From: Algoriphagus resistens
GTDB taxonomy: Bacteria > Bacteroidota > Bacteroidia > Cytophagales > Cyclobacteriaceae
Length of the DNA stretch: 64,000 nt
Reading direction: 5' to 3'
Assembly: GCF_001442615.1 (NCBI RefSeq)
Contig: NZ_LMXN01000003.1
Coordinates: 186,001 to 250,000, forward strand
Part shown: piece by piece, positions 1 through 64,000 of the stretch
Numbering within the stretch: the stretch's first letter is position 1
How the letters are laid out: every line of letters starts with the position of its first letter
Made by a program: the position numbers and the translations under genes
The notes under the pieces: generated by a model
Database searches by the model: none
What the model saw: only the letters and a program-made list of their open reading frames with translations
Told to the model about the DNA's origin: nothing

Positions 1-1
1 G

Positions 2-157
2 TTTCTTCGTGTGCAAAAGTCCTTCATTGTACAACTCGGGCAGATAGATAGTTTCAATACCAAAGAAATAACACTCCGCTCAGGAGCCACAGTACAGGTA
101 GGAAGACAATACTATAATAGTTTCCTGGCGAAATTAAGTACCATTACAGAAAGTTAA
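2..157 (+). CDS. LytTR-type response regulator, C-terminal fragment cut by the window edge
   Basis: The reading frame is open from the left edge and ends at TAA 155-157. The visible 51 residues begin FLRVQKSFIVQLGQI and continue with VQVGRQYYNSFL, the C-terminal half of a LytTR DNA-binding domain (compare the family pattern F.RvHrSyiVNl..I and l.vg..Yr..f). LytTR proteins are usually receiver-domain transcription regulators paired with LytS/YehU-type sensor kinases. The upstream part, including any receiver domain, lies outside the window. A hairpin terminator follows directly. Confidence 0.75.
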   Translation, partial: FLRVQKSFIVQLGQIDSFNTKEITLRSGATVQVGRQYYNSFLAKLSTITES

Positions 158-165
158 ATACAAAA

Positions 166-189
166 AGGTGGGCTACTACCCACCTCTTT
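166..189 (+). terminator. Intrinsic terminator of the LytTR gene
   Basis: AGGTGGG (166-172) pairs perfectly with CCCACCT (179-185) across a 6-nt loop, followed by a short T-rich stretch. It lies 9 bp after the LytTR stop codon. Confidence 0.6.
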
Positions 190-256
190 CGATCAAACAA
201 TCAACCAAATCTACCCTTACGAGTACTAGTTATGGGAATTTCTCCCATTTAGCTTA

Positions 257-478
257 TTAAAGAACCGAGGTATCGGTTCTTAATTTTTTGAATTCGAATG
301 CTTTTTCAGCTTTTGAATTTGACGGCATGCCGGTATTGTAAGTTGGTTCAGTATATTCAATAAGGGCAGTTTGCCTAGCAAGATTTGTCTCAACTTTAGC
401 TTTCCAAACAATGGTAATTGCCATTACGAAGCCCAGTGCAGCACAAATGTTTTTTTGGGAAAATAGTGAAGTAATCAT
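257..478 (-). CDS. Small hypothetical protein with one membrane segment
   Basis: A 73-residue ORF with ATG start, convergent to the LytTR gene. Residues about 12-26 (CAALGFVMAITIVW) form one hydrophobic segment that could be a membrane anchor or uncleaved signal. The rest is polar and ends in a charged tail. I do not recognise the family. No strong ribosome-binding site is visible, which is common in this phylum. The last eight codons lie inside a perfect hairpin (260-281) that resembles a plus-strand terminator, which weakens the case for a real gene. Confidence 0.4.
   Translation of the reverse strand: MITSLFSQKNICAALGFVMAITIVWKAKVETNLARQTALIEYTEPTYNTGMPSNSKAEKAFEFKKLRTDTSVL
260..289 (+). 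terminator. Possible second intrinsic terminator
   Basis: AAGAACCGA (260-268) and TCGGTTCTT (273-281) form a 9-bp perfect stem with a GGTA loop, followed by TAATTTTTT on the plus strand. It would back up the terminator at 166-189, but it also overlaps the end of the small minus-strand ORF. Confidence 0.4.
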
Positions 479-748
479 GGCAGTAATACGTTGGTTTAAT
501 TTCTATATTGGCTATATGCCAAAAAGCGACCCAAAATCATAAGTATCTTGAAATCAAATAGTTAGCAATATTTTTGATTTATCATATGTACGCTTTTGAA
601 CACACCAAACCCAGAGGTGGACAATTATTCATCGCTTGATCGGTTACACTAAACGATGACGTTTTCAAAAAATACTTCACAGTTTATCCTTTTCGTACAG
701 AGCCTAATGGCGGATACTTCTGTGTCAGCTAGCCGATAAAGCAAAAGA

Positions 749-877
749 GGCTGTCCCAAAACCCATACATATCACATTGAGAGCCATCTGTCGGTTGGCA
801 AGGAACCGAAATGTGCTTAAGTTTTCCGATAGAAGATTTCGCTCCGCCTGACAGGAAAAGCGGATTATGAGACAGCC
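749..877. mobile_element. MITE-like 129-bp element with imperfect terminal inverted repeats
   Basis: The gap 479-899 holds no credible gene. Inside it, GGCTGTCCCAAAACCC (749-764) and the reverse complement of 862-877 (GGCTGTCTCATAATCC) match at 13 of 16 positions, giving inverted ends around a 97-bp core. The core holds a small hairpin, TCGGTT 791-796 with AACCGA 804-809. Ends of the form GGCTGTCTCATAA are familiar from several IS families, so this may be a non-autonomous derivative. No clear target-site duplication is visible. Confidence 0.45.
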
Positions 878-899
878 ATTTAACTACATATAGAGGGGC

Positions 900-2246
900 T
901 TACAGCAACTCATTCGCCAGATTTGCCAGCTCCGAGCGCTCACCTTTTTCCAGTTTGATATGCGCATAGAGCGGGTGATCTTTGACACGATCGATCAGGT
1001 AAGACAATCCGTTACTCTGAGAATCCAAATAAGGTGTATCGATTTGGAAAACATCCCCGGTGAAGATGATTTTGGTGTTTTCACCGGCCCTTGAGATGAT
1101 GGTCTTGATCTCATGTGGTGTAAGGTTCTGCGCTTCGTCTACGATAAAGAAGATATTGGAAAGTGAGCGTCCACGGATATAGGCCAATGGCTGAATCACC
1201 AGCTTTTCCTGATTTACCAACTCTGTGATTTTCTGAAACTCCTTATCCGTTTCCTTATATTGATTTTGGATGAATTTCAGATTATCCCAAAGCGGCTCCA
1301 TATAGGGATTAAGTTTGGATTTGATGTCCCCAGGAAGATATCCGATGTCCTTGTTACTCAAGGGCACAATGGGTCTAGCCAAGAAAATCTGCTTGTATTC
1401 TCTTCTTTGCTCCAGGGCACCCGCCAAAGCCAGCAAAGTCTTACCCGTACCAGCAACTCCCTGAATGGAAACCAAGCGGATATTTGGGTTGGTAATTGCG
1501 TGAAGAGCGAAAGTCTGCTCCGCATTTCTTGGCTTTACGTTATAGGCCAACTTTTTATCTACACGCTCAAGGATGCTTTCTTCAGAATTGTAATAGGCCA
1601 AAACTGAATTCTTATCACTTTTGAGTATGTAGTAAGCATTTGACTTTCTTTTCCTCGTACCCAAAACTGTCTTAGCCTCAATATAGCCCTGATCATAGAG
1701 CTTGTTTATATGCGATGGATCTATGTTGTCAAGGATATATTTTCCCGTATTTTCGAGCTCAACGATATTCTTGATTTTACCGGTCTCATAGTCTTCAGCA
1801 AGTAAATCAATTGATTTCGCCTTTAAGCGGAGATTAATATCTTTACTGACCAAGATTACTTTTCTTCCTTTTTCATGCTGTTTGAGGTAAAGCGCACAGT
1901 TGAGAATCTTGTGATCATTCTTCTCTTCGCCAAAAATCTCGTTGGCGTTGATCTGATTCTCGGGATTCATCAGTACCCTGAAGTTTCCCCTGGTCTTTCC
2001 ATTGAGCGGGGTCCACTCGTGGATCATATGATCCTGCGAGAGTTTATCCAGCAGTCGGATGAATTCACGGGCTTCAAAATTCTTGGTATCATTGCCTTTC
2101 TTGAATTGATCAAGTTCCTCCAGCACCGTGATCGGGATGACCACGTCGTGCTCGGCAAAATTCATTATGGAGTTGTGTGCATAAAGGATTACCGAAGTAT
2201 CCAGCACAAAGATTTTCCGATCTTTTTCGGACTTGGCTCTAGGCAT
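900..2246 (-). CDS. PhoH-family ATPase with N-terminal PIN ribonuclease domain (PhoH2-like)
   Basis: 448 residues. An N-terminal PIN domain (about 11-150) carries acidic residues typical of metal-dependent RNases: D16 in FVLDTSVIL, E43/E44, D111 and D136. A C-terminal PhoH ATPase domain (about 240-448) has Walker A GVAGTGKT at 263-270 and Walker B FFIVDEAQN at 366-374. PIN-PhoH proteins are described as RNA helicase/RNase enzymes, in some bacteria linked to toxin-antitoxin genes. No antitoxin-like partner is adjacent here. It is a single gene, with the repeat element downstream of its stop and the SNF2 gene upstream in the same orientation. Bacteroidota commonly carry this architecture as a housekeeping gene. 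Identification is by domain order and motifs and is secure at family level. Confidence 0.93.
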   Translation of the reverse strand: MPRAKSEKDRKIFVLDTSVILYAHNSIMNFAEHDVVIPITVLEELDQFKKGNDTKNFEAREFIRLLDKLSQDHMIHEWTPLNGKTRGNFRVLMNPENQINANEIFGEEKNDHKILNCALYLKQHEKGRKVILVSKDINLRLKAKSIDLLAEDYETGKIKNIVELENTGKYILDNIDPSHINKLYDQGYIEAKTVLGTRKRKSNAYYILKSDKNSVLAYYNSEESILERVDKKLAYNVKPRNAEQTFALHAITNPNIRLVSIQGVAGTGKTLLALAGALEQRREYKQIFLARPIVPLSNKDIGYLPGDIKSKLNPYMEPLWDNLKFIQNQYKETDKEFQKITELVNQEKLVIQPLAYIRGRSLSNIFFIVDEAQNLTPHEIKTIISRAGENTKIIFTGDVFQIDTPYLDSQSNGLSYLIDRVKDHPLYAHIKLEKGERSELANLANELL

Positions 2247-2374
2247 GCGCAGGTATTGTAGTGGTACTATATGATTTAATTTAGAAAAATATTCGGGCTA
2301 TTGACAAAGTTTCAATGAGAATTTATAGTTAATTAAATGTGATCCTTTCCTATATATTTGACTATCAAACCAAT

Positions 2375-2408
2375 AAAAAAAGGGCAGAATTTGCGATTCT
2401 ACCCTTTT
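2375..2408 (-). terminator. Intrinsic terminator of the SNF2 helicase gene
   Basis: On the minus strand the transcript would fold AAAAGGG with CCCTTTT (2378-2384 and 2402-2408) plus AGAAT with ATTCT (2386-2390 and 2396-2400), with one mismatch. A run of seven U follows (2375-2381). It lies 19 bp after the SNF2 stop. Confidence 0.8.
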
Positions 2409-2426
2409 GAGAAAAATAAGCGTTTT

Positions 2427-5366
2427 TTAGTCCAGCAATGCAGCAATATCTTCCTGATCAAGGCTCTTCATAAAGCTCTCTTCGGTACTGATCAATTCTC
2501 CGGCTAAGGCCAGCTTGCGGTCCTGGAGTGCCATGATTTTCTCCTCCACAGATCCTCGTGTGATGAACTTATAAATGATGACCTTGTTTTCCTGGCCGAT
2601 TCTATGTGCCCTATCTATTGCCTGTGCTTCCACAGCAGGATTCCACCATGGGTCAAGCAAAAACACATACCCTGCTCTGGTCAGATTCAGTCCTACTCCA
2701 CCCGCTTTTAGGGAAATCAGGAAGACTTTAATATCCTCGTTTTCCTGAAATTTCTCCACCTGAGCCTGACGGTCCTTAGTTGCACCATCAAGGTATGCAT
2801 AGGGAATCCCCTCTTTGTCCAGATAACTTTTTACGATTGCCAAATGCCTTACAAACTGGCTAAACACCAGCACTTTATGCCCCTCAGAAATAGTAGACTG
2901 TAGCATATAGGTCACATCTTCCAATTTGCCCGATTCACCTTCGTAGTCATCTCTGACCAGTTTCGGATGGTTGGCGATTTGACGAAGCTGGGTAAGGCCA
3001 CGTAATAAAGTGAACTGCTGATTATTTCTGCCTGTACTCTGGATATCAGAAATAATCTTTTCTCTATAATAGCTTTTCACCTCTTCATAAACTTCCTCTT
3101 GGGCAGAAGTCATAGTAGAATATTTCACGTTGGTGATTTTCTCAGGAAGGTCTGTGGCTACCTGCGATTTCAGCCTTCTTAGGATAAATGGCTTGATCAT
3201 CGCATGAAGCTTGGCGGATTTATCCAGATCGCCCTGTTTTTCTATTGGCAGCAAAAACTGCTTCTTGAATGTATTCTGATTCCCCAGCAATCCTGGATTG
3301 ATGAAGTTCATTTGAGACCAGAGATCCATTGTGCTATTTTCCACTGGGGTACCTGTCAGTATCAATTTTTGTTTGCTCTTCAGGTGATTTACAGCTGCCG
3401 CAATATTACTCCCAGGATTTTTGATGGCTTGGGATTCATCCAAAATAATATAATTGAAGTAGAATCCTTTTAGCACTTCTATGTCCAGTCTGGTAATTCC
3501 ATAGGAAGTCAATACCAAATCATATTCCCCAAATCTCCATGGGTCTTTGATACGTTGCGTTCCAGAATAAACTAGGATTTTCAATTCCGGAGTAAACTTC
3601 TTTGCCTCTAACTCCCAGTTATAAATCAGGGATGTAGGCATTACCAAAAGTGAAGTCAATCCAGGGTTTTCTTCCATCTCGTGGGCAAGCAAAGCAAGCG
3701 TTTGGACCGTTTTACCTAAGCCCATATCATCGGCAAGACATCCACCAAATTTAAACTCATTGAGGAATCTAAGCCAATTGTAGCCCGCGTGTTGGTAGGG
3801 ACGCAGAATTCCTTCAAAATTACTAGGCAGGGAATACTCTTCAATAGATTCAAAATCCCTAAGTCTCTCCAGTTTCCTGCTGAGCGTGACTTGGACGAGA
3901 TTCCCTTCTTCCATTTCCTTAGCCAACGCCAGATGATGTTTGCGCAGCACCATGGTATTCTCATCTCCACGGTCTTCCATGAAATTAAAAAGCTCAGCGT
4001 AATTCACAAACCAAGATGATGGAATCACGGCAATTTCCCCATTAGGCAATTCAAATTCAGCTTTCCCCTGAAGCAAAAGCTTCCGGAGCTTTGCAAAAGG
4101 CACAAGGTAAATCCCGAATTTGATCAGTGCTTTCACATCAAACCAATCGATATTTTCATTGACTTCTATGGAAATCTGTGCCTTGCCTATATTATAAACC
4201 TTTCCTTTGGCATTTGGCTTTTGTACAATTTTGATCTTCTCAATATCCAGAAAATCCTCGTTTTCACCGATCCACTCAAATGCCTCTGTCTTAGGCAGCG
4301 CATCTTTTCCTATTTTGAACTCCAAGCCTTTATCCCGGAGCATTTTCAAATACGCCTTTTCTTTTTGTGTACTGCGGATTGTCTTATAGAATGTATAGCT
4401 GTCATTTCCTTCTTCCAGCCTTACAGAAGCGCCGTGTTTTTCTGAACTTGGTGTCTGCACTGGAAAATCAATACTTCCGTACTTGAACCTAAGTTCGAAC
4501 ACTATTTTATCTTCCTCCAGTTTCTCCCCTTCCTCCCCAAAGAGATTTTTTCCTGATCCCCCCGGCAAATCACTGATATTTATAAATACTTCCGGTGTGC
4601 CACGCTCAATATTAATGTCAAAACCAACTGATTCTACGTCGAATTGGGAAATCAGATTGGCCATAAAGCCACGATAGTAACTAGGCTCAATGCGCTTGTC
4701 GATGACAATAAATTTTTTATTCAGAAATGCCTTAAGCTTCCTCCCGTCAATTCCTTTTTCAAAATGAAAGAGCTGGCCCTGGACGACCAGCCAGCCAGGC
4801 TCATTACTGATGAAATAGCCATTCTTGTATTGCCAGTCAAGCTTCTCTCCTTTGAATTTGATCGTAGGCCAGTAATGTGTATTTTCTTCATTTTTGTGAA
4901 AATGAAACAATACACTGGCCCGTTCCGCATTTACTATGATTTCTTTCCATACAGGATTACCGTCACTGCCCATCTCAAAAAGTCTCTTGCCGATCAGCAG
5001 AGGCATTATTTTGGAACGCTTTTTTTCGATTACTTCCTCAATGGCATCCTGTGTCTTTTTATCCTCAGTTTTAGGATCAAAAATTTTAGCCAGGTACTGC
5101 TTTGGACGTATATTTCCTCTTTTGATAAAAGGCTTTACTACGACTTCAGGATTCATTGAATCCATGATTTTTATCAAATCGTAATCTGTCTTGTCCAATC
5201 CTGAATCAAATTCGCCAGCATTTGCTGAACTGATATTTTGATAAGCCAGAGACAGTCTTCCTTGTGGGTCTATCTGTACTACAAAAGATTCAATTAAAAG
5301 CCCTAGGTATTCATGGCTATAAATAGAATAAACTATCTGAAAGGGTTTGTCAGAATCAACTATCAT
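2427..5366 (-). CDS. SNF2-family DEAD/DEAH-box helicase/ATPase
   Basis: 979 residues. The C-terminal half is a complete SNF2 motor. The first RecA lobe starts near LRPYQHAGYNWL (521-532) with Walker A DDMGLGKT (546-553), motif II DESQ (643-646) and motif III TGTPVEN (671-677). The second lobe ends with LDPWWNPAVEAQAIDRAHRIGQ-type motifs (about 904-925). The N-terminal ~500 residues are a poorly conserved region without a SWIM zinc motif that I can see. Bacterial SNF2 proteins remodel protein-DNA or RNA polymerase complexes, and the specific target cannot be told from sequence. Transcribed alone, with its own terminator. The 222-bp gap to lspA holds no gene. Confidence 0.93.
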   Translation of the reverse strand: MIVDSDKPFQIVYSIYSHEYLGLLIESFVVQIDPQGRLSLAYQNISSANAGEFDSGLDKTDYDLIKIMDSMNPEVVVKPFIKRGNIRPKQYLAKIFDPKTEDKKTQDAIEEVIEKKRSKIMPLLIGKRLFEMGSDGNPVWKEIIVNAERASVLFHFHKNEENTHYWPTIKFKGEKLDWQYKNGYFISNEPGWLVVQGQLFHFEKGIDGRKLKAFLNKKFIVIDKRIEPSYYRGFMANLISQFDVESVGFDINIERGTPEVFINISDLPGGSGKNLFGEEGEKLEEDKIVFELRFKYGSIDFPVQTPSSEKHGASVRLEEGNDSYTFYKTIRSTQKEKAYLKMLRDKGLEFKIGKDALPKTEAFEWIGENEDFLDIEKIKIVQKPNAKGKVYNIGKAQISIEVNENIDWFDVKALIKFGIYLVPFAKLRKLLLQGKAEFELPNGEIAVIPSSWFVNYAELFNFMEDRGDENTMVLRKHHLALAKEMEEGNLVQVTLSRKLERLRDFESIEEYSLPSNFEGILRPYQHAGYNWLRFLNEFKFGGCLADDMGLGKTVQTLALLAHEMEENPGLTSLLVMPTSLIYNWELEAKKFTPELKILVYSGTQRIKDPWRFGEYDLVLTSYGITRLDIEVLKGFYFNYIILDESQAIKNPGSNIAAAVNHLKSKQKLILTGTPVENSTMDLWSQMNFINPGLLGNQNTFKKQFLLPIEKQGDLDKSAKLHAMIKPFILRRLKSQVATDLPEKITNVKYSTMTSAQEEVYEEVKSYYREKIISDIQSTGRNNQQFTLLRGLTQLRQIANHPKLVRDDYEGESGKLEDVTYMLQSTISEGHKVLVFSQFVRHLAIVKSYLDKEGIPYAYLDGATKDRQAQVEKFQENEDIKVFLISLKAGGVGLNLTRAGYVFLLDPWWNPAVEAQAIDRAHRIGQENKVIIYKFITRGSVEEKIMALQDRKLALAGELISTEESFMKSLDQEDIAALLD

Positions 5367-5588
5367 ATAATTATCAAAGTGACAAAACTTCCATGTAGTT
5401 AGGGTTGAACAAAGGAAGCTAAGTCGGGGTTTAATATCCCAAAAAAGGGAAATGCAAGTTGAAAATTACAAAAAATACTGCTCAAATTCATGATTTGAGC
5501 CAATTTTCTGCCCGAAAAGATAAAAAGTCCCTAAAATCATCACTTTTGCTTCTAAAGACTTTTAATTCAGTCAATGGAGATGCTATTC

Positions 5589-6215
5589 CTAAATCTGATC
5601 TACTTCTTCTTTCTTTAAATGTTTGTTTTCCTCTCTTTTTTCTGGGAAAAACCTGCCTTGGAATATAAGAATCATTGCTACACCAATGAATATAGCCGCA
5701 TCGGCCACATTAAAAATCGGCCACAACGCAGTATAACTTCCTCCCCATATCGGTAGCCACCCCGGTAGATTGCCCTCCCAGATATCAAAGTAGAACATAT
5801 CGACTACCTGGCCGTGAAACCAAGGCGTAGAAGCATTATAGGGAGCATTATTTAACCAAACTCCATAGAATACAGAATCGACTAAATTGCCTATTGCTCC
5901 TCCCAAAATCATGGCTATACACACAATATATAGGGAGGGCTGCTTCTTTTCAATGATATGATATAAGTAATACCCTATCCCCACCATCGCCACCAAGCGA
6001 AAAGATGTCAGGAGTAATTTACCATATTCAGAACCCAACTCCATTCCAAATGCCATGCCCGGGTTGGTGGTATAATGCAGTTTGAACCAGTCTCCGAATA
6101 CTGGAATCTGCCCCGGAGAACCAAAGTCCATCTGAAAATGTACCAGCATTTTTACCGCCTGATCTATGAGGATCACCAATAAGGCAATGCCAAAATATTT
6201 GATGTATTTATTCAT
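5589..6215 (-). CDS. lspA: Lipoprotein signal peptidase (signal peptidase II)
   Basis: 208 residues with four predicted membrane helices. The two catalytic aspartates of the family are visible: D113 in GGAIGNLVDSVFYG and D172 in FNVADAAIFIG. The conserved D18 (LIDQAVK) and the NPGMAFG segment (51-57) are also present. The enzyme cleaves the signal peptide of diacylglyceryl-modified prolipoproteins in the inner membrane; this window alone encodes several substrates with lipobox cysteines. It lies 15 bp downstream of ileS on the same strand, the classic ileS-lspA linkage, so the two are probably co-transcribed. The C-terminal tail after the last helix is lysine/glutamate rich. Confidence 0.97.
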   Translation of the reverse strand: MNKYIKYFGIALLVILIDQAVKMLVHFQMDFGSPGQIPVFGDWFKLHYTTNPGMAFGMELGSEYGKLLLTSFRLVAMVGIGYYLYHIIEKKQPSLYIVCIAMILGGAIGNLVDSVFYGVWLNNAPYNASTPWFHGQVVDMFYFDIWEGNLPGWLPIWGGSYTALWPIFNVADAAIFIGVAMILIFQGRFFPEKREENKHLKKEEVDQI

Positions 6216-6230
6216 TATTTACTTTTTGCC

Positions 6231-9200
6231 TTAGGCTTTTTTCACCTGTACGGCTAGTTCAAAATCATCCATTTCCAGCATTGTTGCATCTTTGAGTTCA
6301 GAACCAAACAACAAATTTAACGCTTGGGTTTCAGTTTGGATATACTCACCAAACGATTTGATTGCATTTTTCACCAATTCATTTTCGTCAGCAATCTTAA
6401 TGTTAATCTTATCTTGCACTTCCAGTCCCATATCCTTACGCAGATTCTGGATACGGTTCACCAGATCTCTGGCAACTCCTTCCTGTTTCAATTCTTCAGA
6501 AAGAGTTACATCAAGCGCTACTGTTACTCCTTGATCCGAAGCCACAGACCAGCCGGGGATATCCTGGGAAGTGATCAACACTTCTTCCAAAAGCAACTCC
6601 AGACTTTCACCTTCCACCACAACTGGTATTTTACCTTCACGCTCTATTTCAGCGATTTCCGTTTGACTCCATTGATTAATCGCAGCAACAACGAACCTCA
6701 TTTTTGGCCCTAATTTTTTACCCAGAACGGGAAGATTCGGCTTCACACTCTTCACCAAGATGCCGGAAGCATCATCTATGAATTCAATATCCTTGATATT
6801 AACCTCAGATTTGATCAGCTCATCCAAATGCTCAATCTGTGCCTTGGTCTTTTCTTTTAAAATTGGGATCAGAATGCGCTGCAGAGGCTGCCGCACCTTC
6901 ATTTTTTCCTTCTTCCTCAGTGAGTGAACCAATGAGCTGATCGTCTGGGCAAGCTCCATACTTTCTTCCAGGTCTTTATTGATCAAGGCAGAATCTGCAG
7001 TAACCCAATCTGTCAAATGCACAGAAGCTTTGGCTTCAGCTCCCGATTCGGTCAGGTTCTGGTACAACCAATCCGCATAGAATGGTGCAAAAGATGACAT
7101 CAACTGGGTAAGTGTGAGCAAAGACTCATATAAAGTCTCATAAGCCGCTTGCTTATCCGCATTCATATCACCTCTCCAAAACCGTTTTCTCGCCAATCTC
7201 ACATACCAGTTGGAAAGCTGATCCACGGTGAAACTCATGATCGCACGGGTCGCCTTAGTAGCATCGTAATTATCCATCGCATCTTCCACCTCAGCAATCA
7301 ATGATTGCAGTTTGGAGATGATCCACTGATCCAATTCTGCTCTCTCTGACACAGGCACAGCCATTGACTTGTCATAGACAAATGCATCCAGATTTGCATA
7401 CAGCGCGAAGAAGTTATACGTATTCTGAAGTGTGCCAAAGAAGCGTCGCTGCACCTCTGTCACACCATCCAGATTGAATTTCAGGTTATCCCAAGGATTG
7501 GCGTTGCTCAGCATGTACCAGCGCACTGCATCCGGACCATATTCTTTCAGTGTTTTGAAAGGATCCACTGCATTGCCCAGTCGCTTGGACATTTTATTGC
7601 CGTTTTTATCGAGTACAAGTCCGTTTGCTATTACGTTTTTGAAAGCCACGCTATCAAACAACATCACCGCAATTGCATGAAGCGTAAAGAACCAGCCACG
7701 AGTCTGATCCACACCTTCGGCGATGTAGTCAGCAGGATAGTTTGCTTTGAAAATATCCTCATTTTCAAACGGGTAATGCCACTGGGCATAGGGCATGGCT
7801 CCGGAGTCAAACCACACATCTATCAGATCCGGTTCGCGGAACATCTTTTCTCCTTTGGCAGACACTAAAGTCACGTCATCCACATAGGGACGGTGAAGAT
7901 CTATTTCCTTGCCTTCGTAGGGAGATTTCTGCATAAATCCTGCTGCAATTGACTCTTCAATCGCCTTTTCAAGTTCAGCTATCGATCCTATGCAACGTTC
8001 CTCCGTTCCATCTTCAGTTCTCCAGATCGGAAGTGGTGTACCCCAGAAACGTGAGCGGCTCAGGTTCCAATCCACAAGATTTTCCAGCCAGTTTCCAAAA
8101 CGGCCAGTACCTGTAGCTTCAGGCTTCCAGTTGATCGTCTTGTTCAGTTCTACCAATCGGTCCTTATAAGCTGTAGTCTTGATAAACCAACTATCCATAG
8201 GATAGTAAAGCACAGGCTTGTCAGTTCTCCAGCAGTGTGGATAGCTGTGCTCATACTTTTCTACTTTGAAAGCCTTGTTTTCATTTTTCAGGATGATGGA
8301 AATGATCACGTCGGTGTTTTTATAGTCCGCCGCACTTTCATCATCTTCAGTGTAGTTTTTCACATAGAAATCATCCACGCCATAGGATTTATGTGCCGTG
8401 ATGTCATGTTCAGCTACTTTCCGTACCAGATACTCCCCCACCATAGTGATGAATTTACCCTGCTTATCCACAATAGGAATATCCTTGCCCTGCTCATCTT
8501 TTACGAAGACCCCTGGTACATTATTCTGTGCCAGCGTTCTAAAGTCATCCGCACCAAAAGCTTTGGCAAGATGCACGATTCCCGTACCATCTTCAGTGGT
8601 AACATAATCTCCTGAGACAACCGTAAATGCCGGATGCGGAAGCGCCAAACCAGCTATTGGAAACAGTTGCTCATATTCCCAGCCTAGCATATCTTTTCCT
8701 TTGAATTCTTCGATTACTTCGAAAGGAATCAGTTTATCCCCGTCTTTGTACTCTTCCAATTCCAGCTCCGCAGCTTTAGGGTTCAGGTAGGCATTCATTC
8801 TGGCTTTCGCCAAAATCACTGTACAGGCATTGTAAGTATATGGATTGAAAGTCTTCACTTTCACATAATCCAAGTTCTCCCCGATTGCCAAAGCCGAGTT
8901 GGCTGGCAAAGTCCAAGGTGTAGTCGTCCATGCTAGAATGTAGGTGTTTTCCTGTCCTTTCACTTTGAATTGCGCAGTAATGGAAGTGTCCTTTACATCC
9001 TTGTAAGTTCCCGGCTGATTGAGCTCATGTGAACTCAAGCCTGTACCTGCAGCAGGAGAATACGGTTGGATAGTATAGCCTTTGTAAAGCAGGTTTTTCT
9101 CATAAAGTCTCTTCAGTAAGCTCCAAAGTGACTCAATATATTTCGGATCAAAGGTGATATAAGGATCATCCAGATCCACCCAGTAGCCTATTTTCTCAGT

Positions 9201-9605
9201 CATTTCATCCCATTCATCCTTGAATCGCATGACCGTCTCCCGGCACCTTTTATTATAGTCTTCTACAGAGATTGTCTTCCCGATATCTTCTTTGGTGATG
9301 CCCAGCTCTTTTTCGACTTGAAGTTCCACGGGCAATCCGTGTGTATCCCAACCGCCTTTTCGCTTCACCTGAAAACCCTGAAGCGTTTTGTACCGACAGA
9401 AAACATCCTTTATCGCACGCGCCATTACGTGATGAATTCCCGGAGTACCATTTGCTGAAGGCGGACCTTCGAAAAAAGTAAATGTCTCCGCACCATCACG
9501 GTTCGCTACTGATTGCTCGAAAATCTGGTTTTCTTTCCAGTACTTCAATACAGATTCCCCGATCTCGGGATAATCCATTTGTTTAAATTCCTGATATGTC
9601 TTCAC
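6231..9605 (-). CDS. ileS: Isoleucyl-tRNA synthetase
   Basis: 1124 residues, the longer IleRS type found in many Bacteroidota. The class I catalytic domain is split by the large editing insertion. The HIGH-like motif reads GTPGIHH rather than HIGH/HYGH, near residues 53-59. The KMSKR loop is intact (NGNKMSKRLGN). WDTHGLPVE and the DVWFDSG segments are present, followed by the anticodon-binding domain and a long C-terminal extension. The start is GTG at 9603-9605, preceded by AAAGGA 7 bp upstream; the next in-frame ATG would remove nine residues. First gene of the ileS-lspA unit. No T-box leader is seen, as expected for this phylum. Confidence 0.97.
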   Translation of the reverse strand: MKTYQEFKQMDYPEIGESVLKYWKENQIFEQSVANRDGAETFTFFEGPPSANGTPGIHHVMARAIKDVFCRYKTLQGFQVKRKGGWDTHGLPVELQVEKELGITKEDIGKTISVEDYNKRCRETVMRFKDEWDEMTEKIGYWVDLDDPYITFDPKYIESLWSLLKRLYEKNLLYKGYTIQPYSPAAGTGLSSHELNQPGTYKDVKDTSITAQFKVKGQENTYILAWTTTPWTLPANSALAIGENLDYVKVKTFNPYTYNACTVILAKARMNAYLNPKAAELELEEYKDGDKLIPFEVIEEFKGKDMLGWEYEQLFPIAGLALPHPAFTVVSGDYVTTEDGTGIVHLAKAFGADDFRTLAQNNVPGVFVKDEQGKDIPIVDKQGKFITMVGEYLVRKVAEHDITAHKSYGVDDFYVKNYTEDDESAADYKNTDVIISIILKNENKAFKVEKYEHSYPHCWRTDKPVLYYPMDSWFIKTTAYKDRLVELNKTINWKPEATGTGRFGNWLENLVDWNLSRSRFWGTPLPIWRTEDGTEERCIGSIAELEKAIEESIAAGFMQKSPYEGKEIDLHRPYVDDVTLVSAKGEKMFREPDLIDVWFDSGAMPYAQWHYPFENEDIFKANYPADYIAEGVDQTRGWFFTLHAIAVMLFDSVAFKNVIANGLVLDKNGNKMSKRLGNAVDPFKTLKEYGPDAVRWYMLSNANPWDNLKFNLDGVTEVQRRFFGTLQNTYNFFALYANLDAFVYDKSMAVPVSERAELDQWIISKLQSLIAEVEDAMDNYDATKATRAIMSFTVDQLSNWYVRLARKRFWRGDMNADKQAAYETLYESLLTLTQLMSSFAPFYADWLYQNLTESGAEAKASVHLTDWVTADSALINKDLEESMELAQTISSLVHSLRKKEKMKVRQPLQRILIPILKEKTKAQIEHLDELIKSEVNIKDIEFIDDASGILVKSVKPNLPVLGKKLGPKMRFVVAAINQWSQTEIAEIEREGKIPVVVEGESLELLLEEVLITSQDIPGWSVASDQGVTVALDVTLSEELKQEGVARDLVNRIQNLRKDMGLEVQDKINIKIADENELVKNAIKSFGEYIQTETQALNLLFGSELKDATMLEMDDFELAVQVKKA

Positions 9606-9645
9606 TGTATCCTTTCTTAAGGCAAGTAGGTGATAATTTATTTTT

Positions 9646-9750
9646 GGGCGTGGCCCCGTCTGAAAAGGCCGGTGCGGGCTATCTGCTGCATTCGTTCCAC
9701 CGATAACTATCGGGGCACGTGGATGTCGCTACTATCCCTCACACAATCAA
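9646..9750. repeat. GC-rich interspersed intergenic repeat
   Basis: The leader region 9606-9891 has no gene. It holds a GC-rich block starting GGGCGTGGCCCCG and containing CGGGCTATCTGCTGCATTCG, the inverted repeat CCGATA-AC-TATCGG (9700-9713) and the ending ATCCCTCACACA. I recall similarly built intergenic blocks (GGGCGT...CGGGCT.TCCGCTGCA...ATCCCTCAC) from other Bacteroidota genomes, but this cannot be checked here. Function unknown; its position upstream of ileS could place it in that transcript's leader or in an upstream read-through. Confidence 0.5.
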
Positions 9751-9891
9751 GGAAACATCCTCCTCAAAAGCAGGCACAAAGATAGGAGAATTCCCCCTTT
9801 CTGGGAGGGTGAATCTGAAAAAATGCCAGCTTTCACTAGACGAAGTCACGGTTTCAATTTCCAATCTTCAAATTTTCCAATCTTACAATAC

Positions 9892-10497
9892 TTAAATGAC
9901 CAACTCATAGCTCACACTTCGACCTCCGCCTTGCGGCAAAAAGACGCCCAATTCCACCAAAGCCTGCAAATCCCGTGTGGCTCTTGCCTTCGAGGCTTTG
10001 GTGATGGCAATATATTTTTTTGCAGTCATTCCTCCTTCAAAACCAGCAGGGCCTTCAGCTAGCATACCCTTGATAACTTTGACTTGGCGTTCATTCAAAT
10101 CCTCCTTATAGTGGTCAAAAAACTTGACTTTTTGCAGTGTGAAGTTGATCAGTTTCTCCGCGCTCAGCTGTGCATGATAGACTGTATTGGCAAAATAATC
10201 CAGCCAAGCAGAGATCTCATTTGAGCATTGTCCATTTTTCAGAGCGTTGTAATACTCATTTTTCTTCGCCTCAATCCTACTGGAATGACTGATCAAGGTC
10301 GCATGTCTCAGGCCCTGATGCAATGCTTTTTCTGCCAAAGCACGATCAATTCGTCCATTTCCATCCTCAAATGGGTAAATCGTTTCAAAATATAAGTGCG
10401 TGATCGCAGACTTGATAAGCGGATTGTTTATTGCATCGGTATTGCCGGGAGCAGTTTCGTTGAACCAATAAATTAAATCCTTCCGATTCTCGCACTT
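9892..10497 (-). pseudogene. Fic/DUF4172-type AMPylase relic, N-terminus lost, active-site His replaced
   Basis: The open frame runs from just after a stop at 10498-10500 to 9892 and encodes only the C-terminal part of a Fic protein. The Fic core motif lies at about 10346-10378 and reads IYPFEDGNGRIDR where functional proteins have IHPF.DGNGR.GR: the catalytic His codon CAC is TAC (Tyr) here. It is followed by the helical segment with NEYYNAL and SAWLDYF, and by a C-terminal winged helix (LNERQVKVI, TRDLQALVELGVF, GGGRSVSYELV) typical of the DUF4172-Fic subfamily. The N-terminal half is missing and no start codon precedes the Fic motif. Inactive relic. Confidence 0.75.
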
Positions 10498-10579
10498 TTA
10501 CACCAAGAGCATTTCCATTTGATATGCTCTTCTTAAATTTCCGAACAATTGATTTCAACCTACACTTTCAACCTCTATT

Positions 10580-11611
10580 ATGAAACTTAACTATACCATA
10601 ATAACAGGTGCTTTGGCTCTAGCTTTTGCCTGTTCTTCTCCTAAAACTACAGAAGAAACTGAAGCTCCTAAGCGCGCAGGAAATCCTATTTTCGAAGGCT
10701 GGTATGCAGATCCTGAAGGAATCGTCTTTGGGGATGAGTACTGGATTTATCCGACTTTTTCCGCAGGATATACCGATCAATTGCACTTCGATGCTTTCTC
10801 ATCCAAGGATCTGGTGACTTGGGAAAAGCATGAGAATATCCTCGACACAGCCGCTATCAAATGGGCCAGACAAGCGATGTGGGCACCCGCGGCTATTGAA
10901 AAAGACGGCAGGTACTACCTCTTCTTCTCTGCTAACGACATCCAGCGACCAAGTCGACCGGGCTGGGATCCGAATAATAACATCAACCATTTTGGAGGGT
11001 TAGGCGTTGCTGTGGCTGATTCACCTGGCGGGCCATTCAAAGACCATATTGGCGAACCTTTGCTTTCGGAGTTTTATAATGACGCGCAACCCATTGATCA
11101 GTTCGTTTTCAAAGACACCGACGGCACCTATTACATGTTGTATGGAGGCTGGAGTCATTGCAACATTGGGAAACTCAATGCTGATTTCACAGGATTCGAA
11201 CCTTGGGAAGATGGAGAGCTTTTTCATGAAATCACCCCGGAAGGCTATGTAGAAGGACCTTTTGTATTTATCAGAGAGGGAAAATACTACTTTATGTGGT
11301 CTGAAGGAGGCTGGACAAATGACAGCTATAAGGTAGCCTATGCCATGTCCGATAATATCAATGGTCCGTGGGAAAAAATCGGAACCATTCTAGAAAAAGA
11401 CACCACTATTGCCACTGGGGCCGGGCATAATTCGGTGATTCAAAAGCCGGGTAGCGATGATTGGTATATGGTATATCACCGCAGACCCATCCCCAATGAA
11501 GGCAGAGATCATCGTGTAACGGCGATTGACGTGCTGGAATTCAATGAAGACGGAACGATCAAACCGATCAAAATGACATTCGAAGGAGTGGAAGCCAATC
11601 CGATCAAGTAA
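10580..11611 (+). CDS. Glycoside hydrolase family 43-like lipoprotein (arabinan/xylan-active type)
   Basis: 343 residues. An SPII signal peptide ends in LAFAC with C18 as the lipidated cysteine, so the protein is anchored in a membrane, probably on the periplasmic side or the cell surface. The five-bladed propeller of GH43 is indicated by the three acidic catalytic sites: D44 in WYADPEG (general base), D173 in PIDQFVF (pKa modulator) and E226 in VEGPFVF (acid). WAPAAIEKDGRYYLFFS is typical of the family. Substrate (arabinan, xylan or galactan) cannot be assigned. It stands alone between two Fic relics, with no SusCD pair or regulator next to it, so it is not part of a recognisable polysaccharide utilisation locus inside this window. 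Confidence 0.88.
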   Translation: MKLNYTIITGALALAFACSSPKTTEETEAPKRAGNPIFEGWYADPEGIVFGDEYWIYPTFSAGYTDQLHFDAFSSKDLVTWEKHENILDTAAIKWARQAMWAPAAIEKDGRYYLFFSANDIQRPSRPGWDPNNNINHFGGLGVAVADSPGGPFKDHIGEPLLSEFYNDAQPIDQFVFKDTDGTYYMLYGGWSHCNIGKLNADFTGFEPWEDGELFHEITPEGYVEGPFVFIREGKYYFMWSEGGWTNDSYKVAYAMSDNINGPWEKIGTILEKDTTIATGAGHNSVIQKPGSDDWYMVYHRRPIPNEGRDHRVTAIDVLEFNEDGTIKPIKMTFEGVEANPIK

Positions 11612-11669
11612 AAAAATCCTAGTCTTTTAGAACTGTAGCCTTCTTGACAATACAGCGAAAGAAAAATAA

Positions 11670-12065
11670 AATGGACTCTGTTTAGATATACCAGGCATTG
11701 AAAAATATGAATCCGGACATTTTGAAACTGCTTTCAAGTACACCTATTTTGTGTGTAGCAAAGTAGATGCGGATTGGTTTTTCCTGATCAGCATCCAAGA
11801 GACGCCTTCAAAAGCTGTAAACACATGCTTCCATGTTAAGGAACAAATGATCAATGCAAAATTTGTATGCAGTAGTTCAAGCGCAATAGGAATAGTGAAT
11901 GGGCTTTCCCAAGAACCTACTGTTACTGTAGAAAAAGCAGTTTCCCTGACTGGATTACGCTTAAAAACAGCAAATGCCTTGGTGCAATTAATGCTCGAAA
12001 AAGGAATTCTCAGGGAGCAAACAGGGCAATCCAGAAATAGATTCTTTGTCTTTGAAGCAAATTAA
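11670..12065 (+). pseudogene. Second Fic-family relic, N-terminus joined to C-terminus by a large internal deletion
   Basis: In one frame, the segment at about 11688-11770 encodes IPGIEKYESGHFE and YTYFV, resembling the N-terminal substrate/inhibitory region of Fic proteins (YESG.F....Y..FVPS). It is followed directly by a C-terminal Fic helix (FLISIQETPSKAVNT) and a winged-helix tail (TVEKAVSLTGLRLKTANAL, LMLEKGILREQTGQSRNRF). The whole catalytic core with the HPFxxGNGR motif is absent. An ATG at 11751 could start a 104-residue remnant. The assignment rests on recognising the two ends, so the deletion interpretation is an inference. Confidence 0.5.
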
Positions 12066-12223
12066 CAGACATTAGCGGACAGCCTATGAAAGTGAAACAA
12101 GGGAGAGGCTATTTTACCTGTACTGCCAAAACCGATACTGCTTAACAATAGATTACCAATTTACTATTAAACAGTCTGGCGGTCTTTTTGTATTTTGATC
12201 ACCTAACCATTTGAAAAACAACT

Positions 12224-12691
12224 ATGAAATCTCTCTTTGCACTTTTGTCAGCAAGCATATTACTACTATCATGCAGTGGTCCTAAAAAAGATTCCCCGAT
12301 TGATGCAGCATTTTCCCCGGATGAAGAGCATGTAGAAGCGATAAATACGGAATGTTTTCAGTACATGGGGGAAAAGGACACCGTCAGACTCACTACTCAT
12401 GTGGACGGCACTAACATTACGGGGTCACTTGACTATTCCTTTTTTGAAAAAGATAAAAACTCAGGGGCTATTGAAGGAGAAATTAGAGATAATATGATTA
12501 TTGCGGAGTATACTTTTATGTCAGAAGGTACTACTTCCAAGCGCCAGGTAGTCTTCAAAAACACGGAGGAAGGCTGGAAAGAAGGATATGGAGAAATGAA
12601 ATCTGTGGACGGCATTCCTGTCCAGGTAAATATAGACTCTTTGGACTTTAGCCACGATATGGTGCTGACTCCGGTTCCCTGTGACCAGTGA
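12224..12691 (+). CDS. Small lipoprotein of unknown function
   Basis: 155 residues. The signal peptide ends in the lipobox LLSC, with C17 as lipid attachment site. The mature part has a conserved look: TECFQYMGEKDTVRLTT, a VTGSLDY-like strand, EKDKNSGAIEGEI, AEYTFMSEG, and a terminal cysteine in TPVPCDQ that could pair with the cysteine near residue 44. It resembles hypothetical lipoproteins seen in other Bacteroidota; no function is known to me. It is a single gene followed by the MscS gene on the same strand after 127 bp. Confidence 0.75.
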   Translation: MKSLFALLSASILLLSCSGPKKDSPIDAAFSPDEEHVEAINTECFQYMGEKDTVRLTTHVDGTNITGSLDYSFFEKDKNSGAIEGEIRDNMIIAEYTFMSEGTTSKRQVVFKNTEEGWKEGYGEMKSVDGIPVQVNIDSLDFSHDMVLTPVPCDQ

Positions 12692-12818
12692 GAGATACGT
12701 TAGGTTTGGCATTCTAAGTTCAATTCCCTAATTTCTAAACGAATCCTACCCAAGATCACCTTTTTAAGAGCCTGAAGATTTTCGCCCAACTCTATCAAAC
12801 TGTTATAATGTAGCGTCT

Positions 12819-13769
12819 ATGAAATATTATGGTCGGTTGATTATTCCACTTCTAATTACGCTTGTGCTGGCTTTCTCCAAGCTTTATTATGGGTCAGTCT
12901 CGAAAAACTGGGAAGGAATCTGGTCTTATCTCCCGCATATCAATACTGTTTTGATCATCTGTGGGTTTACCTGGTGTTTGTTGGTGTTGATGCAGATTCT
13001 GAAAAAGCTCTTTATCAAACAATACGATATTTCACAAGAGGATAATCTGAAAGCCAGAAAAGTTCTTACCCAGATCAATATCCTGGTCAAGGTTGCCAAC
13101 TTTGTCATTATATTGCTCGGAATCGGGTTAATTCTGATTTCATTTGAATCAGTCCGAAAAGTAGGGGTTGGGTTCTTTGCATCTGCGGGCTTGGCTGGGA
13201 TAATCATTGGTTTTTCGGCGCAGAAAGCAATTGGAACTCTGATTGCCGGGATTCAGATAGCGATCACGCAGCCATTCCGTCTGGAGGATGCCGTAGTCGT
13301 AGAAGGAGAGTGGGGGTGGATAGAAGAAATCAACCTGAATTATATTGTGGTACGGATCTGGGATCTGAGAAGGCTGGTACTCCCAACTACTTATTTTTTG
13401 GAAACCCCGTTTCAAAATTGGACCAGAACTTCAGCAAGCTTGCTAGGATCAGTATATTTATATACCGATTATACCATCTCTTTTGATGCACTTCGCAAAG
13501 AGCTGGACCGTATTTTGGAGACTACGATGCTATGGGACAATAAAGTGAAGGTCTTACAAGTATCAGATGCCAAAGAGAGCACAGTGGAAATCCGGATTCT
13601 CGTCAGCGCCAAGAACTCGCCTACTGCCTGGGATTTGCGCGTATTTGTGAGGGAAAAAATGATTGAGTTTATCCAAAAGAATTACCCGGAAAGCCTTCCG
13701 AAAACCAGAGTGGAACTGATGACAAATGTGCCGCCGTTCAATGGTATTACACCTCCTGAAGTGTCTTGA
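12819..13769 (+). CDS. Small-conductance mechanosensitive channel (MscS family)
   Basis: 316 residues. Three or four hydrophobic helices occupy the first ~150 residues (about 5-22, 42-62, 88-110, 115-150). The pore helix TM3 is glycine/alanine rich (FFASAGLAGIIIGFSAQKA, 119-137), as in MscS. It is followed by the beta domain (FRLEDAVVVEGEWGWIEEI, 153-171, and the segment RRLVLPTTYF with NWTR) and a mixed alpha/beta C-terminal domain. The channel releases solutes from the cytoplasm on hypo-osmotic shock. It converges on the type B CTD gene; the 142-bp gap between them shows nothing clear. Confidence 0.92.
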   Translation: MKYYGRLIIPLLITLVLAFSKLYYGSVSKNWEGIWSYLPHINTVLIICGFTWCLLVLMQILKKLFIKQYDISQEDNLKARKVLTQINILVKVANFVIILLGIGLILISFESVRKVGVGFFASAGLAGIIIGFSAQKAIGTLIAGIQIAITQPFRLEDAVVVEGEWGWIEEINLNYIVVRIWDLRRLVLPTTYFLETPFQNWTRTSASLLGSVYLYTDYTISFDALRKELDRILETTMLWDNKVKVLQVSDAKESTVEIRILVSAKNSPTAWDLRVFVREKMIEFIQKNYPESLPKTRVELMTNVPPFNGITPPEVS

Positions 13770-13911
13770 TCCAAATGCCAGCTTAGTAGTTAAAATACAG
13801 CAGATTTTCTATCTGTCCTAGGCATAGGTGTTGATCAAATAGAAAAAGCCTGAATTCACATTAGTTAAAAATGGGATATTTTAAAGATTTATTCCTTTAT
13901 AGTCACTCCCC

Positions 13912-15114
13912 TTATCTGATCAGAATAAATACGCCGTCTTTGATTATTTCTTCTCCTGAACTGGACAAAAATATCCCCTTATATATATAATTTCCATTGG
14001 GAGCATCTTTTCCATTCCAAGTACCGTTCCATCCCCGTGATTCCAGCTTGTCAGTGCTAAAGATCAGTTCTCCCCAGAGATCAAACACAAAGAATTTCAT
14101 TGAGGCAATGCCTTTGTGCTCAGGTTTGAAGTAAAAGTTTTTCGAACTGGAAGGAGAAAAGGCATTGGGCATTATAATCATATACTCATCTCTGACCTCA
14201 ATGACTCTCTCAAATGAATGGGCACAGCCAAGATCATCTAGAGCAGTGAAGATTACAGAATAATTCCCTTTATCAGTATAGGAGTACGTAGGGTTCTGTA
14301 AATTACTTTCATTTCCGTCACCAAAACTCCAATGCCAGAAAGTGGTGTTCCAAGAGGTGGCATCAACAAAATCAATTGGCTGGAATGCCTGGGCAATCCC
14401 GTTTGTTTGAGCGTTTCCCTGCCCCATATCCACATGATAATTAAAGTTGGGTTCCAAATCGGTCTCGGCAATGGTAACTTCAATAGTCTTTATATCAGAC
14501 CAGCACCCAAAATCCTTATAACTACTTCTCACAGAGTAGCTGCCATTTTCACTCTGTTTGTTTATTCCATCGATAGAGATAGCGTTTCCGGAGGGAGAGA
14601 TGATTTCATAATCAAAAACTGTGGGGTCAAAACCATCAATATACGTACTCAAATCAACGAAACCCTTCGGGTCGCATACTGGGGAGGCTCTTGTTGTTTG
14701 AAGATCTGGAACATTAAAAACCCTCACCTTCACTTGGTCTAAAAGGGGAGGAGATTCATTTGGCTCTGCTATTCCAACATAGTAATTATAGGTAGAGGCT
14801 TGAATATATGTATCAGCTGTAGACTCATAAGTCAAACCTATTATTGTCAGGCTACCATCATCTCCAAGTTGATATTCTACCCCGTCCTCTGTTCCCGAGA
14901 AGATTTCCATTGTACCATTTGAGTCATGATACCAAGAATATAAGGGAGAACCACCAGTCTGGCTAATCTCCTCTGGCATAACGGTAACAGGCTCACCCTC
15001 GCAGATCTCAACAGTATTTGGATCTTGGGCTTGGACATATATTGAAACGCTGGGGACGATGACCAGCAGCTGTAGGTAAAAAACAAGTGCTTTATGAAAC
15101 TCCCTTTTCAGCAT
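13912..15114 (-). CDS. Secreted surface protein with PKD domain and type B T9SS C-terminal sorting domain
   Basis: 400 residues. A signal peptide of about 29 residues ends near VQAQ. The middle has Ig/PKD-like beta domains, the clearest being a PKD unit with WHWSFGDGNESN and YTDKGNYSV (about 260-300). The last ~88 residues are a gliding-motility-associated (type B, CHU_C) sorting domain: MPNAFSPSSSKNF, FFVFDLWGELIF, GWNGTWNGKDAPNGNYIYKG. The protein should be exported by Sec, cross the outer membrane through the type IX system and stay at the surface. The ATG is preceded by AAGGAG (15124-15129 on the plus strand), a rare clear Shine-Dalgarno in this window. The PorP-like gene lies upstream in the same orientation, which suggests a cognate pair. 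Confidence 0.9.
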   Translation of the reverse strand: MLKREFHKALVFYLQLLVIVPSVSIYVQAQDPNTVEICEGEPVTVMPEEISQTGGSPLYSWYHDSNGTMEIFSGTEDGVEYQLGDDGSLTIIGLTYESTADTYIQASTYNYYVGIAEPNESPPLLDQVKVRVFNVPDLQTTRASPVCDPKGFVDLSTYIDGFDPTVFDYEIISPSGNAISIDGINKQSENGSYSVRSSYKDFGCWSDIKTIEVTIAETDLEPNFNYHVDMGQGNAQTNGIAQAFQPIDFVDATSWNTTFWHWSFGDGNESNLQNPTYSYTDKGNYSVIFTALDDLGCAHSFERVIEVRDEYMIIMPNAFSPSSSKNFYFKPEHKGIASMKFFVFDLWGELIFSTDKLESRGWNGTWNGKDAPNGNYIYKGIFLSSSGEEIIKDGVFILIR

Positions 15115-15421
15115 TATAACTCACTCCTTACTTTGTTAATACGTATCATTTACAGTATGCTTATTTTACGTACGATATTGTTCTAATTATGCTAGTATCT
15201 GAAATTTTCGATATAATGCCCAATAAAATTAATCCCGGAAAGCATATAAAAATTTTAACCTGAAATACCTGTAGACATTAGACATTGTGAAAATACACTT
15301 ATGCCAATTAAAACCCAGTGTCTCCTTACTATTTAGTGAACAATGAAAGAATACAGCTCATGATTTCTCCCACACAAGACAACGAAAACAGCTAGAATTA
15401 TGTCCTAGCCACTTATCCCAA

Positions 15422-16465
15422 TTAATATTTGAAGCATGGGATAACTCTTTCTCTCTGGTTTCTACTTTTTGAATCACCCCATAAAAAGGAATAAGTAAGT
15501 GAAACCTCATGAGCACCCCCACTGTTTTTCTGGCCTAATTTAGAAATAGTGACATCGTAAGAATAACCGATGTCTAACCCATTTTCCAATGAAACACCTA
15601 CTAATCCGATTATCGCCTCATTGTTTGGCAGGTTGTTCTTTGTGGGTAATCCTCTATACCAAAGCCCCAAAACCAAAGGTTCAAGATATAATTGCGTTCC
15701 TACATCCAGTTGATTGAAGGGGTCCTGTTGCTTGTAATTAAAAGCAAAGGAAATGGATCGTTCTGCATAAGCATGAGTAAAGTAATTCCTACGCCCACCC
15801 CCAAGATCAAACTTTATTCCTCCCTGTGCTGAAAGCTTCATGGGCAACTTGGAGATTTGGCCTTCTACGAATGAGGTATTAGGTTCTGAAATATGATGTG
15901 CTGATGCTCCTAGCCAGATTTTCTTGGAATAGAACATTCCTCCGACACTGTAGTCCATAAAGCTATAACGACTATCTATCGGAATTCCATTAAGCTCATC
16001 CGTGATTCCCCCAATCGTACCATCAATGATGTCTATCTGAGTTCCAAAAACCAAGTCGGCAAAGAAAGCATCACGTTGCATATAGCTAACCATGCCACCA
16101 ACCCGAAAAAACATCTCCTCGCTAAGCTTCAGCCGATAAGCATAAGAGAGCCCTATTTCATTTGTTGAGAGATTTGCCCGACTTTCCTGACTGCCATTGA
16201 ATATCAATCCAATACCACTGTTATAATCAAAAATGTAATGGTCAATGTAAGCTGAATATGAATTGAAATTTTGGTCTAAACCTGGCCACTGATTTCGGTA
16301 ATTGATCCCTATGCGCGTGAGCTCACTTGCTCCTGTCAGCGCTGGATTCAAATAAAGAGGTGCTGCGTAAAATTGAGAGTATTGGGTATCCTGGGCTATT
16401 ACATTGGAAAAAATGCAACATATAGCCCCAATAGTAACGAATACACCAATTATTCTCCTAAACAT
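15422..16465 (-). CDS. PorP/SprF-family type IX secretion outer-membrane protein
   Basis: 347 residues from the ATG at 16463-16465; the longest frame starts two codons earlier at TTG. A signal peptide ends near VIAQ. The mature N-terminus has the family signature QYSQFYAAPLYLNPALTG, followed by NYRNQWPGL and repeated amphipathic beta strands ending in SLTYSF near the C-terminus, consistent with an outer-membrane barrel. PorP/SprF proteins partner with substrates carrying type B sorting domains and hold them at the surface, and such a substrate is encoded just downstream (13912-15114). The 307-bp gap between the two genes contains a small inverted repeat (GCTAG 15391-15395, CTAGC 15405-15409) and no other gene. 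Confidence 0.92.
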   Translation of the reverse strand: MFRRIIGVFVTIGAICCIFSNVIAQDTQYSQFYAAPLYLNPALTGASELTRIGINYRNQWPGLDQNFNSYSAYIDHYIFDYNSGIGLIFNGSQESRANLSTNEIGLSYAYRLKLSEEMFFRVGGMVSYMQRDAFFADLVFGTQIDIIDGTIGGITDELNGIPIDSRYSFMDYSVGGMFYSKKIWLGASAHHISEPNTSFVEGQISKLPMKLSAQGGIKFDLGGGRRNYFTHAYAERSISFAFNYKQQDPFNQLDVGTQLYLEPLVLGLWYRGLPTKNNLPNNEAIIGLVGVSLENGLDIGYSYDVTISKLGQKNSGGAHEVSLTYSFLWGDSKSRNQRERVIPCFKY

Positions 16466-16489
16466 AGACAACTAAACCATCACCATACA

Positions 16490-16517
16490 CAAATCTATGC
16501 ATTAGTAAAATGGCAAA
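16490..16517 (-). promoter_or_regulatory. Promoter of the PorP-like gene
   Basis: On the minus strand TAGATTTG (16490-16497) matches the Bacteroidota -7 element TAnnTTTG, with TTTG (16514-16517) 16 bp upstream as a -33-like element. The predicted transcription start is about 20 bp before the ATG. Confidence 0.5.
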
Positions 16518-16692
16518 GGTTAAATAATTATGATTTAACGATTTGAAAGTACTAGGGCGTATGATTGGGGCTTACAATCAGTTGAATTTCAAATCAAATT
16601 AATCCAAGCATGTATCTTCAGAAACATGTTTGGATTAACATTTTAGAAGTCAATAATTATACCAAAGGATATGATATGCTGAATATCTTAAA

Positions 16693-17925
16693 TTAAATAT
16701 CCAAAATAACCTGATGCCTTAATAAATCCTCAAAAACTTCGCGTTTCCTTATCAATTGGGCTTTTCCTTCCCAAACCAATACTTCAGCAGGTCGCAGCCT
16801 GGAATTGTAATTGGAAGACATACTAAATCCATATGCTCCTGCATTTTTGAATACCAATAGATTTCCTTTTGAAACCGTAGCTAGCATACGATCTTTGGCA
16901 AGTGTATCAGTTTCACAGATATAACCGACTACATTGTACGGGTTCAATTTCCCCTCAGGATTGCTTAGGTTATACACATCATGAAACGCATCATACATCA
17001 TTGGTCTGATCAGATGGTTCAATCCTGAATCTACTCCTACAAATGTAATCTGGGGAGTCTTTTTGACCACATTTGACTCCACGATCAAATATCCGGATTC
17101 ACTCACAAGGAATTTACCAGGCTCAAGCCAAAGCTCCAATTTTCGACCATATTTCTCACAAAACTGATTGAAAGCTGCTGACACTTTTGTGCCCACCTCT
17201 TCGATGTCAGTCGATGGATCCCCTGATTTATAGGCAACTTTGAAACCTCCTCCAAAATCCAAAAAAGTTAGATCCGGGAAGTTCATTGCTGCATCAAACA
17301 GCACATTTCCTCCTCTAAGGAATATCTCCGCATCCAGAATATCGGATCCCGTATGAATATGAAGCCCAACGATTTTGATGTCATGTTTTTTCACTACCTC
17401 GAGAACCTCCGGAAGTTGCTGGATTGAAATCCCAAACTTGCTTTGGATATGTCCTACAGAAATTTTAGCATTTCCTCCGGCCATAATATGCGGATTGAGG
17501 CGGATGCATGCAGGTTTAGTATTGCCGTAGGCAGCACCAAACTCCTCCATCAGTGGAATACTATCAAGATTAATCATGACTCCCAATTCAACTGCTTCCT
17601 TTATCTCTTTGAAATTGACCCCGCTTGGCGTGTACATAATCTCTGATGCAGCAAACCCGGCCAGCATACAGCTTTTTATTTCTTCAATAGACACTGCATC
17701 AACACCTTCCCCAGCCTTTTTCACTAACTTCAAGATATTGATGTTGGACAGTGCTTTAGTAGCATATTTGATTCTCAGTGGTACTGTAGCAAAAGCAGAC
17801 TGGAGAGATTTGATCTGACTTACTACCTTTTCTCCGTCATATACATATACCGGTGTGCCGAATTCACTGGCTATAGATTCTAAGCTTACTCCCTGGAGTT
17901 GAGTAGGATGTTGAGGTGCTGACAT
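16693..17925 (-). CDS. lysA: Diaminopimelate decarboxylase
   Basis: 410 residues from the ATG at 17923-17925. The longest frame adds ten residues, but its start at 17955 lies upstream of a consensus -7 element, so it would not be transcribed. It is a fold-type III PLP enzyme that decarboxylates meso-diaminopimelate to L-lysine, the last step of the pathway. Conserved parts are IKYATKALSN with the PLP lysine, GLHIHTGSDI, FLDFGGGFKV with the glycine loop, EPGKFLVSESG, and the C-terminal YICETDTLAKDR with the catalytic cysteine plus GAYGFSMSSNYNSRLRP. Not in an operon with other lysine genes here. Confidence 0.95.
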   Translation of the reverse strand: MSAPQHPTQLQGVSLESIASEFGTPVYVYDGEKVVSQIKSLQSAFATVPLRIKYATKALSNINILKLVKKAGEGVDAVSIEEIKSCMLAGFAASEIMYTPSGVNFKEIKEAVELGVMINLDSIPLMEEFGAAYGNTKPACIRLNPHIMAGGNAKISVGHIQSKFGISIQQLPEVLEVVKKHDIKIVGLHIHTGSDILDAEIFLRGGNVLFDAAMNFPDLTFLDFGGGFKVAYKSGDPSTDIEEVGTKVSAAFNQFCEKYGRKLELWLEPGKFLVSESGYLIVESNVVKKTPQITFVGVDSGLNHLIRPMMYDAFHDVYNLSNPEGKLNPYNVVGYICETDTLAKDRMLATVSKGNLLVFKNAGAYGFSMSSNYNSRLRPAEVLVWEGKAQLIRKREVFEDLLRHQVILDI

Positions 17926-17942
17926 TATCTGAAATTTGCGGG

Positions 17943-17950
17943 CAAAGATA
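17943..17950 (-). promoter_or_regulatory. lysA -7 promoter element
   Basis: On the minus strand TATCTTTG followed by C fits TAnnTTTGY exactly. Transcription would begin about 12 bp before the ATG at 17925, which excludes the longer start at 17955. No convincing -33 TTTG at the usual distance. Confidence 0.55.
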
Positions 17951-18125
17951 GCCAAATAACAAAAAAAGGAGACATTTGTCCCCTCTTTTCATTTGCTATA
18001 GTGTAATTAAGAAAACGCTGTTTTCGAACCTAAATATAGAGGAAGGAGATGAAATTAATCTCTTTTCCACGTGAGATGAGGCGGTTAAATATTGTTAAGC
18101 TCCCTTTATGGCCTGATTATAGGGT

Positions 18126-18133
18126 TAAATTTG
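18126..18133 (+). promoter_or_regulatory. -7 element immediately before the histidine kinase gene
   Basis: TAAATTTG matches TAnnTTTG and ends 4 bp before the ATG at 18138. If used, the transcript would start at or next to the A of the start codon, giving a leaderless mRNA. There is no TTTG at the usual -33 distance. Confidence 0.35.
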
Positions 18134-18137
18134 TGCA

Positions 18138-19865
18138 ATGTCGAAAAGTAATATCATACTAATCGTTGTGCTGATGTCTCTGGCCAGCTTTGGTCTGATG
18201 GGATTCCAACTGTATTGGGTGAAAAATGCGGTTAGGATTAATAATGAGCGATTTGAGCAAAACGTTCACCAGGCACTATCAAACACTGTAGATAAATTGG
18301 AAAAAGGGGAGTCGTCTGCCGCATTTGATTATATCATTCAGGACTCAATCATGAGTAGAAGCCTATTCGAAAAAATTGACCCGATTGATTTTAGAGATAT
18401 TGCAGTTAATTCCAGACAGATTTATAGATCTAGGCCTTCTCTGGTGGACTCGTTCTTTCAGGAACCAGCCCCCAAAGTAAGCCAAACTTTCAGAAGGATC
18501 CTCGAGTCAAGAGGGTTGGATATGAACCAACTTGAAGACTTGGAGACTTTTTTTGCTTACATGACTCCCGAATTAGCGTCTAAAATGTTCACCCCAGATG
18601 AAATGGAGGTGCTTCTTCAGGAAAAAGAACGTCAGTTACAATATATTAATAGAGTAGAGAATTCGGCCAAACAAGAAATCACGTCTAAACAAGAACCTTA
18701 CTTCCAAGAAGTTGTCAGGGAAATAAATCTTGATCCCAACCTGATCGAGAAAATCACCAAAGCAAATAGGAAGATCGAGTTCTTCAACAGGATGTGGAGT
18801 GAAATGGCGGCCGGTCAGCAAGCAATTTTAGATCGGTTAGATACAGCGCAAGTCCGACAATTGCTGAAAAGCTATCTGATTGAACAGAATATTTACGAGG
18901 ATTTTGAATTGGGGTTGCTCAAGGAAGATGGGTGGCTACTTTCTATAGGCCCTGTAAAACAGAAATTTGTCCTCAGCCAAAAAGGAATCCAGGCAAAACT
19001 TTTCCCGAATGATATATTCGGGAAAGATAATTACCTGACTGTTTATTTTCCCCGCAAAAACACCCGTGTGATCCGAGAAGTCTGGCTGCCGATCACTAGC
19101 TCTATCCTGTTTATTGTGGTGATCATTTCCTGTTTTATCTATGCCATTAAGGTGATTATCCGTCAAAAAGCACTATCGGACACAAAGAATGATTTCATCA
19201 ATAATATGACCCATGAATTTAAGACTCCTTTGGCTACGGTGAGTCTGGCTGTGGAGGCACTCCAAGATCCCGAATTGTCCAGCCAGGACAAGTTCCGATC
19301 AAGATATCTGGGTATCATAAAGGATGAAAATAAGCGCCTGGTTTCCCAGGTAGAAAACGTTCTTCAGGCCGCTGCGTTGGATAAGAAGGATTTTAAGCTA
19401 AAAATTGAATTGTTGAACCTGGCAGAGATTTTAGAAAACACAGTTGATCATTTTGGGCTTCAGGTAGAGAAAAAAGGAGGTCAAATTACCTTTGTCAATG
19501 AATTGACAGATCCAATGGTGGAAGGAGATCTTTTTCATCTCACCCATATTTTCAATAATCTGCTGGACAATGCAAATAAATACTCCCCCGAGAACCCAAC
19601 GATCAGCATTGAGGCAAAAGATGATCCCGAACAAGTTCATATTACCATAAAGGATGAAGGAATAGGGATGAATAAAGATGCACAACGGAAAATTTTTGAT
19701 AAATTCTACCGGGTTCCCACCGGCAATGTACACGATGTCAAAGGCTTTGGATTGGGACTATCTTATGTGAAAACTATGCTGGAAGCACATAAAGGGGGGA
19801 TTCAAGTAAGTAGCGAACTTGGAAAAGGAAGCTCATTCACCATTAACTTACCTAAGAAACAATGA
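18138..19865 (+). CDS. Membrane sensor histidine kinase
   Basis: 575 residues. Membrane helices at 7-29 and about 318-341 enclose a ~290-residue periplasmic sensor region with no domain I recognise; it is rich in charged helices (TPDEMEVLLQEKERQ near 152-166). The cytoplasmic part has the H box NNMTHEFKTPLA with phospho-acceptor H359, the N box NNLLDNANKYS, G1 box DEGIGM, F box FDKFYR and G2 GFGLGLSY. The stop overlaps the next gene by 4 bp (ATGA), so the two form a translationally coupled two-component system. The signal is unknown. Confidence 0.94.
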   Translation: MSKSNIILIVVLMSLASFGLMGFQLYWVKNAVRINNERFEQNVHQALSNTVDKLEKGESSAAFDYIIQDSIMSRSLFEKIDPIDFRDIAVNSRQIYRSRPSLVDSFFQEPAPKVSQTFRRILESRGLDMNQLEDLETFFAYMTPELASKMFTPDEMEVLLQEKERQLQYINRVENSAKQEITSKQEPYFQEVVREINLDPNLIEKITKANRKIEFFNRMWSEMAAGQQAILDRLDTAQVRQLLKSYLIEQNIYEDFELGLLKEDGWLLSIGPVKQKFVLSQKGIQAKLFPNDIFGKDNYLTVYFPRKNTRVIREVWLPITSSILFIVVIISCFIYAIKVIIRQKALSDTKNDFINNMTHEFKTPLATVSLAVEALQDPELSSQDKFRSRYLGIIKDENKRLVSQVENVLQAAALDKKDFKLKIELLNLAEILENTVDHFGLQVEKKGGQITFVNELTDPMVEGDLFHLTHIFNNLLDNANKYSPENPTISIEAKDDPEQVHITIKDEGIGMNKDAQRKIFDKFYRVPTGNVHDVKGFGLGLSYVKTMLEAHKGGIQVSSELGKGSSFTINLPKKQ

Positions 19866-20557
19866 GTAAAGCAAAACTATTAGTGGTCGAAGACGATCCA
19901 AACCTGGGAGATATCCTACAGGAATATTTGGAAATGAAAGGTTATGAACCTACGCTTTGCCGGGATGGTGAAGAAGGTTGGAATAAATTCAAGAAGGGAA
20001 AATATGATCTTTGCCTTCTCGATATTATGATGCCGAAAAAGGATGGATTTACGCTTGCCAAGGAAATTAAGAAAGTGGAAGAAACCCTTCCCATACTTTT
20101 CCTTACCGCAAAAAATCAAAAAGACGACATCATCGAGGGGCTCAAAATAGGCGCTGATGACTACCTGACAAAGCCATTTAGCATGGAGGAACTCTTGCTT
20201 CGCGTAAATGCTATTCTGCGGAGAACGCATAAAAATGAGGAGGTCAACCCATTGAAGGTTTATTCATTTGGTGGATTTGTACTACACTACGATGAACAAT
20301 TCTTGGATGGTCCAAAAGGCCGCCACAAGCTAACCTCCAAAGAAAATGAGCTTATCCGCTTACTGGCTTCTGAAATCAACAACCTTGTAAACAGAAGCCA
20401 TGCGCTCAAGCAAATTTGGGGAGATGATAGTTATTTCAATGCGAGAAGCATGGATGTGTATCTAAGCAAAATCCGTAAAATCCTGAAGGACGATCCAAAA
20501 GTCCAGATCATCACTGTACACGGCGAAGGCTTTAAGCTGATCGTGAGTGATAGCTAG
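19862..20557 (+). CDS. OmpR/PhoB-family response regulator
   Basis: 231 residues. The receiver domain has acidic pocket D11/D12, phospho-acceptor D54 (LLDIMMPKKDG), T82 and K104 (DDYLTKPF). The C-terminal winged helix is of the OmpR type (LTSKENELIRLLA, NLVNRSHALKQIWG, RSMDVYLSKIRKIL, GEGFKL). The ATG lies inside the stop of the upstream kinase gene, so this is its cognate regulator. A strong palindromic terminator follows 8 bp after the stop. Confidence 0.95.
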   Translation: MSKAKLLVVEDDPNLGDILQEYLEMKGYEPTLCRDGEEGWNKFKKGKYDLCLLDIMMPKKDGFTLAKEIKKVEETLPILFLTAKNQKDDIIEGLKIGADDYLTKPFSMEELLLRVNAILRRTHKNEEVNPLKVYSFGGFVLHYDEQFLDGPKGRHKLTSKENELIRLLASEINNLVNRSHALKQIWGDDSYFNARSMDVYLSKIRKILKDDPKVQIITVHGEGFKLIVSDS

Positions 20558-20564
20558 TAAAAAC

Positions 20565-20595
20565 AAGGTAGTGAATTCACTACCTTTTGCTTTTT
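20565..20595 (+). terminator. Intrinsic terminator after the HK-RR operon
   Basis: A perfect 22-bp palindrome (AAGGTAGTGAA/TTCACTACCTT, 20565-20586) is followed by TTGCTTTTTG. It lies between convergent genes and could also stop minus-strand transcripts of the barrel gene. Confidence 0.8.
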
Positions 20596-20644
20596 GTTCG
20601 TTTATAGAAGAAGCCTTTTTGGGCTATTGCTCTTATTTTACAAT

Positions 20645-21121
20645 TTACAAAGGAATCGCTAATCCTACCCTAAATCCGACTTCCCTTGGATATGGGCTCT
20701 GGTACCGAAATTCTGTACTAAGTCCTAAACCTTCAATTATTCGTATATACGCTCCAACGCCCACATTTGCTCCTTTTTGATTTCTTTTAGTCCCCGCACC
20801 GTCTGGCTGGGTATCTACCCATGTCTGGCTATAGCCTGCCATGAAATACAATTGAGATGGCCCATCTGATACGTAATAGCGCAGATCAGCACTTAAATTA
20901 CTTTCCTTGCCCACCTCTGGAAAAACAAATGTAAAACTTGGCATCAAAGCGAATTTGTCCACAAAGAAATATTCAATTCCTGCTCCGACCCCGAAATTAC
21001 TATATCTCAACCCGTAGGTTCCATAACCGTGAAAGCGAGCATTTCCCTGTTCTTGCGTTTGTGACAACGCGACAAAAGAGAGCATAAAAGCGGTGCAAAA
21101 AATAAAGAAACTCTTTTTCAT
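20645..21121 (-). CDS. Small outer-membrane beta-barrel protein
   Basis: 158 residues. A signal peptide ends near VALSQ. The mature part alternates aromatic and polar residues in strand-like segments (GTYGLRYSNFGVGAGIEYFF, SADLRYYVS, YFMAGYSQTW, GANVGVGAYIRI, GFRVGLAIPL), as in OmpA-type or porin-family eight-stranded barrels. Glycine-rich turns and a hydrophobic C-terminus fit. The specific role is unknown. Its start codon abuts the first copy of the start-codon repeat family, so the entire 5' leader of this gene is repeat sequence. Confidence 0.8.
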   Translation of the reverse strand: MKKSFFIFCTAFMLSFVALSQTQEQGNARFHGYGTYGLRYSNFGVGAGIEYFFVDKFALMPSFTFVFPEVGKESNLSADLRYYVSDGPSQLYFMAGYSQTWVDTQPDGAGTKRNQKGANVGVGAYIRIIEGLGLSTEFRYQSPYPREVGFRVGLAIPL

Positions 21122-21213
21122 GTGTTTATAATTTGTCTTTTAAGGGTCATATGGAATCTCGCATGCATAATAATCATCCCGGTGTGAGACGCTTGAGTCA
21201 TGCTCGATTTCAT
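21118..21213 (-). CDS. Putative 31-residue upstream ORF inside the repeat, ATGA-coupled to the barrel gene
   Basis: ATG at 21211-21213, stop TGA at 21118-21120 overlapping the downstream ATG (21119-21121). The peptide begins MKSSMTQASHTGMII and ends KRQIINT. The same frame, length and overlap are found in the copy at 38863-38958, with eight differing codons and no indel. Other copies of the repeat do not keep this frame, so translation is uncertain. Confidence 0.35.
   Translation of the reverse strand: MKSSMTQASHTGMIIMHARFHMTLKRQIINT
21119..21213 (-). repeat. Start-codon repeat family, copy 1 (full unit)
   Basis: A 95-bp unit running from one ATGAAA (21213) to the ATGAAA start of the barrel gene (21121). 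It contains in order ATGAAATCGAGCATG, CACCGGGATGATTAT, GCGAGATTCCATATGACC and AAAAGACAAATTATAA. About 90 percent identical to copy 3 at 38863. The bases just upstream (AAAATATAAACGC) again resemble the 3' end of a unit. Confidence 0.85.
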
Positions 21214-21373
21214 GCGTTTATATTTTGGTTTTTATAGGCCATAACCTCTCCCGATCCCGCACCTGATTGCCATGACAGGTGCGTTACATTCACCACAGGC
21301 AGCCTCAATTTCATTGGTCCGGATAATTGGCATTCGGCAAGAAATTAGCTGGTGCCAACTTAGAAAACAAATT

Positions 21374-22426
21374 TTAGGACATCAATTCTGCGACCTCATT
21401 TTTGTTTGCCAACTGCCCACAGGCTGCATCAATATCCTGTCCACGTGACTTTCGGACTTTAGCGATAATCCCCTGTGATTCCAACACACGCACATACATA
21501 TCCACAGCTTCCTGCTTCGCCTGACGGAATTCTCCTTCATCTATCGGGTTATATTGGATTAGGTTGACTTTGGACGGAATAATCTTACAGAATTTTGCCA
21601 ACGCCCGGGCATGAGGCTCATCATCATTAATACCATCCCAAATCACATATTCATAAGTAACCTTGCGTTTGGTTTTATCATACCAATATTTCAATGCTTC
21701 CCCCAATTCCTCCACAGGATTGCTGTCATTGATGGGCATTAGCCGTGATCGGGTTTCATTGATTGCTGAGTGAAGCGAAACAGCCAAGTTGAATCGGACT
21801 TCATCATCGGCGAGTTTACGGATCATTTTGGTTACTCCTACAGTAGAAAGAGTGATTCTTCTTGGAGCCATGCCAAGTCCTTCAGGTGAAGTGATTTTAT
21901 CAATTGCTTCAAGGACATTTGCGTAGTTGAGCAGGGGCTCTCCCATTCCCATAAAAACAATATTGGTAAGTGGTCGATTAAAGAATTTTTCAGCCTCATC
22001 CTTGATAGCCACTACCTGATCATAAATTTCATCAGGATTCAGATTTCGCATGCGTTTTAACCGCGCTGTCGCGCAAAAATTGCAATCCAGACTACAGCCC
22101 ACCTGAGATGAAACGCAGGCAGTAATCCTTTTGGTGGTCGGAATCAAAACTGACTCCACGATCTTATTGTCATAGAGCTTTACCGCATTTTTGATGGTGC
22201 CATCAGAAGAATGCTGCATCAAATCCACGAGAATGTGGTTGATTTCAAAATGAGCCTTGAGTATTTCCCTTGTGCTCAGCGATATATTGCTCATGTCATC
22301 GAAATTCTTCAGAGACTTATTCCAGAGCCATTCATAAACCTGCTTGGCCCGGAATTTTTTCTCACCATGAGCTAAAAAGAATTCTTCCAACTGTGTCAGG
22401 GAAAGCTTACGGATGTCCTTTTTCAT
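21374..22426 (-). CDS. rlmN: 23S rRNA A2503 / tRNA A37 C2-methyltransferase (radical SAM)
   Basis: 350 residues. The radical SAM cluster motif is C111-x3-C115-x2-C118 (VGCSLDCNFCATA). The two further catalytic cysteines of RlmN are visible: C104 (ITACVSSQ) and C336 (DIDAACGQLA), used for the methylated-cysteine mechanism. MGMGEPLLNY (SAM binding) and the S..VG and N.AVSLH segments are present. It methylates C2 of A2503 in 23S rRNA and A37 in some tRNAs. Its ATGAAA start is preceded by two tandem units of the start-codon repeat. Confidence 0.97.
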   Translation of the reverse strand: MKKDIRKLSLTQLEEFFLAHGEKKFRAKQVYEWLWNKSLKNFDDMSNISLSTREILKAHFEINHILVDLMQHSSDGTIKNAVKLYDNKIVESVLIPTTKRITACVSSQVGCSLDCNFCATARLKRMRNLNPDEIYDQVVAIKDEAEKFFNRPLTNIVFMGMGEPLLNYANVLEAIDKITSPEGLGMAPRRITLSTVGVTKMIRKLADDEVRFNLAVSLHSAINETRSRLMPINDSNPVEELGEALKYWYDKTKRKVTYEYVIWDGINDDEPHARALAKFCKIIPSKVNLIQYNPIDEGEFRQAKQEAVDMYVRVLESQGIIAKVRKSRGQDIDAACGQLANKNEVAELMS

Positions 22427-22527
22427 CTGATTATAAGTGTTTTAAAATGGTCAGATGGAATCTTTGACGATTAAAATAATCATTGCCCTGTGTGTTTTAA
22501 TGATGATTTTAATCGTGTCGATTTCAT
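22424..22527 (-). repeat. Start-codon repeat family, copy 2a (directly upstream of rlmN)
   Basis: From ATGAAATCGA at 22527 to the rlmN ATGAAA at 22426. Conserved blocks are CACACAGGGC-AATGATTAT, AGATTCCATCTGACC and a diverged AT-rich end, CACTTATAATCAG. The variable centre is a long hairpin (22468-22515). An indel breaks the 31-codon frame found in copies 1 and 3. Confidence 0.75.
22468..22515. other. Strong inverted repeat inside repeat unit 2a
   Basis: CGATTAAAAT (22468-22477) pairs perfectly with ATTTTAATCG (22506-22515). Inside this, CATT (22481-22484) pairs with AATG (22499-22502) after symmetrical 3-nt internal loops. The structure would sit in the rlmN leader RNA about 40 nt before the start codon. 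Confidence 0.7.
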
Positions 22528-22625
22528 ATGATAATTTGCTTTTAGCGGCCATATGGAATCTCGCACCACGTATAATCATGCCTCTGTCTGCCGCCAAGCA
22601 GGCTTGGTTTCTGAATTGATTCCAT
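22525..22625 (-). repeat. Start-codon repeat family, copy 2b (diverged)
   Basis: Runs from ATGGAATCA (22625) to the ATGAAATCGA that begins unit 2a. It keeps GGCATGATTAT, TGCGAGATTCCATATGGCC and AAAAGCAAATTAT. The centre is replaced by a GC-rich GCCTGCTTGGCGGC stem. With unit 2a it fills most of the 354-bp gap 22427-22780, the rest of which shows no gene. Confidence 0.7.
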
Positions 22626-22780
22626 TATGCAAAGGTAAGATAATCTGAAGTATCAAGAAGCTCGATCAAAAACTTAAGAAGAAGGCAGTAGAGTTTAGAT
22701 ATTCTCTGGACCTTTGATACTGAATTTATTATTATTTTGCCTCTTGCTTAGCCTCTATTTTTAATACAAGCTTAATTCAC

Positions 22781-24163
22781 ATGGATTTTATACTTCTGAT
22801 TATTGCGTTCAGGTACCTGCAAACTCATGAGCAGACCAAACAAGTTCACCCTGATTGGCAAACGATTTTCTTTAAATTACTGGTAGCGGCGTGTGCCCTT
22901 TTGGTCATTCAGATATCCTTTCAGACTACAAGAAGTTTCCTGAGCTGGATTGCTCATGCTGCGACATTATATATTGTCTATGCAGCATATAATAAAAAGG
23001 AGTTTTCACCACTGAAGCATTTTGTCTATGCTTTTTTCCCTTTGGTAATCGTCTATATTTTTCAGGATTTCGCACAACTTATGGCTCCTGTTTTTTATGA
23101 GACCTATGAGGCATGGTTTGAGACAGCTGAGCTTTTTGCCTGGATATGGCTGGTAGCGCAATTCATTATCAACCGTAAGCAACGGAAAGCCTTGGAGCTG
23201 GAACGGATAAAAGCGGCTCAACAGGAATTACAATTCAAGCAGTCACAGAAATTAAAGGATGCGCTGGAAATTCAGGTAGCAGAACGGACAGCAGAAATCA
23301 CCGCTCAAAAAGAAGCTCTGGAAAAGACTCTTCATGAACTCAAAGCAATGCAATCCCAACTGATACAATCTGAGAAAATGGCTTCTCTCGGTGAGCTCAC
23401 AGCGGGAATTGCCCATGAAATTCAAAACCCTCTGAATTTCGTGACTAATTTTTCTGAATTGAACAAGGAGCTTCTGGACGAACTGAAAGACGAACTTGAA
23501 AAAGGGGATCTCGATGAAATCAGGGCTATTGTAAGTGACATTGAGGGCAATGAAGACAAAATTATCCATCACGGAAAGCGCGCCGATGCCATTGTGAAAG
23601 GCATGCTGCAACATAGCCGAAGCAGTTCTGGAGTGAAAGAGCCTACTGATATCAATGAACTGGCAGACGAGTATCTTCGTCTATCTTATCACGGATTGAG
23701 GGCAAAAGACAAGTCATTTAACGCAAGTATGGAAACTGACTTTGATGAGGCTGTGGGCTCTGTAAACGTCGTTTCGCAAGAAATAGGAAGAGTGATCCTG
23801 AATTTGGTAAATAATGCCTTTTATGCGGTAGCCGAAAAGAAAAGACAGCTCGAAAAACATGGGGCTTCTGAGGTTGCCAATAAGTACAAACCTACGGTAT
23901 GGTTAAGTACCAAAAGGGGCGTGAATGGTATAGAGATCAGGGTGAAGGATAATGGGACTGGGATGCCGGATTCAGTAAAAGATAAGATATTTCAGCCCTT
24001 TTTTACAACAAAGCCAACTGGGTTAGGAACAGGTTTAGGCCTTTCTTTGAGCTATGATATAATAAAAGTGCATGGGGGTAAATTGACGGTTAGCAGCCAT
24101 AATTCGGAGTCGGAAATTGGAGAAAACACATGGACCGAATTTCTTATTTTTATTCCCTGTTGA
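22781..24163 (+). CDS. Membrane histidine kinase with coiled coil
   Basis: 460 residues. Four hydrophobic segments occupy the first ~130 residues (about 2-12, 31-47, 55-70, 84-100 and 115-130), with no recognised sensor domain. A coiled coil follows (about 133-200; KLKDALEIQVAERTAEITAQ region). The HisKA domain has EKMASLGELTAGIAHEIQNP with H212. The ATPase domain has NLVNNAFYAV, DNGTGM, and FTTKPTGLGTGLGLSLSYD. The HEIQNPLNFVTNFSE type of H box is common in Bacteroidota and cyanobacterial kinases linked to lone receivers. Two receiver genes follow after 158 bp, and they are the likely phosphorylation targets. Confidence 0.92.
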   Translation: MDFILLIIAFRYLQTHEQTKQVHPDWQTIFFKLLVAACALLVIQISFQTTRSFLSWIAHAATLYIVYAAYNKKEFSPLKHFVYAFFPLVIVYIFQDFAQLMAPVFYETYEAWFETAELFAWIWLVAQFIINRKQRKALELERIKAAQQELQFKQSQKLKDALEIQVAERTAEITAQKEALEKTLHELKAMQSQLIQSEKMASLGELTAGIAHEIQNPLNFVTNFSELNKELLDELKDELEKGDLDEIRAIVSDIEGNEDKIIHHGKRADAIVKGMLQHSRSSSGVKEPTDINELADEYLRLSYHGLRAKDKSFNASMETDFDEAVGSVNVVSQEIGRVILNLVNNAFYAVAEKKRQLEKHGASEVANKYKPTVWLSTKRGVNGIEIRVKDNGTGMPDSVKDKIFQPFFTTKPTGLGTGLGLSLSYDIIKVHGGKLTVSSHNSESEIGENTWTEFLIFIPC

Positions 24164-24321
24164 TATGAACTTCTATGCCCTGAGAACCAAATACTATGGA
24201 AGGTAAGGCTTGTCGGCAATGCGCGATATCCTAAAGGCGGCAAAAACATCTTATCCATTCTATCCGGTCCAGGGGAATTCACCAGATTTGAAATTACATT
24301 ACCAAAGATATCACCAACACC

Positions 24322-24705
24322 ATGACAAAAATATTAATAGTCGATGATGAGCGAGACGTAGAGTTACTTTTTCGTCAGAAGTTTAGAAAAGAAGTTAGAA
24401 GTGGGCTTTTAGAACTCGCATTTGCCTTTTCAGGCAGTGAAGCGCTCAGGTTATTGGATAGCGAGCATCCACCTGAAGTAGTTTATGTTTTTTCCGATAT
24501 CAATATGCCAGGTATGACGGGATTAGAATTATTGGAAAAGATAAAGCGCCAGTTTCCTGCCATAAACGTAAGCATGATCTCTGCGTATGGAGATACAGAG
24601 AACTTTAAAAAAGCAATGGATTCTGGGGCCAGGGAATTTTTCACTAAGCCGATAGACTTTGATTCCCTTAGAAAAGAAATCGGTAAAATAATCAATCAAG
24701 AGTAG
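24322..24705 (+). CDS. Single-domain response regulator (receiver only)
   Basis: 127 residues, one receiver domain and no output. The acidic pair D8/D9 (IVDDERD), phospho-acceptor D59 (FSDINMPGMTG), the SAYGD segment and K109-P (FFTKPID) are present. It is similar in sequence to the receiver domain of the next gene (shared start pattern KILIVDDE.D.E.LF.QKF), pointing to a duplication. It probably acts as a phosphate carrier or competitor between the upstream kinase and the cyclase regulator, 11 bp downstream. Confidence 0.93.
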   Translation: MTKILIVDDERDVELLFRQKFRKEVRSGLLELAFAFSGSEALRLLDSEHPPEVVYVFSDINMPGMTGLELLEKIKRQFPAINVSMISAYGDTENFKKAMDSGAREFFTKPIDFDSLRKEIGKIINQE

Positions 24706-24716
24706 ATCGTTAAGCT

Positions 24717-25757
24717 ATGTCTAAGATACTTGTAGTAGACGATGAGGCAGATTTAGAGATCCTTATCACACAGAAATTCAGGCGTAAGATCCGGACTGGA
24801 GAGTACAATTTTGTATTTGCGCTGAATGGCCGTGAAGCATTGGAGATTCTACACGAGCAGTCGGATATCGACATGATACTTAGCGATATCAATATGCCGG
24901 AAATGGACGGACTGACCCTATTGACCAAGGTAAAGGAGCAAAACCCTTTGCTTAAGGCAGTGATTATTTCAGCCTACGGAGATTTAAATAATATCCGAAC
25001 AGCAATGAATCGGGGCGCATTTGATTTCATTACCAAGCCGGTTGATTTTCAGGATTTGGAGATTACTATTGAGAAAACACTCCAACATATCAATCAGATC
25101 AAATCCACCCTGACGGCCATGCGGGAAAATAACATACTGAAAATGTATGTGGACGAAACTGTCCTCAATTTCATGGTAGGAAAAGAGTCTGAGACTTCCT
25201 TGATGGAAAATGAAATCGTAGAAGCGACCGTGGTATTTGTGGATTTGGTTGGTTTTACAAAGATTTCGGAAAATGAAGAGCCCAATGTGGTAGTGCCTTT
25301 ACTAAATGAGTATTTTGATCTGATGGTACGTGAAATTATTGATCAGAGAGGTGCCGTAGACAAGTTCATCGGCGATGCAGTGATGGCCGTTTTTAAAGGG
25401 TCAGATCAGGTGGAAAGAGCCCTCAGAGCCTGTGTGGCTATCCGTGATAAAATGAATGCCATGCCCATGTACTCCGAAAAATCGAACTTCAGCCCGAAGG
25501 TCTCAATAGGGGTGAATTCCGGGGAAATGGTCTCAGGGAATATTGGTTCCCGGTCTTTGAAAAGGCTAGACTATACCGTCATTGGCGATGCAGTGAATAT
25601 CGCCTCTAGACTCCAACATGCTGCGCTGCCGGGTCAAATTTTGATCCTGGAGAAATGCACCCGTGAAATTTCAGCATTATTTACTTTCAAAGATTTAGGG
25701 GAAATTGCCCTTAGAAACAAAGCAAGACCGGTTTCTGTGCTGGAAGTCGTGAAATAG
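24717..25757 (+). CDS. Response regulator with class III adenylate/guanylate cyclase output domain
   Basis: 346 residues. Receiver domain 1-125 with D57 ([11 protein letters not shown]) and K107-P. A helical linker follows (about 118-160). The class III cyclase domain (about 165-346) carries metal-binding aspartates D176 ([10 protein letters not shown]) and D220 ([11 protein letters not shown]), purine-specificity residues K216 and D285 ([17 protein letters not shown]), and the transition-state N294 and R298, so it should be active. K/D at the specificity positions favours ATP over GTP in characterised members. The product would be a cyclic nucleotide made in response to the kinase upstream. 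No cNMP-binding effector is in the window. Confidence 0.93.
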
Positions 25758-25802
25758 CGCCGCCAAATTGCTTCTTCCTGTTTCTATGCCTTACTTCACT
25801 AC

Positions 25803-26807
25803 GTGAAAAATACGCTGATCACGGCCATAGCATTCTTTCGTCTTCTGACTTTTCAGAAAATCATCAACTACGCTCTTTTGGCTTGCTCTTTTCAGCTTTC
25901 CAGGATACTTGGCACTCCTATTATTTGGGGAAAACCCACGACACTTTCCATAGAACCTACGACCAGCTGTAACTTGCGTTGTCCGGAATGTCCTTCTGGA
26001 TTACGTGCTTTTTCCCGTCCAACCGGAATGCTGCAAGAAAAGCTTTTCACAAAAACAATTGATCAGGCAAAAGGACATCTCACTTGGCTTCATTTATATT
26101 TTCAGGGTGAACCCTTTCTTAATCCGCGGTTTTTGGAGATGGTATTTTATGCTAATTCCAAAGGTATTTTCACGTCCACTTCTACCAATGCCCATTACTT
26201 ACAGGAAAATCAAGTTGCTGAAGTTCTACATAGCGGGCTGAAACAGTTAATCGTGTCTATGGATGGGATTACCCAGGACATCTACGAAAAATACCGAATA
26301 GGCGGAAATCTGGTTAAAGTGCAGGATGGGATCAACCTGCTTTTGTCTGAGCGGAAAAAATCCGGTAGACCCTTCCCACGGGTTGTCCTACAGTTTCTCA
26401 TCACAGGGCAGAATGAACATCAACTCCCTGAATTAAAACGTTGGGCTGAAAAAATGCAGGTTGATGAAGTGCAGTTGAAAACTACCCAGATTTACGATTT
26501 CGAGAATGGTTCCGCGTTGATTCCTGCAGACTTGGGCTATTCCAGATATGTTCCTGCAGGAAATGGGAAGTGGAAGCTAAAGAAGAAAATGAAGAACAAA
26601 TGCTGGCGAATGTGGCAAGGGGCTGTAGCTACTTGGGACGGAAAAATAGTGCCCTGTTGCTTTGACAAGGACGCGCAGTACGTTATGGGCGAATTGCAAA
26701 CACAGTCGCTAGCTTCTATCTGGTTCTCTCTTCGGTATCAAAACTTTAGAAATCAGCTCTTAACTGATCGAAGTCAGCTCGAAATATGTAAAAACTGTAC
26801 GGAGTAA
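25803..26807 (+). CDS. Radical SAM/SPASM-domain protein
   Basis: 334 residues, starting at GTG (25803); no in-frame ATG lies before the catalytic motif. The radical SAM cluster motif is C56-x3-C60-x2-C63 (PTTSCNLRCPECPSG). The C-terminal SPASM-type region binds further clusters (WRMWQGAVATWDGKIVPCCFD, LEICKNC). SPASM enzymes modify peptides or sugars or mature proteins. No precursor peptide gene is evident on either side. It is the last gene before the exopolysaccharide operon, 222 bp upstream of the Wza-like gene, and could belong to surface glycan or cofactor metabolism. The gap 26808-27029 holds only a small hairpin (GGACT 26917, AGTCC 26930). Confidence 0.85.
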   Translation: MKNTLITAIAFFRLLTFQKIINYALLACSFQLSRILGTPIIWGKPTTLSIEPTTSCNLRCPECPSGLRAFSRPTGMLQEKLFTKTIDQAKGHLTWLHLYFQGEPFLNPRFLEMVFYANSKGIFTSTSTNAHYLQENQVAEVLHSGLKQLIVSMDGITQDIYEKYRIGGNLVKVQDGINLLLSERKKSGRPFPRVVLQFLITGQNEHQLPELKRWAEKMQVDEVQLKTTQIYDFENGSALIPADLGYSRYVPAGNGKWKLKKKMKNKCWRMWQGAVATWDGKIVPCCFDKDAQYVMGELQTQSLASIWFSLRYQNFRNQLLTDRSQLEICKNCTE

Positions 26808-27029
26808 TTACCTGCTCTAAGCGGAAGGAAGATGCTCAACGAAGGAGGGGCGGGGAAGGCAGAGTTTCAGCAGGTTTTTTGGCTGTTCACCCATGGATTA
26901 TATGTTCAGCAGATGTGGACTTCTGGAAGAGTCCAATAGGTTTTTGGAACTATATTTGGTAGAATTAAGAAATTCATGGATTTTTAATCCCCATATTTGT
27001 TCTTGATTCACCGGGACTATATTCTCTAT

Positions 27030-29606
27030 ATGATTTCATTTATACGATTCTCACACTTTTTCATATTCATGGCCTTCTTGGCGTTGGCAATTCCCCAGGC
27101 TGTTGCGCAAGAATTAAATCAGGCAAGCAAAATCAAAGTTGATGAACTTTCTGATCAACAGGTTCAGGACTTACTGGACCGGGCCTATGATGCCGGACTC
27201 AGCAAATCTGAATTTCTCAAGGCCCTGGAAGCCCAGGGAATGCCTGACAGCGAAGTAGAAAAGATGAGGGCGAGGATCGGCGAAGAAAAAAATGATACCG
27301 GTCGCATCTCCAAACTGTCCAAGCGGGATGATCGTGAGCAGGTAAATAAGGAAGAAATTTCCCAGGGAATGCTTCAATTTTCTTCTGAATCAGTAAAAAA
27401 GCCGAATGAGAATGAAATTTTTGGTTCTTCTCTTTTTTATCAAAAAGACAGGCGTCTAAGTTTTGAGCCAAGTCTGAACCAAGCCACCCCAAAAAGCTAT
27501 ATCCTAGGGTCAGGAGACTTAATTTACATAGATATCTACGGACAATCTGAGCAGTACTATGAAGCTACTGTCAATCCGGATGGCTTTGTCCTGCTGGATA
27601 ATATAGGTCCTGTAAATGTTGCAGGGAAATCCATTGAAGAAGCCACGGGTATATTGAAAAACAGAATTGGCAAATATTACCCTGGGCTACTCGGCAACAA
27701 TCCCAATACTTTTTTACAAGTAACTTTAGGAAATGTGGGCACCATAAAAGTACACATTCTCAGTGAGGTACGCCTACCTGGCACGTTTACGCTAAGTGCT
27801 TTTTCCACCGTATTCAATGCCCTGTATGCCGCAGGTGGTCCCAATGAAAACGGCTCCATGCGAAAAATAAAGCTGGTAAGAAATAATACGCAAATCGCTG
27901 AGATTGATGTATATGATTTATTGCTCAACGGCACAGCCCAGCTTGACCTAAAGCTTCAGGATCAAGATGTCATTTTAGTGCCGCCTTATAGTTCACATGT
28001 GAAAATCAAAGGTGAGATAAAACGGCCGATGATTTTTGAGGTGGGAGAAGACGATAATTTAAGCGACCTGTTGCATTATGCCGGAGGATTTACAGACCAT
28101 GCTTTCAAGGATCGCGTGGCAATCTCTAGAATTACTGGCAATCAACGCTCTGTTTCTGATGTATATCAAAATCAATTTGATATGTTCATCCTCAAAGGCG
28201 GGGACGAAATCACTGTCCAGCGGATCCTTGATCGCTATTCCAACCGGGTTCAGATCAAAGGCGCAGTATATCGTGAAGGTACTTTTGCCCTGACAGATGG
28301 TCTTACCCTTTCCCAGTTGGTGAAAAATGCAGAAGGACTCCGTGGGGATGCCTATACTACCCAGGCGAGTATTTTACGCACCAAAGATGATCTGGGTACG
28401 GAAATGATCCAGGTAAATTTACAGGGGATTTTGGATGGAACCAGCGCTGATATTCCACTCCGTCGCGAAGACGTGGTTCGAATTGCCAGTATCTATGATA
28501 TCAATAATGAAGAATATGTACAGATCTTGGGAGAGGTGAAAAAACCGGGAGTTTATCCCTATTCTGCCGAGATGAAAGTAGAGGATTTAATTGTAATGGC
28601 TGGAGGATTTCAGGAATCTGCAAACTCACAGGATATCGAAATCGCTAGACGACTGGAAGATTCTGACTTGGGAACCCTCGCCGATATCATTCCAACCCAA
28701 GTAAATCCAGACTTAGGATATAATCCGGATTCTCCTTCTCTGGTACCATTTGATCAGGTTATTGTGAGAAAAAGGGCAAGCTTTACCATGCAGAAGTTGG
28801 TCGCAGTAGAAGGTCAGGTGAATTCTCCCGGAATATTTGCTATCCAAAGTAGTGGAGAACGAATCTCAAACCTGATCAAACGTGCCGGCGGGATCAATCA
28901 ATTCGCTTATGCCAAAGGGGCTACGCTAATCCGGCGGACCGAATTTTTCAATACAGAATCTGAGCAACTTCGCCGTCAACGAAACCTGGAAGGTTTACGG
29001 ATGAAACTGGCCGAAGACCCAAGCAATTCCGAAGCACAGGCAGAATTGCTACAGCGGCTGTTAACCGAATCTCCCAATGCCGTATCTCCAGTAGATAATC
29101 AGCTGGCACAAACCAAAAAGGAGTCCTTGGACCAGATAGCTTCTGAAACACCCGGATTTGCGGTGAAGCTAAAAGAAACCGAAGCGGTAGCAATCAATCT
29201 GGATGAAATTCTGAAAAATCCAGGCTCTGAAAATGATATTTTATTGGAAGAAGGCGATATTCTCTCGGTTCCCAAACTGTTTCAAACCGTGAGAATGCGC
29301 GGAGACGTGGTGTATCCTACGACGCTGAGACATGAATCTGGACGTAGCCTGAAGCACTATATAAACGGCGCTGGAGGTTTTGAGCGTCGCGCCAACAGGA
29401 AACAAACCTATGTAGTCTATGCTAATGGCGCGGTAAAGCGTACAAAGGGATTTCTGGGAATAAGAAATTATCCTCCGATAGAACCTGGAGCAGAAGTGAT
29501 TGTGCCAACCAAAGGACCAAAAACACCACTTCGGTTAGGTGAAGTGGTAGGAATCACAACAGGATTGGCCACCTTGGGCTTGGTAATTTCTCAAATCAAC
29601 TGGTAA
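27030..29606 (+). CDS. Polysaccharide export outer-membrane protein (Wza-like, multiple SLBB domains)
   Basis: 858 residues from the ATG at 27030, which gives a clean signal peptide (MISFIRFSHFFIFM... to PQAVAQ); the longest frame starts at a TTG 11 codons earlier. After a helical leader (ELSDQQVQDLLDRAYDAG), the Poly_export domain appears (YILGSGDLIYIDIYGQ, VNPDGFVLLDNIG). Then come a series of SLBB repeats, recognisable by G.V..PG.F patterns (LSEVRLPGTFTLS, KGAVYREGTFALT, LGEVKKPGVYPYS, EGQVNSPGIF) and a final RMRGDVVYPTTL. It has no lipobox. Forms the outer-membrane exit pore for capsule or exopolysaccharide. First gene of the operon; stop and next start overlap (TAATG). Confidence 0.93.
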   Translation: MISFIRFSHFFIFMAFLALAIPQAVAQELNQASKIKVDELSDQQVQDLLDRAYDAGLSKSEFLKALEAQGMPDSEVEKMRARIGEEKNDTGRISKLSKRDDREQVNKEEISQGMLQFSSESVKKPNENEIFGSSLFYQKDRRLSFEPSLNQATPKSYILGSGDLIYIDIYGQSEQYYEATVNPDGFVLLDNIGPVNVAGKSIEEATGILKNRIGKYYPGLLGNNPNTFLQVTLGNVGTIKVHILSEVRLPGTFTLSAFSTVFNALYAAGGPNENGSMRKIKLVRNNTQIAEIDVYDLLLNGTAQLDLKLQDQDVILVPPYSSHVKIKGEIKRPMIFEVGEDDNLSDLLHYAGGFTDHAFKDRVAISRITGNQRSVSDVYQNQFDMFILKGGDEITVQRILDRYSNRVQIKGAVYREGTFALTDGLTLSQLVKNAEGLRGDAYTTQASILRTKDDLGTEMIQVNLQGILDGTSADIPLRREDVVRIASIYDINNEEYVQILGEVKKPGVYPYSAEMKVEDLIVMAGGFQESANSQDIEIARRLEDSDLGTLADIIPTQVNPDLGYNPDSPSLVPFDQVIVRKRASFTMQKLVAVEGQVNSPGIFAIQSSGERISNLIKRAGGINQFAYAKGATLIRRTEFFNTESEQLRRQRNLEGLRMKLAEDPSNSEAQAELLQRLLTESPNAVSPVDNQLAQTKKESLDQIASETPGFAVKLKETEAVAINLDEILKNPGSENDILLEEGDILSVPKLFQTVRMRGDVVYPTTLRHESGRSLKHYINGAGGFERRANRKQTYVVYANGAVKRTKGFLGIRNYPPIEPGAEVIVPTKGPKTPLRLGEVVGITTGLATLGLVISQINW

Positions 29607-30673
29607 TGTCAGGATCACAGCATTTCTCGGATAATCAATTTACCTTCAAGGAAGTCGCCCAAGGCTTCTCCGGCTGGATTGCATATTTCATTTCCCAGTG
29701 GAAAACGTTAATCCTATCAGGCATACTAGGGATGGCTTTGGGAGCCTTGGTCTCAGTACTTGATAAACCGCTATTCATTGCCAGCACTTCTTTTGTACTA
29801 GAAGATGGGGATACAGCAGGCATGGGTCAAATGTCCGGCTTAGCTTCCTTGGTGGGGGTAAATCTCGGCTCCATGGGGGGCACAAGCGGGCTTTTTCAGG
29901 GTGACAATATCATGGAGCTTTACCGTTCTGACCGCATGCTTGATGAGGCATTGCTAAGTCCATTTGATGAGAATCAACTACTGATAGACCGGTTTATCGA
30001 GTTTGAGAAGATCGATAAACGATGGGCTTCCAAAGTCGATATTGCCGGCATGGACTTTTCTATACCCAGAGAGGACTTTACGGTTTCCCAGGATTCGGTA
30101 GTCAAAGAAGTAGCCAAGCTTATCCGCGAGAATCAGCTTTCCGTAGCCAAACCGGATAGGAAGTTGACAATTATCAATGTTAGCATCTCCTCGGAGGATG
30201 AAGCTTACGCCAAAGTCTTCAATGAGCGTCTGGTAGAAAACGTAAATGAATTTTACAGAGAGACTAAAACTAAAAAAACCAGTGAAAATCTGGCTATACT
30301 CCAGTCCCAGGCAGATTCTGTAAGGAAGATTTTGGATGAGAGCATTGGAGCTTACGCATCTGCTACAGATCGCGTGCCCAATGCAAACCCACTGCTTTCT
30401 ACAGCTACAATAGAGACAAAAAAGAGACAAATCGATGTGCAGGCTACCGGTGCAGTGTATGAAGAAGTAGTCAAAAATTTAGAAATCGCCAAAGTCAATC
30501 ACCGAAATAATTCTCCGCTGATCCAGATCATAGATTCCCCGAGATTCCCACTGGAAAGAGACGAAATCCGTTTAGTAAAAGGGATGGTCTTGGGATGTAT
30601 AATCGTGGGATTATTAACACTTTTCGCACTTTACCTCCGCCGATTGTACCAAAAACATGTGCAGGAAAGCTAA
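29606..30673 (+). CDS. Polysaccharide chain-length determinant / co-polymerase (Wzz family)
   Basis: 355 residues with a membrane helix near the N-terminus (about 30-50) and one near the C-terminus (about 325-346), enclosing a periplasmic helical region. This is the Wzz/PCP topology. The N-terminal pattern with PLFIASTSFVLEDGD after the first helix, a glycine/serine-rich MSGLASLVGVNLGSMGG region and NPLLSTATIETKKRQIDVQA before the second helix fit Bacteroidota Wzz-like proteins. No tyrosine-kinase (BY-kinase) domain is fused. It controls length and export of the polymer together with the Wza-like pore. Start overlaps the upstream stop by one base. Confidence 0.9.
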   Translation: MSGSQHFSDNQFTFKEVAQGFSGWIAYFISQWKTLILSGILGMALGALVSVLDKPLFIASTSFVLEDGDTAGMGQMSGLASLVGVNLGSMGGTSGLFQGDNIMELYRSDRMLDEALLSPFDENQLLIDRFIEFEKIDKRWASKVDIAGMDFSIPREDFTVSQDSVVKEVAKLIRENQLSVAKPDRKLTIINVSISSEDEAYAKVFNERLVENVNEFYRETKTKKTSENLAILQSQADSVRKILDESIGAYASATDRVPNANPLLSTATIETKKRQIDVQATGAVYEEVVKNLEIAKVNHRNNSPLIQIIDSPRFPLERDEIRLVKGMVLGCIIVGLLTLFALYLRRLYQKHVQES

Positions 30674-30686
30674 CCTATAAGCTGCC

Positions 30687-31976
30687 ATGCTAGAAAAACT
30701 CGGACTCATTCCTATTGGCGACATTATCAGGAATAAATCAATCCAGAACTTTCTGTTTCTGGCAATCATTCAGTCATCCAATGTATTGATTTCGATCATT
30801 TCTATGCCCCTACTGATTCAGGGAATAGGAGTGGATCAGTTTGGGCTCGTGAATCTGGCACTTTCCGTTATTATCATGCTGAATATACTGGTTGGGTTCG
30901 GCTACAATCTGAGTGCCCCCAGAGAAGTAGCTGTCAATCAAAATGATAAGGTAGCTCTCTCTCATCTGCTTAGCAACGTATTCTCTGCCAAAATTCTTCT
31001 TGCCGCTATTGCCACACTCATGATCCTGGTAGGGGTTTTTGGGCTGGGCCTTTTCAAAGAATATTCCTTGATTCTCGTTTATTCAGTATTGCTGCTGTTT
31101 TCTGAAGCTACATTGCCACTTTGGTTTTTTCAGGGAATGGAAAAAATGAAGCTGGTGAGTATTGCCAACATCTTCAGCAAACTACTTTTTCTGATGGGAA
31201 TAGTATTGTTTATCCACAGTCCAGAGATGAGCAAATGGGTAAATTTTATGCTGGGGTTTTCCGGTCTGCTAATCAACCTTTTTTTGCTGACCTACATACA
31301 TACATTCTTACAAATTAGGTTCTACAAACCACAATTTTCAGCTATTTGGGTCAGCTTAAAGGAGAATGTATTATTCTTTTTCAGCAACCTCTCGGGGTAT
31401 ATTTCAGTAAATGGGGGTTTAATAATTTTCAGTTTTTTTGCAGGAGCCGAGACTCTGGGAATGTATAGTCTGGCCGAGCGCGTTGTAATGGTGTTACGCC
31501 TTTTCCCCGCTATAATTATACAGGCAATATTTCCGAATGCCTCCAAACGTTTCAAGAAAGACGAGCACTCTTTTTATCGTTTTTTAAAGATTGTATATAT
31601 AAGAGTACTTCTATTTGGAGCAATCATTGCCACTCTGGCTTACCTTGCCGCCCCGTGGATTATCCAGGTGCTATCCAGATCGGAATTGAATGAAGCAGTG
31701 ACTTATTTGCGGCTTCTGTCTCCACTTTTGTTCCTTTCATGTTTGAACATTCCCAATATCACCATGATGCTGGTTGCAGATTTAAAGCAACTGTTATTTA
31801 AAGCAAGTTGGATGATGTGCCTATATATGATCGTCGCCACCTCTATTATGACTTATCTTTTTCAGGGCATTGGACTTTGCCTTGGTATTCTGTCCACAGA
31901 GATTGTAGCCTATAGTATTTGTATGGTACTTTTGTACAAGCGAAACCGTAAACTTTTCCATGGCTTTTACTCCTAA
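30687..31976 (+). CDS. Polysaccharide flippase (Wzx/MOP superfamily)
   Basis: 429 residues, almost entirely hydrophobic, with about 12 to 14 membrane helices. The N-terminal NFLFLAIIQSSNVLISIISMPLLIQGIG-type segment and LWFFQGMEKMKLVSIANIFSK are typical of O-antigen/PST flippases. It moves lipid-linked repeat units across the inner membrane. Its 3' end overlaps the next gene by 17 bp, indicating a tight operon. Confidence 0.93.
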   Translation: MLEKLGLIPIGDIIRNKSIQNFLFLAIIQSSNVLISIISMPLLIQGIGVDQFGLVNLALSVIIMLNILVGFGYNLSAPREVAVNQNDKVALSHLLSNVFSAKILLAAIATLMILVGVFGLGLFKEYSLILVYSVLLLFSEATLPLWFFQGMEKMKLVSIANIFSKLLFLMGIVLFIHSPEMSKWVNFMLGFSGLLINLFLLTYIHTFLQIRFYKPQFSAIWVSLKENVLFFFSNLSGYISVNGGLIIFSFFAGAETLGMYSLAERVVMVLRLFPAIIIQAIFPNASKRFKKDEHSFYRFLKIVYIRVLLFGAIIATLAYLAAPWIIQVLSRSELNEAVTYLRLLSPLLFLSCLNIPNITMMLVADLKQLLFKASWMMCLYMIVATSIMTYLFQGIGLCLGILSTEIVAYSICMVLLYKRNRKLFHGFYS

Positions 31977-32895
31977 TCCATCTGTCGCAATTGTCCTGGT
32001 AAATTGGAATGGATATGCTTTCACCGCTGATTGCCTCCGGTCACTCAGGATGGTTGAATTCCCGGACTTCAGGGTAATACTGGTAGACAATGCTTCTGAA
32101 AACGAGGAAGCAAAACGATTGAAAACTGAATTCCCGGAAATTGACTTAATCCAGAATACCTCCAACCTTGGGTTTACCGGAGGAAACAATGCTGGAATCA
32201 AAAAAGCACTGGAAGAGGGGTATTCCCACGTCATGCTGCTGAATAATGACACTGTTGTGGAGCCAACTTTTTTGGGCCAGATGATTAAGAAATTCGAAGG
32301 CAGACCACAGCTGGGTGTTGTACAGCCCCTAATATGCTTTGTGCATGACCGGGAGCAAATATGGAGTGCAGGAGGAGAGTGGAATCGGCTTCTGTGCAGA
32401 GCAATCACGCGTGGGGATCGAAAATATAAGGATAGGTACTTAGCCGAAGACTGTGAATTGGGCTGGGCCACCGGCTGCTGCATGCTTATTGCAAGAAATG
32501 CGCTTCTAAAAACGGGACTGCTTAATGAAAGTTATTTTGCTTATTTTGAAGACGTGGAGTGGTCCTTACGCTTTCGGGAAAAAGGCTTTACAATTGTATT
32601 GGCAGCTGATGCCATGATATACCATGAGGCTGGGGCATCTTCCAAGAAAAAACATGCTGAAGGAACCCTAAGTGCCAACGTGTTTTACTACCATGTACGC
32701 AATCAATTCTATCTCGTACGCAAGCAATCTAGTGGTCTTCCGAGGCTGCTTGCCTACGGCTATCACCTGTTCCGTTTCGCTAGTTGGATAGGCTATTTCT
32801 GTGCGAGGGGTAGATTTCAAAAGCTAAAAGCGGTAGCTAGGGGTATCAACCATGGTTGGAAATTACCACTCCAAAAAGCAGAAGTATGGCATTGA
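31960..32895 (+). CDS. Family 2 glycosyltransferase (rhamnosyl/glycosyl transferase type)
   Basis: 311 residues with a GT-A fold. Early motif VAIVLVNWNGYAFTADCL (9-26), LVDNASEN, GFTGGNNAGI (71-80), metal-binding NND (95-97) in place of DxD, and WATGCCMLIAR followed by FEDVEWSLRFREKGF with the catalytic ED. The end is basic with one possible membrane-associated segment. Adds a sugar to the lipid-linked repeat unit. Overlaps the flippase gene, and the polymerase start lies within its last codons. Confidence 0.92.
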   Translation: MAFTPNPSVAIVLVNWNGYAFTADCLRSLRMVEFPDFRVILVDNASENEEAKRLKTEFPEIDLIQNTSNLGFTGGNNAGIKKALEEGYSHVMLLNNDTVVEPTFLGQMIKKFEGRPQLGVVQPLICFVHDREQIWSAGGEWNRLLCRAITRGDRKYKDRYLAEDCELGWATGCCMLIARNALLKTGLLNESYFAYFEDVEWSLRFREKGFTIVLAADAMIYHEAGASSKKKHAEGTLSANVFYYHVRNQFYLVRKQSSGLPRLLAYGYHLFRFASWIGYFCARGRFQKLKAVARGINHGWKLPLQKAEVWH

Positions 32896-34295
32896 TATTT
32901 TTTCTTATTATCGCATTTGCCGTGGCTGCCGGATTTCTCTGGACGGTACAGCAAATGGTTTTCAAAGGGAAATGGACTTACTTTATCTTTTTCCTGACAG
33001 CCTTTCTTCCCTTTTATATCACATCACTTAGTGTAGTTTTCTTGGTCACAGGATCAACTCTTCTTGTGAGCTTCTTTCAGATTAGTAAGGAGCTCATCGT
33101 CCTAATTGCAGGGTTGACTTTTATTAGCTATCAAAAGAACCTCTATACCTATCCTTTCCGCCTTCAGTCAACCGACTGGTTTATGTTGCTATTTATTAGC
33201 CTGGCAGTGATATTTCTTTTCCTTCCCATAGGAGAGGCAAGTTTTATCAACAAGGCTTTATACTTTAAGAGTATGCTGATTCCCAGCGTGGTTTATTTTT
33301 TGGGGCGCAATACACATTTTGAAAAGCTGGAATTCAAGCGCTTGTTTCAGATCATATTTGTAGTTGCTATAAGCTCCTTTTTGATGAATCTGGTAGAAAA
33401 TTTCCTGCTGGGAGCCCATCTTCAACAATTTACAGGCTACGCGCTGTTCAATGAGGAAATAAATGGTATTGAACCTTCCGGTAATTATAATTTGACTTGG
33501 ACCTTCGAGACTGCCAATGCGATGAAACGGTTGGGAAGTTTTTACTCAGATCCCTTGGAGCTGGCAAGCTCTGTGCTGCTGGGATTTGCCGCTGGACTGA
33601 TCTGGTTTTTGACTTCACAGAAAAGGCATCAATGGAAATATCTGCTAATTATGCTTTGTTGTATTGGAAGCCTTATATTCGCTTCTTCCAGAGCTTCTTT
33701 TGTCGCATTTTTCTTAATGATATTTTTTGTTGCTTTGGTCTTTAAGCTGTATAAATTGATTGGTTTTGGGTTCCTGAGTTTGGTGGTATTTGTAGTATTT
33801 GTAGTGTTTTTTGCTCCTGAGGATTTTTACTTCTTTGTAGTGGATACACTGACTTTTGCAGATACCTCCAGTATCGGCCATGTGGTAGAATGGGGCCTGG
33901 CATTGGATTCCATGTTGACAAATCCACTGGGTATCGGATTAGCGATGAGTGGAAATTTCGGAAGTGTATCCGATGAGTTGCGAGTAGGTGGTGAGAATCA
34001 GTTTTTAATCTACGGTGTGCAACTGGGCTGGATCGGAATGATCCTATATATAAGCACACTTTTAACAGGTATACGGAACTCCATTTTTGTATTCAAAAAT
34101 TCAGATAATCTGAATTTGGCAAGAATAGCCTTTGTAGCGGGAACTGTGAAAGCAGGCTTATTGCTCCCACTATTCACAGCCAATGTAGAAATCTATACCT
34201 ATGTATCCTGGATTTCCTGGTGGATGGTGGGGGTGAGTATAAACGAGTATTCCAGAATTAAAGCAGTGACACATACAAACGAGTTAGTTAGATGA
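32886..34295 (+). CDS. O-antigen polymerase/ligase-like membrane protein (Wzy candidate)
   Basis: 469 residues from ATG 32886, which overlaps the glycosyltransferase stop by 10 bp; the longer frame begins at TTG 32856. Ten or more membrane helices with a larger loop near GALAQ-like region HLQQFTGYALFNEEI, and a late-loop pattern NPLGIGLAMSGNFG followed by GENQFLIYGVQLGWIG, as in Wzy/WaaL proteins. In this operon, with a flippase and a Wzz-like protein, the polymerase role is most likely. Stop overlaps the next ATG (ATGA). Confidence 0.85.
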   Translation: MALIFFLIIAFAVAAGFLWTVQQMVFKGKWTYFIFFLTAFLPFYITSLSVVFLVTGSTLLVSFFQISKELIVLIAGLTFISYQKNLYTYPFRLQSTDWFMLLFISLAVIFLFLPIGEASFINKALYFKSMLIPSVVYFLGRNTHFEKLEFKRLFQIIFVVAISSFLMNLVENFLLGAHLQQFTGYALFNEEINGIEPSGNYNLTWTFETANAMKRLGSFYSDPLELASSVLLGFAAGLIWFLTSQKRHQWKYLLIMLCCIGSLIFASSRASFVAFFLMIFFVALVFKLYKLIGFGFLSLVVFVVFVVFFAPEDFYFFVVDTLTFADTSSIGHVVEWGLALDSMLTNPLGIGLAMSGNFGSVSDELRVGGENQFLIYGVQLGWIGMILYISTLLTGIRNSIFVFKNSDNLNLARIAFVAGTVKAGLLLPLFTANVEIYTYVSWISWWMVGVSINEYSRIKAVTHTNELVR

Positions 34296-35167
34296 TATTA
34301 CATACCAAATGTCCTCTTTGCGATAGCAATAGTTTAAAGGGGTTTGCAATAGATACAGTACGACCCGGACCGCATATATCTAGAGTACAATGTAATTCTT
34401 GCAAATTGGTGTTTGCCAATCCAATGGCAGACAGCAAGGAATTGGCATTACACTATACCCATTACTATGATAGAGATCATTACGAAGCATTTGATTATAA
34501 AAATTTGATTTTGGATCATTTCGAAAGAATTTCGAAAATGGACCAGGCGATAATTCCTCAGGAAGCAAGATTCCTCAAAATGTTGGAGAGTGGTAATAAA
34601 TTCCTAGATGTGGGTTGCGGATTGGGTTTAGGATTGGCTTATGCGAATAAACTAAACTGCGATTTGTATGCAACAGAGTTTGACACAGGGGCCTTGGAAT
34701 TTATAAAAGAACATTTCCCTGTTAAGACGTTTCAGGGAGATATTTGGGACGCTAACTATCCTGATAGCTATTTTGATTTTATCCACATCTCCCATGTGAT
34801 CGAGCATGTGCTGGATCCCAAAGCCTATATTTCAGAAATGAAAAGAATCCTAAAGCCAGGAGGGTATATTGCAATTGGTACCCCAAATATGTCCAGTAAC
34901 CTATACCGGTTTCATAGATGGTCCAAACTTCTCCGTTTACAGGTTCCCGACATCATCGACGGATTAGAGCATACCTTTATTTTTCCGAAACCACTTCTAA
35001 GAAAAGTTTGTGAAGAACAGGGTTTAACTGTAGCTGACCATTATACGCATAATTTAGGAGAGAAATTTAGCAACCTACTTCGGTATAAAATGCCTATGAA
35101 GAAAAAACTAAACAGGCTAATCCAGAATGCGTTTCAGGTGAATCAGTGGATTATCTGTAAGAAATAG
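34292..35167 (+). CDS. Zinc-ribbon class I SAM-dependent methyltransferase (1 of 3)
   Basis: 291 residues. The N-terminus holds a Cys4 zinc-ribbon-like motif, CPLC (7-10) and CNSC (34-37), then the Rossmann methyltransferase: motif I FLDVGCGLGLG (104-114), acidic strand 2 (ATEFD), and the post-motif ISHVIEHVLDP. Such Cys4-methyltransferases occur in surface-polysaccharide loci, where related enzymes methylate nucleotide sugars or glycan ends. Shares the CNSCK codon stretch TGTAATTCTTGCAA with the next gene, a sign of paralogy. Coupled to the polymerase by an ATGA overlap. Confidence 0.88.
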   Translation: MILHTKCPLCDSNSLKGFAIDTVRPGPHISRVQCNSCKLVFANPMADSKELALHYTHYYDRDHYEAFDYKNLILDHFERISKMDQAIIPQEARFLKMLESGNKFLDVGCGLGLGLAYANKLNCDLYATEFDTGALEFIKEHFPVKTFQGDIWDANYPDSYFDFIHISHVIEHVLDPKAYISEMKRILKPGGYIAIGTPNMSSNLYRFHRWSKLLRLQVPDIIDGLEHTFIFPKPLLRKVCEEQGLTVADHYTHNLGEKFSNLLRYKMPMKKKLNRLIQNAFQVNQWIICKK

Positions 35168-35274
35168 AAAAGAATGAATACCATTTTATAGAAATGAAGA
35201 TACGATCTATAATTTTTAAGCTATAGTTTTGTATGGTCTACCAGATACTAATTAGGGGGATTTTATAAAAAGCG

Positions 35275-36183
35275 ATGAAAGAATGTGAAGTTTGCGGAGC
35301 TCAGGATTTCTCAAAAATCCAAGCAAAGGAAAGAATGTTTGGACTCAATGATCCTTTTGAATACCTAGAATGTAATTCTTGCAAAGGCTTGTTCTTGCAG
35401 AATATTCCGGAAGATTTAGGTAAATATTATCCAGCTAACTACTACTCCTTTGGGAACTATGCAAAAAGCAATTCCTTGTCCAAGGCATTGAAAAAGCTAA
35501 GGTATGAGGCATTTGAATTGGGGATTTCATTGAGGCCTCCTAATTATTTTGATTGGCTTTCCAAGTTAAACGTAAGCAAGAAAAGCAAAATTGCAGATAT
35601 TGGCTGTGGCAATGGGCAGCTTTTGGCGGAGTTATCTTACTGTGGGTTTAAGTCTCTTCATGGCTACGACCCATTTCTGAATGAACCAATTAATTCACAA
35701 GGATTTTCATTAAATAAGATAGATTTTTTTGACATTGAGGAGAAGTATGACTTGGTCATGTTCCATCATGCCTTTGAGCATATTCCCGATCCTGTCCACT
35801 GCTTTGAGAAGCTGGTTGAAATATTAAATCCTGGTGGTGAAGTATTGATTAGGGTTCCTGTAACAGATGGAGAAGTCTGGAGAGAGTATAGAGAATTCTG
35901 GTATCAACTCGATGCCCCGAGACATTTGTTCATCCCCCATACTAAATCCATGAAGATATTGGCTGAAAGATTTGGACTTGATCTTTTCCATATTTCATTT
36001 GATAGTTTTGATAGTCAATTTTGGGGGACAGAGCTTTATAAGAGAGGAAAGCCCTACGTGGGGACATTGATCGAAAAAGAGTTCAGTCAACATGAGCTAA
36101 TCAATTTTAAAAAAATGGCAACTCAATATAATGCGAATAGCATAGGTGATCAAGCCTGTTTTTATTTTAGGAAAGACACATGA
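35275..36183 (+). CDS. Zinc-ribbon class I SAM-dependent methyltransferase (2 of 3)
   Basis: 302 residues. N-terminal CEVC (4-7) and CNSC (33-36), motif I IADIGCGNGQLL (106-117), and HHAFEHIPDPV as the post-motif region. Same architecture as the gene upstream but strongly diverged. Separated from it by 107 bp and linked to the third methyltransferase by an ATGA overlap. Probably methylates a sugar of the repeat unit; the substrate is unknown. Confidence 0.88.
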   Translation: MKECEVCGAQDFSKIQAKERMFGLNDPFEYLECNSCKGLFLQNIPEDLGKYYPANYYSFGNYAKSNSLSKALKKLRYEAFELGISLRPPNYFDWLSKLNVSKKSKIADIGCGNGQLLAELSYCGFKSLHGYDPFLNEPINSQGFSLNKIDFFDIEEKYDLVMFHHAFEHIPDPVHCFEKLVEILNPGGEVLIRVPVTDGEVWREYREFWYQLDAPRHLFIPHTKSMKILAERFGLDLFHISFDSFDSQFWGTELYKRGKPYVGTLIEKEFSQHELINFKKMATQYNANSIGDQACFYFRKDT

Positions 36184-37001
36184 CAGAGTACTTCAAATCA
36201 CTCGAAAGTGAAATACATGATAATTCAAACTTAGGCTCCAATGACCGGGAATACTTTGAATTCCATAAAAACAGATTTAAAAGATTTGATCGATTTCTGA
36301 ATACCCTTCCCAAGAGGATGCCCAATTCTTCGACGGATATCAAAGTCCTGGAAATAGGAAGTCATTATCTGCACACTTCAATTTTGCTATCCAGCAGAGG
36401 TTTTCTTGTAGACGCAATGGATGTAGGGGAATTTTGGCAGCTTGATTTTGTAAAAGAAAGGGCAAAAAGATATGGATTAAGTGCTACCGTGGAAAATGAC
36501 ATTTCAAGACTAAGGTCATTTCAGAATACTCACAATAAATATGATCTCGTGGTATTTACAGAGATTCTGGAGCATATCACGTTTAATCCCATACGGTTTT
36601 GGAAGCAAATTTATCAGATTTTAAAGCCCGGAGGACTCATTTACATTTCCACTCCCAATGCTTTTGCTCTTCCCAATTATGTAAGAGCTATTAAGAATGC
36701 TTTTGGATTAAAATCTATAGGGATCACTGTGGACGATATATTTTCTAAAGTAACCTATGGTCATCATTGGAAAGAATATTCTGCAAAAGAAATTAAAAAG
36801 TACTTCAAAGCTTTGTCTCCTGACTTTGAAGTAGAAGTGAACCCTTATAGCTATAAAGTATATGACCTCAGGCCTCCCCACTTGATGTTTAAATTACTTT
36901 CAAAATTAGGCAATATGACTAATACCTTTGCTGAAGATCTGGAAGTGATAGTCAGTTTAAAACAAAAAAATAAGTGGGGTATTGAAGAGCCGGAGTATTA
37001 A
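36180..37001 (+). CDS. Class I SAM-dependent methyltransferase (3 of 3), degenerate motif I
   Basis: 273 residues without the zinc ribbon. Motif I reads VLEIGSHYLHTS (56-67), lacking the usual GxGxG, but strand 2 acid (MDVGEFW) and the methyltransferase segment LVVFTEILEHITFNP with KPGGLIYISTPNA are clear. Start lies in the stop of the preceding gene. Last gene of the first half of the glycan locus; a bidirectional hairpin follows at 37078-37115. Confidence 0.85.
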   Translation: MTEYFKSLESEIHDNSNLGSNDREYFEFHKNRFKRFDRFLNTLPKRMPNSSTDIKVLEIGSHYLHTSILLSSRGFLVDAMDVGEFWQLDFVKERAKRYGLSATVENDISRLRSFQNTHNKYDLVVFTEILEHITFNPIRFWKQIYQILKPGGLIYISTPNAFALPNYVRAIKNAFGLKSIGITVDDIFSKVTYGHHWKEYSAKEIKKYFKALSPDFEVEVNPYSYKVYDLRPPHLMFKLLSKLGNMTNTFAEDLEVIVSLKQKNKWGIEEPEY

Positions 37002-37077
37002 AATTAAAAAAACTTAACTTAAAATGCATGGCGTTATAAAGCTACTATTAATTCCAATTAGCAAAAAAGGAGCATGT

Positions 37078-37115
37078 TATAGGAAGAAACATGTGAAATC
37101 ATGCTTCTTCCTATA
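37078..37115. terminator. Hairpin between convergent genes
   Basis: TATAGGAAGA (37078-37087) pairs with TCTTCCTATA (37106-37115), with ACATG/CATG continuing inward. It sits between the last methyltransferase and the metalloprotease stop, so it can serve both strands; on the minus strand a T6 run follows about 10 nt after the stem. Confidence 0.55.
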
Positions 37116-37120
37116 GTAGG

Positions 37121-38377
37121 TTAATTGTATTGATCAAGTTTTATTGTATAAAATGCAATTCCACCACCAGTCCAACCGCCAGATGATACAACGCCATCAT
37201 TTGTTAGAGTTGTAAAATAAAATCCTTTATTTGGGTGATACCATTCATAAACTGGTGTTCTTTCAGAATTTCCACTAGTATAAACTCGCGCAATTTCACC
37301 TTGATTTACGTTCCCTGGATAAAGTGCGCCGAGGTTAGGATCAAGGCTCAAATAGTCAACATGCGTAATATTATGCCTGTATTTGTACAAAGGAACCGTT
37401 CCTGATTTGGGAGAAGTAAACACATACCCTATATATCCCCAGTAGGAAAATCCTTGCGCTCCGAAACCATAAGTTGACCAATTAGGGGTCCAATTGTAAC
37501 CTCCAGTAGATGATTTCAGGTAGGCATACAGTGGTTTTTCGCTCGCATCCTGAGGATATAAAGTTCTAATCGACAGCTGGTCTAAATAAGGAAATCCCGT
37601 CCACCCCTTTGTAATTTGATGATTCATAATTGAATTCGGATCAGAATTCCATGTTCCAGGTATTATCGTTCCAGGGATATTGTAAGGATTTGCACCTGGA
37701 GTGTTATAATCAGTATGATGCAACCCAATACTATGACCAATTTCATGGGCTAAAGTCTGTACCTTCCAGTCCAAATCAAGGTTGTTATGATGCAGATTAA
37801 TCTGGATAGAATTGCCCGGATTCCCATTGGATGGCAAAGATGCGGAGGCGATTATGCCACTGACTTGGGAGTATGCTGTAATATTAATATTCGCTGTTCC
37901 AGACGTTGGCTGGAAATTCAGATTAATATTCCTCACATTATTCCATTCGGCGAATGCAGCTGTAAGAGCCGTCCTCCAATCAGACCCGGCTCCCGAGGAG
38001 GGAACACTCGATTGAACTCTATAAGTGATTGTTCTGGTAACTCCAGGAGAAGTGGTCACTAATGTATTTAGTCTATACTGTAAATTCTCTTTTCCTATCC
38101 CTGATTTTGGGCTTACATCAGGAGATATATTGCCCAAATTCTTTAGAACTTCCTGGGAAACAAAAATATCCCCATCAATTAAATACCCATCTTGAAAGGG
38201 TACTGTTTTCTTTCCCTTTAATTGAGCAAAGTCTAGATACCTATCCAGGCTTTCATTTTTCGCCTCGACTTGAACTTGTTCACCTTGTTCATTCAACGGC
38301 AAATTGTCTTCTGTCTCGCAACCAAAAAACGTTACGATTAATCCTGCAAAAAGCAGCTTTTTAAAATGTGTCTTCAT
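37121..38377 (-). CDS. HEIGH-type zinc metalloprotease lipoprotein (M57-like) with C-terminal repeat domain
   Basis: 418 residues from the ATG at 38375-38377; the longest frame starts at TTG 18 codons earlier. The signal peptide ends in the lipobox FFGC with C20. The catalytic core has HEIGHSIGLHH (211-221), a metzincin HExxHxxGxxH site with H211, E212, H215 and H221. The C-terminal ~130 residues carry a repeat of the type PLYKYRH...THVDYLSLDP and VYEWYHPNKGFYFTTL, as in DUF5648-like sugar-binding or adhesion modules. A secreted surface peptidase is likely; substrate unknown. It divides the two halves of the glycan locus and runs opposite to both. Confidence 0.9.
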   Translation of the reverse strand: MKTHFKKLLFAGLIVTFFGCETEDNLPLNEQGEQVQVEAKNESLDRYLDFAQLKGKKTVPFQDGYLIDGDIFVSQEVLKNLGNISPDVSPKSGIGKENLQYRLNTLVTTSPGVTRTITYRVQSSVPSSGAGSDWRTALTAAFAEWNNVRNINLNFQPTSGTANINITAYSQVSGIIASASLPSNGNPGNSIQINLHHNNLDLDWKVQTLAHEIGHSIGLHHTDYNTPGANPYNIPGTIIPGTWNSDPNSIMNHQITKGWTGFPYLDQLSIRTLYPQDASEKPLYAYLKSSTGGYNWTPNWSTYGFGAQGFSYWGYIGYVFTSPKSGTVPLYKYRHNITHVDYLSLDPNLGALYPGNVNQGEIARVYTSGNSERTPVYEWYHPNKGFYFTTLTNDGVVSSGGWTGGGIAFYTIKLDQYN

Positions 38378-38583
38378 AGTCTGTAAAAATTTAGTGTTCA
38401 GGAATTTAGGTTTCTGATTAGTAAAACGCAAGAAAATATATGAAAATAGCGTTTAAAACATTTCTATGTATTTATAGTTAATTTAAACATACTCATAATC
38501 ACATAAACACAGTTTAATGCTTTATATAATACAATAAATATACTTTGTGAAAATAACTTCTAATGTGTCTGCTTTTTTGGGTC

Positions 38584-38611
38584 AAAAAATACCCTGTACA
38601 GGGTATTTTTT
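38584..38611. terminator. Perfect 28-bp palindrome in the divergent intergenic region
   Basis: Six A, TACCCTGT, its reverse complement ACAGGGTA and six T form an uninterrupted palindrome. Its shape is that of an intrinsic terminator usable on both strands, yet both neighbouring genes (38377 minus and 38955 plus) point away from it. It could terminate a small unrecognised transcript or act as an operator. The rest of the gap 38378-38862 shows no gene I can support. Confidence 0.6.
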
Positions 38612-38862
38612 ATGTCAATTTTTTTTATTAGGGACGTGATTTACCGTTTTCCAAATATTAAGTTAACCCGATTAATTTACTTAGGAATCATCATCATTGA
38701 ATAAAGCAAAATATGCAATAAAGTTGCGTAAACATATACTTATCTTGCTTGCAAAGAAAGAGGAGATACCTGCTTGTGATAATCGATATTTTGCTGAAAT
38801 TGTAGCGTTTACCTTTAATGGTTCGTTGCTTATATAGCTATACCTTTTAAATTTTATAACTG

Positions 38863-38957
38863 ATGAAATCGAGCATGACTCAAGAGTCACACACTGGGAT
38901 GATTATTCACCATGCGAGATTCCATATGGCCTTTGAAAGACAAATTATAAACTCATG
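38863..38957 (+). repeat. Start-codon repeat family, copy 3 (full unit)
   Basis: The best-preserved unit, from ATGAAATCGAGCATG at 38863 to the ATGAAA of the lipoprotein gene at 38955. It holds a TGACTCAAGAGTCA hairpin, CACTGGGATGATTAT, GCGAGATTCCATATGGCC and AAAGACAAATTATAA in order. The sequence just before it (AATTTTATAACTG) resembles the unit's own 3' end. Confidence 0.88.
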
Positions 38958-38958
38958 A
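38863..38958 (+). CDS. Putative 31-residue upstream ORF inside the repeat, ATGA-coupled to the lipoprotein gene
   Basis: ATG at 38863, TGA at 38956-38958 overlapping the lipoprotein ATG at 38955. The peptide begins MKSSMTQESHTGMII, continues with HARFHM and ends RQIINS. Same length, frame and overlap as the ORF at 21118-21213. Eight codons differ, two of them silently. Expression unproven. Confidence 0.35.
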   Translation: MKSSMTQESHTGMIIHHARFHMAFERQIINS

Positions 38959-39317
38959 AAAGACAACTACTATTACTCAGCCTAATGGCAATGGCCATGT
39001 TCTCTTGCGATAAAAAAGAGGATGAAGATCCAGCTACCGCATGTGGCGTGAGCGACCCTGTTGAAAATCTTCCATGGCTAAAGTCAATGTCAGAAGAAGC
39101 TGCTTCAGATGAATTTACCCAGTACAGCTATATTGCACAAGCGATTTATAATGGAGAAACGGTATTTTACAATGGATCCTGTTGCCCAAATTGCAATTGG
39201 CAGTTAACCTTATATGATTGCTCTGGAAATGCTATAGAAAATGACTATTCTATAAGTGACCTTGAGAACAACACGGTAATTTGGCATCCTGAAAATTCAG
39301 TATGCGAATTTAACTAG
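38955..39317 (+). CDS. Small cysteine-rich lipoprotein
   Basis: 120 residues. The signal peptide ends in MFSC, with C18 as lipid attachment site, followed by an acidic DKKEDEDP linker. The mature part has five more cysteines (TACGV, SCCPNC, LYDCSG, SVCEF), suggesting disulfides or metal binding around SCCPNCNW. I do not recognise a function; similar short lipoproteins with a WLK..I / C.N...YDC pattern occur in Cytophagales. The complete 5' leader is copy 3 of the repeat, so its translation may depend on the 31-codon ORF. Confidence 0.75.
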   Translation: MKRQLLLLSLMAMAMFSCDKKEDEDPATACGVSDPVENLPWLKSMSEEAASDEFTQYSYIAQAIYNGETVFYNGSCCPNCNWQLTLYDCSGNAIENDYSISDLENNTVIWHPENSVCEFN

Positions 39318-39398
39318 TATTTCAACATGTATGTTTCGTGTAAGTTTTTACTATTCCCGTTGTAGCGTTTAATGTCATATTCGGAAGGAACATATTAA

Positions 39399-39647
39399 CT
39401 ACAGGGAGAAAATTATACTGAAACTATTTCAGCCGCCTTCGGACTTGATCCAGCAACATTTGAAATCTCCGGAGAATGCACTCCCAAAAATCAATTGATT
39501 AGCTATTCAAACCATAATGGAAGCGTTCGAGTTGGAAGCTTGATCCTTGATGATTCAAAAGAGAATTTTGTACTCGGGTATCCATGCAATGATATGCTAG
39601 GCCTCAGCAATTCTATTAGAGATCTGACATATACCCAATTAGAGTAA
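39399..39647 (+). pseudogene. Relic ORF without a start codon
   Basis: The 699-bp gap 39318-40016 has no complete gene. One frame is open for 82 codons, from just after TAA 39396-39398 to TAA 39645-39647, and reads ENYTETISAAFGLDPATFEI, then NGSVRVGSLILDDSKENF and YPCNDMLGLS. The composition is protein-like, but there is no ATG or credible alternative start near its beginning. Probably the C-terminal remnant of a lost small protein gene. Family not recognised. Confidence 0.45.
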
Positions 39648-39725
39648 GAGAAGTGTTAACAAAACCTCATTTTTTTAAAAATAAACATGCTAACTTCCGC
39701 TTATCCTAAAACGACATCCAATCGG

Positions 39726-39754
39726 CACCCCACTTACGTTATAGAAGTGGGGTG
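39726..39754. terminator. Hairpin downstream of the relic ORF
   Basis: CACCCCACTT (39726-39735) pairs perfectly with AAGTGGGGTG (39745-39754). No T run follows, so it may be a processing or weak termination site of the lost gene. Confidence 0.4.
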
Positions 39755-40016
39755 TCAATTGAGAACTTTATTCGACTGTTTTGCGGTTGATAAAACTGAT
39801 CCACTAGCATCTCTTCCTTTCAAAAATCTATGCATTTGAAATGAACAGGAATGCGGATAAAATATTCTTATCTTGCGGCAGATTGCGGGTTCTTGGTCAG
39901 AATTGCAATACTCAGGAGTCATCAAAACGGCTTCCGGTTAAAAAGTTTGCACCATTTTTGGATTGATTTGATATGCTACGACTTGGGTCACAGCTGGAAA
40001 TGAACTATTAAATTAT

Positions 40017-40793
40017 ATGATTAATTTTATTGAAATTGAGGAGAATCTGGAGAAATTCAGGTTAGCATATCATATTGCCCAGCCTTTTCCTCATTTAATA
40101 ATCGACAATTTTTGTGATGAAGAAAAGCTGACCGCAGCCTACAATTCCATTCCCGAACTGAGTAATAAAAGCAGAGACTATGTTTTTGCCAACAATAAAT
40201 TTGAAAAGTCGAATTATAAAGAGCTTTGCCCTGAGCTCCATGAATTATATGAAGACCTTACTTCAGAGCGGTTCAATAAAATTCTCTCCTTTATCACATC
40301 GAAGGATGTATTTGTAGATCCTAAAAATCACGGAGGAGGACTTCATCAGGGAAAAAAGAACAGTTTTCTGGATATGCACCTTGATTTCAACTATCATCCC
40401 TTCAATAAAAATTGGTACCGCGAGCTTAACCTCTTGCTTTATCTGAATAAGGACTGGAAACCAGAATATAAGGGAGACCTTAAGATTTTGGATCTTAGAA
40501 CTGGAAATGAAGCTGAACTGGAAGTTCCATTCAATCGGATGATCATTCAGCAGTGCGCGCCCTATACCTTGCATGGATATGATATGACCGCATTTCCAGA
40601 AGGCAGATATAGAACTTCGATCGCCACTTATGCTTATCAAAAACATAATTACATAATAGAGAAGCCAAGAACCACGGATTGGCATCCGACTCAAGACTCC
40701 AACCTTTTCAAAAAATTATTGGCTAAAAATTATAATTTTTTAGTTTCGACCAAGAACAAATTCTTTGGAAGTGGAACAGCAAAAAATCAATGA
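40017..40793 (+). CDS. 2-oxoglutarate/Fe(II)-dependent oxygenase (prolyl-4-hydroxylase-like)
   Basis: 258 residues. The iron site H-x-D is MHLDFN (H121, D123). The distal histidine is H186 in YTLHGY, and the 2OG-binding arginine is R197 or R199 in GRYRTSIATYAY. This is the double-stranded beta-helix pattern of the P4H-like 2OG-Fe(II) group. Homologues sit in polysaccharide loci in various bacteria. Here it precedes three glycosyltransferases, so it may hydroxylate a sugar, lipid or protein associated with the glycan. The 144-bp spacing to the next gene leaves co-transcription open. Confidence 0.85.
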   Translation: MINFIEIEENLEKFRLAYHIAQPFPHLIIDNFCDEEKLTAAYNSIPELSNKSRDYVFANNKFEKSNYKELCPELHELYEDLTSERFNKILSFITSKDVFVDPKNHGGGLHQGKKNSFLDMHLDFNYHPFNKNWYRELNLLLYLNKDWKPEYKGDLKILDLRTGNEAELEVPFNRMIIQQCAPYTLHGYDMTAFPEGRYRTSIATYAYQKHNYIIEKPRTTDWHPTQDSNLFKKLLAKNYNFLVSTKNKFFGSGTAKNQ

Positions 40794-40937
40794 TCTCGCT
40801 TAGTTCCCCCATGACTGTTATGATAGGTCTAAGCTCTGGAGCTCAGACAATTTACATTCCGTGGTACTGTATTTGTAAGTAAACCAAAGGAAAAATAACA
40901 AATGCCTGATTAACCGGACTGAAGCGCGCTATAGTTA

Positions 40938-42056
40938 ATGAAAGTACTGCTCGATTTACAATATTTGAACGTGGCCACTACAGGTATAAAGACCTATATG
41001 ATGGAGCTTGCAAATGCGGCAGTGACCTATCCTCATCCTGATGTTGAGTGGATTTTTTCGCATGATCCTGCCAAACAAAGCGCTGATCAGACTTTTAAAG
41101 GACCTCAATCCAAGATTCAACGGCTTAATTATCATTTGGATTATTTTCGTTGGAAGGAATTTCAATTGCCGGATTTAGTAAAAAAACATCACCCGGATGT
41201 GCTGATTTGTCCTGATTTTGTTTCTCCTGTTGCAAGTTTGCCTTGCCGCAGATTAACTGTGATCCACGACGCATTCTTCTGGCAAATGCCCAATAATTAC
41301 CCAAGATGGTGGAGAACTTATTTTCTGAATCTAATAAGAAAGGGGCTCAAGGAACAAACGGAAATAATTACTACCACTGAATACGCTAAAAAATCCCTTC
41401 TTAAATACCTAAAAAAGAAAAATCCAATATCGGTGATTTACCAGGCTCCAAAGACCTTAATGAATGGGGTGGATTCCTCGTTTTTAGATCAGTTTCAACT
41501 TAAACCCAAGGGGTATTTTCTTCATATCGGGACATTTGATAAGCGTAAAAATCTATCTTTGCTTGTACGCGCATTTTCAGAGTTTCTCAATCGTGAAAAC
41601 CCTGACATGAAACTGGTACTGGCAGGTGGAGCTGGCCAAAACACCCAATTGAATGACTTACCTGCAGTAGAGAAATTAATTCAGGAGCTAAATCTTGAAT
41701 CCAAGGTTTACCTTCCTGGTTATATACGCGATGATCAAATCAGGGCACTTTATGATGGTGCATTTGCATATGTATTCCCTTCCGAAAATGAAGGATTCGG
41801 AATTCCTATTCTAGAAGCTATGGGTTTAGGCGTACCGGTGATCCATTCAGACCAGCCCGCGTTAGTAGAAATATCAGGAGATGCAGGTTTAGTAGTAAAG
41901 ACTGGGAATATGCAAGATTTAATAGAAAAAATGATACTTTTGAACAGTGATCCTGAACTGAGAACTGCCCTTATCCAGAAAGGCACCACTCGTGCCCAGG
42001 ATTTTTCATCCAAAAAATTTATCGAGGCTTTTCATCAAGTGTTATTTTCTAATTAA
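40938..42056 (+). CDS. Family 4 glycosyltransferase
   Basis: 372 residues, GT-B fold. N-terminal TTGIKTYMMELANAAV (acceptor lobe), C-terminal donor lobe with FLHIGTFDKRKNLSLLVRAF, and the EX7E motif in FPSENEGFGIPILEAMG. Transfers a sugar with retention from a nucleotide donor, likely to the lipid-linked glycan of this locus. Followed after 7 bp by the next glycosyltransferase. Confidence 0.93.
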   Translation: MKVLLDLQYLNVATTGIKTYMMELANAAVTYPHPDVEWIFSHDPAKQSADQTFKGPQSKIQRLNYHLDYFRWKEFQLPDLVKKHHPDVLICPDFVSPVASLPCRRLTVIHDAFFWQMPNNYPRWWRTYFLNLIRKGLKEQTEIITTTEYAKKSLLKYLKKKNPISVIYQAPKTLMNGVDSSFLDQFQLKPKGYFLHIGTFDKRKNLSLLVRAFSEFLNRENPDMKLVLAGGAGQNTQLNDLPAVEKLIQELNLESKVYLPGYIRDDQIRALYDGAFAYVFPSENEGFGIPILEAMGLGVPVIHSDQPALVEISGDAGLVVKTGNMQDLIEKMILLNSDPELRTALIQKGTTRAQDFSSKKFIEAFHQVLFSN

Positions 42057-42063
42057 TATACAA

Positions 42064-43212
42064 TTGAACGTTCTCTTTCTCCATAGTACATCTGATCTCT
42101 ATGGATCCGCAAGAATTTTTCTCGAAGTAATCAAAATTTACAATTCATTGGGGGTGAAGCCCGTGGTTGTGCTTTCCGGTGAAGGACCTCTAGCTGAATC
42201 TTTGAGGGAGATAAATGTCTCTGTGAAAATTCAAAATCTGGGTGTGCTCAGACGGAAATACAACAGCCCCCGTGGATTGATGAATAGAGGCGGTAGAATT
42301 CTGAAAACTTATGTATTTCTGAACTCCTTACATAAACAATATAAATTTGCACTTGTTTATACTAACACGCTTGGAGTATTAGTTGGGGCATTTTGGGCAA
42401 AAAGACATAAACTACCACATATTTGGCATATTCATGAAGTCTTGGAAGGACCCAAAGCTTTGGTTGATCTGATGGTCAAATTGCTTGACAGCTCTACTCC
42501 CCAACCTATAGCCGTATCCAAATCCGTGGGGGATTTTTGGCAGGAAAAGCTAACTATTGCCCGACCACAGGTTATATACAATGGAATTCCATACGGAGAT
42601 TTTCTCGAAGTATACCCGAATCCTAAATCAGCATTTCAGATCCCAGCAGAAAAACTAGTGATCACCATGATTGGTCGGATCAACCCGGGCAAAGGCCAAC
42701 TGTTTTTTCTGGAACTTGCCAAACGTTTGTGCATCACTTTCCCAGAGTTGAAATTTGTAATGGTAGGCGATGCCTATATGGGGTACGAGACTATTGGAGA
42801 GGAAATTGCGGAGTTTGTTATGCAAAACAAGCTTCAGGACAATGTAATTGATCTAGGCTTCAGAAAAGATATTCCACGAGTGTTGGCCGCTACAGATATA
42901 TTTGTCCTCCCTTCCATTCTTCCTGACTCCTTGCCCACGGTTATTCTGGAAGCAATGGCGTCAGGCTGTCCTGTTGTTGCTACCCGCTCAGGGGGAGCAT
43001 CTGAGATGGTAATAGAAGATCAAACTGGATTCTTAATTCCAATAAACGGTATAGAGCAGGGTGTAAGTGCGCTAATTAAGTTAATTTTGAGCCCGGAGCT
43101 TCGGAAAACTTTTGGCGAAGCTGGTAGAAATCATGTACTGGAGAACTTCAGTTTGGAGAATTTTAGAGAAAACATTAAAAACCATTTATGGCAGCAGCTA
43201 AAAAGAAATTGA
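42064..43212 (+). CDS. Family 4 glycosyltransferase
   Basis: 382 residues from a TTG at 42064, which gives the natural N-terminus (M)NVLFLHSTSDLYGSARIF; the longer GTG frame overlaps the upstream gene by 65 bp. GT-B fold with ITMIGRINPGKGQLFFLELA and an EX7E variant, LPSILPDSLPTVILEAMASG, where the first acid is D. Overlaps the next start by 25 bp. Part of the same glycan assembly cluster. Confidence 0.9.
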   Translation: MNVLFLHSTSDLYGSARIFLEVIKIYNSLGVKPVVVLSGEGPLAESLREINVSVKIQNLGVLRRKYNSPRGLMNRGGRILKTYVFLNSLHKQYKFALVYTNTLGVLVGAFWAKRHKLPHIWHIHEVLEGPKALVDLMVKLLDSSTPQPIAVSKSVGDFWQEKLTIARPQVIYNGIPYGDFLEVYPNPKSAFQIPAEKLVITMIGRINPGKGQLFFLELAKRLCITFPELKFVMVGDAYMGYETIGEEIAEFVMQNKLQDNVIDLGFRKDIPRVLAATDIFVLPSILPDSLPTVILEAMASGCPVVATRSGGASEMVIEDQTGFLIPINGIEQGVSALIKLILSPELRKTFGEAGRNHVLENFSLENFRENIKNHLWQQLKRN

Positions 43213-44363
43213 GGGTCGCCATAATGGGAGCGAAAGGATATCCCTATGTCTATGGGGGGTACGATACGATGGTTAGGGAGTTAGGGGAGCGCCTTGTGAA
43301 AAAGGGTATACATGTCCGTGTTTATAATCACAGGGCTCTTTTTCCGCAAAAGCCCCGCTACGTAAATGGTATTGAATGCATTTACACGCCAGCCATAGAA
43401 TCAAAAAAACTTACGCAGCTATCACATAGTTTTTTCTCCATGATGCATGCATGCTTCTCAGATATAGATGTGATTTTTGTGGTGAACAGTGCAAATGGTC
43501 CCTTCGGAGCGATTGCTAGATTTTTCAGAAAAAAAACCGTGATCAACGTCGATGGACTAGAATGGCTCAGGCCAAAATGGCATGGAATTGCCTCCAAATA
43601 TTTTTTCTGGGCATCAAAAATGGCCACAAAATATTATGATCAGCTGATCAACGATTCTGATGAAATGCAGCGTGTGTATAAGGAATTGTTCAATGCAGAA
43701 TCCAAAGTCATTGCATACGGTGCAAATCCCCGTGCCGATGTAGCTGCTACTCCTATCGAAAAATGGGGCTTTAAATCCCACGATTATTTTCTGATCGTAG
43801 GAAGGTTAATTCCGGACAATAATGCGGATCTGATCATAGAAGGATTCTTGAAATCAGATAGCCGGCGGAAGCTAGTCATTGTGGGAGATGTGCCTTTTGA
43901 TGATGATTACGCTACGGTTCTCAAGAAAAAAGAGGATGACCGCGTCCTATTTCTTGGATACATAACTGATCCCAATGAATTGGCTGCCTGGTATTCGCAT
44001 TGCTATGCTTATTTCCACGGCCATGAATATGGCGGCACCAATCCGGCGATGTTAAAAGCTTTAGGCTTCGGATGCTCAATTCTGGCTTTGGACACCCCAT
44101 TCAATCAGGAAATGCTTCAAAATGGAAAGCATGGATGGTATTTTAAGAAATCCACAGATTCTGTAAAGGACATTGTGGAAGCAGCAGAAAATAGTCAGGA
44201 AAGAATGGCTTATTTCCGAGAAACAGCACGTGAAGGATTGATACAGCGGTATACTTGGGACTATGTAACAGATCAATACCTGGAGGTTTTTGAACAATTG
44301 TCCGGCAAGGAAGTTTTCAAAAACCCTCCTCAAATTCCCATATTGGAAGAAGTGGAAAAATGA
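43188..44363 (+). CDS. DUF1972-type glycosyltransferase (rhamnosyltransferase-like)
   Basis: 391 residues. The N-terminus VAIMGAKGYPYVYGGYDTMV followed by RELGERL is the DUF1972/GT4 signature with the G..GGYE-like loop. INVDGLEWLRPKW and INDSDEMQRVY are also typical. The donor lobe has FLIVGRLIPDNNADLIIEGF and a YFHGHEYGGTNPAMLKALG motif in the EX7E position. Related enzymes transfer rhamnose or glucose to polysaccharide primers. Overlaps the previous gene by 25 bp and ends the cluster. Confidence 0.92.
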   Translation: MAAAKKKLRVAIMGAKGYPYVYGGYDTMVRELGERLVKKGIHVRVYNHRALFPQKPRYVNGIECIYTPAIESKKLTQLSHSFFSMMHACFSDIDVIFVVNSANGPFGAIARFFRKKTVINVDGLEWLRPKWHGIASKYFFWASKMATKYYDQLINDSDEMQRVYKELFNAESKVIAYGANPRADVAATPIEKWGFKSHDYFLIVGRLIPDNNADLIIEGFLKSDSRRKLVIVGDVPFDDDYATVLKKKEDDRVLFLGYITDPNELAAWYSHCYAYFHGHEYGGTNPAMLKALGFGCSILALDTPFNQEMLQNGKHGWYFKKSTDSVKDIVEAAENSQERMAYFRETAREGLIQRYTWDYVTDQYLEVFEQLSGKEVFKNPPQIPILEEVEK

Positions 44364-44445
44364 GATCCAGAGGGATATTCAATGAACTTTCCCAGAAAAA
44401 ATCTCCTTTCATACCTATAACTTTTAACCTTAAAATAGTTTAACC

Positions 44446-44859
44446 ATGATCAGAAAAGCAACTGCCGTATGGCAAGGAACAGGCAAAGACGGTAAAGGAC
44501 ATTTGAGCACCCCAAGTACCGTTTTGGACAAAACACAATATTCTTTTGGCTCCAGGTTTGAAAGCGGTGTGGGGACCAATCCCGAAGAATTGATCGCAGC
44601 AGCGCATTCAGGATGCTTTGCGATGAAACTGAGCTTTAATCTTCAGGAGGCTGGCTACACCGCCGATGAACTGGATGTGACTGCAAATATCACTTTTGAG
44701 GAAGGAACATTGAAAAAATCCCATTTGGTACTTAAGGCAAAAGTAGATGGGATTTCCCAGGAGAAGTTTAATGAGCTGGTAAAAGATGCGGAGGAAAACT
44801 GTCCAATCTCCAGAGTTTTGGATCTGGCAATCAGCGTGGAAAGTACCTTGAATGCTTGA
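44446..44859 (+). CDS. OsmC-family organic hydroperoxide reductase
   Basis: 137 residues. The two redox cysteines are C57 (AAAHSGCFAM) and C119 (EENCPISRVL). R37 within the FGSRFESG segment and the GTNPEELIAAA motif define the OsmC subgroup rather than Ohr. It reduces organic and lipid hydroperoxides with thiol donors in the cytoplasm. Single gene with a strong terminator. Confidence 0.94.
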   Translation: MIRKATAVWQGTGKDGKGHLSTPSTVLDKTQYSFGSRFESGVGTNPEELIAAAHSGCFAMKLSFNLQEAGYTADELDVTANITFEEGTLKKSHLVLKAKVDGISQEKFNELVKDAEENCPISRVLDLAISVESTLNA

Positions 44860-44924
44860 TATCAAAGTCAAAAACCTAAAGTTTGGGGTCTAGATCGGGA
44901 AGTCCAAAATTTAGGAATAGTACT

Positions 44925-44960
44925 AAAAGGCGGTTTGAATAATTTCAAACCGCCTTTTTT
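44925..44960 (+). terminator. Intrinsic terminator of the OsmC gene
   Basis: AAAAGGCGGTTTGAA (44925-44939) and TTCAAACCGCCTTTT (44944-44958) form a 15-bp perfect stem with a TAAT loop and a T6 run. Confidence 0.92.
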
Positions 44961-45016
44961 GCATCATGATGGATAAGAATTTCAAATTTTTAATAACGCC
45001 TGGAACAGGCAATGTA

Positions 45017-45967
45017 TTAATACCAACGCCTCTTTCTCCAATTTTCCTGCTGTTCCGGATTGAGAAAAGTCCAGGCTATAAATCGGGTTTTCTTATTCCC
45101 GTGAATCATTTGGATGATTTTTCGATCAGCAACACGCGCTTTTTTCAAAGCCAAAACAAGGTCTCTGAGGTGTTCTTCTTTTGAAACAAGTGAGGTAAAC
45201 CAAAAACAATTGAACTTGAAAGTTTTGCTTTCTTGGATCATCTTTTGGATAAAAGCGAGCTCCCCACCTTCACACCAAAGTTCGTTGCTTTGTCCTCCAA
45301 AATTCAACGTAACGTTCTTACCACCTTTTCCTTTTAGATTTTTCACTTTTCTGGTGCTCCCAGCGAGTGCTGCTTCCTGAGATTCGTGAAATGGCGGATT
45401 GCAAATCACAAGATCAAAAACATCGTCCGGCTTAATGATTCCGGTAAGGGTTTCTTTAGGGTTTTGCTGAAGTCGCAGCGTTACTTTTCCCCGGAACTGA
45501 GGATTTGCATACAGATTATCCTGGGCAGCATCAAGCGCCTTTGGGTCAATCTCTGATCCAATGAATTTCCAGTTATAAATCGAATTTCCAAGCAGCGGAT
45601 AAATGCAGTTCGCGCCCGTTCCGATGTCCAAGACATTTATTTTTTCTCCGGCAGCAAGTTTGCCGGAATTGGACTCAGAGAGTAATTCTGCCAAATGATG
45701 GAGGTAATCTGCTCTTCCGGGAATCGGCGGACATAGGTAACCAGAAGGAATATCCCACTCAGCAATCTGATAAAAATGCTTTAGCAATGCCCTATTAAGT
45801 TCTTTTACAGCCTTAGGATCTGCGAAATCAATGCTTAGATCACCGTATTTATTGGCTGAAACGTGTTTCTCAAGTTCTGGATGAGAAGTAATTAAATTGG
45901 GAAAATCGTACCGCTCACGATGGAGGTTTTTGGGATGGAGTTCACTTTTTGCCGCCTTTTCGCTCAT
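45017..45967 (-). CDS. rlmF: 23S rRNA A1618 N6-methyltransferase
   Basis: 316 residues. Conserved N-terminal KSELHPKNLHRERYDFPNL, YLCPPIPGRADYLHHLAELL, motif I VLDIGTGANCIYPLL, the acidic FIGSEIDPKAL, and the N6-adenine motif IV NPPFH followed by ESQEAALAGS, all typical of RlmF. Methylates A1618 of 23S rRNA. Convergent with the OsmC gene. The 220-bp upstream gap shows nothing else. Confidence 0.95.
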   Translation of the reverse strand: MSEKAAKSELHPKNLHRERYDFPNLITSHPELEKHVSANKYGDLSIDFADPKAVKELNRALLKHFYQIAEWDIPSGYLCPPIPGRADYLHHLAELLSESNSGKLAAGEKINVLDIGTGANCIYPLLGNSIYNWKFIGSEIDPKALDAAQDNLYANPQFRGKVTLRLQQNPKETLTGIIKPDDVFDLVICNPPFHESQEAALAGSTRKVKNLKGKGGKNVTLNFGGQSNELWCEGGELAFIQKMIQESKTFKFNCFWFTSLVSKEEHLRDLVLALKKARVADRKIIQMIHGNKKTRFIAWTFLNPEQQENWRKRRWY

Positions 45968-46187
45968 TGTTCAAATTTAGTGAAATCAGAACGTAAATGA
46001 ACGTACCTGCTAAAAGGATAAAAGGGGTGTCCCCTTAATTGCACGTATATTTCATTTTAAGATGTAATGAAAACTGCAAACCTCCCATATTTGGTAACCT
46101 CAGCAGTTCGGAACGCTTACTATAACATACATACTAAATATTGACTCCAAAAGGTAAACAGTTAGCTACCCTTTGGAAGGGAAAGCA

Positions 46188-47666
46188 TCAATATATCCGC
46201 TGCTTAAACTCCTGATTTTTTGGATTTTCCAAATCAATTAAGTAGCCGTTGACTACTGCATATTTCCGAACTCCTTCTTTTTCCAAAAAGAAATTCGTGT
46301 CCGTGCCGGTTTTCCAACCCGAAGAGAACACATCTGTACTCTTCAAAACCAAAATAGGCAGTTGATGCAGATCACCTTTTGCTCCATTCCTTACTTTCAC
46401 AGCCAGATAACCTTCTTTGAGCAACTCCATAGCTTTTGTCTCATCTATGGCTTCTACAGAATCAAAAGCTGTTACATAAACTTTACCTTCTGCATATTTC
46501 AGTCCACTGGCATCAAGTTCCTCCAAACCATAATATACCTGCATATCTCCCAAATCATCCACCGATGCGGACATGTAGTAGGAATCTCCAGCTGTAATGT
46601 CTCTTCTTCTGATTCCCAGATCCACAGGATAATATTTCCCCTCCACTGGCACCTGCAGCTCATTGATCAGAAGATCGACTAGCTGCATGTCATTATCAGG
46701 AATGGCGAAATACTCCGCAGTAGTATATTGCTCATAGCTTCTTTTGGCGATTTGCTCCAACGCATTGAGGATTATCATAAAATTCAGCTGACGGATGTAT
46801 TGTTTGTCCGGATCATTTGGATATCCGCCAGACTCGATCAAAATGGTACTCGTTCCCCATTTTGTAATGTTATCCCCAAAAGCCCTGGGCTCAAATGCGT
46901 CATCATATTTTCCCACATGACCAGGGACTACTTCCTGAAGGATTTTATTCATTCCCACGATTGTCTGCATGGCTCTGATACGTACCTCATTTACGTCGGT
47001 AGCGTAGTTATATGCGGGAGCCAAAACAGAGATCGTGGCCTGCTTAGGCGTACCGGTAGCATTATAATAAGTTTGCTGGTCGTGAAGATTAAAGCCGAAT
47101 TCAGGCTCGAAATCATCTCTGGCACCTTTCAGAATAATAGCCTCAGGGGAAATCTGCGAAATCGCATCCCTGTTCAGGTCTATGTCTATGGCATTTCTCC
47201 GTTTGAAAGCCTCTGCTCCATCCGGGTTGATCATCGGAATAAATTTCAGATCAAGGGAGCTTTTCAAAAGGGATCTCAAGCCCTGATATTCATCGCCACT
47301 AGCTTCCAGGAAATTGAACAAATCAAATAGCGCCATGGTAGCCGTACTTTCGTTGCCATGCATTTGCGACCAAAGCATCACTTTTATTTTTCCGTCTCCC
47401 CAATCCAGGCTAGAAATACTTCTGCCTTCTATGGACTCTCCAAGCTTGGTGATCTGAAATGCATCGGAATGCTTCTGAATCAGTGGCTGTATATCCGCAT
47501 GCTTAAATCGGCGATGAGTGATTGCAGGCTCTTTATACTTCAAATACGCGGATTCCAACACGGATGCCGCTGTGGTTTCATGGATCGGCACTTGTGCAGT
47601 TTTACAACTGAAAACTGTCAAAAACAGCAAAAACAGGCTTATCGAACGGGTGACTTGATCTTTCAT
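46188..47666 (-). CDS. M14-family zinc carboxypeptidase-like lipoprotein
   Basis: 492 residues from the ATG at 47664-47666, preceded by AGGA; the longest frame is 14 codons longer. The lipobox VFSC places the lipidated cysteine at C21. Zinc ligands H103 and E106 (QMHGNESTA) and H195 (FNLHDQQ), with NR at 165-166 (DLNRD) and catalytic E278 (ILIESGGYPND). A periplasmic or surface exopeptidase, perhaps acting on peptidoglycan peptides: the neighbouring, divergently transcribed gene is a dipeptide epimerase that uses murein peptide products. C-terminal ~180 residues are an additional beta-rich domain. Confidence 0.9.
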   Translation of the reverse strand: MKDQVTRSISLFLLFLTVFSCKTAQVPIHETTAASVLESAYLKYKEPAITHRRFKHADIQPLIQKHSDAFQITKLGESIEGRSISSLDWGDGKIKVMLWSQMHGNESTATMALFDLFNFLEASGDEYQGLRSLLKSSLDLKFIPMINPDGAEAFKRRNAIDIDLNRDAISQISPEAIILKGARDDFEPEFGFNLHDQQTYYNATGTPKQATISVLAPAYNYATDVNEVRIRAMQTIVGMNKILQEVVPGHVGKYDDAFEPRAFGDNITKWGTSTILIESGGYPNDPDKQYIRQLNFMIILNALEQIAKRSYEQYTTAEYFAIPDNDMQLVDLLINELQVPVEGKYYPVDLGIRRRDITAGDSYYMSASVDDLGDMQVYYGLEELDASGLKYAEGKVYVTAFDSVEAIDETKAMELLKEGYLAVKVRNGAKGDLHQLPILVLKSTDVFSSGWKTGTDTNFFLEKEGVRKYAVVNGYLIDLENPKNQEFKQRIY

Positions 47667-47728
47667 GGTTATTCCTATATTCATATAATTAAATATAATG
47701 CTAAGCATCGTATAAGCAAAAAACTGGT

Positions 47729-47736
47729 TAATTTTG
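47729..47736 (+). promoter_or_regulatory. -7 element of the dipeptide epimerase gene
   Basis: TAATTTTG followed by C fits TAnnTTTGY, 23 bp before the ATG at 47760. No clear -33 TTTG. Confidence 0.45.
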
Positions 47737-47759
47737 CTTGAAATTGAATATTTGCCCTA

Positions 47760-48773
47760 ATGAATTTATCCTATCTAGTCGAAGATCTTCCGCTGAAACA
47801 TACATTTACCATTGCCCACCAAAGCCGGGATGTGCAAGATACTCTAATAGTAAAACTGCAAGATGGCGCATTTTTTGGTTTGGGAGAGTCCACTACAAAT
47901 CCATTTTACGGCATGACTATTACGAACATGTCAGAATGTTTGGAGAATTTCAGGACTATAGTAGAAAAAGGGGAATGGAAAACTCCGGGGGAACTATGGG
48001 ACTTGGGCAGGGAGGTATTCAAAGAGAATCCGTTTGCGCAGTGTGCACTGGATATGGCTGCTTGGGATATTTATTCAAAAAAACAGGGAAAAAAACTATA
48101 CGAACTGCTTGGGCTGAATACTTCCAATATACCAGTGACCAACTTTACAATTGGTATCGACACCATTGAAAAAATGGTGGCAAAAATGAAGGAAGTTCAC
48201 TGGCCAATATACAAAATAAAATTAGGGACAGCTGATGATCTTGCCGTCATCCGTGAGCTCAGAAAACATACAGATGCTGTGTTTAGAATCGATGCAAACT
48301 GTGCCTGGTCGGCGGAGCAAGCGATAGCATATTCTGGGGAGCTTGCCAAGCTAGGTGTTGAATTTATGGAGCAGCCACTGGGAAAAGATGATTTGGAGGG
48401 GATGAAGGAGGTGTTTGAGCACAGCAAACTACCGGTGATCGCAGACGAAAGCTGCATTGTAGAGTCAGATGTGAAAAAATGCCATGGCCTATTTCATGGA
48501 ATCAATGTGAAGCTGGTTAAAGCAGGAGGTATCACCCCCGGACTGAGGATGATTCACGAAGCAAAGAAACTTGGAATGAAAACAATGGTGGGATGCATGA
48601 CAGAATCTTCTATCGGGATTACGGCAATTGCACACATTGCTCCGCTTTTGGACTATGTGGATATGGATGGTGCAATGCTCTTATCAAAGGATCCGGCCCG
48701 GGGCGTTAATATTACTCCTGCAAAAGTAACATTCCCAGAGGGAAATGGAATTGGCGCGGAATTGGTTGTTTGA
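47760..48773 (+). CDS. Dipeptide epimerase, enolase superfamily (L-Ala-D/L-Glu epimerase type)
   Basis: 337 residues. Mandelate-racemase-like subgroup with catalytic lysines K152-x-K154 (YKIKLG) and K254 (LVKAGG), and metal ligands D178 (RIDANCAW), E204 (FMEQPL) and D229 (ADES). This combination marks the dipeptide epimerases, of which L-Ala-D/L-Glu epimerase is best known and serves murein peptide recycling. Exact specificity cannot be read from sequence. Divergent from the M14 peptidase gene. Confidence 0.9.
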   Translation: MNLSYLVEDLPLKHTFTIAHQSRDVQDTLIVKLQDGAFFGLGESTTNPFYGMTITNMSECLENFRTIVEKGEWKTPGELWDLGREVFKENPFAQCALDMAAWDIYSKKQGKKLYELLGLNTSNIPVTNFTIGIDTIEKMVAKMKEVHWPIYKIKLGTADDLAVIRELRKHTDAVFRIDANCAWSAEQAIAYSGELAKLGVEFMEQPLGKDDLEGMKEVFEHSKLPVIADESCIVESDVKKCHGLFHGINVKLVKAGGITPGLRMIHEAKKLGMKTMVGCMTESSIGITAIAHIAPLLDYVDMDGAMLLSKDPARGVNITPAKVTFPEGNGIGAELVV

Positions 48774-48814
48774 GCAACAAGTTTGAGGCTCAACCTCCCT
48801 TTCTTCTCCTTTCT

Positions 48815-49753
48815 TTATTTTTTAGAAAATTCAAATAACTTCCGTTTCTCCTCTTTATTTAACGCTTCGTAGCCACGATCAGCTATTTTATCCAATATCT
48901 TGTCGATTTCCTCTTGGGTTGCCTCTCCGGAATTGGCGGGAGAAGGGGTAGATTTTGAGGATTTTTTGAAAGAAGAGAATCCTCCCCCGCTAGTGGTTTT
49001 TGCTTTACGGTAGGATACTTTTACATTACTTTTTCTCCGTGAGAAAAGATCCTCAAAGAAAATCCCGACTTTCTGAACAGGCAGTCCCCAGTCATTTCCT
49101 CTGCGTAGCTGCACAATATATAAGTAGCCAAGTAATGCGCCTCCCAAGTGAGCCAATTCTCCGCCTGCATTTGCGCCTGCAGAATTGGCAAAAGAAATAA
49201 TAACATAGAAAATCGCTATATATTTGATTTTTACAGGACCTAACAATAATAGGAAGAACGTAGTATTGGGACTGAGTGTGGCTGCACCGACTACAATTGC
49301 AAAGACTCCTGCACTCGCGCCCAGCATCAGAGAACTTCCCACCGATTGACTGAAATAGGGCGCTAAATTATAAATCAATACATAAAACACGGCTCCCGCC
49401 AACCCACCAAGAATGTAAAGATTGGCCAATTTACGGCTTCCCAAAAACTGATGGATCAACTGTCCAAACCAGAAGAGAAAAAGCATGTTGAAAAGAATGT
49501 GGAATATGCCCTCATGTAAAAACATGTAGGTGAAAATACTCCACGGCTGAGTAGCCAACCTTGGCAAAGAAGCCGGCATCATCAGATAGGAAAGAACGGT
49601 GGAATATACATTTCCCAATCCACCTATAGTCATAAATACCCTAAATACAAGCACTACGAAGAACACCAGAATATTGATGGCAATCAGCTTGTAAAGGCTA
49701 TTGTCGCTATGCTTAAAAGCGTTTCGAAGATTGTCCCAAAAGTTACCGTACAT
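48815..49753 (-). CDS. Rhomboid-family intramembrane serine protease (A)
   Basis: 312 residues from the ATG at 49751-49753; the longest frame starts two codons earlier at TTG. Six membrane helices. Catalytic serine in GASAG (S149 of the longer frame) and histidine in LAHLGGALLGY (H204 of the longer frame). HILFNMLFLFWFG in helix 2 carries the H...N oxyanion residues. The C-terminal ~95 residues are cytosolic, basic then acidic (SFKKSSKSTPSP, EEKRKLFEFS). Two bases separate its ATG from the stop of the upstream rhomboid, so they are co-translated. Confidence 0.93.
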   Translation of the reverse strand: MYGNFWDNLRNAFKHSDNSLYKLIAINILVFFVVLVFRVFMTIGGLGNVYSTVLSYLMMPASLPRLATQPWSIFTYMFLHEGIFHILFNMLFLFWFGQLIHQFLGSRKLANLYILGGLAGAVFYVLIYNLAPYFSQSVGSSLMLGASAGVFAIVVGAATLSPNTTFFLLLLGPVKIKYIAIFYVIISFANSAGANAGGELAHLGGALLGYLYIVQLRRGNDWGLPVQKVGIFFEDLFSRRKSNVKVSYRKAKTTSGGGFSSFKKSSKSTPSPANSGEATQEEIDKILDKIADRGYEALNKEEKRKLFEFSKK

Positions 49754-49755
49754 AA

Positions 49756-50547
49756 TCAATAAAAGCTGTTTCTGTCTTTTTTCCAGAAGTAAACCAAAAC
49801 CCCACCAATCAGCAGTCCACTCAGGTGGGCAAAGTGTGCTACGTTATCCAGCGGGTTATTCACAAATACGTTATATATCGTGTAAAGGCTGTAGAAAAGC
49901 ACCATATATTTTGCTTTGATCGGCATCGGCGGAAAGAGTAAAAATAATTGTGTGTTGGGGAAAAGCATTGCAAATGCGATCAAAACCCCAAAAAGAGCTC
50001 CTGAAGCACCCACCATCGGGATATTTCCCTGCGCCTCCAGTATAGCATCCAAGGTTTGACTTGCCTGACTGATTATATTTGGATCATCAGGATTCCGGCT
50101 ATAGCTGTCTATGAAATCAAAGACTGACCTTTTAAAAAACCCACGGTTTTCCAGCACCAATTTATTAAATGCATCTGGATTAGGGTTGTTTTGGAACATG
50201 GCTACTTTTTCCTCCAGATTGTTCATTCGGTATGCAGAATATCCCGAGTAAAGAACTCCTGATCCTACACCGCAGACCATCCATAATATCAGTAATTTCT
50301 TTGGTCCCAAAAACTGCTCCAGCAAAGGCCCAAAAATCAGCAATCCGAACATATTACCGAATAGATGCCAGAAATCCGCATGCATAAACATGTATGTCAA
50401 AAACTGAAATGGCTTGAAATAGGGACTGTGAATGTAATAAAGCGCAAACCACTGATTCAGTTGCGGGAAAATAAATTGTGACACAATCAGTAGCCCAATA
50501 TTGAGAATAAGTAGATTTTGAACTACCGGGGTTATATTTCTAAACAT
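49756..50547 (-). CDS. Rhomboid-family intramembrane serine protease (B), with loop insertion
   Basis: 263 residues. Catalytic serine S182 (VGASGALFG) and histidine H241 (VAHFAHLSGLL). HLFGNMFGLLIFG holds the oxyanion residues. Between helix 3 and the serine helix there is an extra ~70-residue hydrophilic segment (about 105-175, including NNPNPDAFNKL and SYSRNPDDPNIIS) not found in the minimal rhomboid core. Lies 1 bp downstream of mutL in the same operon. Confidence 0.93.
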   Translation of the reverse strand: MFRNITPVVQNLLILNIGLLIVSQFIFPQLNQWFALYYIHSPYFKPFQFLTYMFMHADFWHLFGNMFGLLIFGPLLEQFLGPKKLLILWMVCGVGSGVLYSGYSAYRMNNLEEKVAMFQNNPNPDAFNKLVLENRGFFKRSVFDFIDSYSRNPDDPNIISQASQTLDAILEAQGNIPMVGASGALFGVLIAFAMLFPNTQLFLLFPPMPIKAKYMVLFYSLYTIYNVFVNNPLDNVAHFAHLSGLLIGGVLVYFWKKDRNSFY

Positions 50548-50548
50548 G

Positions 50549-52396
50549 CTATTTGCCGAAGAATGAATGAATACTGCTTAAATCTAATTTCACGAACGTT
50601 TTGTTCCCTCCCAATCCATAATTTGGATTTTGGCAGGCAAATAGATGTCCCACTAGGGTTTCCATTTCTTGAGAATTTAGTTTTTGTCCCTTTTTCAAAG
50701 ACGATTTTCGCGCCAAAGAACGCGCCAGATTTTCTCTGGTATCAAGAGAAAGCTCACTTTTGAAATGTTTATATTGTTCCAGAAGCCCTTCGAAAAGCTC
50801 CTTTTCGTTTTTGACGTGAATATCTGCGGGTACGCCCTGAATGAGTACGGTGTCTTTGCCAAACTCTGAAACCATAAAGCCCAAACTGTGGAGTTCTGGC
50901 ATGATATCCATCACCAATGCGTAATCGGAGGGGCCGAGATTGATGGTTGGAGGGAAAAGGCATTGCTGGGAGGTGCCTTGGGCAAGTTTCAGCTGACGCA
51001 AATAGCGCTCATAAAGAATCCGCTCATGCGCCGTCTGCTGATCAATGATCAGAAATCCTGTAGACATCTGGGCAACCACGTAGCTTAGCTCAACCTGGAA
51101 TGTAGTTCCGGTTGATTCGGTCACACTTGGCCTAGGAATGAACTCATTCGCATCATCGGGTTTAGCCCTGCTCTCAAACGTCAGAATTTCTGTTTCATCA
51201 GGTTGGACTGCGCGACTACTATTTCTGGTTGCCTGCGGGGTTCCTTCAAATAATTTTTCCCAGCCGGATGTGCTGGCCTGCTTGAATTCCGGGGTATTAA
51301 ATGATTTGTAGCTGTATTCACGATCCACCTGAGCCTTTTTCTCTGGATCGCTGTCCCATTTTTCATTAAAATTCACATCAAGACTAAAATCGAGTGAAGG
51401 GACGACATGATGCGCTCCCAATGCCTGTTTTACTGCTGATCGAATGACCGCATAGATAGTCCGTTCATCATCAAACTTGATTTCTGTTTTGGTGGGATGG
51501 ACATTGATATCGATATGTGTAGGATCTATTTCCAGGAAAAGCACGTAAAAAGGATGCTGATCCGGTTGCAATAAACCTTCGAAAGCAGAGCTTACAGCGT
51601 GATTCAGGTAGCTACTTTTAATGAAGCGGTTATTAACGAAAAAAAACTGCTCACCGCGGGTTTTCTTGGCATTTTCAGGTTTGCCTATATATCCTTTTAC
51701 ATTCACATGCGGTGTCAGTTCCTCGCATGGTACGAGTTGCCCTTGATAGTTTTTCCCAAAAATACCTACAATCCTTTGGCTGAGCTTGCCTGGCATGAGG
51801 TTGAATACTTCCAAGTCTTGCTGAAATAGAGAAAATCCGATTTCAGAATACGAAAGTGCTACCCGCTGGAATTCATCCACGATATGGCGCATTTCCACGG
51901 AATTTGATTTCAAGAAATTCCTACGTGCAGGGACATTGTAAAACAGGTTTTTCATTGAAACTGAAGTCCCTACATTTCCTGCAAATGGCTCCTGTTTTTT
52001 TACTTCAGACCCCTCGATCTGAATCCAGGTACCAAGCTCAGATTCAGCCTGTCGGGTCTTAAGTTCTACCTGTGCTACCGCAGCGATAGAGGCCAAAGCC
52101 TCCCCTCGAAATCCGAAAGTCCGGATTGAAAAAAGATCCGCAGAACTACGGATTTTGGAAGTCGCATGACGCTCAAAACTCATCCGCGCATCAATGGCGG
52201 ACATGCCCTTACCATTGTCTATCACCTGGATTAGCTGTTTCCCGGATTCTTTTACTACCACCTGCACTTGCGTTGCACCTGCATCTACGGCATTTTCAAG
52301 AAGTTCTTTGAGTGCGGAAGCAGGTCTTTGAACTACTTCTCCTGCTGCGATTTGATTGGCTATCGCATCGGGAAGGAGTTGGATAATATCACTCAT
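50549..52396 (-). CDS. mutL: DNA mismatch repair protein MutL
   Basis: 615 residues. GHKL ATPase domain with IAAGEVVQRPASALKELLENA (the N box E and N), DNGKGM, and FRGEALASIA. The transducer domain has NVHPTK, and the C-terminal dimerisation domain (about 420-615) follows a variable linker. The family endonuclease motif DQHA(X)2E(X)4E appears as DQQTAHERILYERYL (the usual histidine at the third position is Q). SCQ-like CPHGRP metal motif is replaced by ACQNPNYGLGG. Couples MutS recognition to strand removal. Start overlaps the stop of the small membrane protein gene by 8 bp. Confidence 0.96.
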   Translation of the reverse strand: MSDIIQLLPDAIANQIAAGEVVQRPASALKELLENAVDAGATQVQVVVKESGKQLIQVIDNGKGMSAIDARMSFERHATSKIRSSADLFSIRTFGFRGEALASIAAVAQVELKTRQAESELGTWIQIEGSEVKKQEPFAGNVGTSVSMKNLFYNVPARRNFLKSNSVEMRHIVDEFQRVALSYSEIGFSLFQQDLEVFNLMPGKLSQRIVGIFGKNYQGQLVPCEELTPHVNVKGYIGKPENAKKTRGEQFFFVNNRFIKSSYLNHAVSSAFEGLLQPDQHPFYVLFLEIDPTHIDINVHPTKTEIKFDDERTIYAVIRSAVKQALGAHHVVPSLDFSLDVNFNEKWDSDPEKKAQVDREYSYKSFNTPEFKQASTSGWEKLFEGTPQATRNSSRAVQPDETEILTFESRAKPDDANEFIPRPSVTESTGTTFQVELSYVVAQMSTGFLIIDQQTAHERILYERYLRQLKLAQGTSQQCLFPPTINLGPSDYALVMDIMPELHSLGFMVSEFGKDTVLIQGVPADIHVKNEKELFEGLLEQYKHFKSELSLDTRENLARSLARKSSLKKGQKLNSQEMETLVGHLFACQNPNYGLGGNKTFVKLDLSSIHSFFGK

Positions 52397-52802
52397 GCTT
52401 CTTCTTGGGTTTTAGCCTGAAGAAAAAATAGATGGCTGCTCCAAGTGCCACGGCGTATCCCATGTATTCAAATATCACAGGCCCTAAATATACATAACCG
52501 AATATAGAGCCCAATAGCAATAGAAAAATGAAGGTTCGGATCATTGCTGTAGAAGCGAACATAGTCACTCCGTCACGCGCTTTAATGCCTTTATGCTGCG
52601 CAAAAGACCCACGGATTCCAGCGCCATAAGATCCAATATCACGTGAAGTCATTTCATCGGTATCCAAAAGTCCCTGAGCTTCAAGATCTCTTTTGATTTG
52701 GGCAGTTCTGTGTTCGATCTCCTCCCTCACAGGATCATAATACCTAGGTTTGATATCAAATCTCATTGGAGTAGCAGTACGAAATACGGATGGGAATTTC
52801 AT
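52389..52802 (-). CDS. Small membrane protein upstream of mutL
   Basis: 137 residues from ATG 52800-52802. A longer frame of 157 residues begins at the ATG inside the adjacent repeat (52862) and is in frame because that repeat unit has a deletion. The N-terminal half is hydrophilic, with a DPVREEIEHRTAQIKRDLEA helix; residues about 83-130 contain two membrane helices and a lysine-rich end. I recall similar uncharacterised proteins next to mutL in other Bacteroidota. Overlaps mutL by 8 bp. Confidence 0.8.
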   Translation of the reverse strand: MKFPSVFRTATPMRFDIKPRYYDPVREEIEHRTAQIKRDLEAQGLLDTDEMTSRDIGSYGAGIRGSFAQHKGIKARDGVTMFASTAMIRTFIFLLLLGSIFGYVYLGPVIFEYMGYAVALGAAIYFFFRLKPKKKHE

Positions 52803-52862
52803 ATGATTATAATTTGTCTTTAAAAGGCCATATGGAATCTCGCACGCCATGCTCGATTTCAT
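52800..52862 (-). repeat. Start-codon repeat family, copy 4b (internally deleted)
   Basis: From ATGAAATCGAGCATG at 52862, directly to GCGAGATTCCATATGGCC, AAAGACAAATTATAA and the ATGAAA start at 52802. It lacks the central GGGATGATTAT block (about 33 bp deleted). The deletion puts its ATG in frame with the downstream gene. Confidence 0.85.
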
Positions 52863-52955
52863 GTGTTTCTATTTGATTTATTATGGTGCCATGGAATCTC
52901 GCAAGTAGGATAATCATCCCTGTGGGTGTGTTGGTTTCCACATGCTCGATTTCAT
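52860..52955 (-). repeat. Start-codon repeat family, copy 4a
   Basis: A tandem unit upstream of 4b. ATGAAATCGAGCATG at 52955, a TGG-AAA-CCA mini-hairpin, CACAGGGATGATTAT, TGCGAGATTCCATGGC, then a diverged AT-rich end and the ATGAAATCGA of unit 4b. One base longer than copy 3, so the 31-codon frame is lost (stop after 13 codons). The remaining gap 52956-53230 shows no gene. Confidence 0.82.
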
Positions 52956-53230
52956 GAACTCATAATTTATAAGGTGTGATTCACGTTAAGTAAAAGCACA
53001 TTGGAGGAATAAGTTCCTGTATATTGACCAGATATCAAATTTAGGATCTTTTTAACCTGATTTAGGACTGAATGTTATCTTATCTTTCAGTATCTTCAAC
53101 TGCATAAGTCCCAAACTCTGTAGATGGAGTAACCACGGGACCTAAGAGGTTTGCAGAAACCAAAAGGAAATCGAATCGGTTCGATATACAAATTTATTTA
53201 GAAAGTTAAGGATTAAAAATTTACTCAGGC

Positions 53231-56191
53231 ATGAGCAGTAAGCTTTGGAGAGTTTTCGCAGTTGGTATTATAGCTCTTACTTTTTCCTCCGGGAAACTCG
53301 ATGAATCATTAATGGTGGCGGATCCCTTATCCACCACCGACTCAATGGCCCAACTGAACTGGGTAGATTCTGTCTTCAACAGCCTGACATTTGAGGAGCG
53401 GTTAGGACAGCTTTTTATGGTGGCCGCTTATTCCAACAAGGATCAAAAACATGTAGATGAAATCAGTAACCTTATAAAAACAGAGAATCTTGGAGGGCTG
53501 ATTTTTTTCCAGGGCGGTCCGGACAGACAGGCTAGATTGACAAATTATTATCAGGCACAAGCCAAGACACCGCTTTTCATAGCTATGGATGCAGAATGGG
53601 GGATCAGTATGCGATTGGATTCTGTACCTGATTTTCCAAAGGCAATGACGTTGGGAGCGGTGCAAAACAATGATTTGGTATATGCCATGGGGAAAGAAAT
53701 GGCACGGCAGTTTAAGGAGCTTGGCATGCATATCAATTTTGCCCCCGTGGTGGATGTGAATTCAAATCCTGAAAACCCGGTGATCGGTTACAGGGCTTTT
53801 GGAGGAGATAGAGAGGTGGTGACTACACACGCGATTTCATACATGAATGGCCTGCAGGAAAACGGGGTGATAGCGAATGCCAAACATTTTCCAGGCCATG
53901 GGGATACTGAGGCTGACAGCCATTATTCGTTACCGGTAATCAAGAATCCGGAACAAAGGATATGGGATGTGGATTTGTATCCCTATCAGGAGCTTTTCAA
54001 AGAAAATCTCATGTCCGTCATGGTAGCCCACTTAAATGTGCCCAGCTTAGATGCTACCGGAAATATGGCAACGAGTCTTTCCAAAAAAGTAGTAACCGAC
54101 CTACTTCAAAACCGAATGAATTTTCAGGGCTTAATCTTCACTGATGCGCTAAATATGAAAGGTGTTGCGATAGCAAATGCTCCTGGAGAGGTAGATTTGA
54201 AAGCATTATTGGCTGGCAATGATGTATTGCTTTATTCTCAGGATGTAAAAAAAGCAAAAATGCTGATTAAAGCTTCTATTGCGGACGGAAGGATAACTGA
54301 GAGGGAAATAAATAGAAGAGTAAAGAAAGTGTTGCGTGCAAAATATTGGGCGGGACTGAATGAATACAAGCCAATTGACACCTATAAATTAGTGGAGAGA
54401 CTGGACACTCCCGAGACTAAAACTATCATTGAGGAATTGTATGCAGATGCGATGACTGTCGCGGTAAATAAGGATGATTTACTTCCCTTTCAATTTTTGG
54501 ATCTTACAAGTTTCGCAAGCCTGAGCATTGGAGATGAAGGCAAGAATTTTCAGAAATACCTAAGTAAATACGCAAAGTTTGAGCATTTCAGTATTGAAAA
54601 AGCAGCCAATGAGACTACTCACTTCAATACCATGAAACAGCTTGAAGACTATGATGTAGTGGTGGTGGGCCTGATGGGGGTTTCAAATAGCCCAAAAAGG
54701 AATTTTGGGATTTCTCCAAGTGACGTGCAGTTGATCAAAGATCTGGCAAAGCGTCAAAAAGTAGTGACGGTTCTTTTTGGAAATGCATATGCTGCGCAGC
54801 AATTAGATGGAATCGGAAATGTAGTTTTCGCCTATGAAAATAATTCTGTAACTCAAGAATTGGCTCCACAGATACTTTTTGGAGCCAGAGCTGCAAAAGG
54901 CATTTTGCCTGTAACGGTGAATGGAGAGTTTTCTCATGGGGTGGGAGGCTATCTGGCTCCGGCTAACAGACTTTCTTATGGCACTCCTGAAAGTGTGGGC
55001 CTAGATGGAAAGATATTGGATAAAATAGATGCGGTAGCCGAAAAAGCAATTAGAATTCAGGCTACCCCGGGAGCCAACGTATTGGTGGCAAAAGACGGAA
55101 AGGTAGTTTTTGAACGGTCTTATGGAAACTTAGAGTACAAACCTAGTCCTGCCATGAATTCTGAAACAGTGTTTGATTTGGCATCAATCACTAAAGTGTT
55201 GGCTACGACGCAGGCTGTGATGTTTCTAGAAAGCAGGGGGGAGTTGGATATGGGGAATTCATTGCAGGATTATTTGCCGGAACTCAAAGGCACAAACAAA
55301 GGAAAGATGGTTCTCAGTGATGTGATGGCACACGAGGCAGGCTTGGTGCCTTTTATTCCTTATTATGCGCGGACAGTAGAATCCGGCCAATGGCGAGGTG
55401 ATTATTATAAGCCAATGGCTGCTCCCGGTTTTACCAGACCGGTTTCCAATAACATGTTTGGGATGGATGCGCTTCGTGACAGCATCTGGCATTGGACGGT
55501 GGATTCGAAAATCACCCCGATACCCAGAGGAGCCAGCAAGCATAAATACGTGTATTCTGATCTTACCATGTACCTGATGCAAGCGGTGGTGGAACGTGTA
55601 GTGAATCAACCAATGGAGGCTTTCCTGGATCAGAACTTCTATGCTCCCCTGGGACTTACCACCTTGACTTTTAATCCGGCATTTAAAATGCCAATCGATA
55701 ATATCGCACCTACCGAAAATGACATCACTTGGAGAAAAAGACAAGTCCATGGATATGTTCATGACCAAGGGGCGGCCATGTTTGGAGGGGTTGCAGGTCA
55801 TGCCGGGCTATTTGGCAGGGCGAATGATCTGGCTGTAATGATGCAAATGATGCTAAACGGTGGAAGCTATGGCAATGTAAATCTTATACGTCCAGAGACA
55901 GTGAAGCAATTCACCAAAAACCAGTCCCGTCAAAGCCGCCGAGGATGGGGATGGGACAAGCCAAACGTGGAAGCGGGAAATGGGGGCTCTACGGGTGATC
56001 TGGCTCCTAAATCCACTTTTGGCCATACCGGATTCACAGGCACCTGTGTCTGGGCGGATCCTGACAATGATTTGATCTATGTATTCCTTTCCAATCGTAT
56101 CTATCCAGATGCGACGAATACCAAACTTTACAAAGAAAATATCAGAACAGAGATTCATGATATAATCTACGAGGCGATGGGGAAAAAATAG
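53231..56191 (+). CDS. GH3 beta-N-acetylhexosaminidase fused to a beta-lactamase-type serine hydrolase
   Basis: 986 residues with an N-terminal signal sequence (about 1-22). Residues ~45-400 are a GH3 domain of NagZ type: AKHFPGHGDTEADSH (217-231) with the catalytic His loop, and nucleophile D305 in GLIFTDALNMKG. Residues ~400-570 form the GH3 C-terminal alpha/beta region. Residues ~590-986 are a beta-lactamase/PBP-like domain with SxxK at S652-I-T-K655 (FDLASITK) and YSD in YVYSDLTMY as the YxN equivalent, then HTGFTG. Both halves point to cell-wall turnover in the periplasm or at the surface: GlcNAc removal and a D-Ala-type or ester hydrolysis. Convergent with the dehydratase gene. Confidence 0.93.
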   Translation: MSSKLWRVFAVGIIALTFSSGKLDESLMVADPLSTTDSMAQLNWVDSVFNSLTFEERLGQLFMVAAYSNKDQKHVDEISNLIKTENLGGLIFFQGGPDRQARLTNYYQAQAKTPLFIAMDAEWGISMRLDSVPDFPKAMTLGAVQNNDLVYAMGKEMARQFKELGMHINFAPVVDVNSNPENPVIGYRAFGGDREVVTTHAISYMNGLQENGVIANAKHFPGHGDTEADSHYSLPVIKNPEQRIWDVDLYPYQELFKENLMSVMVAHLNVPSLDATGNMATSLSKKVVTDLLQNRMNFQGLIFTDALNMKGVAIANAPGEVDLKALLAGNDVLLYSQDVKKAKMLIKASIADGRITEREINRRVKKVLRAKYWAGLNEYKPIDTYKLVERLDTPETKTIIEELYADAMTVAVNKDDLLPFQFLDLTSFASLSIGDEGKNFQKYLSKYAKFEHFSIEKAANETTHFNTMKQLEDYDVVVVGLMGVSNSPKRNFGISPSDVQLIKDLAKRQKVVTVLFGNAYAAQQLDGIGNVVFAYENNSVTQELAPQILFGARAAKGILPVTVNGEFSHGVGGYLAPANRLSYGTPESVGLDGKILDKIDAVAEKAIRIQATPGANVLVAKDGKVVFERSYGNLEYKPSPAMNSETVFDLASITKVLATTQAVMFLESRGELDMGNSLQDYLPELKGTNKGKMVLSDVMAHEAGLVPFIPYYARTVESGQWRGDYYKPMAAPGFTRPVSNNMFGMDALRDSIWHWTVDSKITPIPRGASKHKYVYSDLTMYLMQAVVERVVNQPMEAFLDQNFYAPLGLTTLTFNPAFKMPIDNIAPTENDITWRKRQVHGYVHDQGAAMFGGVAGHAGLFGRANDLAVMMQMMLNGGSYGNVNLIRPETVKQFTKNQSRQSRRGWGWDKPNVEAGNGGSTGDLAPKSTFGHTGFTGTCVWADPDNDLIYVFLSNRIYPDATNTKLYKENIRTEIHDIIYEAMGKK

Positions 56192-56197
56192 AATTGA

Positions 56198-57148
56198 TCA
56201 GAAAGGAAGCCTTTCCAAATCTACATTACCTCCGGAAAGAATGATTCCGACTTTTTTGCCCCTGAATCGATCTTGATTTGCCAATAAAGCGGCTAAGGGA
56301 ACAGCGCATGACGGTTCTACAACGATCTTCATTCGCTCATAGATCAGTCGCATTGCATCTATTATCTGTGAATCCGAGACTAACAGTATGTCAGAAACGT
56401 AGGTTTGAATTAATTTAAAATTCCATGCGCCCAGTGAAGTACGTAATCCATCGGCGATGGTATTTGGAGAAGTTTGAGGGATCAATTTGTTTGCATAGAA
56501 AGATTGAAAAGCATCGTCAGCACCTTGTGGTTCTGTACCGATTATCTCAATTCCCGGACTTAGGTATTGTGCTGCTAAAGAAGTACCTCCAAGTAAGCCG
56601 CCCCCGCCAACAGGAGCCAGAATGACATCTAAATCTTCTTGATCCTCGATCAGCTCCAATGCACATGTCGCTTGACCTTCTATTACATCCATATTGTCGT
56701 AAGGAGGGATAAAAGTTGCCCCTGTCTTTTTAACAGTTTCTTCCAGAGCTGTTTCCCGGGCTTTGAGGGTTGGTTCACATTCTATAATAATTCCACCATA
56801 ACCTTTCACGGCCTTCTTTTTAATTTCTGGAGCATTGGAAGGCATGACGATGTAGGAAGGGATTCCTGCCACAGTGGCGGCCCTTGCCAACGCCGCAGCA
56901 TGATTTCCGCTGCTGTGCGTCGCTACTCCTTTTGACTTCTGAGCTTCTTTGAGTTTCATAACTGCATTTGCAGCTCCCCTGGCTTTGAAAGCCCCAACTT
57001 TTTGGAAATTTTCACACTTAAAAACCACCTCACAACCCGCAATCTCATTTATGGCCGACGAAGTCATAATTGGCGTACGGTGTATAAATGGCTGGATGCG
57101 CTTATGCGCAGCTTCAATAGCTGCAAGAGAGGGGAAGGTAGTTTTCAT
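56198..57148 (-). CDS. Threonine/serine dehydratase, catabolic (PLP fold type II)
   Basis: 316 residues. PLP lysine in VGAFKARGAANAV, phosphate-binding GGGGLLGG and SSGNHAAALA. No C-terminal ACT regulatory domain, so it is the short catabolic type (TdcB or serine racemase-like) rather than the biosynthetic IlvA. Deaminates threonine or serine to the oxoacid; racemase activity cannot be excluded. Stops 7 bp from the convergent GH3 gene. Confidence 0.9.
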   Translation of the reverse strand: MKTTFPSLAAIEAAHKRIQPFIHRTPIMTSSAINEIAGCEVVFKCENFQKVGAFKARGAANAVMKLKEAQKSKGVATHSSGNHAAALARAATVAGIPSYIVMPSNAPEIKKKAVKGYGGIIIECEPTLKARETALEETVKKTGATFIPPYDNMDVIEGQATCALELIEDQEDLDVILAPVGGGGLLGGTSLAAQYLSPGIEIIGTEPQGADDAFQSFYANKLIPQTSPNTIADGLRTSLGAWNFKLIQTYVSDILLVSDSQIIDAMRLIYERMKIVVEPSCAVPLAALLANQDRFRGKKVGIILSGGNVDLERLPF

Positions 57149-57217
57149 GGCTTGAAATTAGCATAAAATGAGATTGAGTAGGCTAGATTTACCATATGAT
57201 ATTTCTACCTTCCAGTC

Positions 57218-57886
57218 ATGAATTGGAATGAAATTGAATTTTTCCCAGTCATGGGAGAGAAGTTGAATCATCAGAACACTATTGCGTTGGATTTTAGCCC
57301 CAACAACCCTGATTTGATGAACTTGGATTTGTCGAGTACCACAGTATTTGATGAATATGTGGCTCAGCAAATAAAAAAATCAGGGCTTAAATATGGGATA
57401 GGTGGCTACCTTGAGCATAGAGCTATTTATCGCCGAAGCCCTGTTTTTGGGATAGAAGAGGCGGATTTCAGGAATATTCATCTCGGTATTGATATTTGGA
57501 CAGAAGCGGGGGCACCTCTTTACTGCCATTTCGATGGAATTATCCATAGTTTTCGGGACAATGCAGGTTTTGGAAACTATGGAGCCACTATTATCCTTGA
57601 ACATGAACTCTTTTCAAGGAAGTTATATTCGCTGTACGGCCATCTCTTTTTGTCAGACCTCACTAATCTCAAACTGGGTCAAGTAGTGAAACCGGGAGAC
57701 TTGCTTGCTCATATAGGACCCTTTCCTGAAAACGGAGATTGGCCTCCACACTTACATTTTCAGCTGATGTGGGATTTAATGGGGAATGTTGGTGACTTTC
57801 CCGGCGTATGTTCTACGCGGGAAATTGGTAACTATGTGGCTAACTGCCCGGATCCCAATTTGATTTTGAGAAGCGAGGTCATTTAA
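57218..57886 (+). CDS. M23-family peptidase-like protein without signal peptide
   Basis: 222 residues. LytM-type zinc site: H88 and D92 (IHLGIDIW), H142 (LYGHLF) and H178-x-H180 (PPHLHFQ). No signal peptide or membrane segment, unusual for a peptidoglycan endopeptidase, so the substrate may be cytoplasmic or the protein may have another role. Its TAA stop shares a TTAA with the coaX stop on the other strand. Divergent from the dehydratase gene. Confidence 0.85.
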   Translation: MNWNEIEFFPVMGEKLNHQNTIALDFSPNNPDLMNLDLSSTTVFDEYVAQQIKKSGLKYGIGGYLEHRAIYRRSPVFGIEEADFRNIHLGIDIWTEAGAPLYCHFDGIIHSFRDNAGFGNYGATIILEHELFSRKLYSLYGHLFLSDLTNLKLGQVVKPGDLLAHIGPFPENGDWPPHLHFQLMWDLMGNVGDFPGVCSTREIGNYVANCPDPNLILRSEVI

Positions 57887-58653
57887 GTGTTGGCTAGTGT
57901 GATTAATCGCAATCCTTCCAGCGTAAGGTTTCGATCCGTTTCGTCAAATACGGCCTCCAGAGGCGTAAGTATTTCGGCTAATCCTCCTGTGGCAATTACC
58001 GTAAATTCAAGTTTGGTTTCTTTTTTAATGGTCTCAATCATTCCTTTTACCAAACTCGTATAACCATAAAGCACTCCTGCTTGAATCGCATGAATTGTAT
58101 TTTTGCCAAGTGCAGATTTTGGAAGCTTTAGGGGCACATCAGGGAGTTTTGAAGTGTTTGTGAAAAGTGATTTTATCGCAGTTTTAAGTCCTGGGACAAT
58201 ATTTACACCTAGTATTTCGCCTGTATGATCTACCGCGGTGAAGGTGAGGGCTGTTCCAAAATCCACCACCATTAACGGGGTTCTGTATTTTGAGAAGCCA
58301 GCCATGACATTACACATCAGATCTGTTCCTATTTCATTTGGTCGAAGACTTCTGATCGGAAGTTTTTTAAAACTTGCCGGAGAAACCAAGTACGGCTGGG
58401 TTCCAAAGTAATTTTCACAAAATTGAAAAATCTGCTCATTTATCTCAGGAACTACTGAGCTAAAACCAATTTGCTTTATATCACCCGGGCTGATATCGTG
58501 CTCCAAAAAATAAAGGGGCACTTTTTTATGGAGTTGTGCTGCGAATTTGGAAGTATGAGTTTCTATCCGAAAGTGGTTCTTCCAGGTTTTCTTCACTCCA
58601 TCATTCAGTGCAAAAACCACATTGGAATTGCCTGCATCGATTGCTAAAAACAT
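57883..58653 (-). CDS. coaX: Type III pantothenate kinase
   Basis: 256 residues of the ASKHA fold. The N-terminal phosphate loop LAIDAGNSNVVFAL, GTDLMCNVMAG, VVDFGTALTFTAVD, and IVPGLKTAIKSLF with TSKLPDVPLK are the CoaX signature. Performs the first step of CoA synthesis from pantothenate. Divergent from the GNAT gene and convergent with the M23 gene, with overlapping stops. Confidence 0.95.
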   Translation of the reverse strand: MFLAIDAGNSNVVFALNDGVKKTWKNHFRIETHTSKFAAQLHKKVPLYFLEHDISPGDIKQIGFSSVVPEINEQIFQFCENYFGTQPYLVSPASFKKLPIRSLRPNEIGTDLMCNVMAGFSKYRTPLMVVDFGTALTFTAVDHTGEILGVNIVPGLKTAIKSLFTNTSKLPDVPLKLPKSALGKNTIHAIQAGVLYGYTSLVKGMIETIKKETKLEFTVIATGGLAEILTPLEAVFDETDRNLTLEGLRLITLANT

Positions 58654-58715
58654 TGTTTCTCAGATTTGATTAAATTAGCCTTTCCCAAAATTAAACGGTT
58701 TTATAAACTTTGAAC

Positions 58716-59192
58716 ATGTACACGCTAAGAGAAGGAAAAATCGAGGATTTGCCTCGTATATTGGAATTGATAAATGAATTGGCGCTCTACGAAAAAGCAC
58801 CTGAGCAAGTGACTAATACACTTGAAATGATGGAGAAAGACGGATTTGGCGAAAATCCAGTCTTCGGGACCTTTCTATGTGTAAAAGATGAGACATCCCA
58901 GATCGTTGGCCTCGCTATTTACTATTACCGCTACAGTACCTGGAAAGGAAGGAGAATTTATTTGGAAGACCTTGTGGTCACCCAGTCGGAGAGGGGTAAT
59001 GGTGCCGGAAAATTGCTTTTTGATCGAATTATGAAAAAAGGTCTGGAAGAAAATTGCACAGGAATGATGTGGCAAGTACTGGATTGGAATGAGCCTGCTA
59101 TCAATTTTTATAGAAAATATGGTGCCACCCTAGAGGCTGGATGGCTGAATGCGCATCTCCAAGACTACGAAATCAAGCAAATTCTTGATTAG
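58716..59192 (+). CDS. GNAT-family N-acetyltransferase (diamine acetyltransferase-like)
   Basis: 158 residues from ATG 58716; the longest frame begins two codons earlier at TTG. The acetyl-CoA binding motif A is VTQSERGNGAGKLLF, followed by GMMWQVLDWNEPAINFYRKYGA. Best resembles spermidine/spermine or diamine acetyltransferases (IYLEDLVVT, WNEPAINFY). Substrate not provable. A near-consensus -7 element (AAACTTTG, 58705-58712) lies 3 bp upstream of the ATG. Confidence 0.9.
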   Translation: MYTLREGKIEDLPRILELINELALYEKAPEQVTNTLEMMEKDGFGENPVFGTFLCVKDETSQIVGLAIYYYRYSTWKGRRIYLEDLVVTQSERGNGAGKLLFDRIMKKGLEENCTGMMWQVLDWNEPAINFYRKYGATLEAGWLNAHLQDYEIKQILD

Positions 59193-59394
59193 GAAATAGC
59201 GTTACTTAGAATGAATTAACGAAATAGCTATGACTCACGCTTGGAAAATGTCATTTGAAGGAGCAGAGGATGAGTCCATTCTCAGGCGGTGATTCCTATT
59301 ATTTTTTCAAGAGACTGTTGGGGAGGTCCGTTTAGAGGTGAATTCATAGAATTGAAAATTGGAAGATTACAAAATCTGAAAATCCCTATAAAGC

Positions 59395-59423
59395 AAAGAG
59401 GCCGGCGATTGCCGGTCTCTTTT
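59395..59423. terminator. Bidirectional terminator between the GNAT and guaB genes
   Basis: AAAGAG (59395-59400) pairs with CTCTTT (59417-59422) and CCGGC (59402-59406) with GCCGG (59411-59415), with a GATT loop and one G-T wobble. T-rich on both sides. The rest of the gap 59193-59459 shows nothing. Confidence 0.75.
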
Positions 59424-59459
59424 GTTACTCTAATACTTCTTCTGTACGTTAATTCTGAA

Positions 59460-60962
<1,503 letters not shown>

Positions 60963-60974
60963 CTATTTGCCCGT

Positions 60975-61003
60975 CAAAGTTACACACAAAATTCAATGCC
61001 AAA
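60975..61003 (-). promoter_or_regulatory. guaB promoter (-33/-7)
   Basis: On the minus strand TAACTTTG (60975-60982) matches TAnnTTTG, with TTTG (61000-61003) 17 bp upstream. This is the clearest full promoter in the window. The start site would be about 30 bp before the ATG. Confidence 0.7.
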
Positions 61004-61157
61004 CTAATGTGCTCCAAAATAAATTTGGGAATAGGCTCTATTTCCTCCTAAAACCAACTTTTAGGATGCAGGATAATTATGTGATAAAATAAAAGTGGAT
61101 TTCCCTACACGTACCTATTTCGCAAAATTCAAGATTACGATAAAGAACTTGCTGTTT

Positions 61158-62345
61158 CTACTTCTTCTGAAGTCTAGCGATGTAGAAGCCATCAAAGCCG
61201 CTTTCCTGAGCCAAAACTTTCTGATCCTCCAATAATTCAAAGTCTTTTCCTGCCTCACTGGCCAAGAATTTGGCGATTTGATCCTGATTTTCAGATGGCA
61301 GAATACTACAAGTAGCATAAACCATCTGACCACCTGGCTTTACCATGGATGGATAACTTTGGAGGATTTCCTGTTGCGTCTGACGCACTTTCTCGATAGA
61401 TTCTTCACTTAGTTTCCATTTAGTGTCAGGGTTTCTGCGAAGAACACCCAGTCCGGAACAAGGAACATCCAATAGCAATCTGTCAGCTGTTTCTTTCATT
61501 CTTTTGATTGTCTTGGATCCTTCAATCACTTTGCGTTCAATGATGGAAACACCATCTCGTCGAGCTCTAAGTTTGGTTTGTTGAAGTTTCCATTCTTCCA
61601 CATCCATGGAAAGGACCTTTCCTTTGTTTTGCATTAGAGCGGCGATATGCAGGGATTTTCCCCCAGCACCGGCGCAGGCATCTATTACTCTCATCCCAGG
61701 CTCCACGGCCAATGCTGCAGCCACCAACTGGGAGGAAGCGTCCTGTACTTCAAACATCCCTTCTTTAAAAGCAGGATGGCGGAATACATTGGTACGCTCA
61801 TCTAGAATCAAGGCATCCGGATAGCCTTTAATGATATGTGTATGAATATTGTCTTCGGCCAGTCTGTTTTTCAGACGCTCACGGGTAGTTTTCAGCGTAT
61901 TTACACGCAAGACCACTTGCGCTTCCTGATTCAAACTGTGGATTTCAGCTTCCCACTTTTCACCCAATTCCTTTTTCCCAAGATCAAAAAGCCAATCTGG
62001 CACAGATTCCAACTTAGCCGGATCATCCAATTTCTCATACTTCTCCTTGAGTTTGCCAGGATTGATTTTGGCGAATTCTTCCCAAGGCGGGAGGCTATGC
62101 CCCTGCATCAACCAATACGTTCCAAAAAGATCATAAGGCTCTTTGCTAGGGCTCAAATAGTTGATCAGGCGCCACCAACGAACCATCTCATAAGTAGTCT
62201 CCGCAATGAAGGATCTATCACGAGCTCCCCATTTTGGGTTTGACTTTAAGGTACGCTCGATCACTTTATCGGCATATTGACCTTCTTCAAAAATGGCTTC
62301 AAGTGCAGTATGCACTCCACGGATAGTATTATTGTGTAGCTTCAT
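61158..62345 (-). CDS. RsmB/NOL1-type rRNA cytosine-C5 methyltransferase
   Basis: 395 residues. N-terminal NusB-like helical domain (1-~130), then the Sun/NOL1 catalytic domain: SAM motif I IDACAGAGGKSLH (221-233), acidic SMDVEEWK, motif IV DVPCSGLGVLRRNPD with C296, and the nucleophile C346 in YATCSILPSENQ. Resembles RsmB (16S rRNA C967). Divergent from prmC, with a promoter in the 150-bp gap. Confidence 0.92.
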   Translation of the reverse strand: MKLHNNTIRGVHTALEAIFEEGQYADKVIERTLKSNPKWGARDRSFIAETTYEMVRWWRLINYLSPSKEPYDLFGTYWLMQGHSLPPWEEFAKINPGKLKEKYEKLDDPAKLESVPDWLFDLGKKELGEKWEAEIHSLNQEAQVVLRVNTLKTTRERLKNRLAEDNIHTHIIKGYPDALILDERTNVFRHPAFKEGMFEVQDASSQLVAAALAVEPGMRVIDACAGAGGKSLHIAALMQNKGKVLSMDVEEWKLQQTKLRARRDGVSIIERKVIEGSKTIKRMKETADRLLLDVPCSGLGVLRRNPDTKWKLSEESIEKVRQTQQEILQSYPSMVKPGGQMVYATCSILPSENQDQIAKFLASEAGKDFELLEDQKVLAQESGFDGFYIARLQKK

Positions 62346-62362
62346 GGGAGATTAATTCTTCA

Positions 62363-62370
62363 CAAAGGTA
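62363..62370 (-). promoter_or_regulatory. -7 element of the RsmB-like gene
   Basis: TACCTTTG on the minus strand fits TAnnTTTG, 17 bp before the ATG at 62345. No clear -33 element. Confidence 0.45.
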
Positions 62371-62469
62371 GTTTTTCTTTCTGAGTCTGTCAGAGTGAGA
62401 TTTAAAAAGGGGTGCAAACCTTCCCTTAGGAATCCGATCTTAGTTTCAAAATCGTAATGTTGGTTTTGA

Positions 62470-62477
62470 TAACTTTG
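62470..62477 (+). promoter_or_regulatory. prmC -7 element
   Basis: TAACTTTG followed by C fits TAnnTTTGY, 18 bp before ATG 62496. It lies downstream of the longest-frame start 62457, which it therefore excludes. Confidence 0.55.
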
Positions 62478-62495
62478 CGTTTTAACTGTTCAGCT

Positions 62496-63335
62496 ATGCC
62501 AACCTTTCAAAAGCTTATGTCTTCTTGGGCAGACAACCTTGACATTTACGACAAACAAGAATCCGAATCACTGGTAAGCTGGTTATTTGAGCATCATCTG
62601 GGATGGAAAAGAAGTGATAGTTTGAATAAAGCTGACCCAGCTTCATTTCCTCCGAAAATGTTTAAAGATTTTGAGAGAATGAAATCTGGAGAACCTATTC
62701 AGTATATTCTTGGGAAAGGCCCATTTTACGGGAGAGAATTTCTGGTAGCTCCAGCTACCTTAATTCCTAGAAATGAAACCGAAGAGTTGGTTCACTTGAT
62801 CATCAAAGAAAATCGTGTGGCTGGATTAAAAATTCTGGACGTAGGCACGGGCACAGGTTGTATTCCGATTACCCTGGCTTTGGAAATGGCTAACTCTGAA
62901 GTCTTTGCAGTAGATATTTCTGAAGAAGCATTAGAGATCGCCAGACAAAACTCAGATTTGCTAGGTGCAAATGTGATTTTTTCCACGTGTGATATTCTTA
63001 CCCAAGTGCCAGAAGTAAGTAACTTGGACATTTTGGTAAGCAATCCTCCGTATATTCCTGTTCAGCAGAAAAATCAAATGCAGAAAAATGTGTTGGATTT
63101 TGAGCCTGAGTTAGCTCTTTTCGTAAGTGATGAGAATCCTTTGATTTTTTACAGGACTATAGCAGAAAAGGGAAAACAACTGCTGAAGCCTGGCGGGAAA
63201 CTTTATTTTGAAATCAATGAAAAATACGGAAAAGAGGTTGCTGATTTGCTACAGGAGCTTGGCTATTTAGAAGTAAAAGTACTGAAGGATTTGAATGGGA
63301 AGGATAGAATAGCGAAAGCTACTACAACTAGCTGA
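62496..63335 (+). CDS. prmC: Release factor glutamine N5-methyltransferase
   Basis: 279 residues from ATG 62496; an upstream in-frame start at 62457 lies before the -7 element. N-terminal helical domain with GEPIQYILGKGPFYGREFLV, PRNETEEL, motif I ILDVGTGTGCIPI (114-126), acidic VFAVDIS, and the glutamine-binding NPPY (183-186) with IPVQQKN. Methylates the GGQ glutamine of peptide release factors. Overlaps the convergent TPK-like gene by 8 bp at the 3' ends. Confidence 0.95.
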   Translation: MPTFQKLMSSWADNLDIYDKQESESLVSWLFEHHLGWKRSDSLNKADPASFPPKMFKDFERMKSGEPIQYILGKGPFYGREFLVAPATLIPRNETEELVHLIIKENRVAGLKILDVGTGTGCIPITLALEMANSEVFAVDISEEALEIARQNSDLLGANVIFSTCDILTQVPEVSNLDILVSNPPYIPVQQKNQMQKNVLDFEPELALFVSDENPLIFYRTIAEKGKQLLKPGGKLYFEINEKYGKEVADLLQELGYLEVKVLKDLNGKDRIAKATTTS

Positions 63336-63939
63336 TTTGTTCACCAATCCAAAAAGTTCCCGGCGCTTTAATAGTAGTAAATCCTTCTGGTACTTCCAGC
63401 ATGGTCGCGTAAGCAATAGGCAAAATTAATTCTCCGTTTTCATTTTGAATCTGCACCGGCATACCTTCTTTGCCATGAATATGTATAGTGCTTTCAGCAA
63501 ACCATTTTTTGAATTCCCCTGATTTAACAGGATAATACTTCCAGTCGTCATCCATGATTGTTAGATTCAATCCCTCATGTTTATCCTGAATATCAAGTGC
63601 ATCCAGATGTGAGATCCCTATCAGATGCACTGCTTTGTGCGCTGAAGACACTAGATAATCCAACCCAGTTTGCAGATAGTTTTCATGTACCGAAGTGATG
63701 AATTTCAGCGGATATTGCTCTTCCAGCAATTGCTGGTTTCCTTCCTGAAAAACATCAGATGCAAGGATAACATCAATTTTAATCCCCCAACTCAATAGTT
63801 GATCAACTGCCCCTTCACTGACAAGCACAGTAGGAACCCATTCCAGAAGCGGCGAAACCTGATCAAATCGAATTCCGGAAGTTCCTAAAATTAGCACCGC
63901 GGGTTCCTGTTGGTCTTTTACAAAATGATGTGAGGACAT
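63328..63939 (-). CDS. Thiamine pyrophosphokinase-like protein, catalytic motifs degenerate
   Basis: 203 residues. The N-terminal half resembles the TPK Rossmann-like domain: a hydrophobic strand, VLVSEGAVDQLLSWGIKIDVILASDV, where true TPKs have ADGGAN.L...GI.PD.I.GDFDS. The acidic DFDS loop that binds ATP and magnesium is not conserved (LASDVFQEGN). The C-terminal half is beta rich (IHIHGKEGMPVQIQ, TIKAPGTFWIGE), compatible with the TPK dimerisation beta sandwich. It may bind thiamine or nucleotide without kinase activity, or be an unrelated member of the fold. No gene in 63940-64000. Confidence 0.6.
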   Translation of the reverse strand: MSSHHFVKDQQEPAVLILGTSGIRFDQVSPLLEWVPTVLVSEGAVDQLLSWGIKIDVILASDVFQEGNQQLLEEQYPLKFITSVHENYLQTGLDYLVSSAHKAVHLIGISHLDALDIQDKHEGLNLTIMDDDWKYYPVKSGEFKKWFAESTIHIHGKEGMPVQIQNENGELILPIAYATMLEVPEGFTTIKAPGTFWIGEQIS

Positions 63940-64000
63940 TAAGACTGTATTTTACGGAAAAACGTCAATGCATTTCTATAAGCTAGGTTCTCCAGATCTT

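Follow-up and report, generated by a model that had tools for sequence, protein, structure and literature searches.

A family of short repeats in Algoriphagus resistens, a species of a genus placed in the Cyclobacteriaceae by GTDB, was found to end mostly on the start codons of protein genes. The units almost certainly represent a mobile element that is directed to start codons, and the best overall explanation is probably that of a small non-autonomous mobile DNA element for which start codons serve as safe harbours. Recent copies are 92 bases long (AATCGAGC...CAn'ATGA) and lie in one orientation directly 3' of ATGA, with ATGAAA being preferred. Non-autonomous insertion elements are a known kind; the behaviour seen here is not described in the openly licensed PMC papers searched, among which no account of a start-codon-directed repeat was found, which is weak evidence of absence.

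Units in the window and their host genes

The window, i.e. the whole 64-kb stretch of DNA that was analysed, had been reported in a preliminary description to carry six related units at four loci, each locus ending at an ATGAAA start codon and oriented like the gene that follows. All six units were present at these places and all four loci end with a sense-direction ATGAAA start codon. A covariance model, trained on 37 units of the own genome including two from the window, matched positions 38863-38960 on the plus strand and 21116-21213, 52797-52862, 22522-22612 and 22421-22512 on the minus strand (E values from 3e-21 to 3e-4). The second unit at 52 kb (to 52955) was recovered by a nucleotide profile, and a seventh, degenerate unit, missed in the preliminary description, was added with nhmmer. 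A weak antisense match of the covariance model over the 38863 unit (25.6 bits, E 0.0099) is put down to the near-palindrome of this unit. The following features are distinguished:

38863..38960, plus strand: complete single unit; its ATGAAA end is the start of a lipoprotein-like gene (38955-39317)
38876..38889, plus strand: variable left hairpin, here GACTC AA GAGTC; the stem covaries between copies
38914..38929, plus strand: most conserved core (GCGAGATTCCATATGG); its CCATnTG is the partner of the terminal CAn'ATG, its GATTcCAT a possible partner of the left ATGaAATC
21116..21213, minus strand: complete unit whose terminal ATGAAA begins a beta-barrel gene (20645-21121)
21208..21313, minus strand: degenerate, older unit that adjoins the 21116-21213 unit on its upstream side (nhmmer, 18.6 bits)
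22522..22612, minus strand: divergent unit that lies 3' of CAGA in codon 6 of the ancestral rlmN coding sequence
22421..22525, minus strand: second rlmN unit; it belongs to a longer subfamily that has a 101-base period and a long additional stem
22608..22625, minus strand: remnant of the original rlmN start, ATGGAATCAATTCAGAAA; the rlmN leader lies further upstream
52860..52955, minus strand: diverged unit, first of a pair, recognised by sequence and nucleotide profile
52797..52862, minus strand: unit with an internal deletion, in frame into the gene next to mutL

In the 38863-38960 unit, the frame opened by the left ATG closes with a TGA that overlaps the ATG of the lipoprotein-like gene (ATGA), and the left-ATG ORF of the 21116-21213 unit closes in the same kind of ATGA overlap. 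The ATG of the 22421-22525 unit now opens the longest rlmN ORF (21374-22426), and the right end of the 52797-52862 unit encodes the MKFP with which orthologues of the mutL neighbour begin. Pfam matches agree with the gene names given in the preliminary description, namely PF13505 for the barrel protein and PF21016 and PF04055 for RlmN; the lipoprotein-like gene yielded only a sub-threshold match to DUF6970 and the gene next to mutL had no Pfam match. Two gene starts had to be revised, as the longest ORF of the mutL neighbour starts inside the unit and the original rlmN start is located upstream of the units. The first 20 residues of this longest ORF (52389-52862) are element-derived, its orthologues starting at residue 21, and gene callers may produce similar false N-termini elsewhere.

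Copy number and host range

The conserved 16-mer core, allowing up to two mismatches, occurs 181 times in the 6.13-Mb genome (6,129,475 bases in 43 contigs) and once in the form of the reversed pattern, so that chance is excluded as a cause; the covariance model produced at least 150 matches in the same genome. With one mismatch, the core was found in 15 of 38 genomes (some of low completeness), which are the own genome and 14 of the 23 others of the genus, and in none of the 14 genomes from other genera of the order. The covariance model matched 11 of 12 chosen Algoriphagus genomes, eight of them with 28 to 123 matches each and three with 4 to 10. Sampling the GTDB family with one genome per genus, own genome included, revealed at least one match in 20 of 60 genomes; 11 of these 20 had only one to three matches, and four family genomes (G055, G068, G071 and G082) contained between 39 and at least 69 each. 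In line with its origin in Algoriphagus, the window encodes an RlmN product that is, over the best segment, 96% identical to the counterparts in A. locisalis, A. winogradskyi and two others.

Among 20 fetched loci of G055, eight copies at different places were identical over all 92 bases, and G071 contained identical sets of four and three copies. These sets indicate that the family moved recently in both genomes. The element resembles classical bacterial MITEs in being short, non-coding, multi-copy and genus-wide and in lacking a transposase gene, but differs from them by the absence of terminal inverted repeats and target-site duplications. Carriage by phages was considered and rejected, as an exact 18-base core was absent from the viral contigs searched (viral_contigs).

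Architecture, target and ends of the unit

The ends were analysed in 413 kb around the listed copies, a sample of the own genome with 218 units. These make up 143 chains: 87 have one unit, 42 two, 9 three and 5 four. The consensus of the 218 units is ATGAAATCGAGCATG-(variable hairpin)-CACACnnGGGATGATTAT-nnnn-CATGCGAGATTCCATnTG-(A/T-rich tail)-CAn'ATGAAA. The distance from ATG to ATG was 92 bases in 82, 91 bases in 31 and 90 bases in 15 of 155 measured units, single-base length changes being common. The complementary blocks ATGaAATC and GATTcCAT are not terminal at the right end and do not constitute terminal inverted repeats.

Of the 108 chains that lie on start codons, 107 end with ATGA on the right (96 of them with ATGAAA) and 73 have ATGAAA on the left, a pattern shared with IS200/IS605 elements, which insert directionally on the 3' side of a short fixed target. 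The 12 chains without ATGAAA on the right are followed by host codons (ATGAAT, ATGAAG, ATGAGA, ATGACA etc.), and their left end is still ATGAAATC in nine cases; these exceptions identify ATGA as the left target and assign the sequence after the right ATGA to the host. ATGAAA can be regarded as the preferred target because only 43 of 137 background gene starts with ATGA read ATGAAA. An A at position -1 is avoided (4 of 73 targets vs 15 of 43 background sites, p 1e-4). In two direct cases, CAGA in rlmN and AGGA in a filled locus (L404) compared with an empty one (L405), the target was not copied and the right end was still ATGA. It follows that no target-site duplication is made and that the right ATGA belongs to the element. 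The earlier proposal of one hexamer at both ends and of insertion at ATGAAA is therefore retained for the left side, where the target is ATGA with the consensus ATGAAA, and dropped for the right side. As the target is directional, the units share the orientation of the gene.

Upstream of recent units in G055 (L348, L349, L362), longer older relatives with extra G+C-rich hairpins and a common tail were seen by eye. That host leaders in general are made of element tails was rejected, since the tail motif was present in only 2 of 43 background ATGAAA starts.

Enrichment on start codons

In 108 of the 143 chains the end of the chain is exactly the ATG of a same-strand ORF of at least 60 aa. A start codon is here the first codon of a mechanically called ORF of this size, and a few may be internal Met codons. 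The other 35 chains comprise 7 on an ORF of 30-59 aa, 5 with another start within 80 bases and 23 with none. Start codons were likewise found under 27 of 33 chains in sister genomes (30 fetched loci). In other genera the counts were 17 of 21 chains (G055) and 15 of 21 (G071); an N or a contig end cuts two of the six G071 misses.

A rival explanation holds that the element inserts at random into ATGAAA and that harmful copies are merely purged, start codons being the places of least damage. The background for comparison was 400 kb in 20 stretches with mechanically called ORFs, possibly still including units. It contained 578 ATGAAA sites, of which 43 are called starts, 15 more lie in frame within 25 codons of one, 64 are intergenic, and 293 and 163 are located inside genes in sense and antisense direction, respectively. 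Most background sites are thus inside genes, where units are few, and units within genes do exist in two dead transposase copies and at codon 6 of rlmN, all of which fits purging. However, if every in-gene site were purged, the expected ratio of 58:64, as estimated from this 400-kb sample, would place 48% (58 of 122) on starts, while 76% was seen (odds ratio 3.4, Fisher p 2e-6). The same bias is visible in recent copies, with an ORF of at least 60 aa following 7 of the 8 identical G055 copies; in the identical G071 sets such an ORF follows 2 of four and 3 of three copies. Purging alone is accordingly judged a doubtful explanation. The enrichment at ATGAAA starts anticipated in the preliminary description was confirmed by these counts, and copies located mostly away from start codons, the outcome it had named as speaking against it, were not encountered among the fetched chains.

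Empty orthologous sites and the origin of chains

At rlmN, the starts of 53 orthologous loci (L061-L113, some from other genera; only 53 bases upstream for L103) had no detectable unit. Close relatives begin the gene with ATGGAAG(C/A)AATTCAGAAAAAAGACATCCG, while the window contains ATGGAATCAATTCAGAAA, two units and then AAGGACATCCG, and therefore the element entered codon 6. The old rlmN frame runs into a TAA within the first unit, and the ATG that opens the 350-aa longest ORF is supplied by the element; starts further inside are also possible. For the barrel gene, no unit was detected in 32 related starts that were aligned and also scanned with the model, some of which lie at other distances from rlmN and may be paralogues. 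Further searches covered relatives that include low-completeness genomes. They yielded a unit in none of 19 fetched orthologues of the lipoprotein-like gene, in 1 of 22 others for the mutL neighbour (G009) and, for coaD, a unit of another subtype in G021 only, among 20 other genomes fetched (23 found). At rsgA there was no model match in 23 other genomes, and unit-like remnants were recognised by eye in G019 and G021. Close to rlmN, a CcmD-family gene (PF20077) offers a clean pair with almost identical flanks, filled in A. oliviformis (L069) and empty in A. aestuariicola (L075); L065 and L071 are further filled loci, and L072 is partly filled. Units of differing sequence occupy this CcmD-family start in several species (L065, L069, L071, L072; L080 by eye only), a recurrent or old hot spot.

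Empty sites were seen at seven genes in total (rlmN, barrel, lipoprotein, mutL neighbour, coaD, rsgA and CcmD-family). For each of the four window genes, almost every relative examined has an empty orthologue; the units are therefore insertions, and the expectation that sister strains lack them proved mostly right. The host leader and the original start persist upstream of the unit, so the suggestion that the unit replaces the whole 5' leader was abandoned.

Chains could have formed by tandem duplication, and duplication through ATGAAA had been suggested as one possibility for the unit. Adjoining units (75 pairs) are identical at 65% of positions (0.649), compared with 68% (0.684) for random units of different chains. 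Neighbours are therefore no more alike than random pairs, which excludes tandem duplication and shows that chains arise by separate insertions into the ATGAAA of earlier units. The last unit scored above the first in 37 chains and below it in 17, with 2 ties (p 0.009), as if new copies favoured the ATG in use. Some sites are common to related species and the chains have a 92-base period, as might be expected of ancient conserved leaders or tandem minisatellites, the former being an alternative that the preliminary description itself had raised. The empty sites at seven genes and the dissimilarity of neighbours render this explanation extremely improbable, and the empty orthologous sites rule out a long-lived conserved leader.

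Folds and covariation

In the 37- and 218-unit alignments the left hairpin displays compensating changes, e.g. GACG/CGTC, GTTGC/GCAAC and GACTC/GAGTC. Its pairs 16-25, 17-24, 18-23 and 19-22 are formed in 151, 186, 137 and 96 units, respectively, as opposed to expected numbers of 101, 152, 93 and 65. Variation is scarce in the outer stem ATGaAATC..GCATG/CATGC..GATTcCAT; here pair 11-53 covaries (186 vs 148 expected), and the other eleven pair about as the make-up of the columns predicts. No separate conserved hairpin was detected at the right end, which instead contains a guide-like stem between the internal CCATnTG and the terminal CAn'ATG, with the start codon inside the stem. The variable pair of this stem (col64/col92) is Watson-Crick in 135 of 218 own-genome units vs 84.5 expected, a number that none of 2000 shuffles reached. 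Outside the own genome it is Watson-Crick in 27 of 29, 31 of 34 and 34 of 43 units (92 of 106, counted over units with both motifs), and among the 89 distinct sequences elsewhere 75 match, with a shuffled mean of 31.6 and a maximum of 45.

The left ATG, too, is faced by the CAT of CCATnTG. Between the host base at -1 and the guide base there is no covariation (46 of 165 Watson-Crick, 52.7 expected), which counts against a simple two-sided guide. Neither this base nor the outer stem, bar one pair, covaries, so the case for a guide that reads the left target depends on bases that hardly vary. One common fold for complete units was rejected: RNA z-scores ranged from -0.06 to -2.28 for six type-1 units and from 0.04 to -1.68 for three further units, and only the long subfamily folds clearly. 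This 101-base subfamily (22421-22525 in the window and similar units) carries a long extra stem and an internal ATGA and has a z-score of -4.4 vs shuffles, both as RNA and as DNA.

Leader frame and expression of the host gene

Read from the host ATG, a standard unit encodes MKSSMT..SHTGMI...ARFHM...RQII..* and terminates in a TGA that shares bases with the new ATG (ATGA). This frame could be followed in 158 of the 218 units, where it ends within 16 bases of the new start in 104, is open or fused in 4 and stops earlier in 50. The frame is thus kept in 108 of 158 units (0.684), compared with a mean of 0.599 in gap-preserving shuffles, none of 300 being as high; the shuffles ignore the kinship of the copies, and relatedness could be the cause of the excess. 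Variability at codon positions 1, 2 and 3 was 0.157, 0.210 and 0.157 outside the hairpin and 0.159, 0.166 and 0.200 in the core. Peptide function as the main constraint was rejected, since position 3 is slightly freer only in the core and the length often changes by one base. In G071, the copies of the two largest identical sets are three bases shorter, yet their ATGA overlap is intact; in the eight identical G055 copies the frame stops 20 bases before the new ATG. From these patterns of weak constraint, we take the leader frame to be helpful and not required. The A/T-rich tail may serve fresh initiation, and a Shine-Dalgarno sequence is seemingly dispensable for initiation in Bacteroidetes (PMC6728339). 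Reinitiation or initiation on the tail would be fairly likely to keep the host gene on. A promoter function was rejected: the TAnnTTTG box is present in none of the 108 start-codon chains, and it occurs within 100 bases upstream of the first unit in 10 of 108 and in 5 of 108 in-gene controls.

Alternatively, the host might retain the unit as a leader-peptide module or regulatory RNA in which the CCAUnUG/CAn'AUG stem hides the new start and translation of the leader ORF from the old start codon opens it. The gene would then be under control by coupling, with spread being mobile and retention adaptive. Such a module would account for the terminal AUG inside a covarying stem, for the leader frame kept or open above the shuffled level, for the ATGA overlap retained in the shortened G071 sets and for the excess on start codons over the purging expectation. 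It appears unlikely in view of host genes that share no evident function, sites that are empty in nearly all relatives, third codon positions that are not clearly freer and a frame statistic blind to the kinship of copies. Furthermore, copies that spread recently covary strongly, which is what the needs of the element itself would predict; the overlap is missing from the eight identical G055 copies, and Rfam yielded no match at gathering score in the window.

Search for the mobilising enzyme

Y1_Tnp exceeded the cut-off in 31 of 38 genomes searched, own genome included and some of low completeness. In G014 it was absent at E<=0.001, despite 86 model matches to the unit. Three of the five Y1 matches in the own genome were read and had no unit, their ends differing by eye. 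A unit was located at one (L148) of 16 Y1 loci (L141-L156) and near three (L388, L404, L405) of 23 Y1 loci from five loaded genomes. An autonomous IS with matching ends was not found at any of these three groups of loci, and no Y1/IS605 partner could be tied to the family there.

Several of these loci deserve description. L404 and L405 (G071) contain two copies of a dead RAYT-type transposase gene with a unit at the same mid-gene ATGAAA, and L404 has a further unit just before the start of the transposase gene, at a site that is empty in L405. L148 (1200-2300, G009) encodes a Y1/RAYT protein with other repeats near (..GGTTGGTAG..) and one antisense unit abutting the 3' end. IS605-type TnpA/TnpB pairs are found in the own genome at C6:53685 and C42:73011, with OrfB at C6:54674 and C42:73972; downstream of the C6 TnpA gene lies a hairpin (CCCATCCACG..ATGGATGGG) unlike the unit.

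Mobilisation by a domesticated TnpA_REP encoded elsewhere, as for the REP/REPIN repeats and their RAYT enzymes, would agree with units that are short, dispersed, directional, present in more than 150 copies and equipped with a hairpin. Both are palindromic, of high copy number and presumably moved in trans, Y1_Tnp genes are common (31 of 38 genomes), and one unit abuts such a gene in G009. Nevertheless, a GTAG or CGTC tag at the foot of the palindrome is not conserved in the 218-unit consensus, CGTC occurring only as one variable hairpin arm, and a RAYT gene flanked by units was not found, the neighbours being isolated ones (L148, L388, L404, L405). The G009 gene has other repeats nearby by eye, and G014 has no detectable Y1_Tnp. 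Moreover, the element sits on start codons in same-orientation chains, whereas REPs are described as extragenic (PMC3733652, PMC2817692). A REP/RAYT-type system is for these reasons regarded as rather improbable.

Proposed mechanism and related elements

The explanation preferred here, a non-autonomous mobile element harboured by start codons, would involve the following steps. Single-stranded element DNA would fold, and the internal CCAT guide would pair with the left target ATG as well as with the right-end ATG and so set the cleavage sites, as in IS200/IS605 elements; an HUH/Y1-type or other enzyme would act in trans. Landing on ATGA would regenerate a start codon, which is what would make start codons a safe harbour. 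The frame of the host ATG would enter the element and, in most testable copies, end at or just before the new ATG, so that ribosomes would translate the gene either after reinitiating or by starting afresh on the A/T-rich tail.

By analogy, a single-strand mechanism like that of IS200/IS605 is possible, if somewhat short of probable. These elements insert 3' of a short target without duplication, their cleavage sites being set by guide pairing (PMC8266576, PMC4227781), and the unit shares with them the directional insertion 3' of a short fixed target, the absence of target-site duplication, a hairpin near one end and a candidate internal guide. It differs by being only 92 bases long, by lacking a gene, by a target that coincides with start codons and by the want of an autonomous IS with matching ends among the loci searched. 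No transposase could be tied to the family at the loci searched, and in L404 and L405 the unit interrupts a dead transposase gene. The sequence of the left hairpin is variable, whereas IS200/IS605 transposases contact their palindromes (PMC8266576). Integration next to ATGA or GTGA is also known for HEARO/IscB elements. An ORF of IscB size does not fit into 92 bases, Rfam found nothing in the window, and the main text of the HEARO/IscB paper (PMC9755519) contains no ATGA.

Like IStrons, which combine a group I intron with IS200/IS605 or IS607 and render their own insertion into genes harmless (PMC4227781), the element would spare its host. IStrons splice out of the RNA, whereas the element, as read here, stays in the RNA and regenerates the start codon. 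Rickettsia palindromic elements likewise are small, carry an open frame and reside within genes (PMC10969869), and the 52797-52862 unit gives a similar in-frame extension. They insert in frame within ORFs, whereas the present element targets start codons and its frame usually ends at or before the new ATG, only 4 of 158 testable units being open or fused.

Implications

The interpretation given in the preliminary description is, as a whole, partly supported. We tentatively propose a selfish element that uses the start codon as its attachment site, one CCAT guide reading both the target ATG and the ATG of its own end, with each insertion giving a new start, often overlapped by the stop of the old frame. 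The element could therefore pile up on the same genes. Mobile elements are known to limit the harm to their hosts in several ways: some stay away from genes, some use sites such as terminators or tRNA genes, and others are spliced out. To land on a start codon and restore it would be a further way, and one that can be tested, as the bacteria can be cultured. The filled leaders provide a natural series of 5' leaders for the study of initiation and reinitiation. An uncounted share of annotated N-termini and gene leaders in the Cyclobacteriaceae would be element-derived, e.g. the 20 residues at the beginning of the longest ORF of the mutL neighbour. If the proposal is true, the piled-up element rewrites host leaders and N-termini over evolutionary time.
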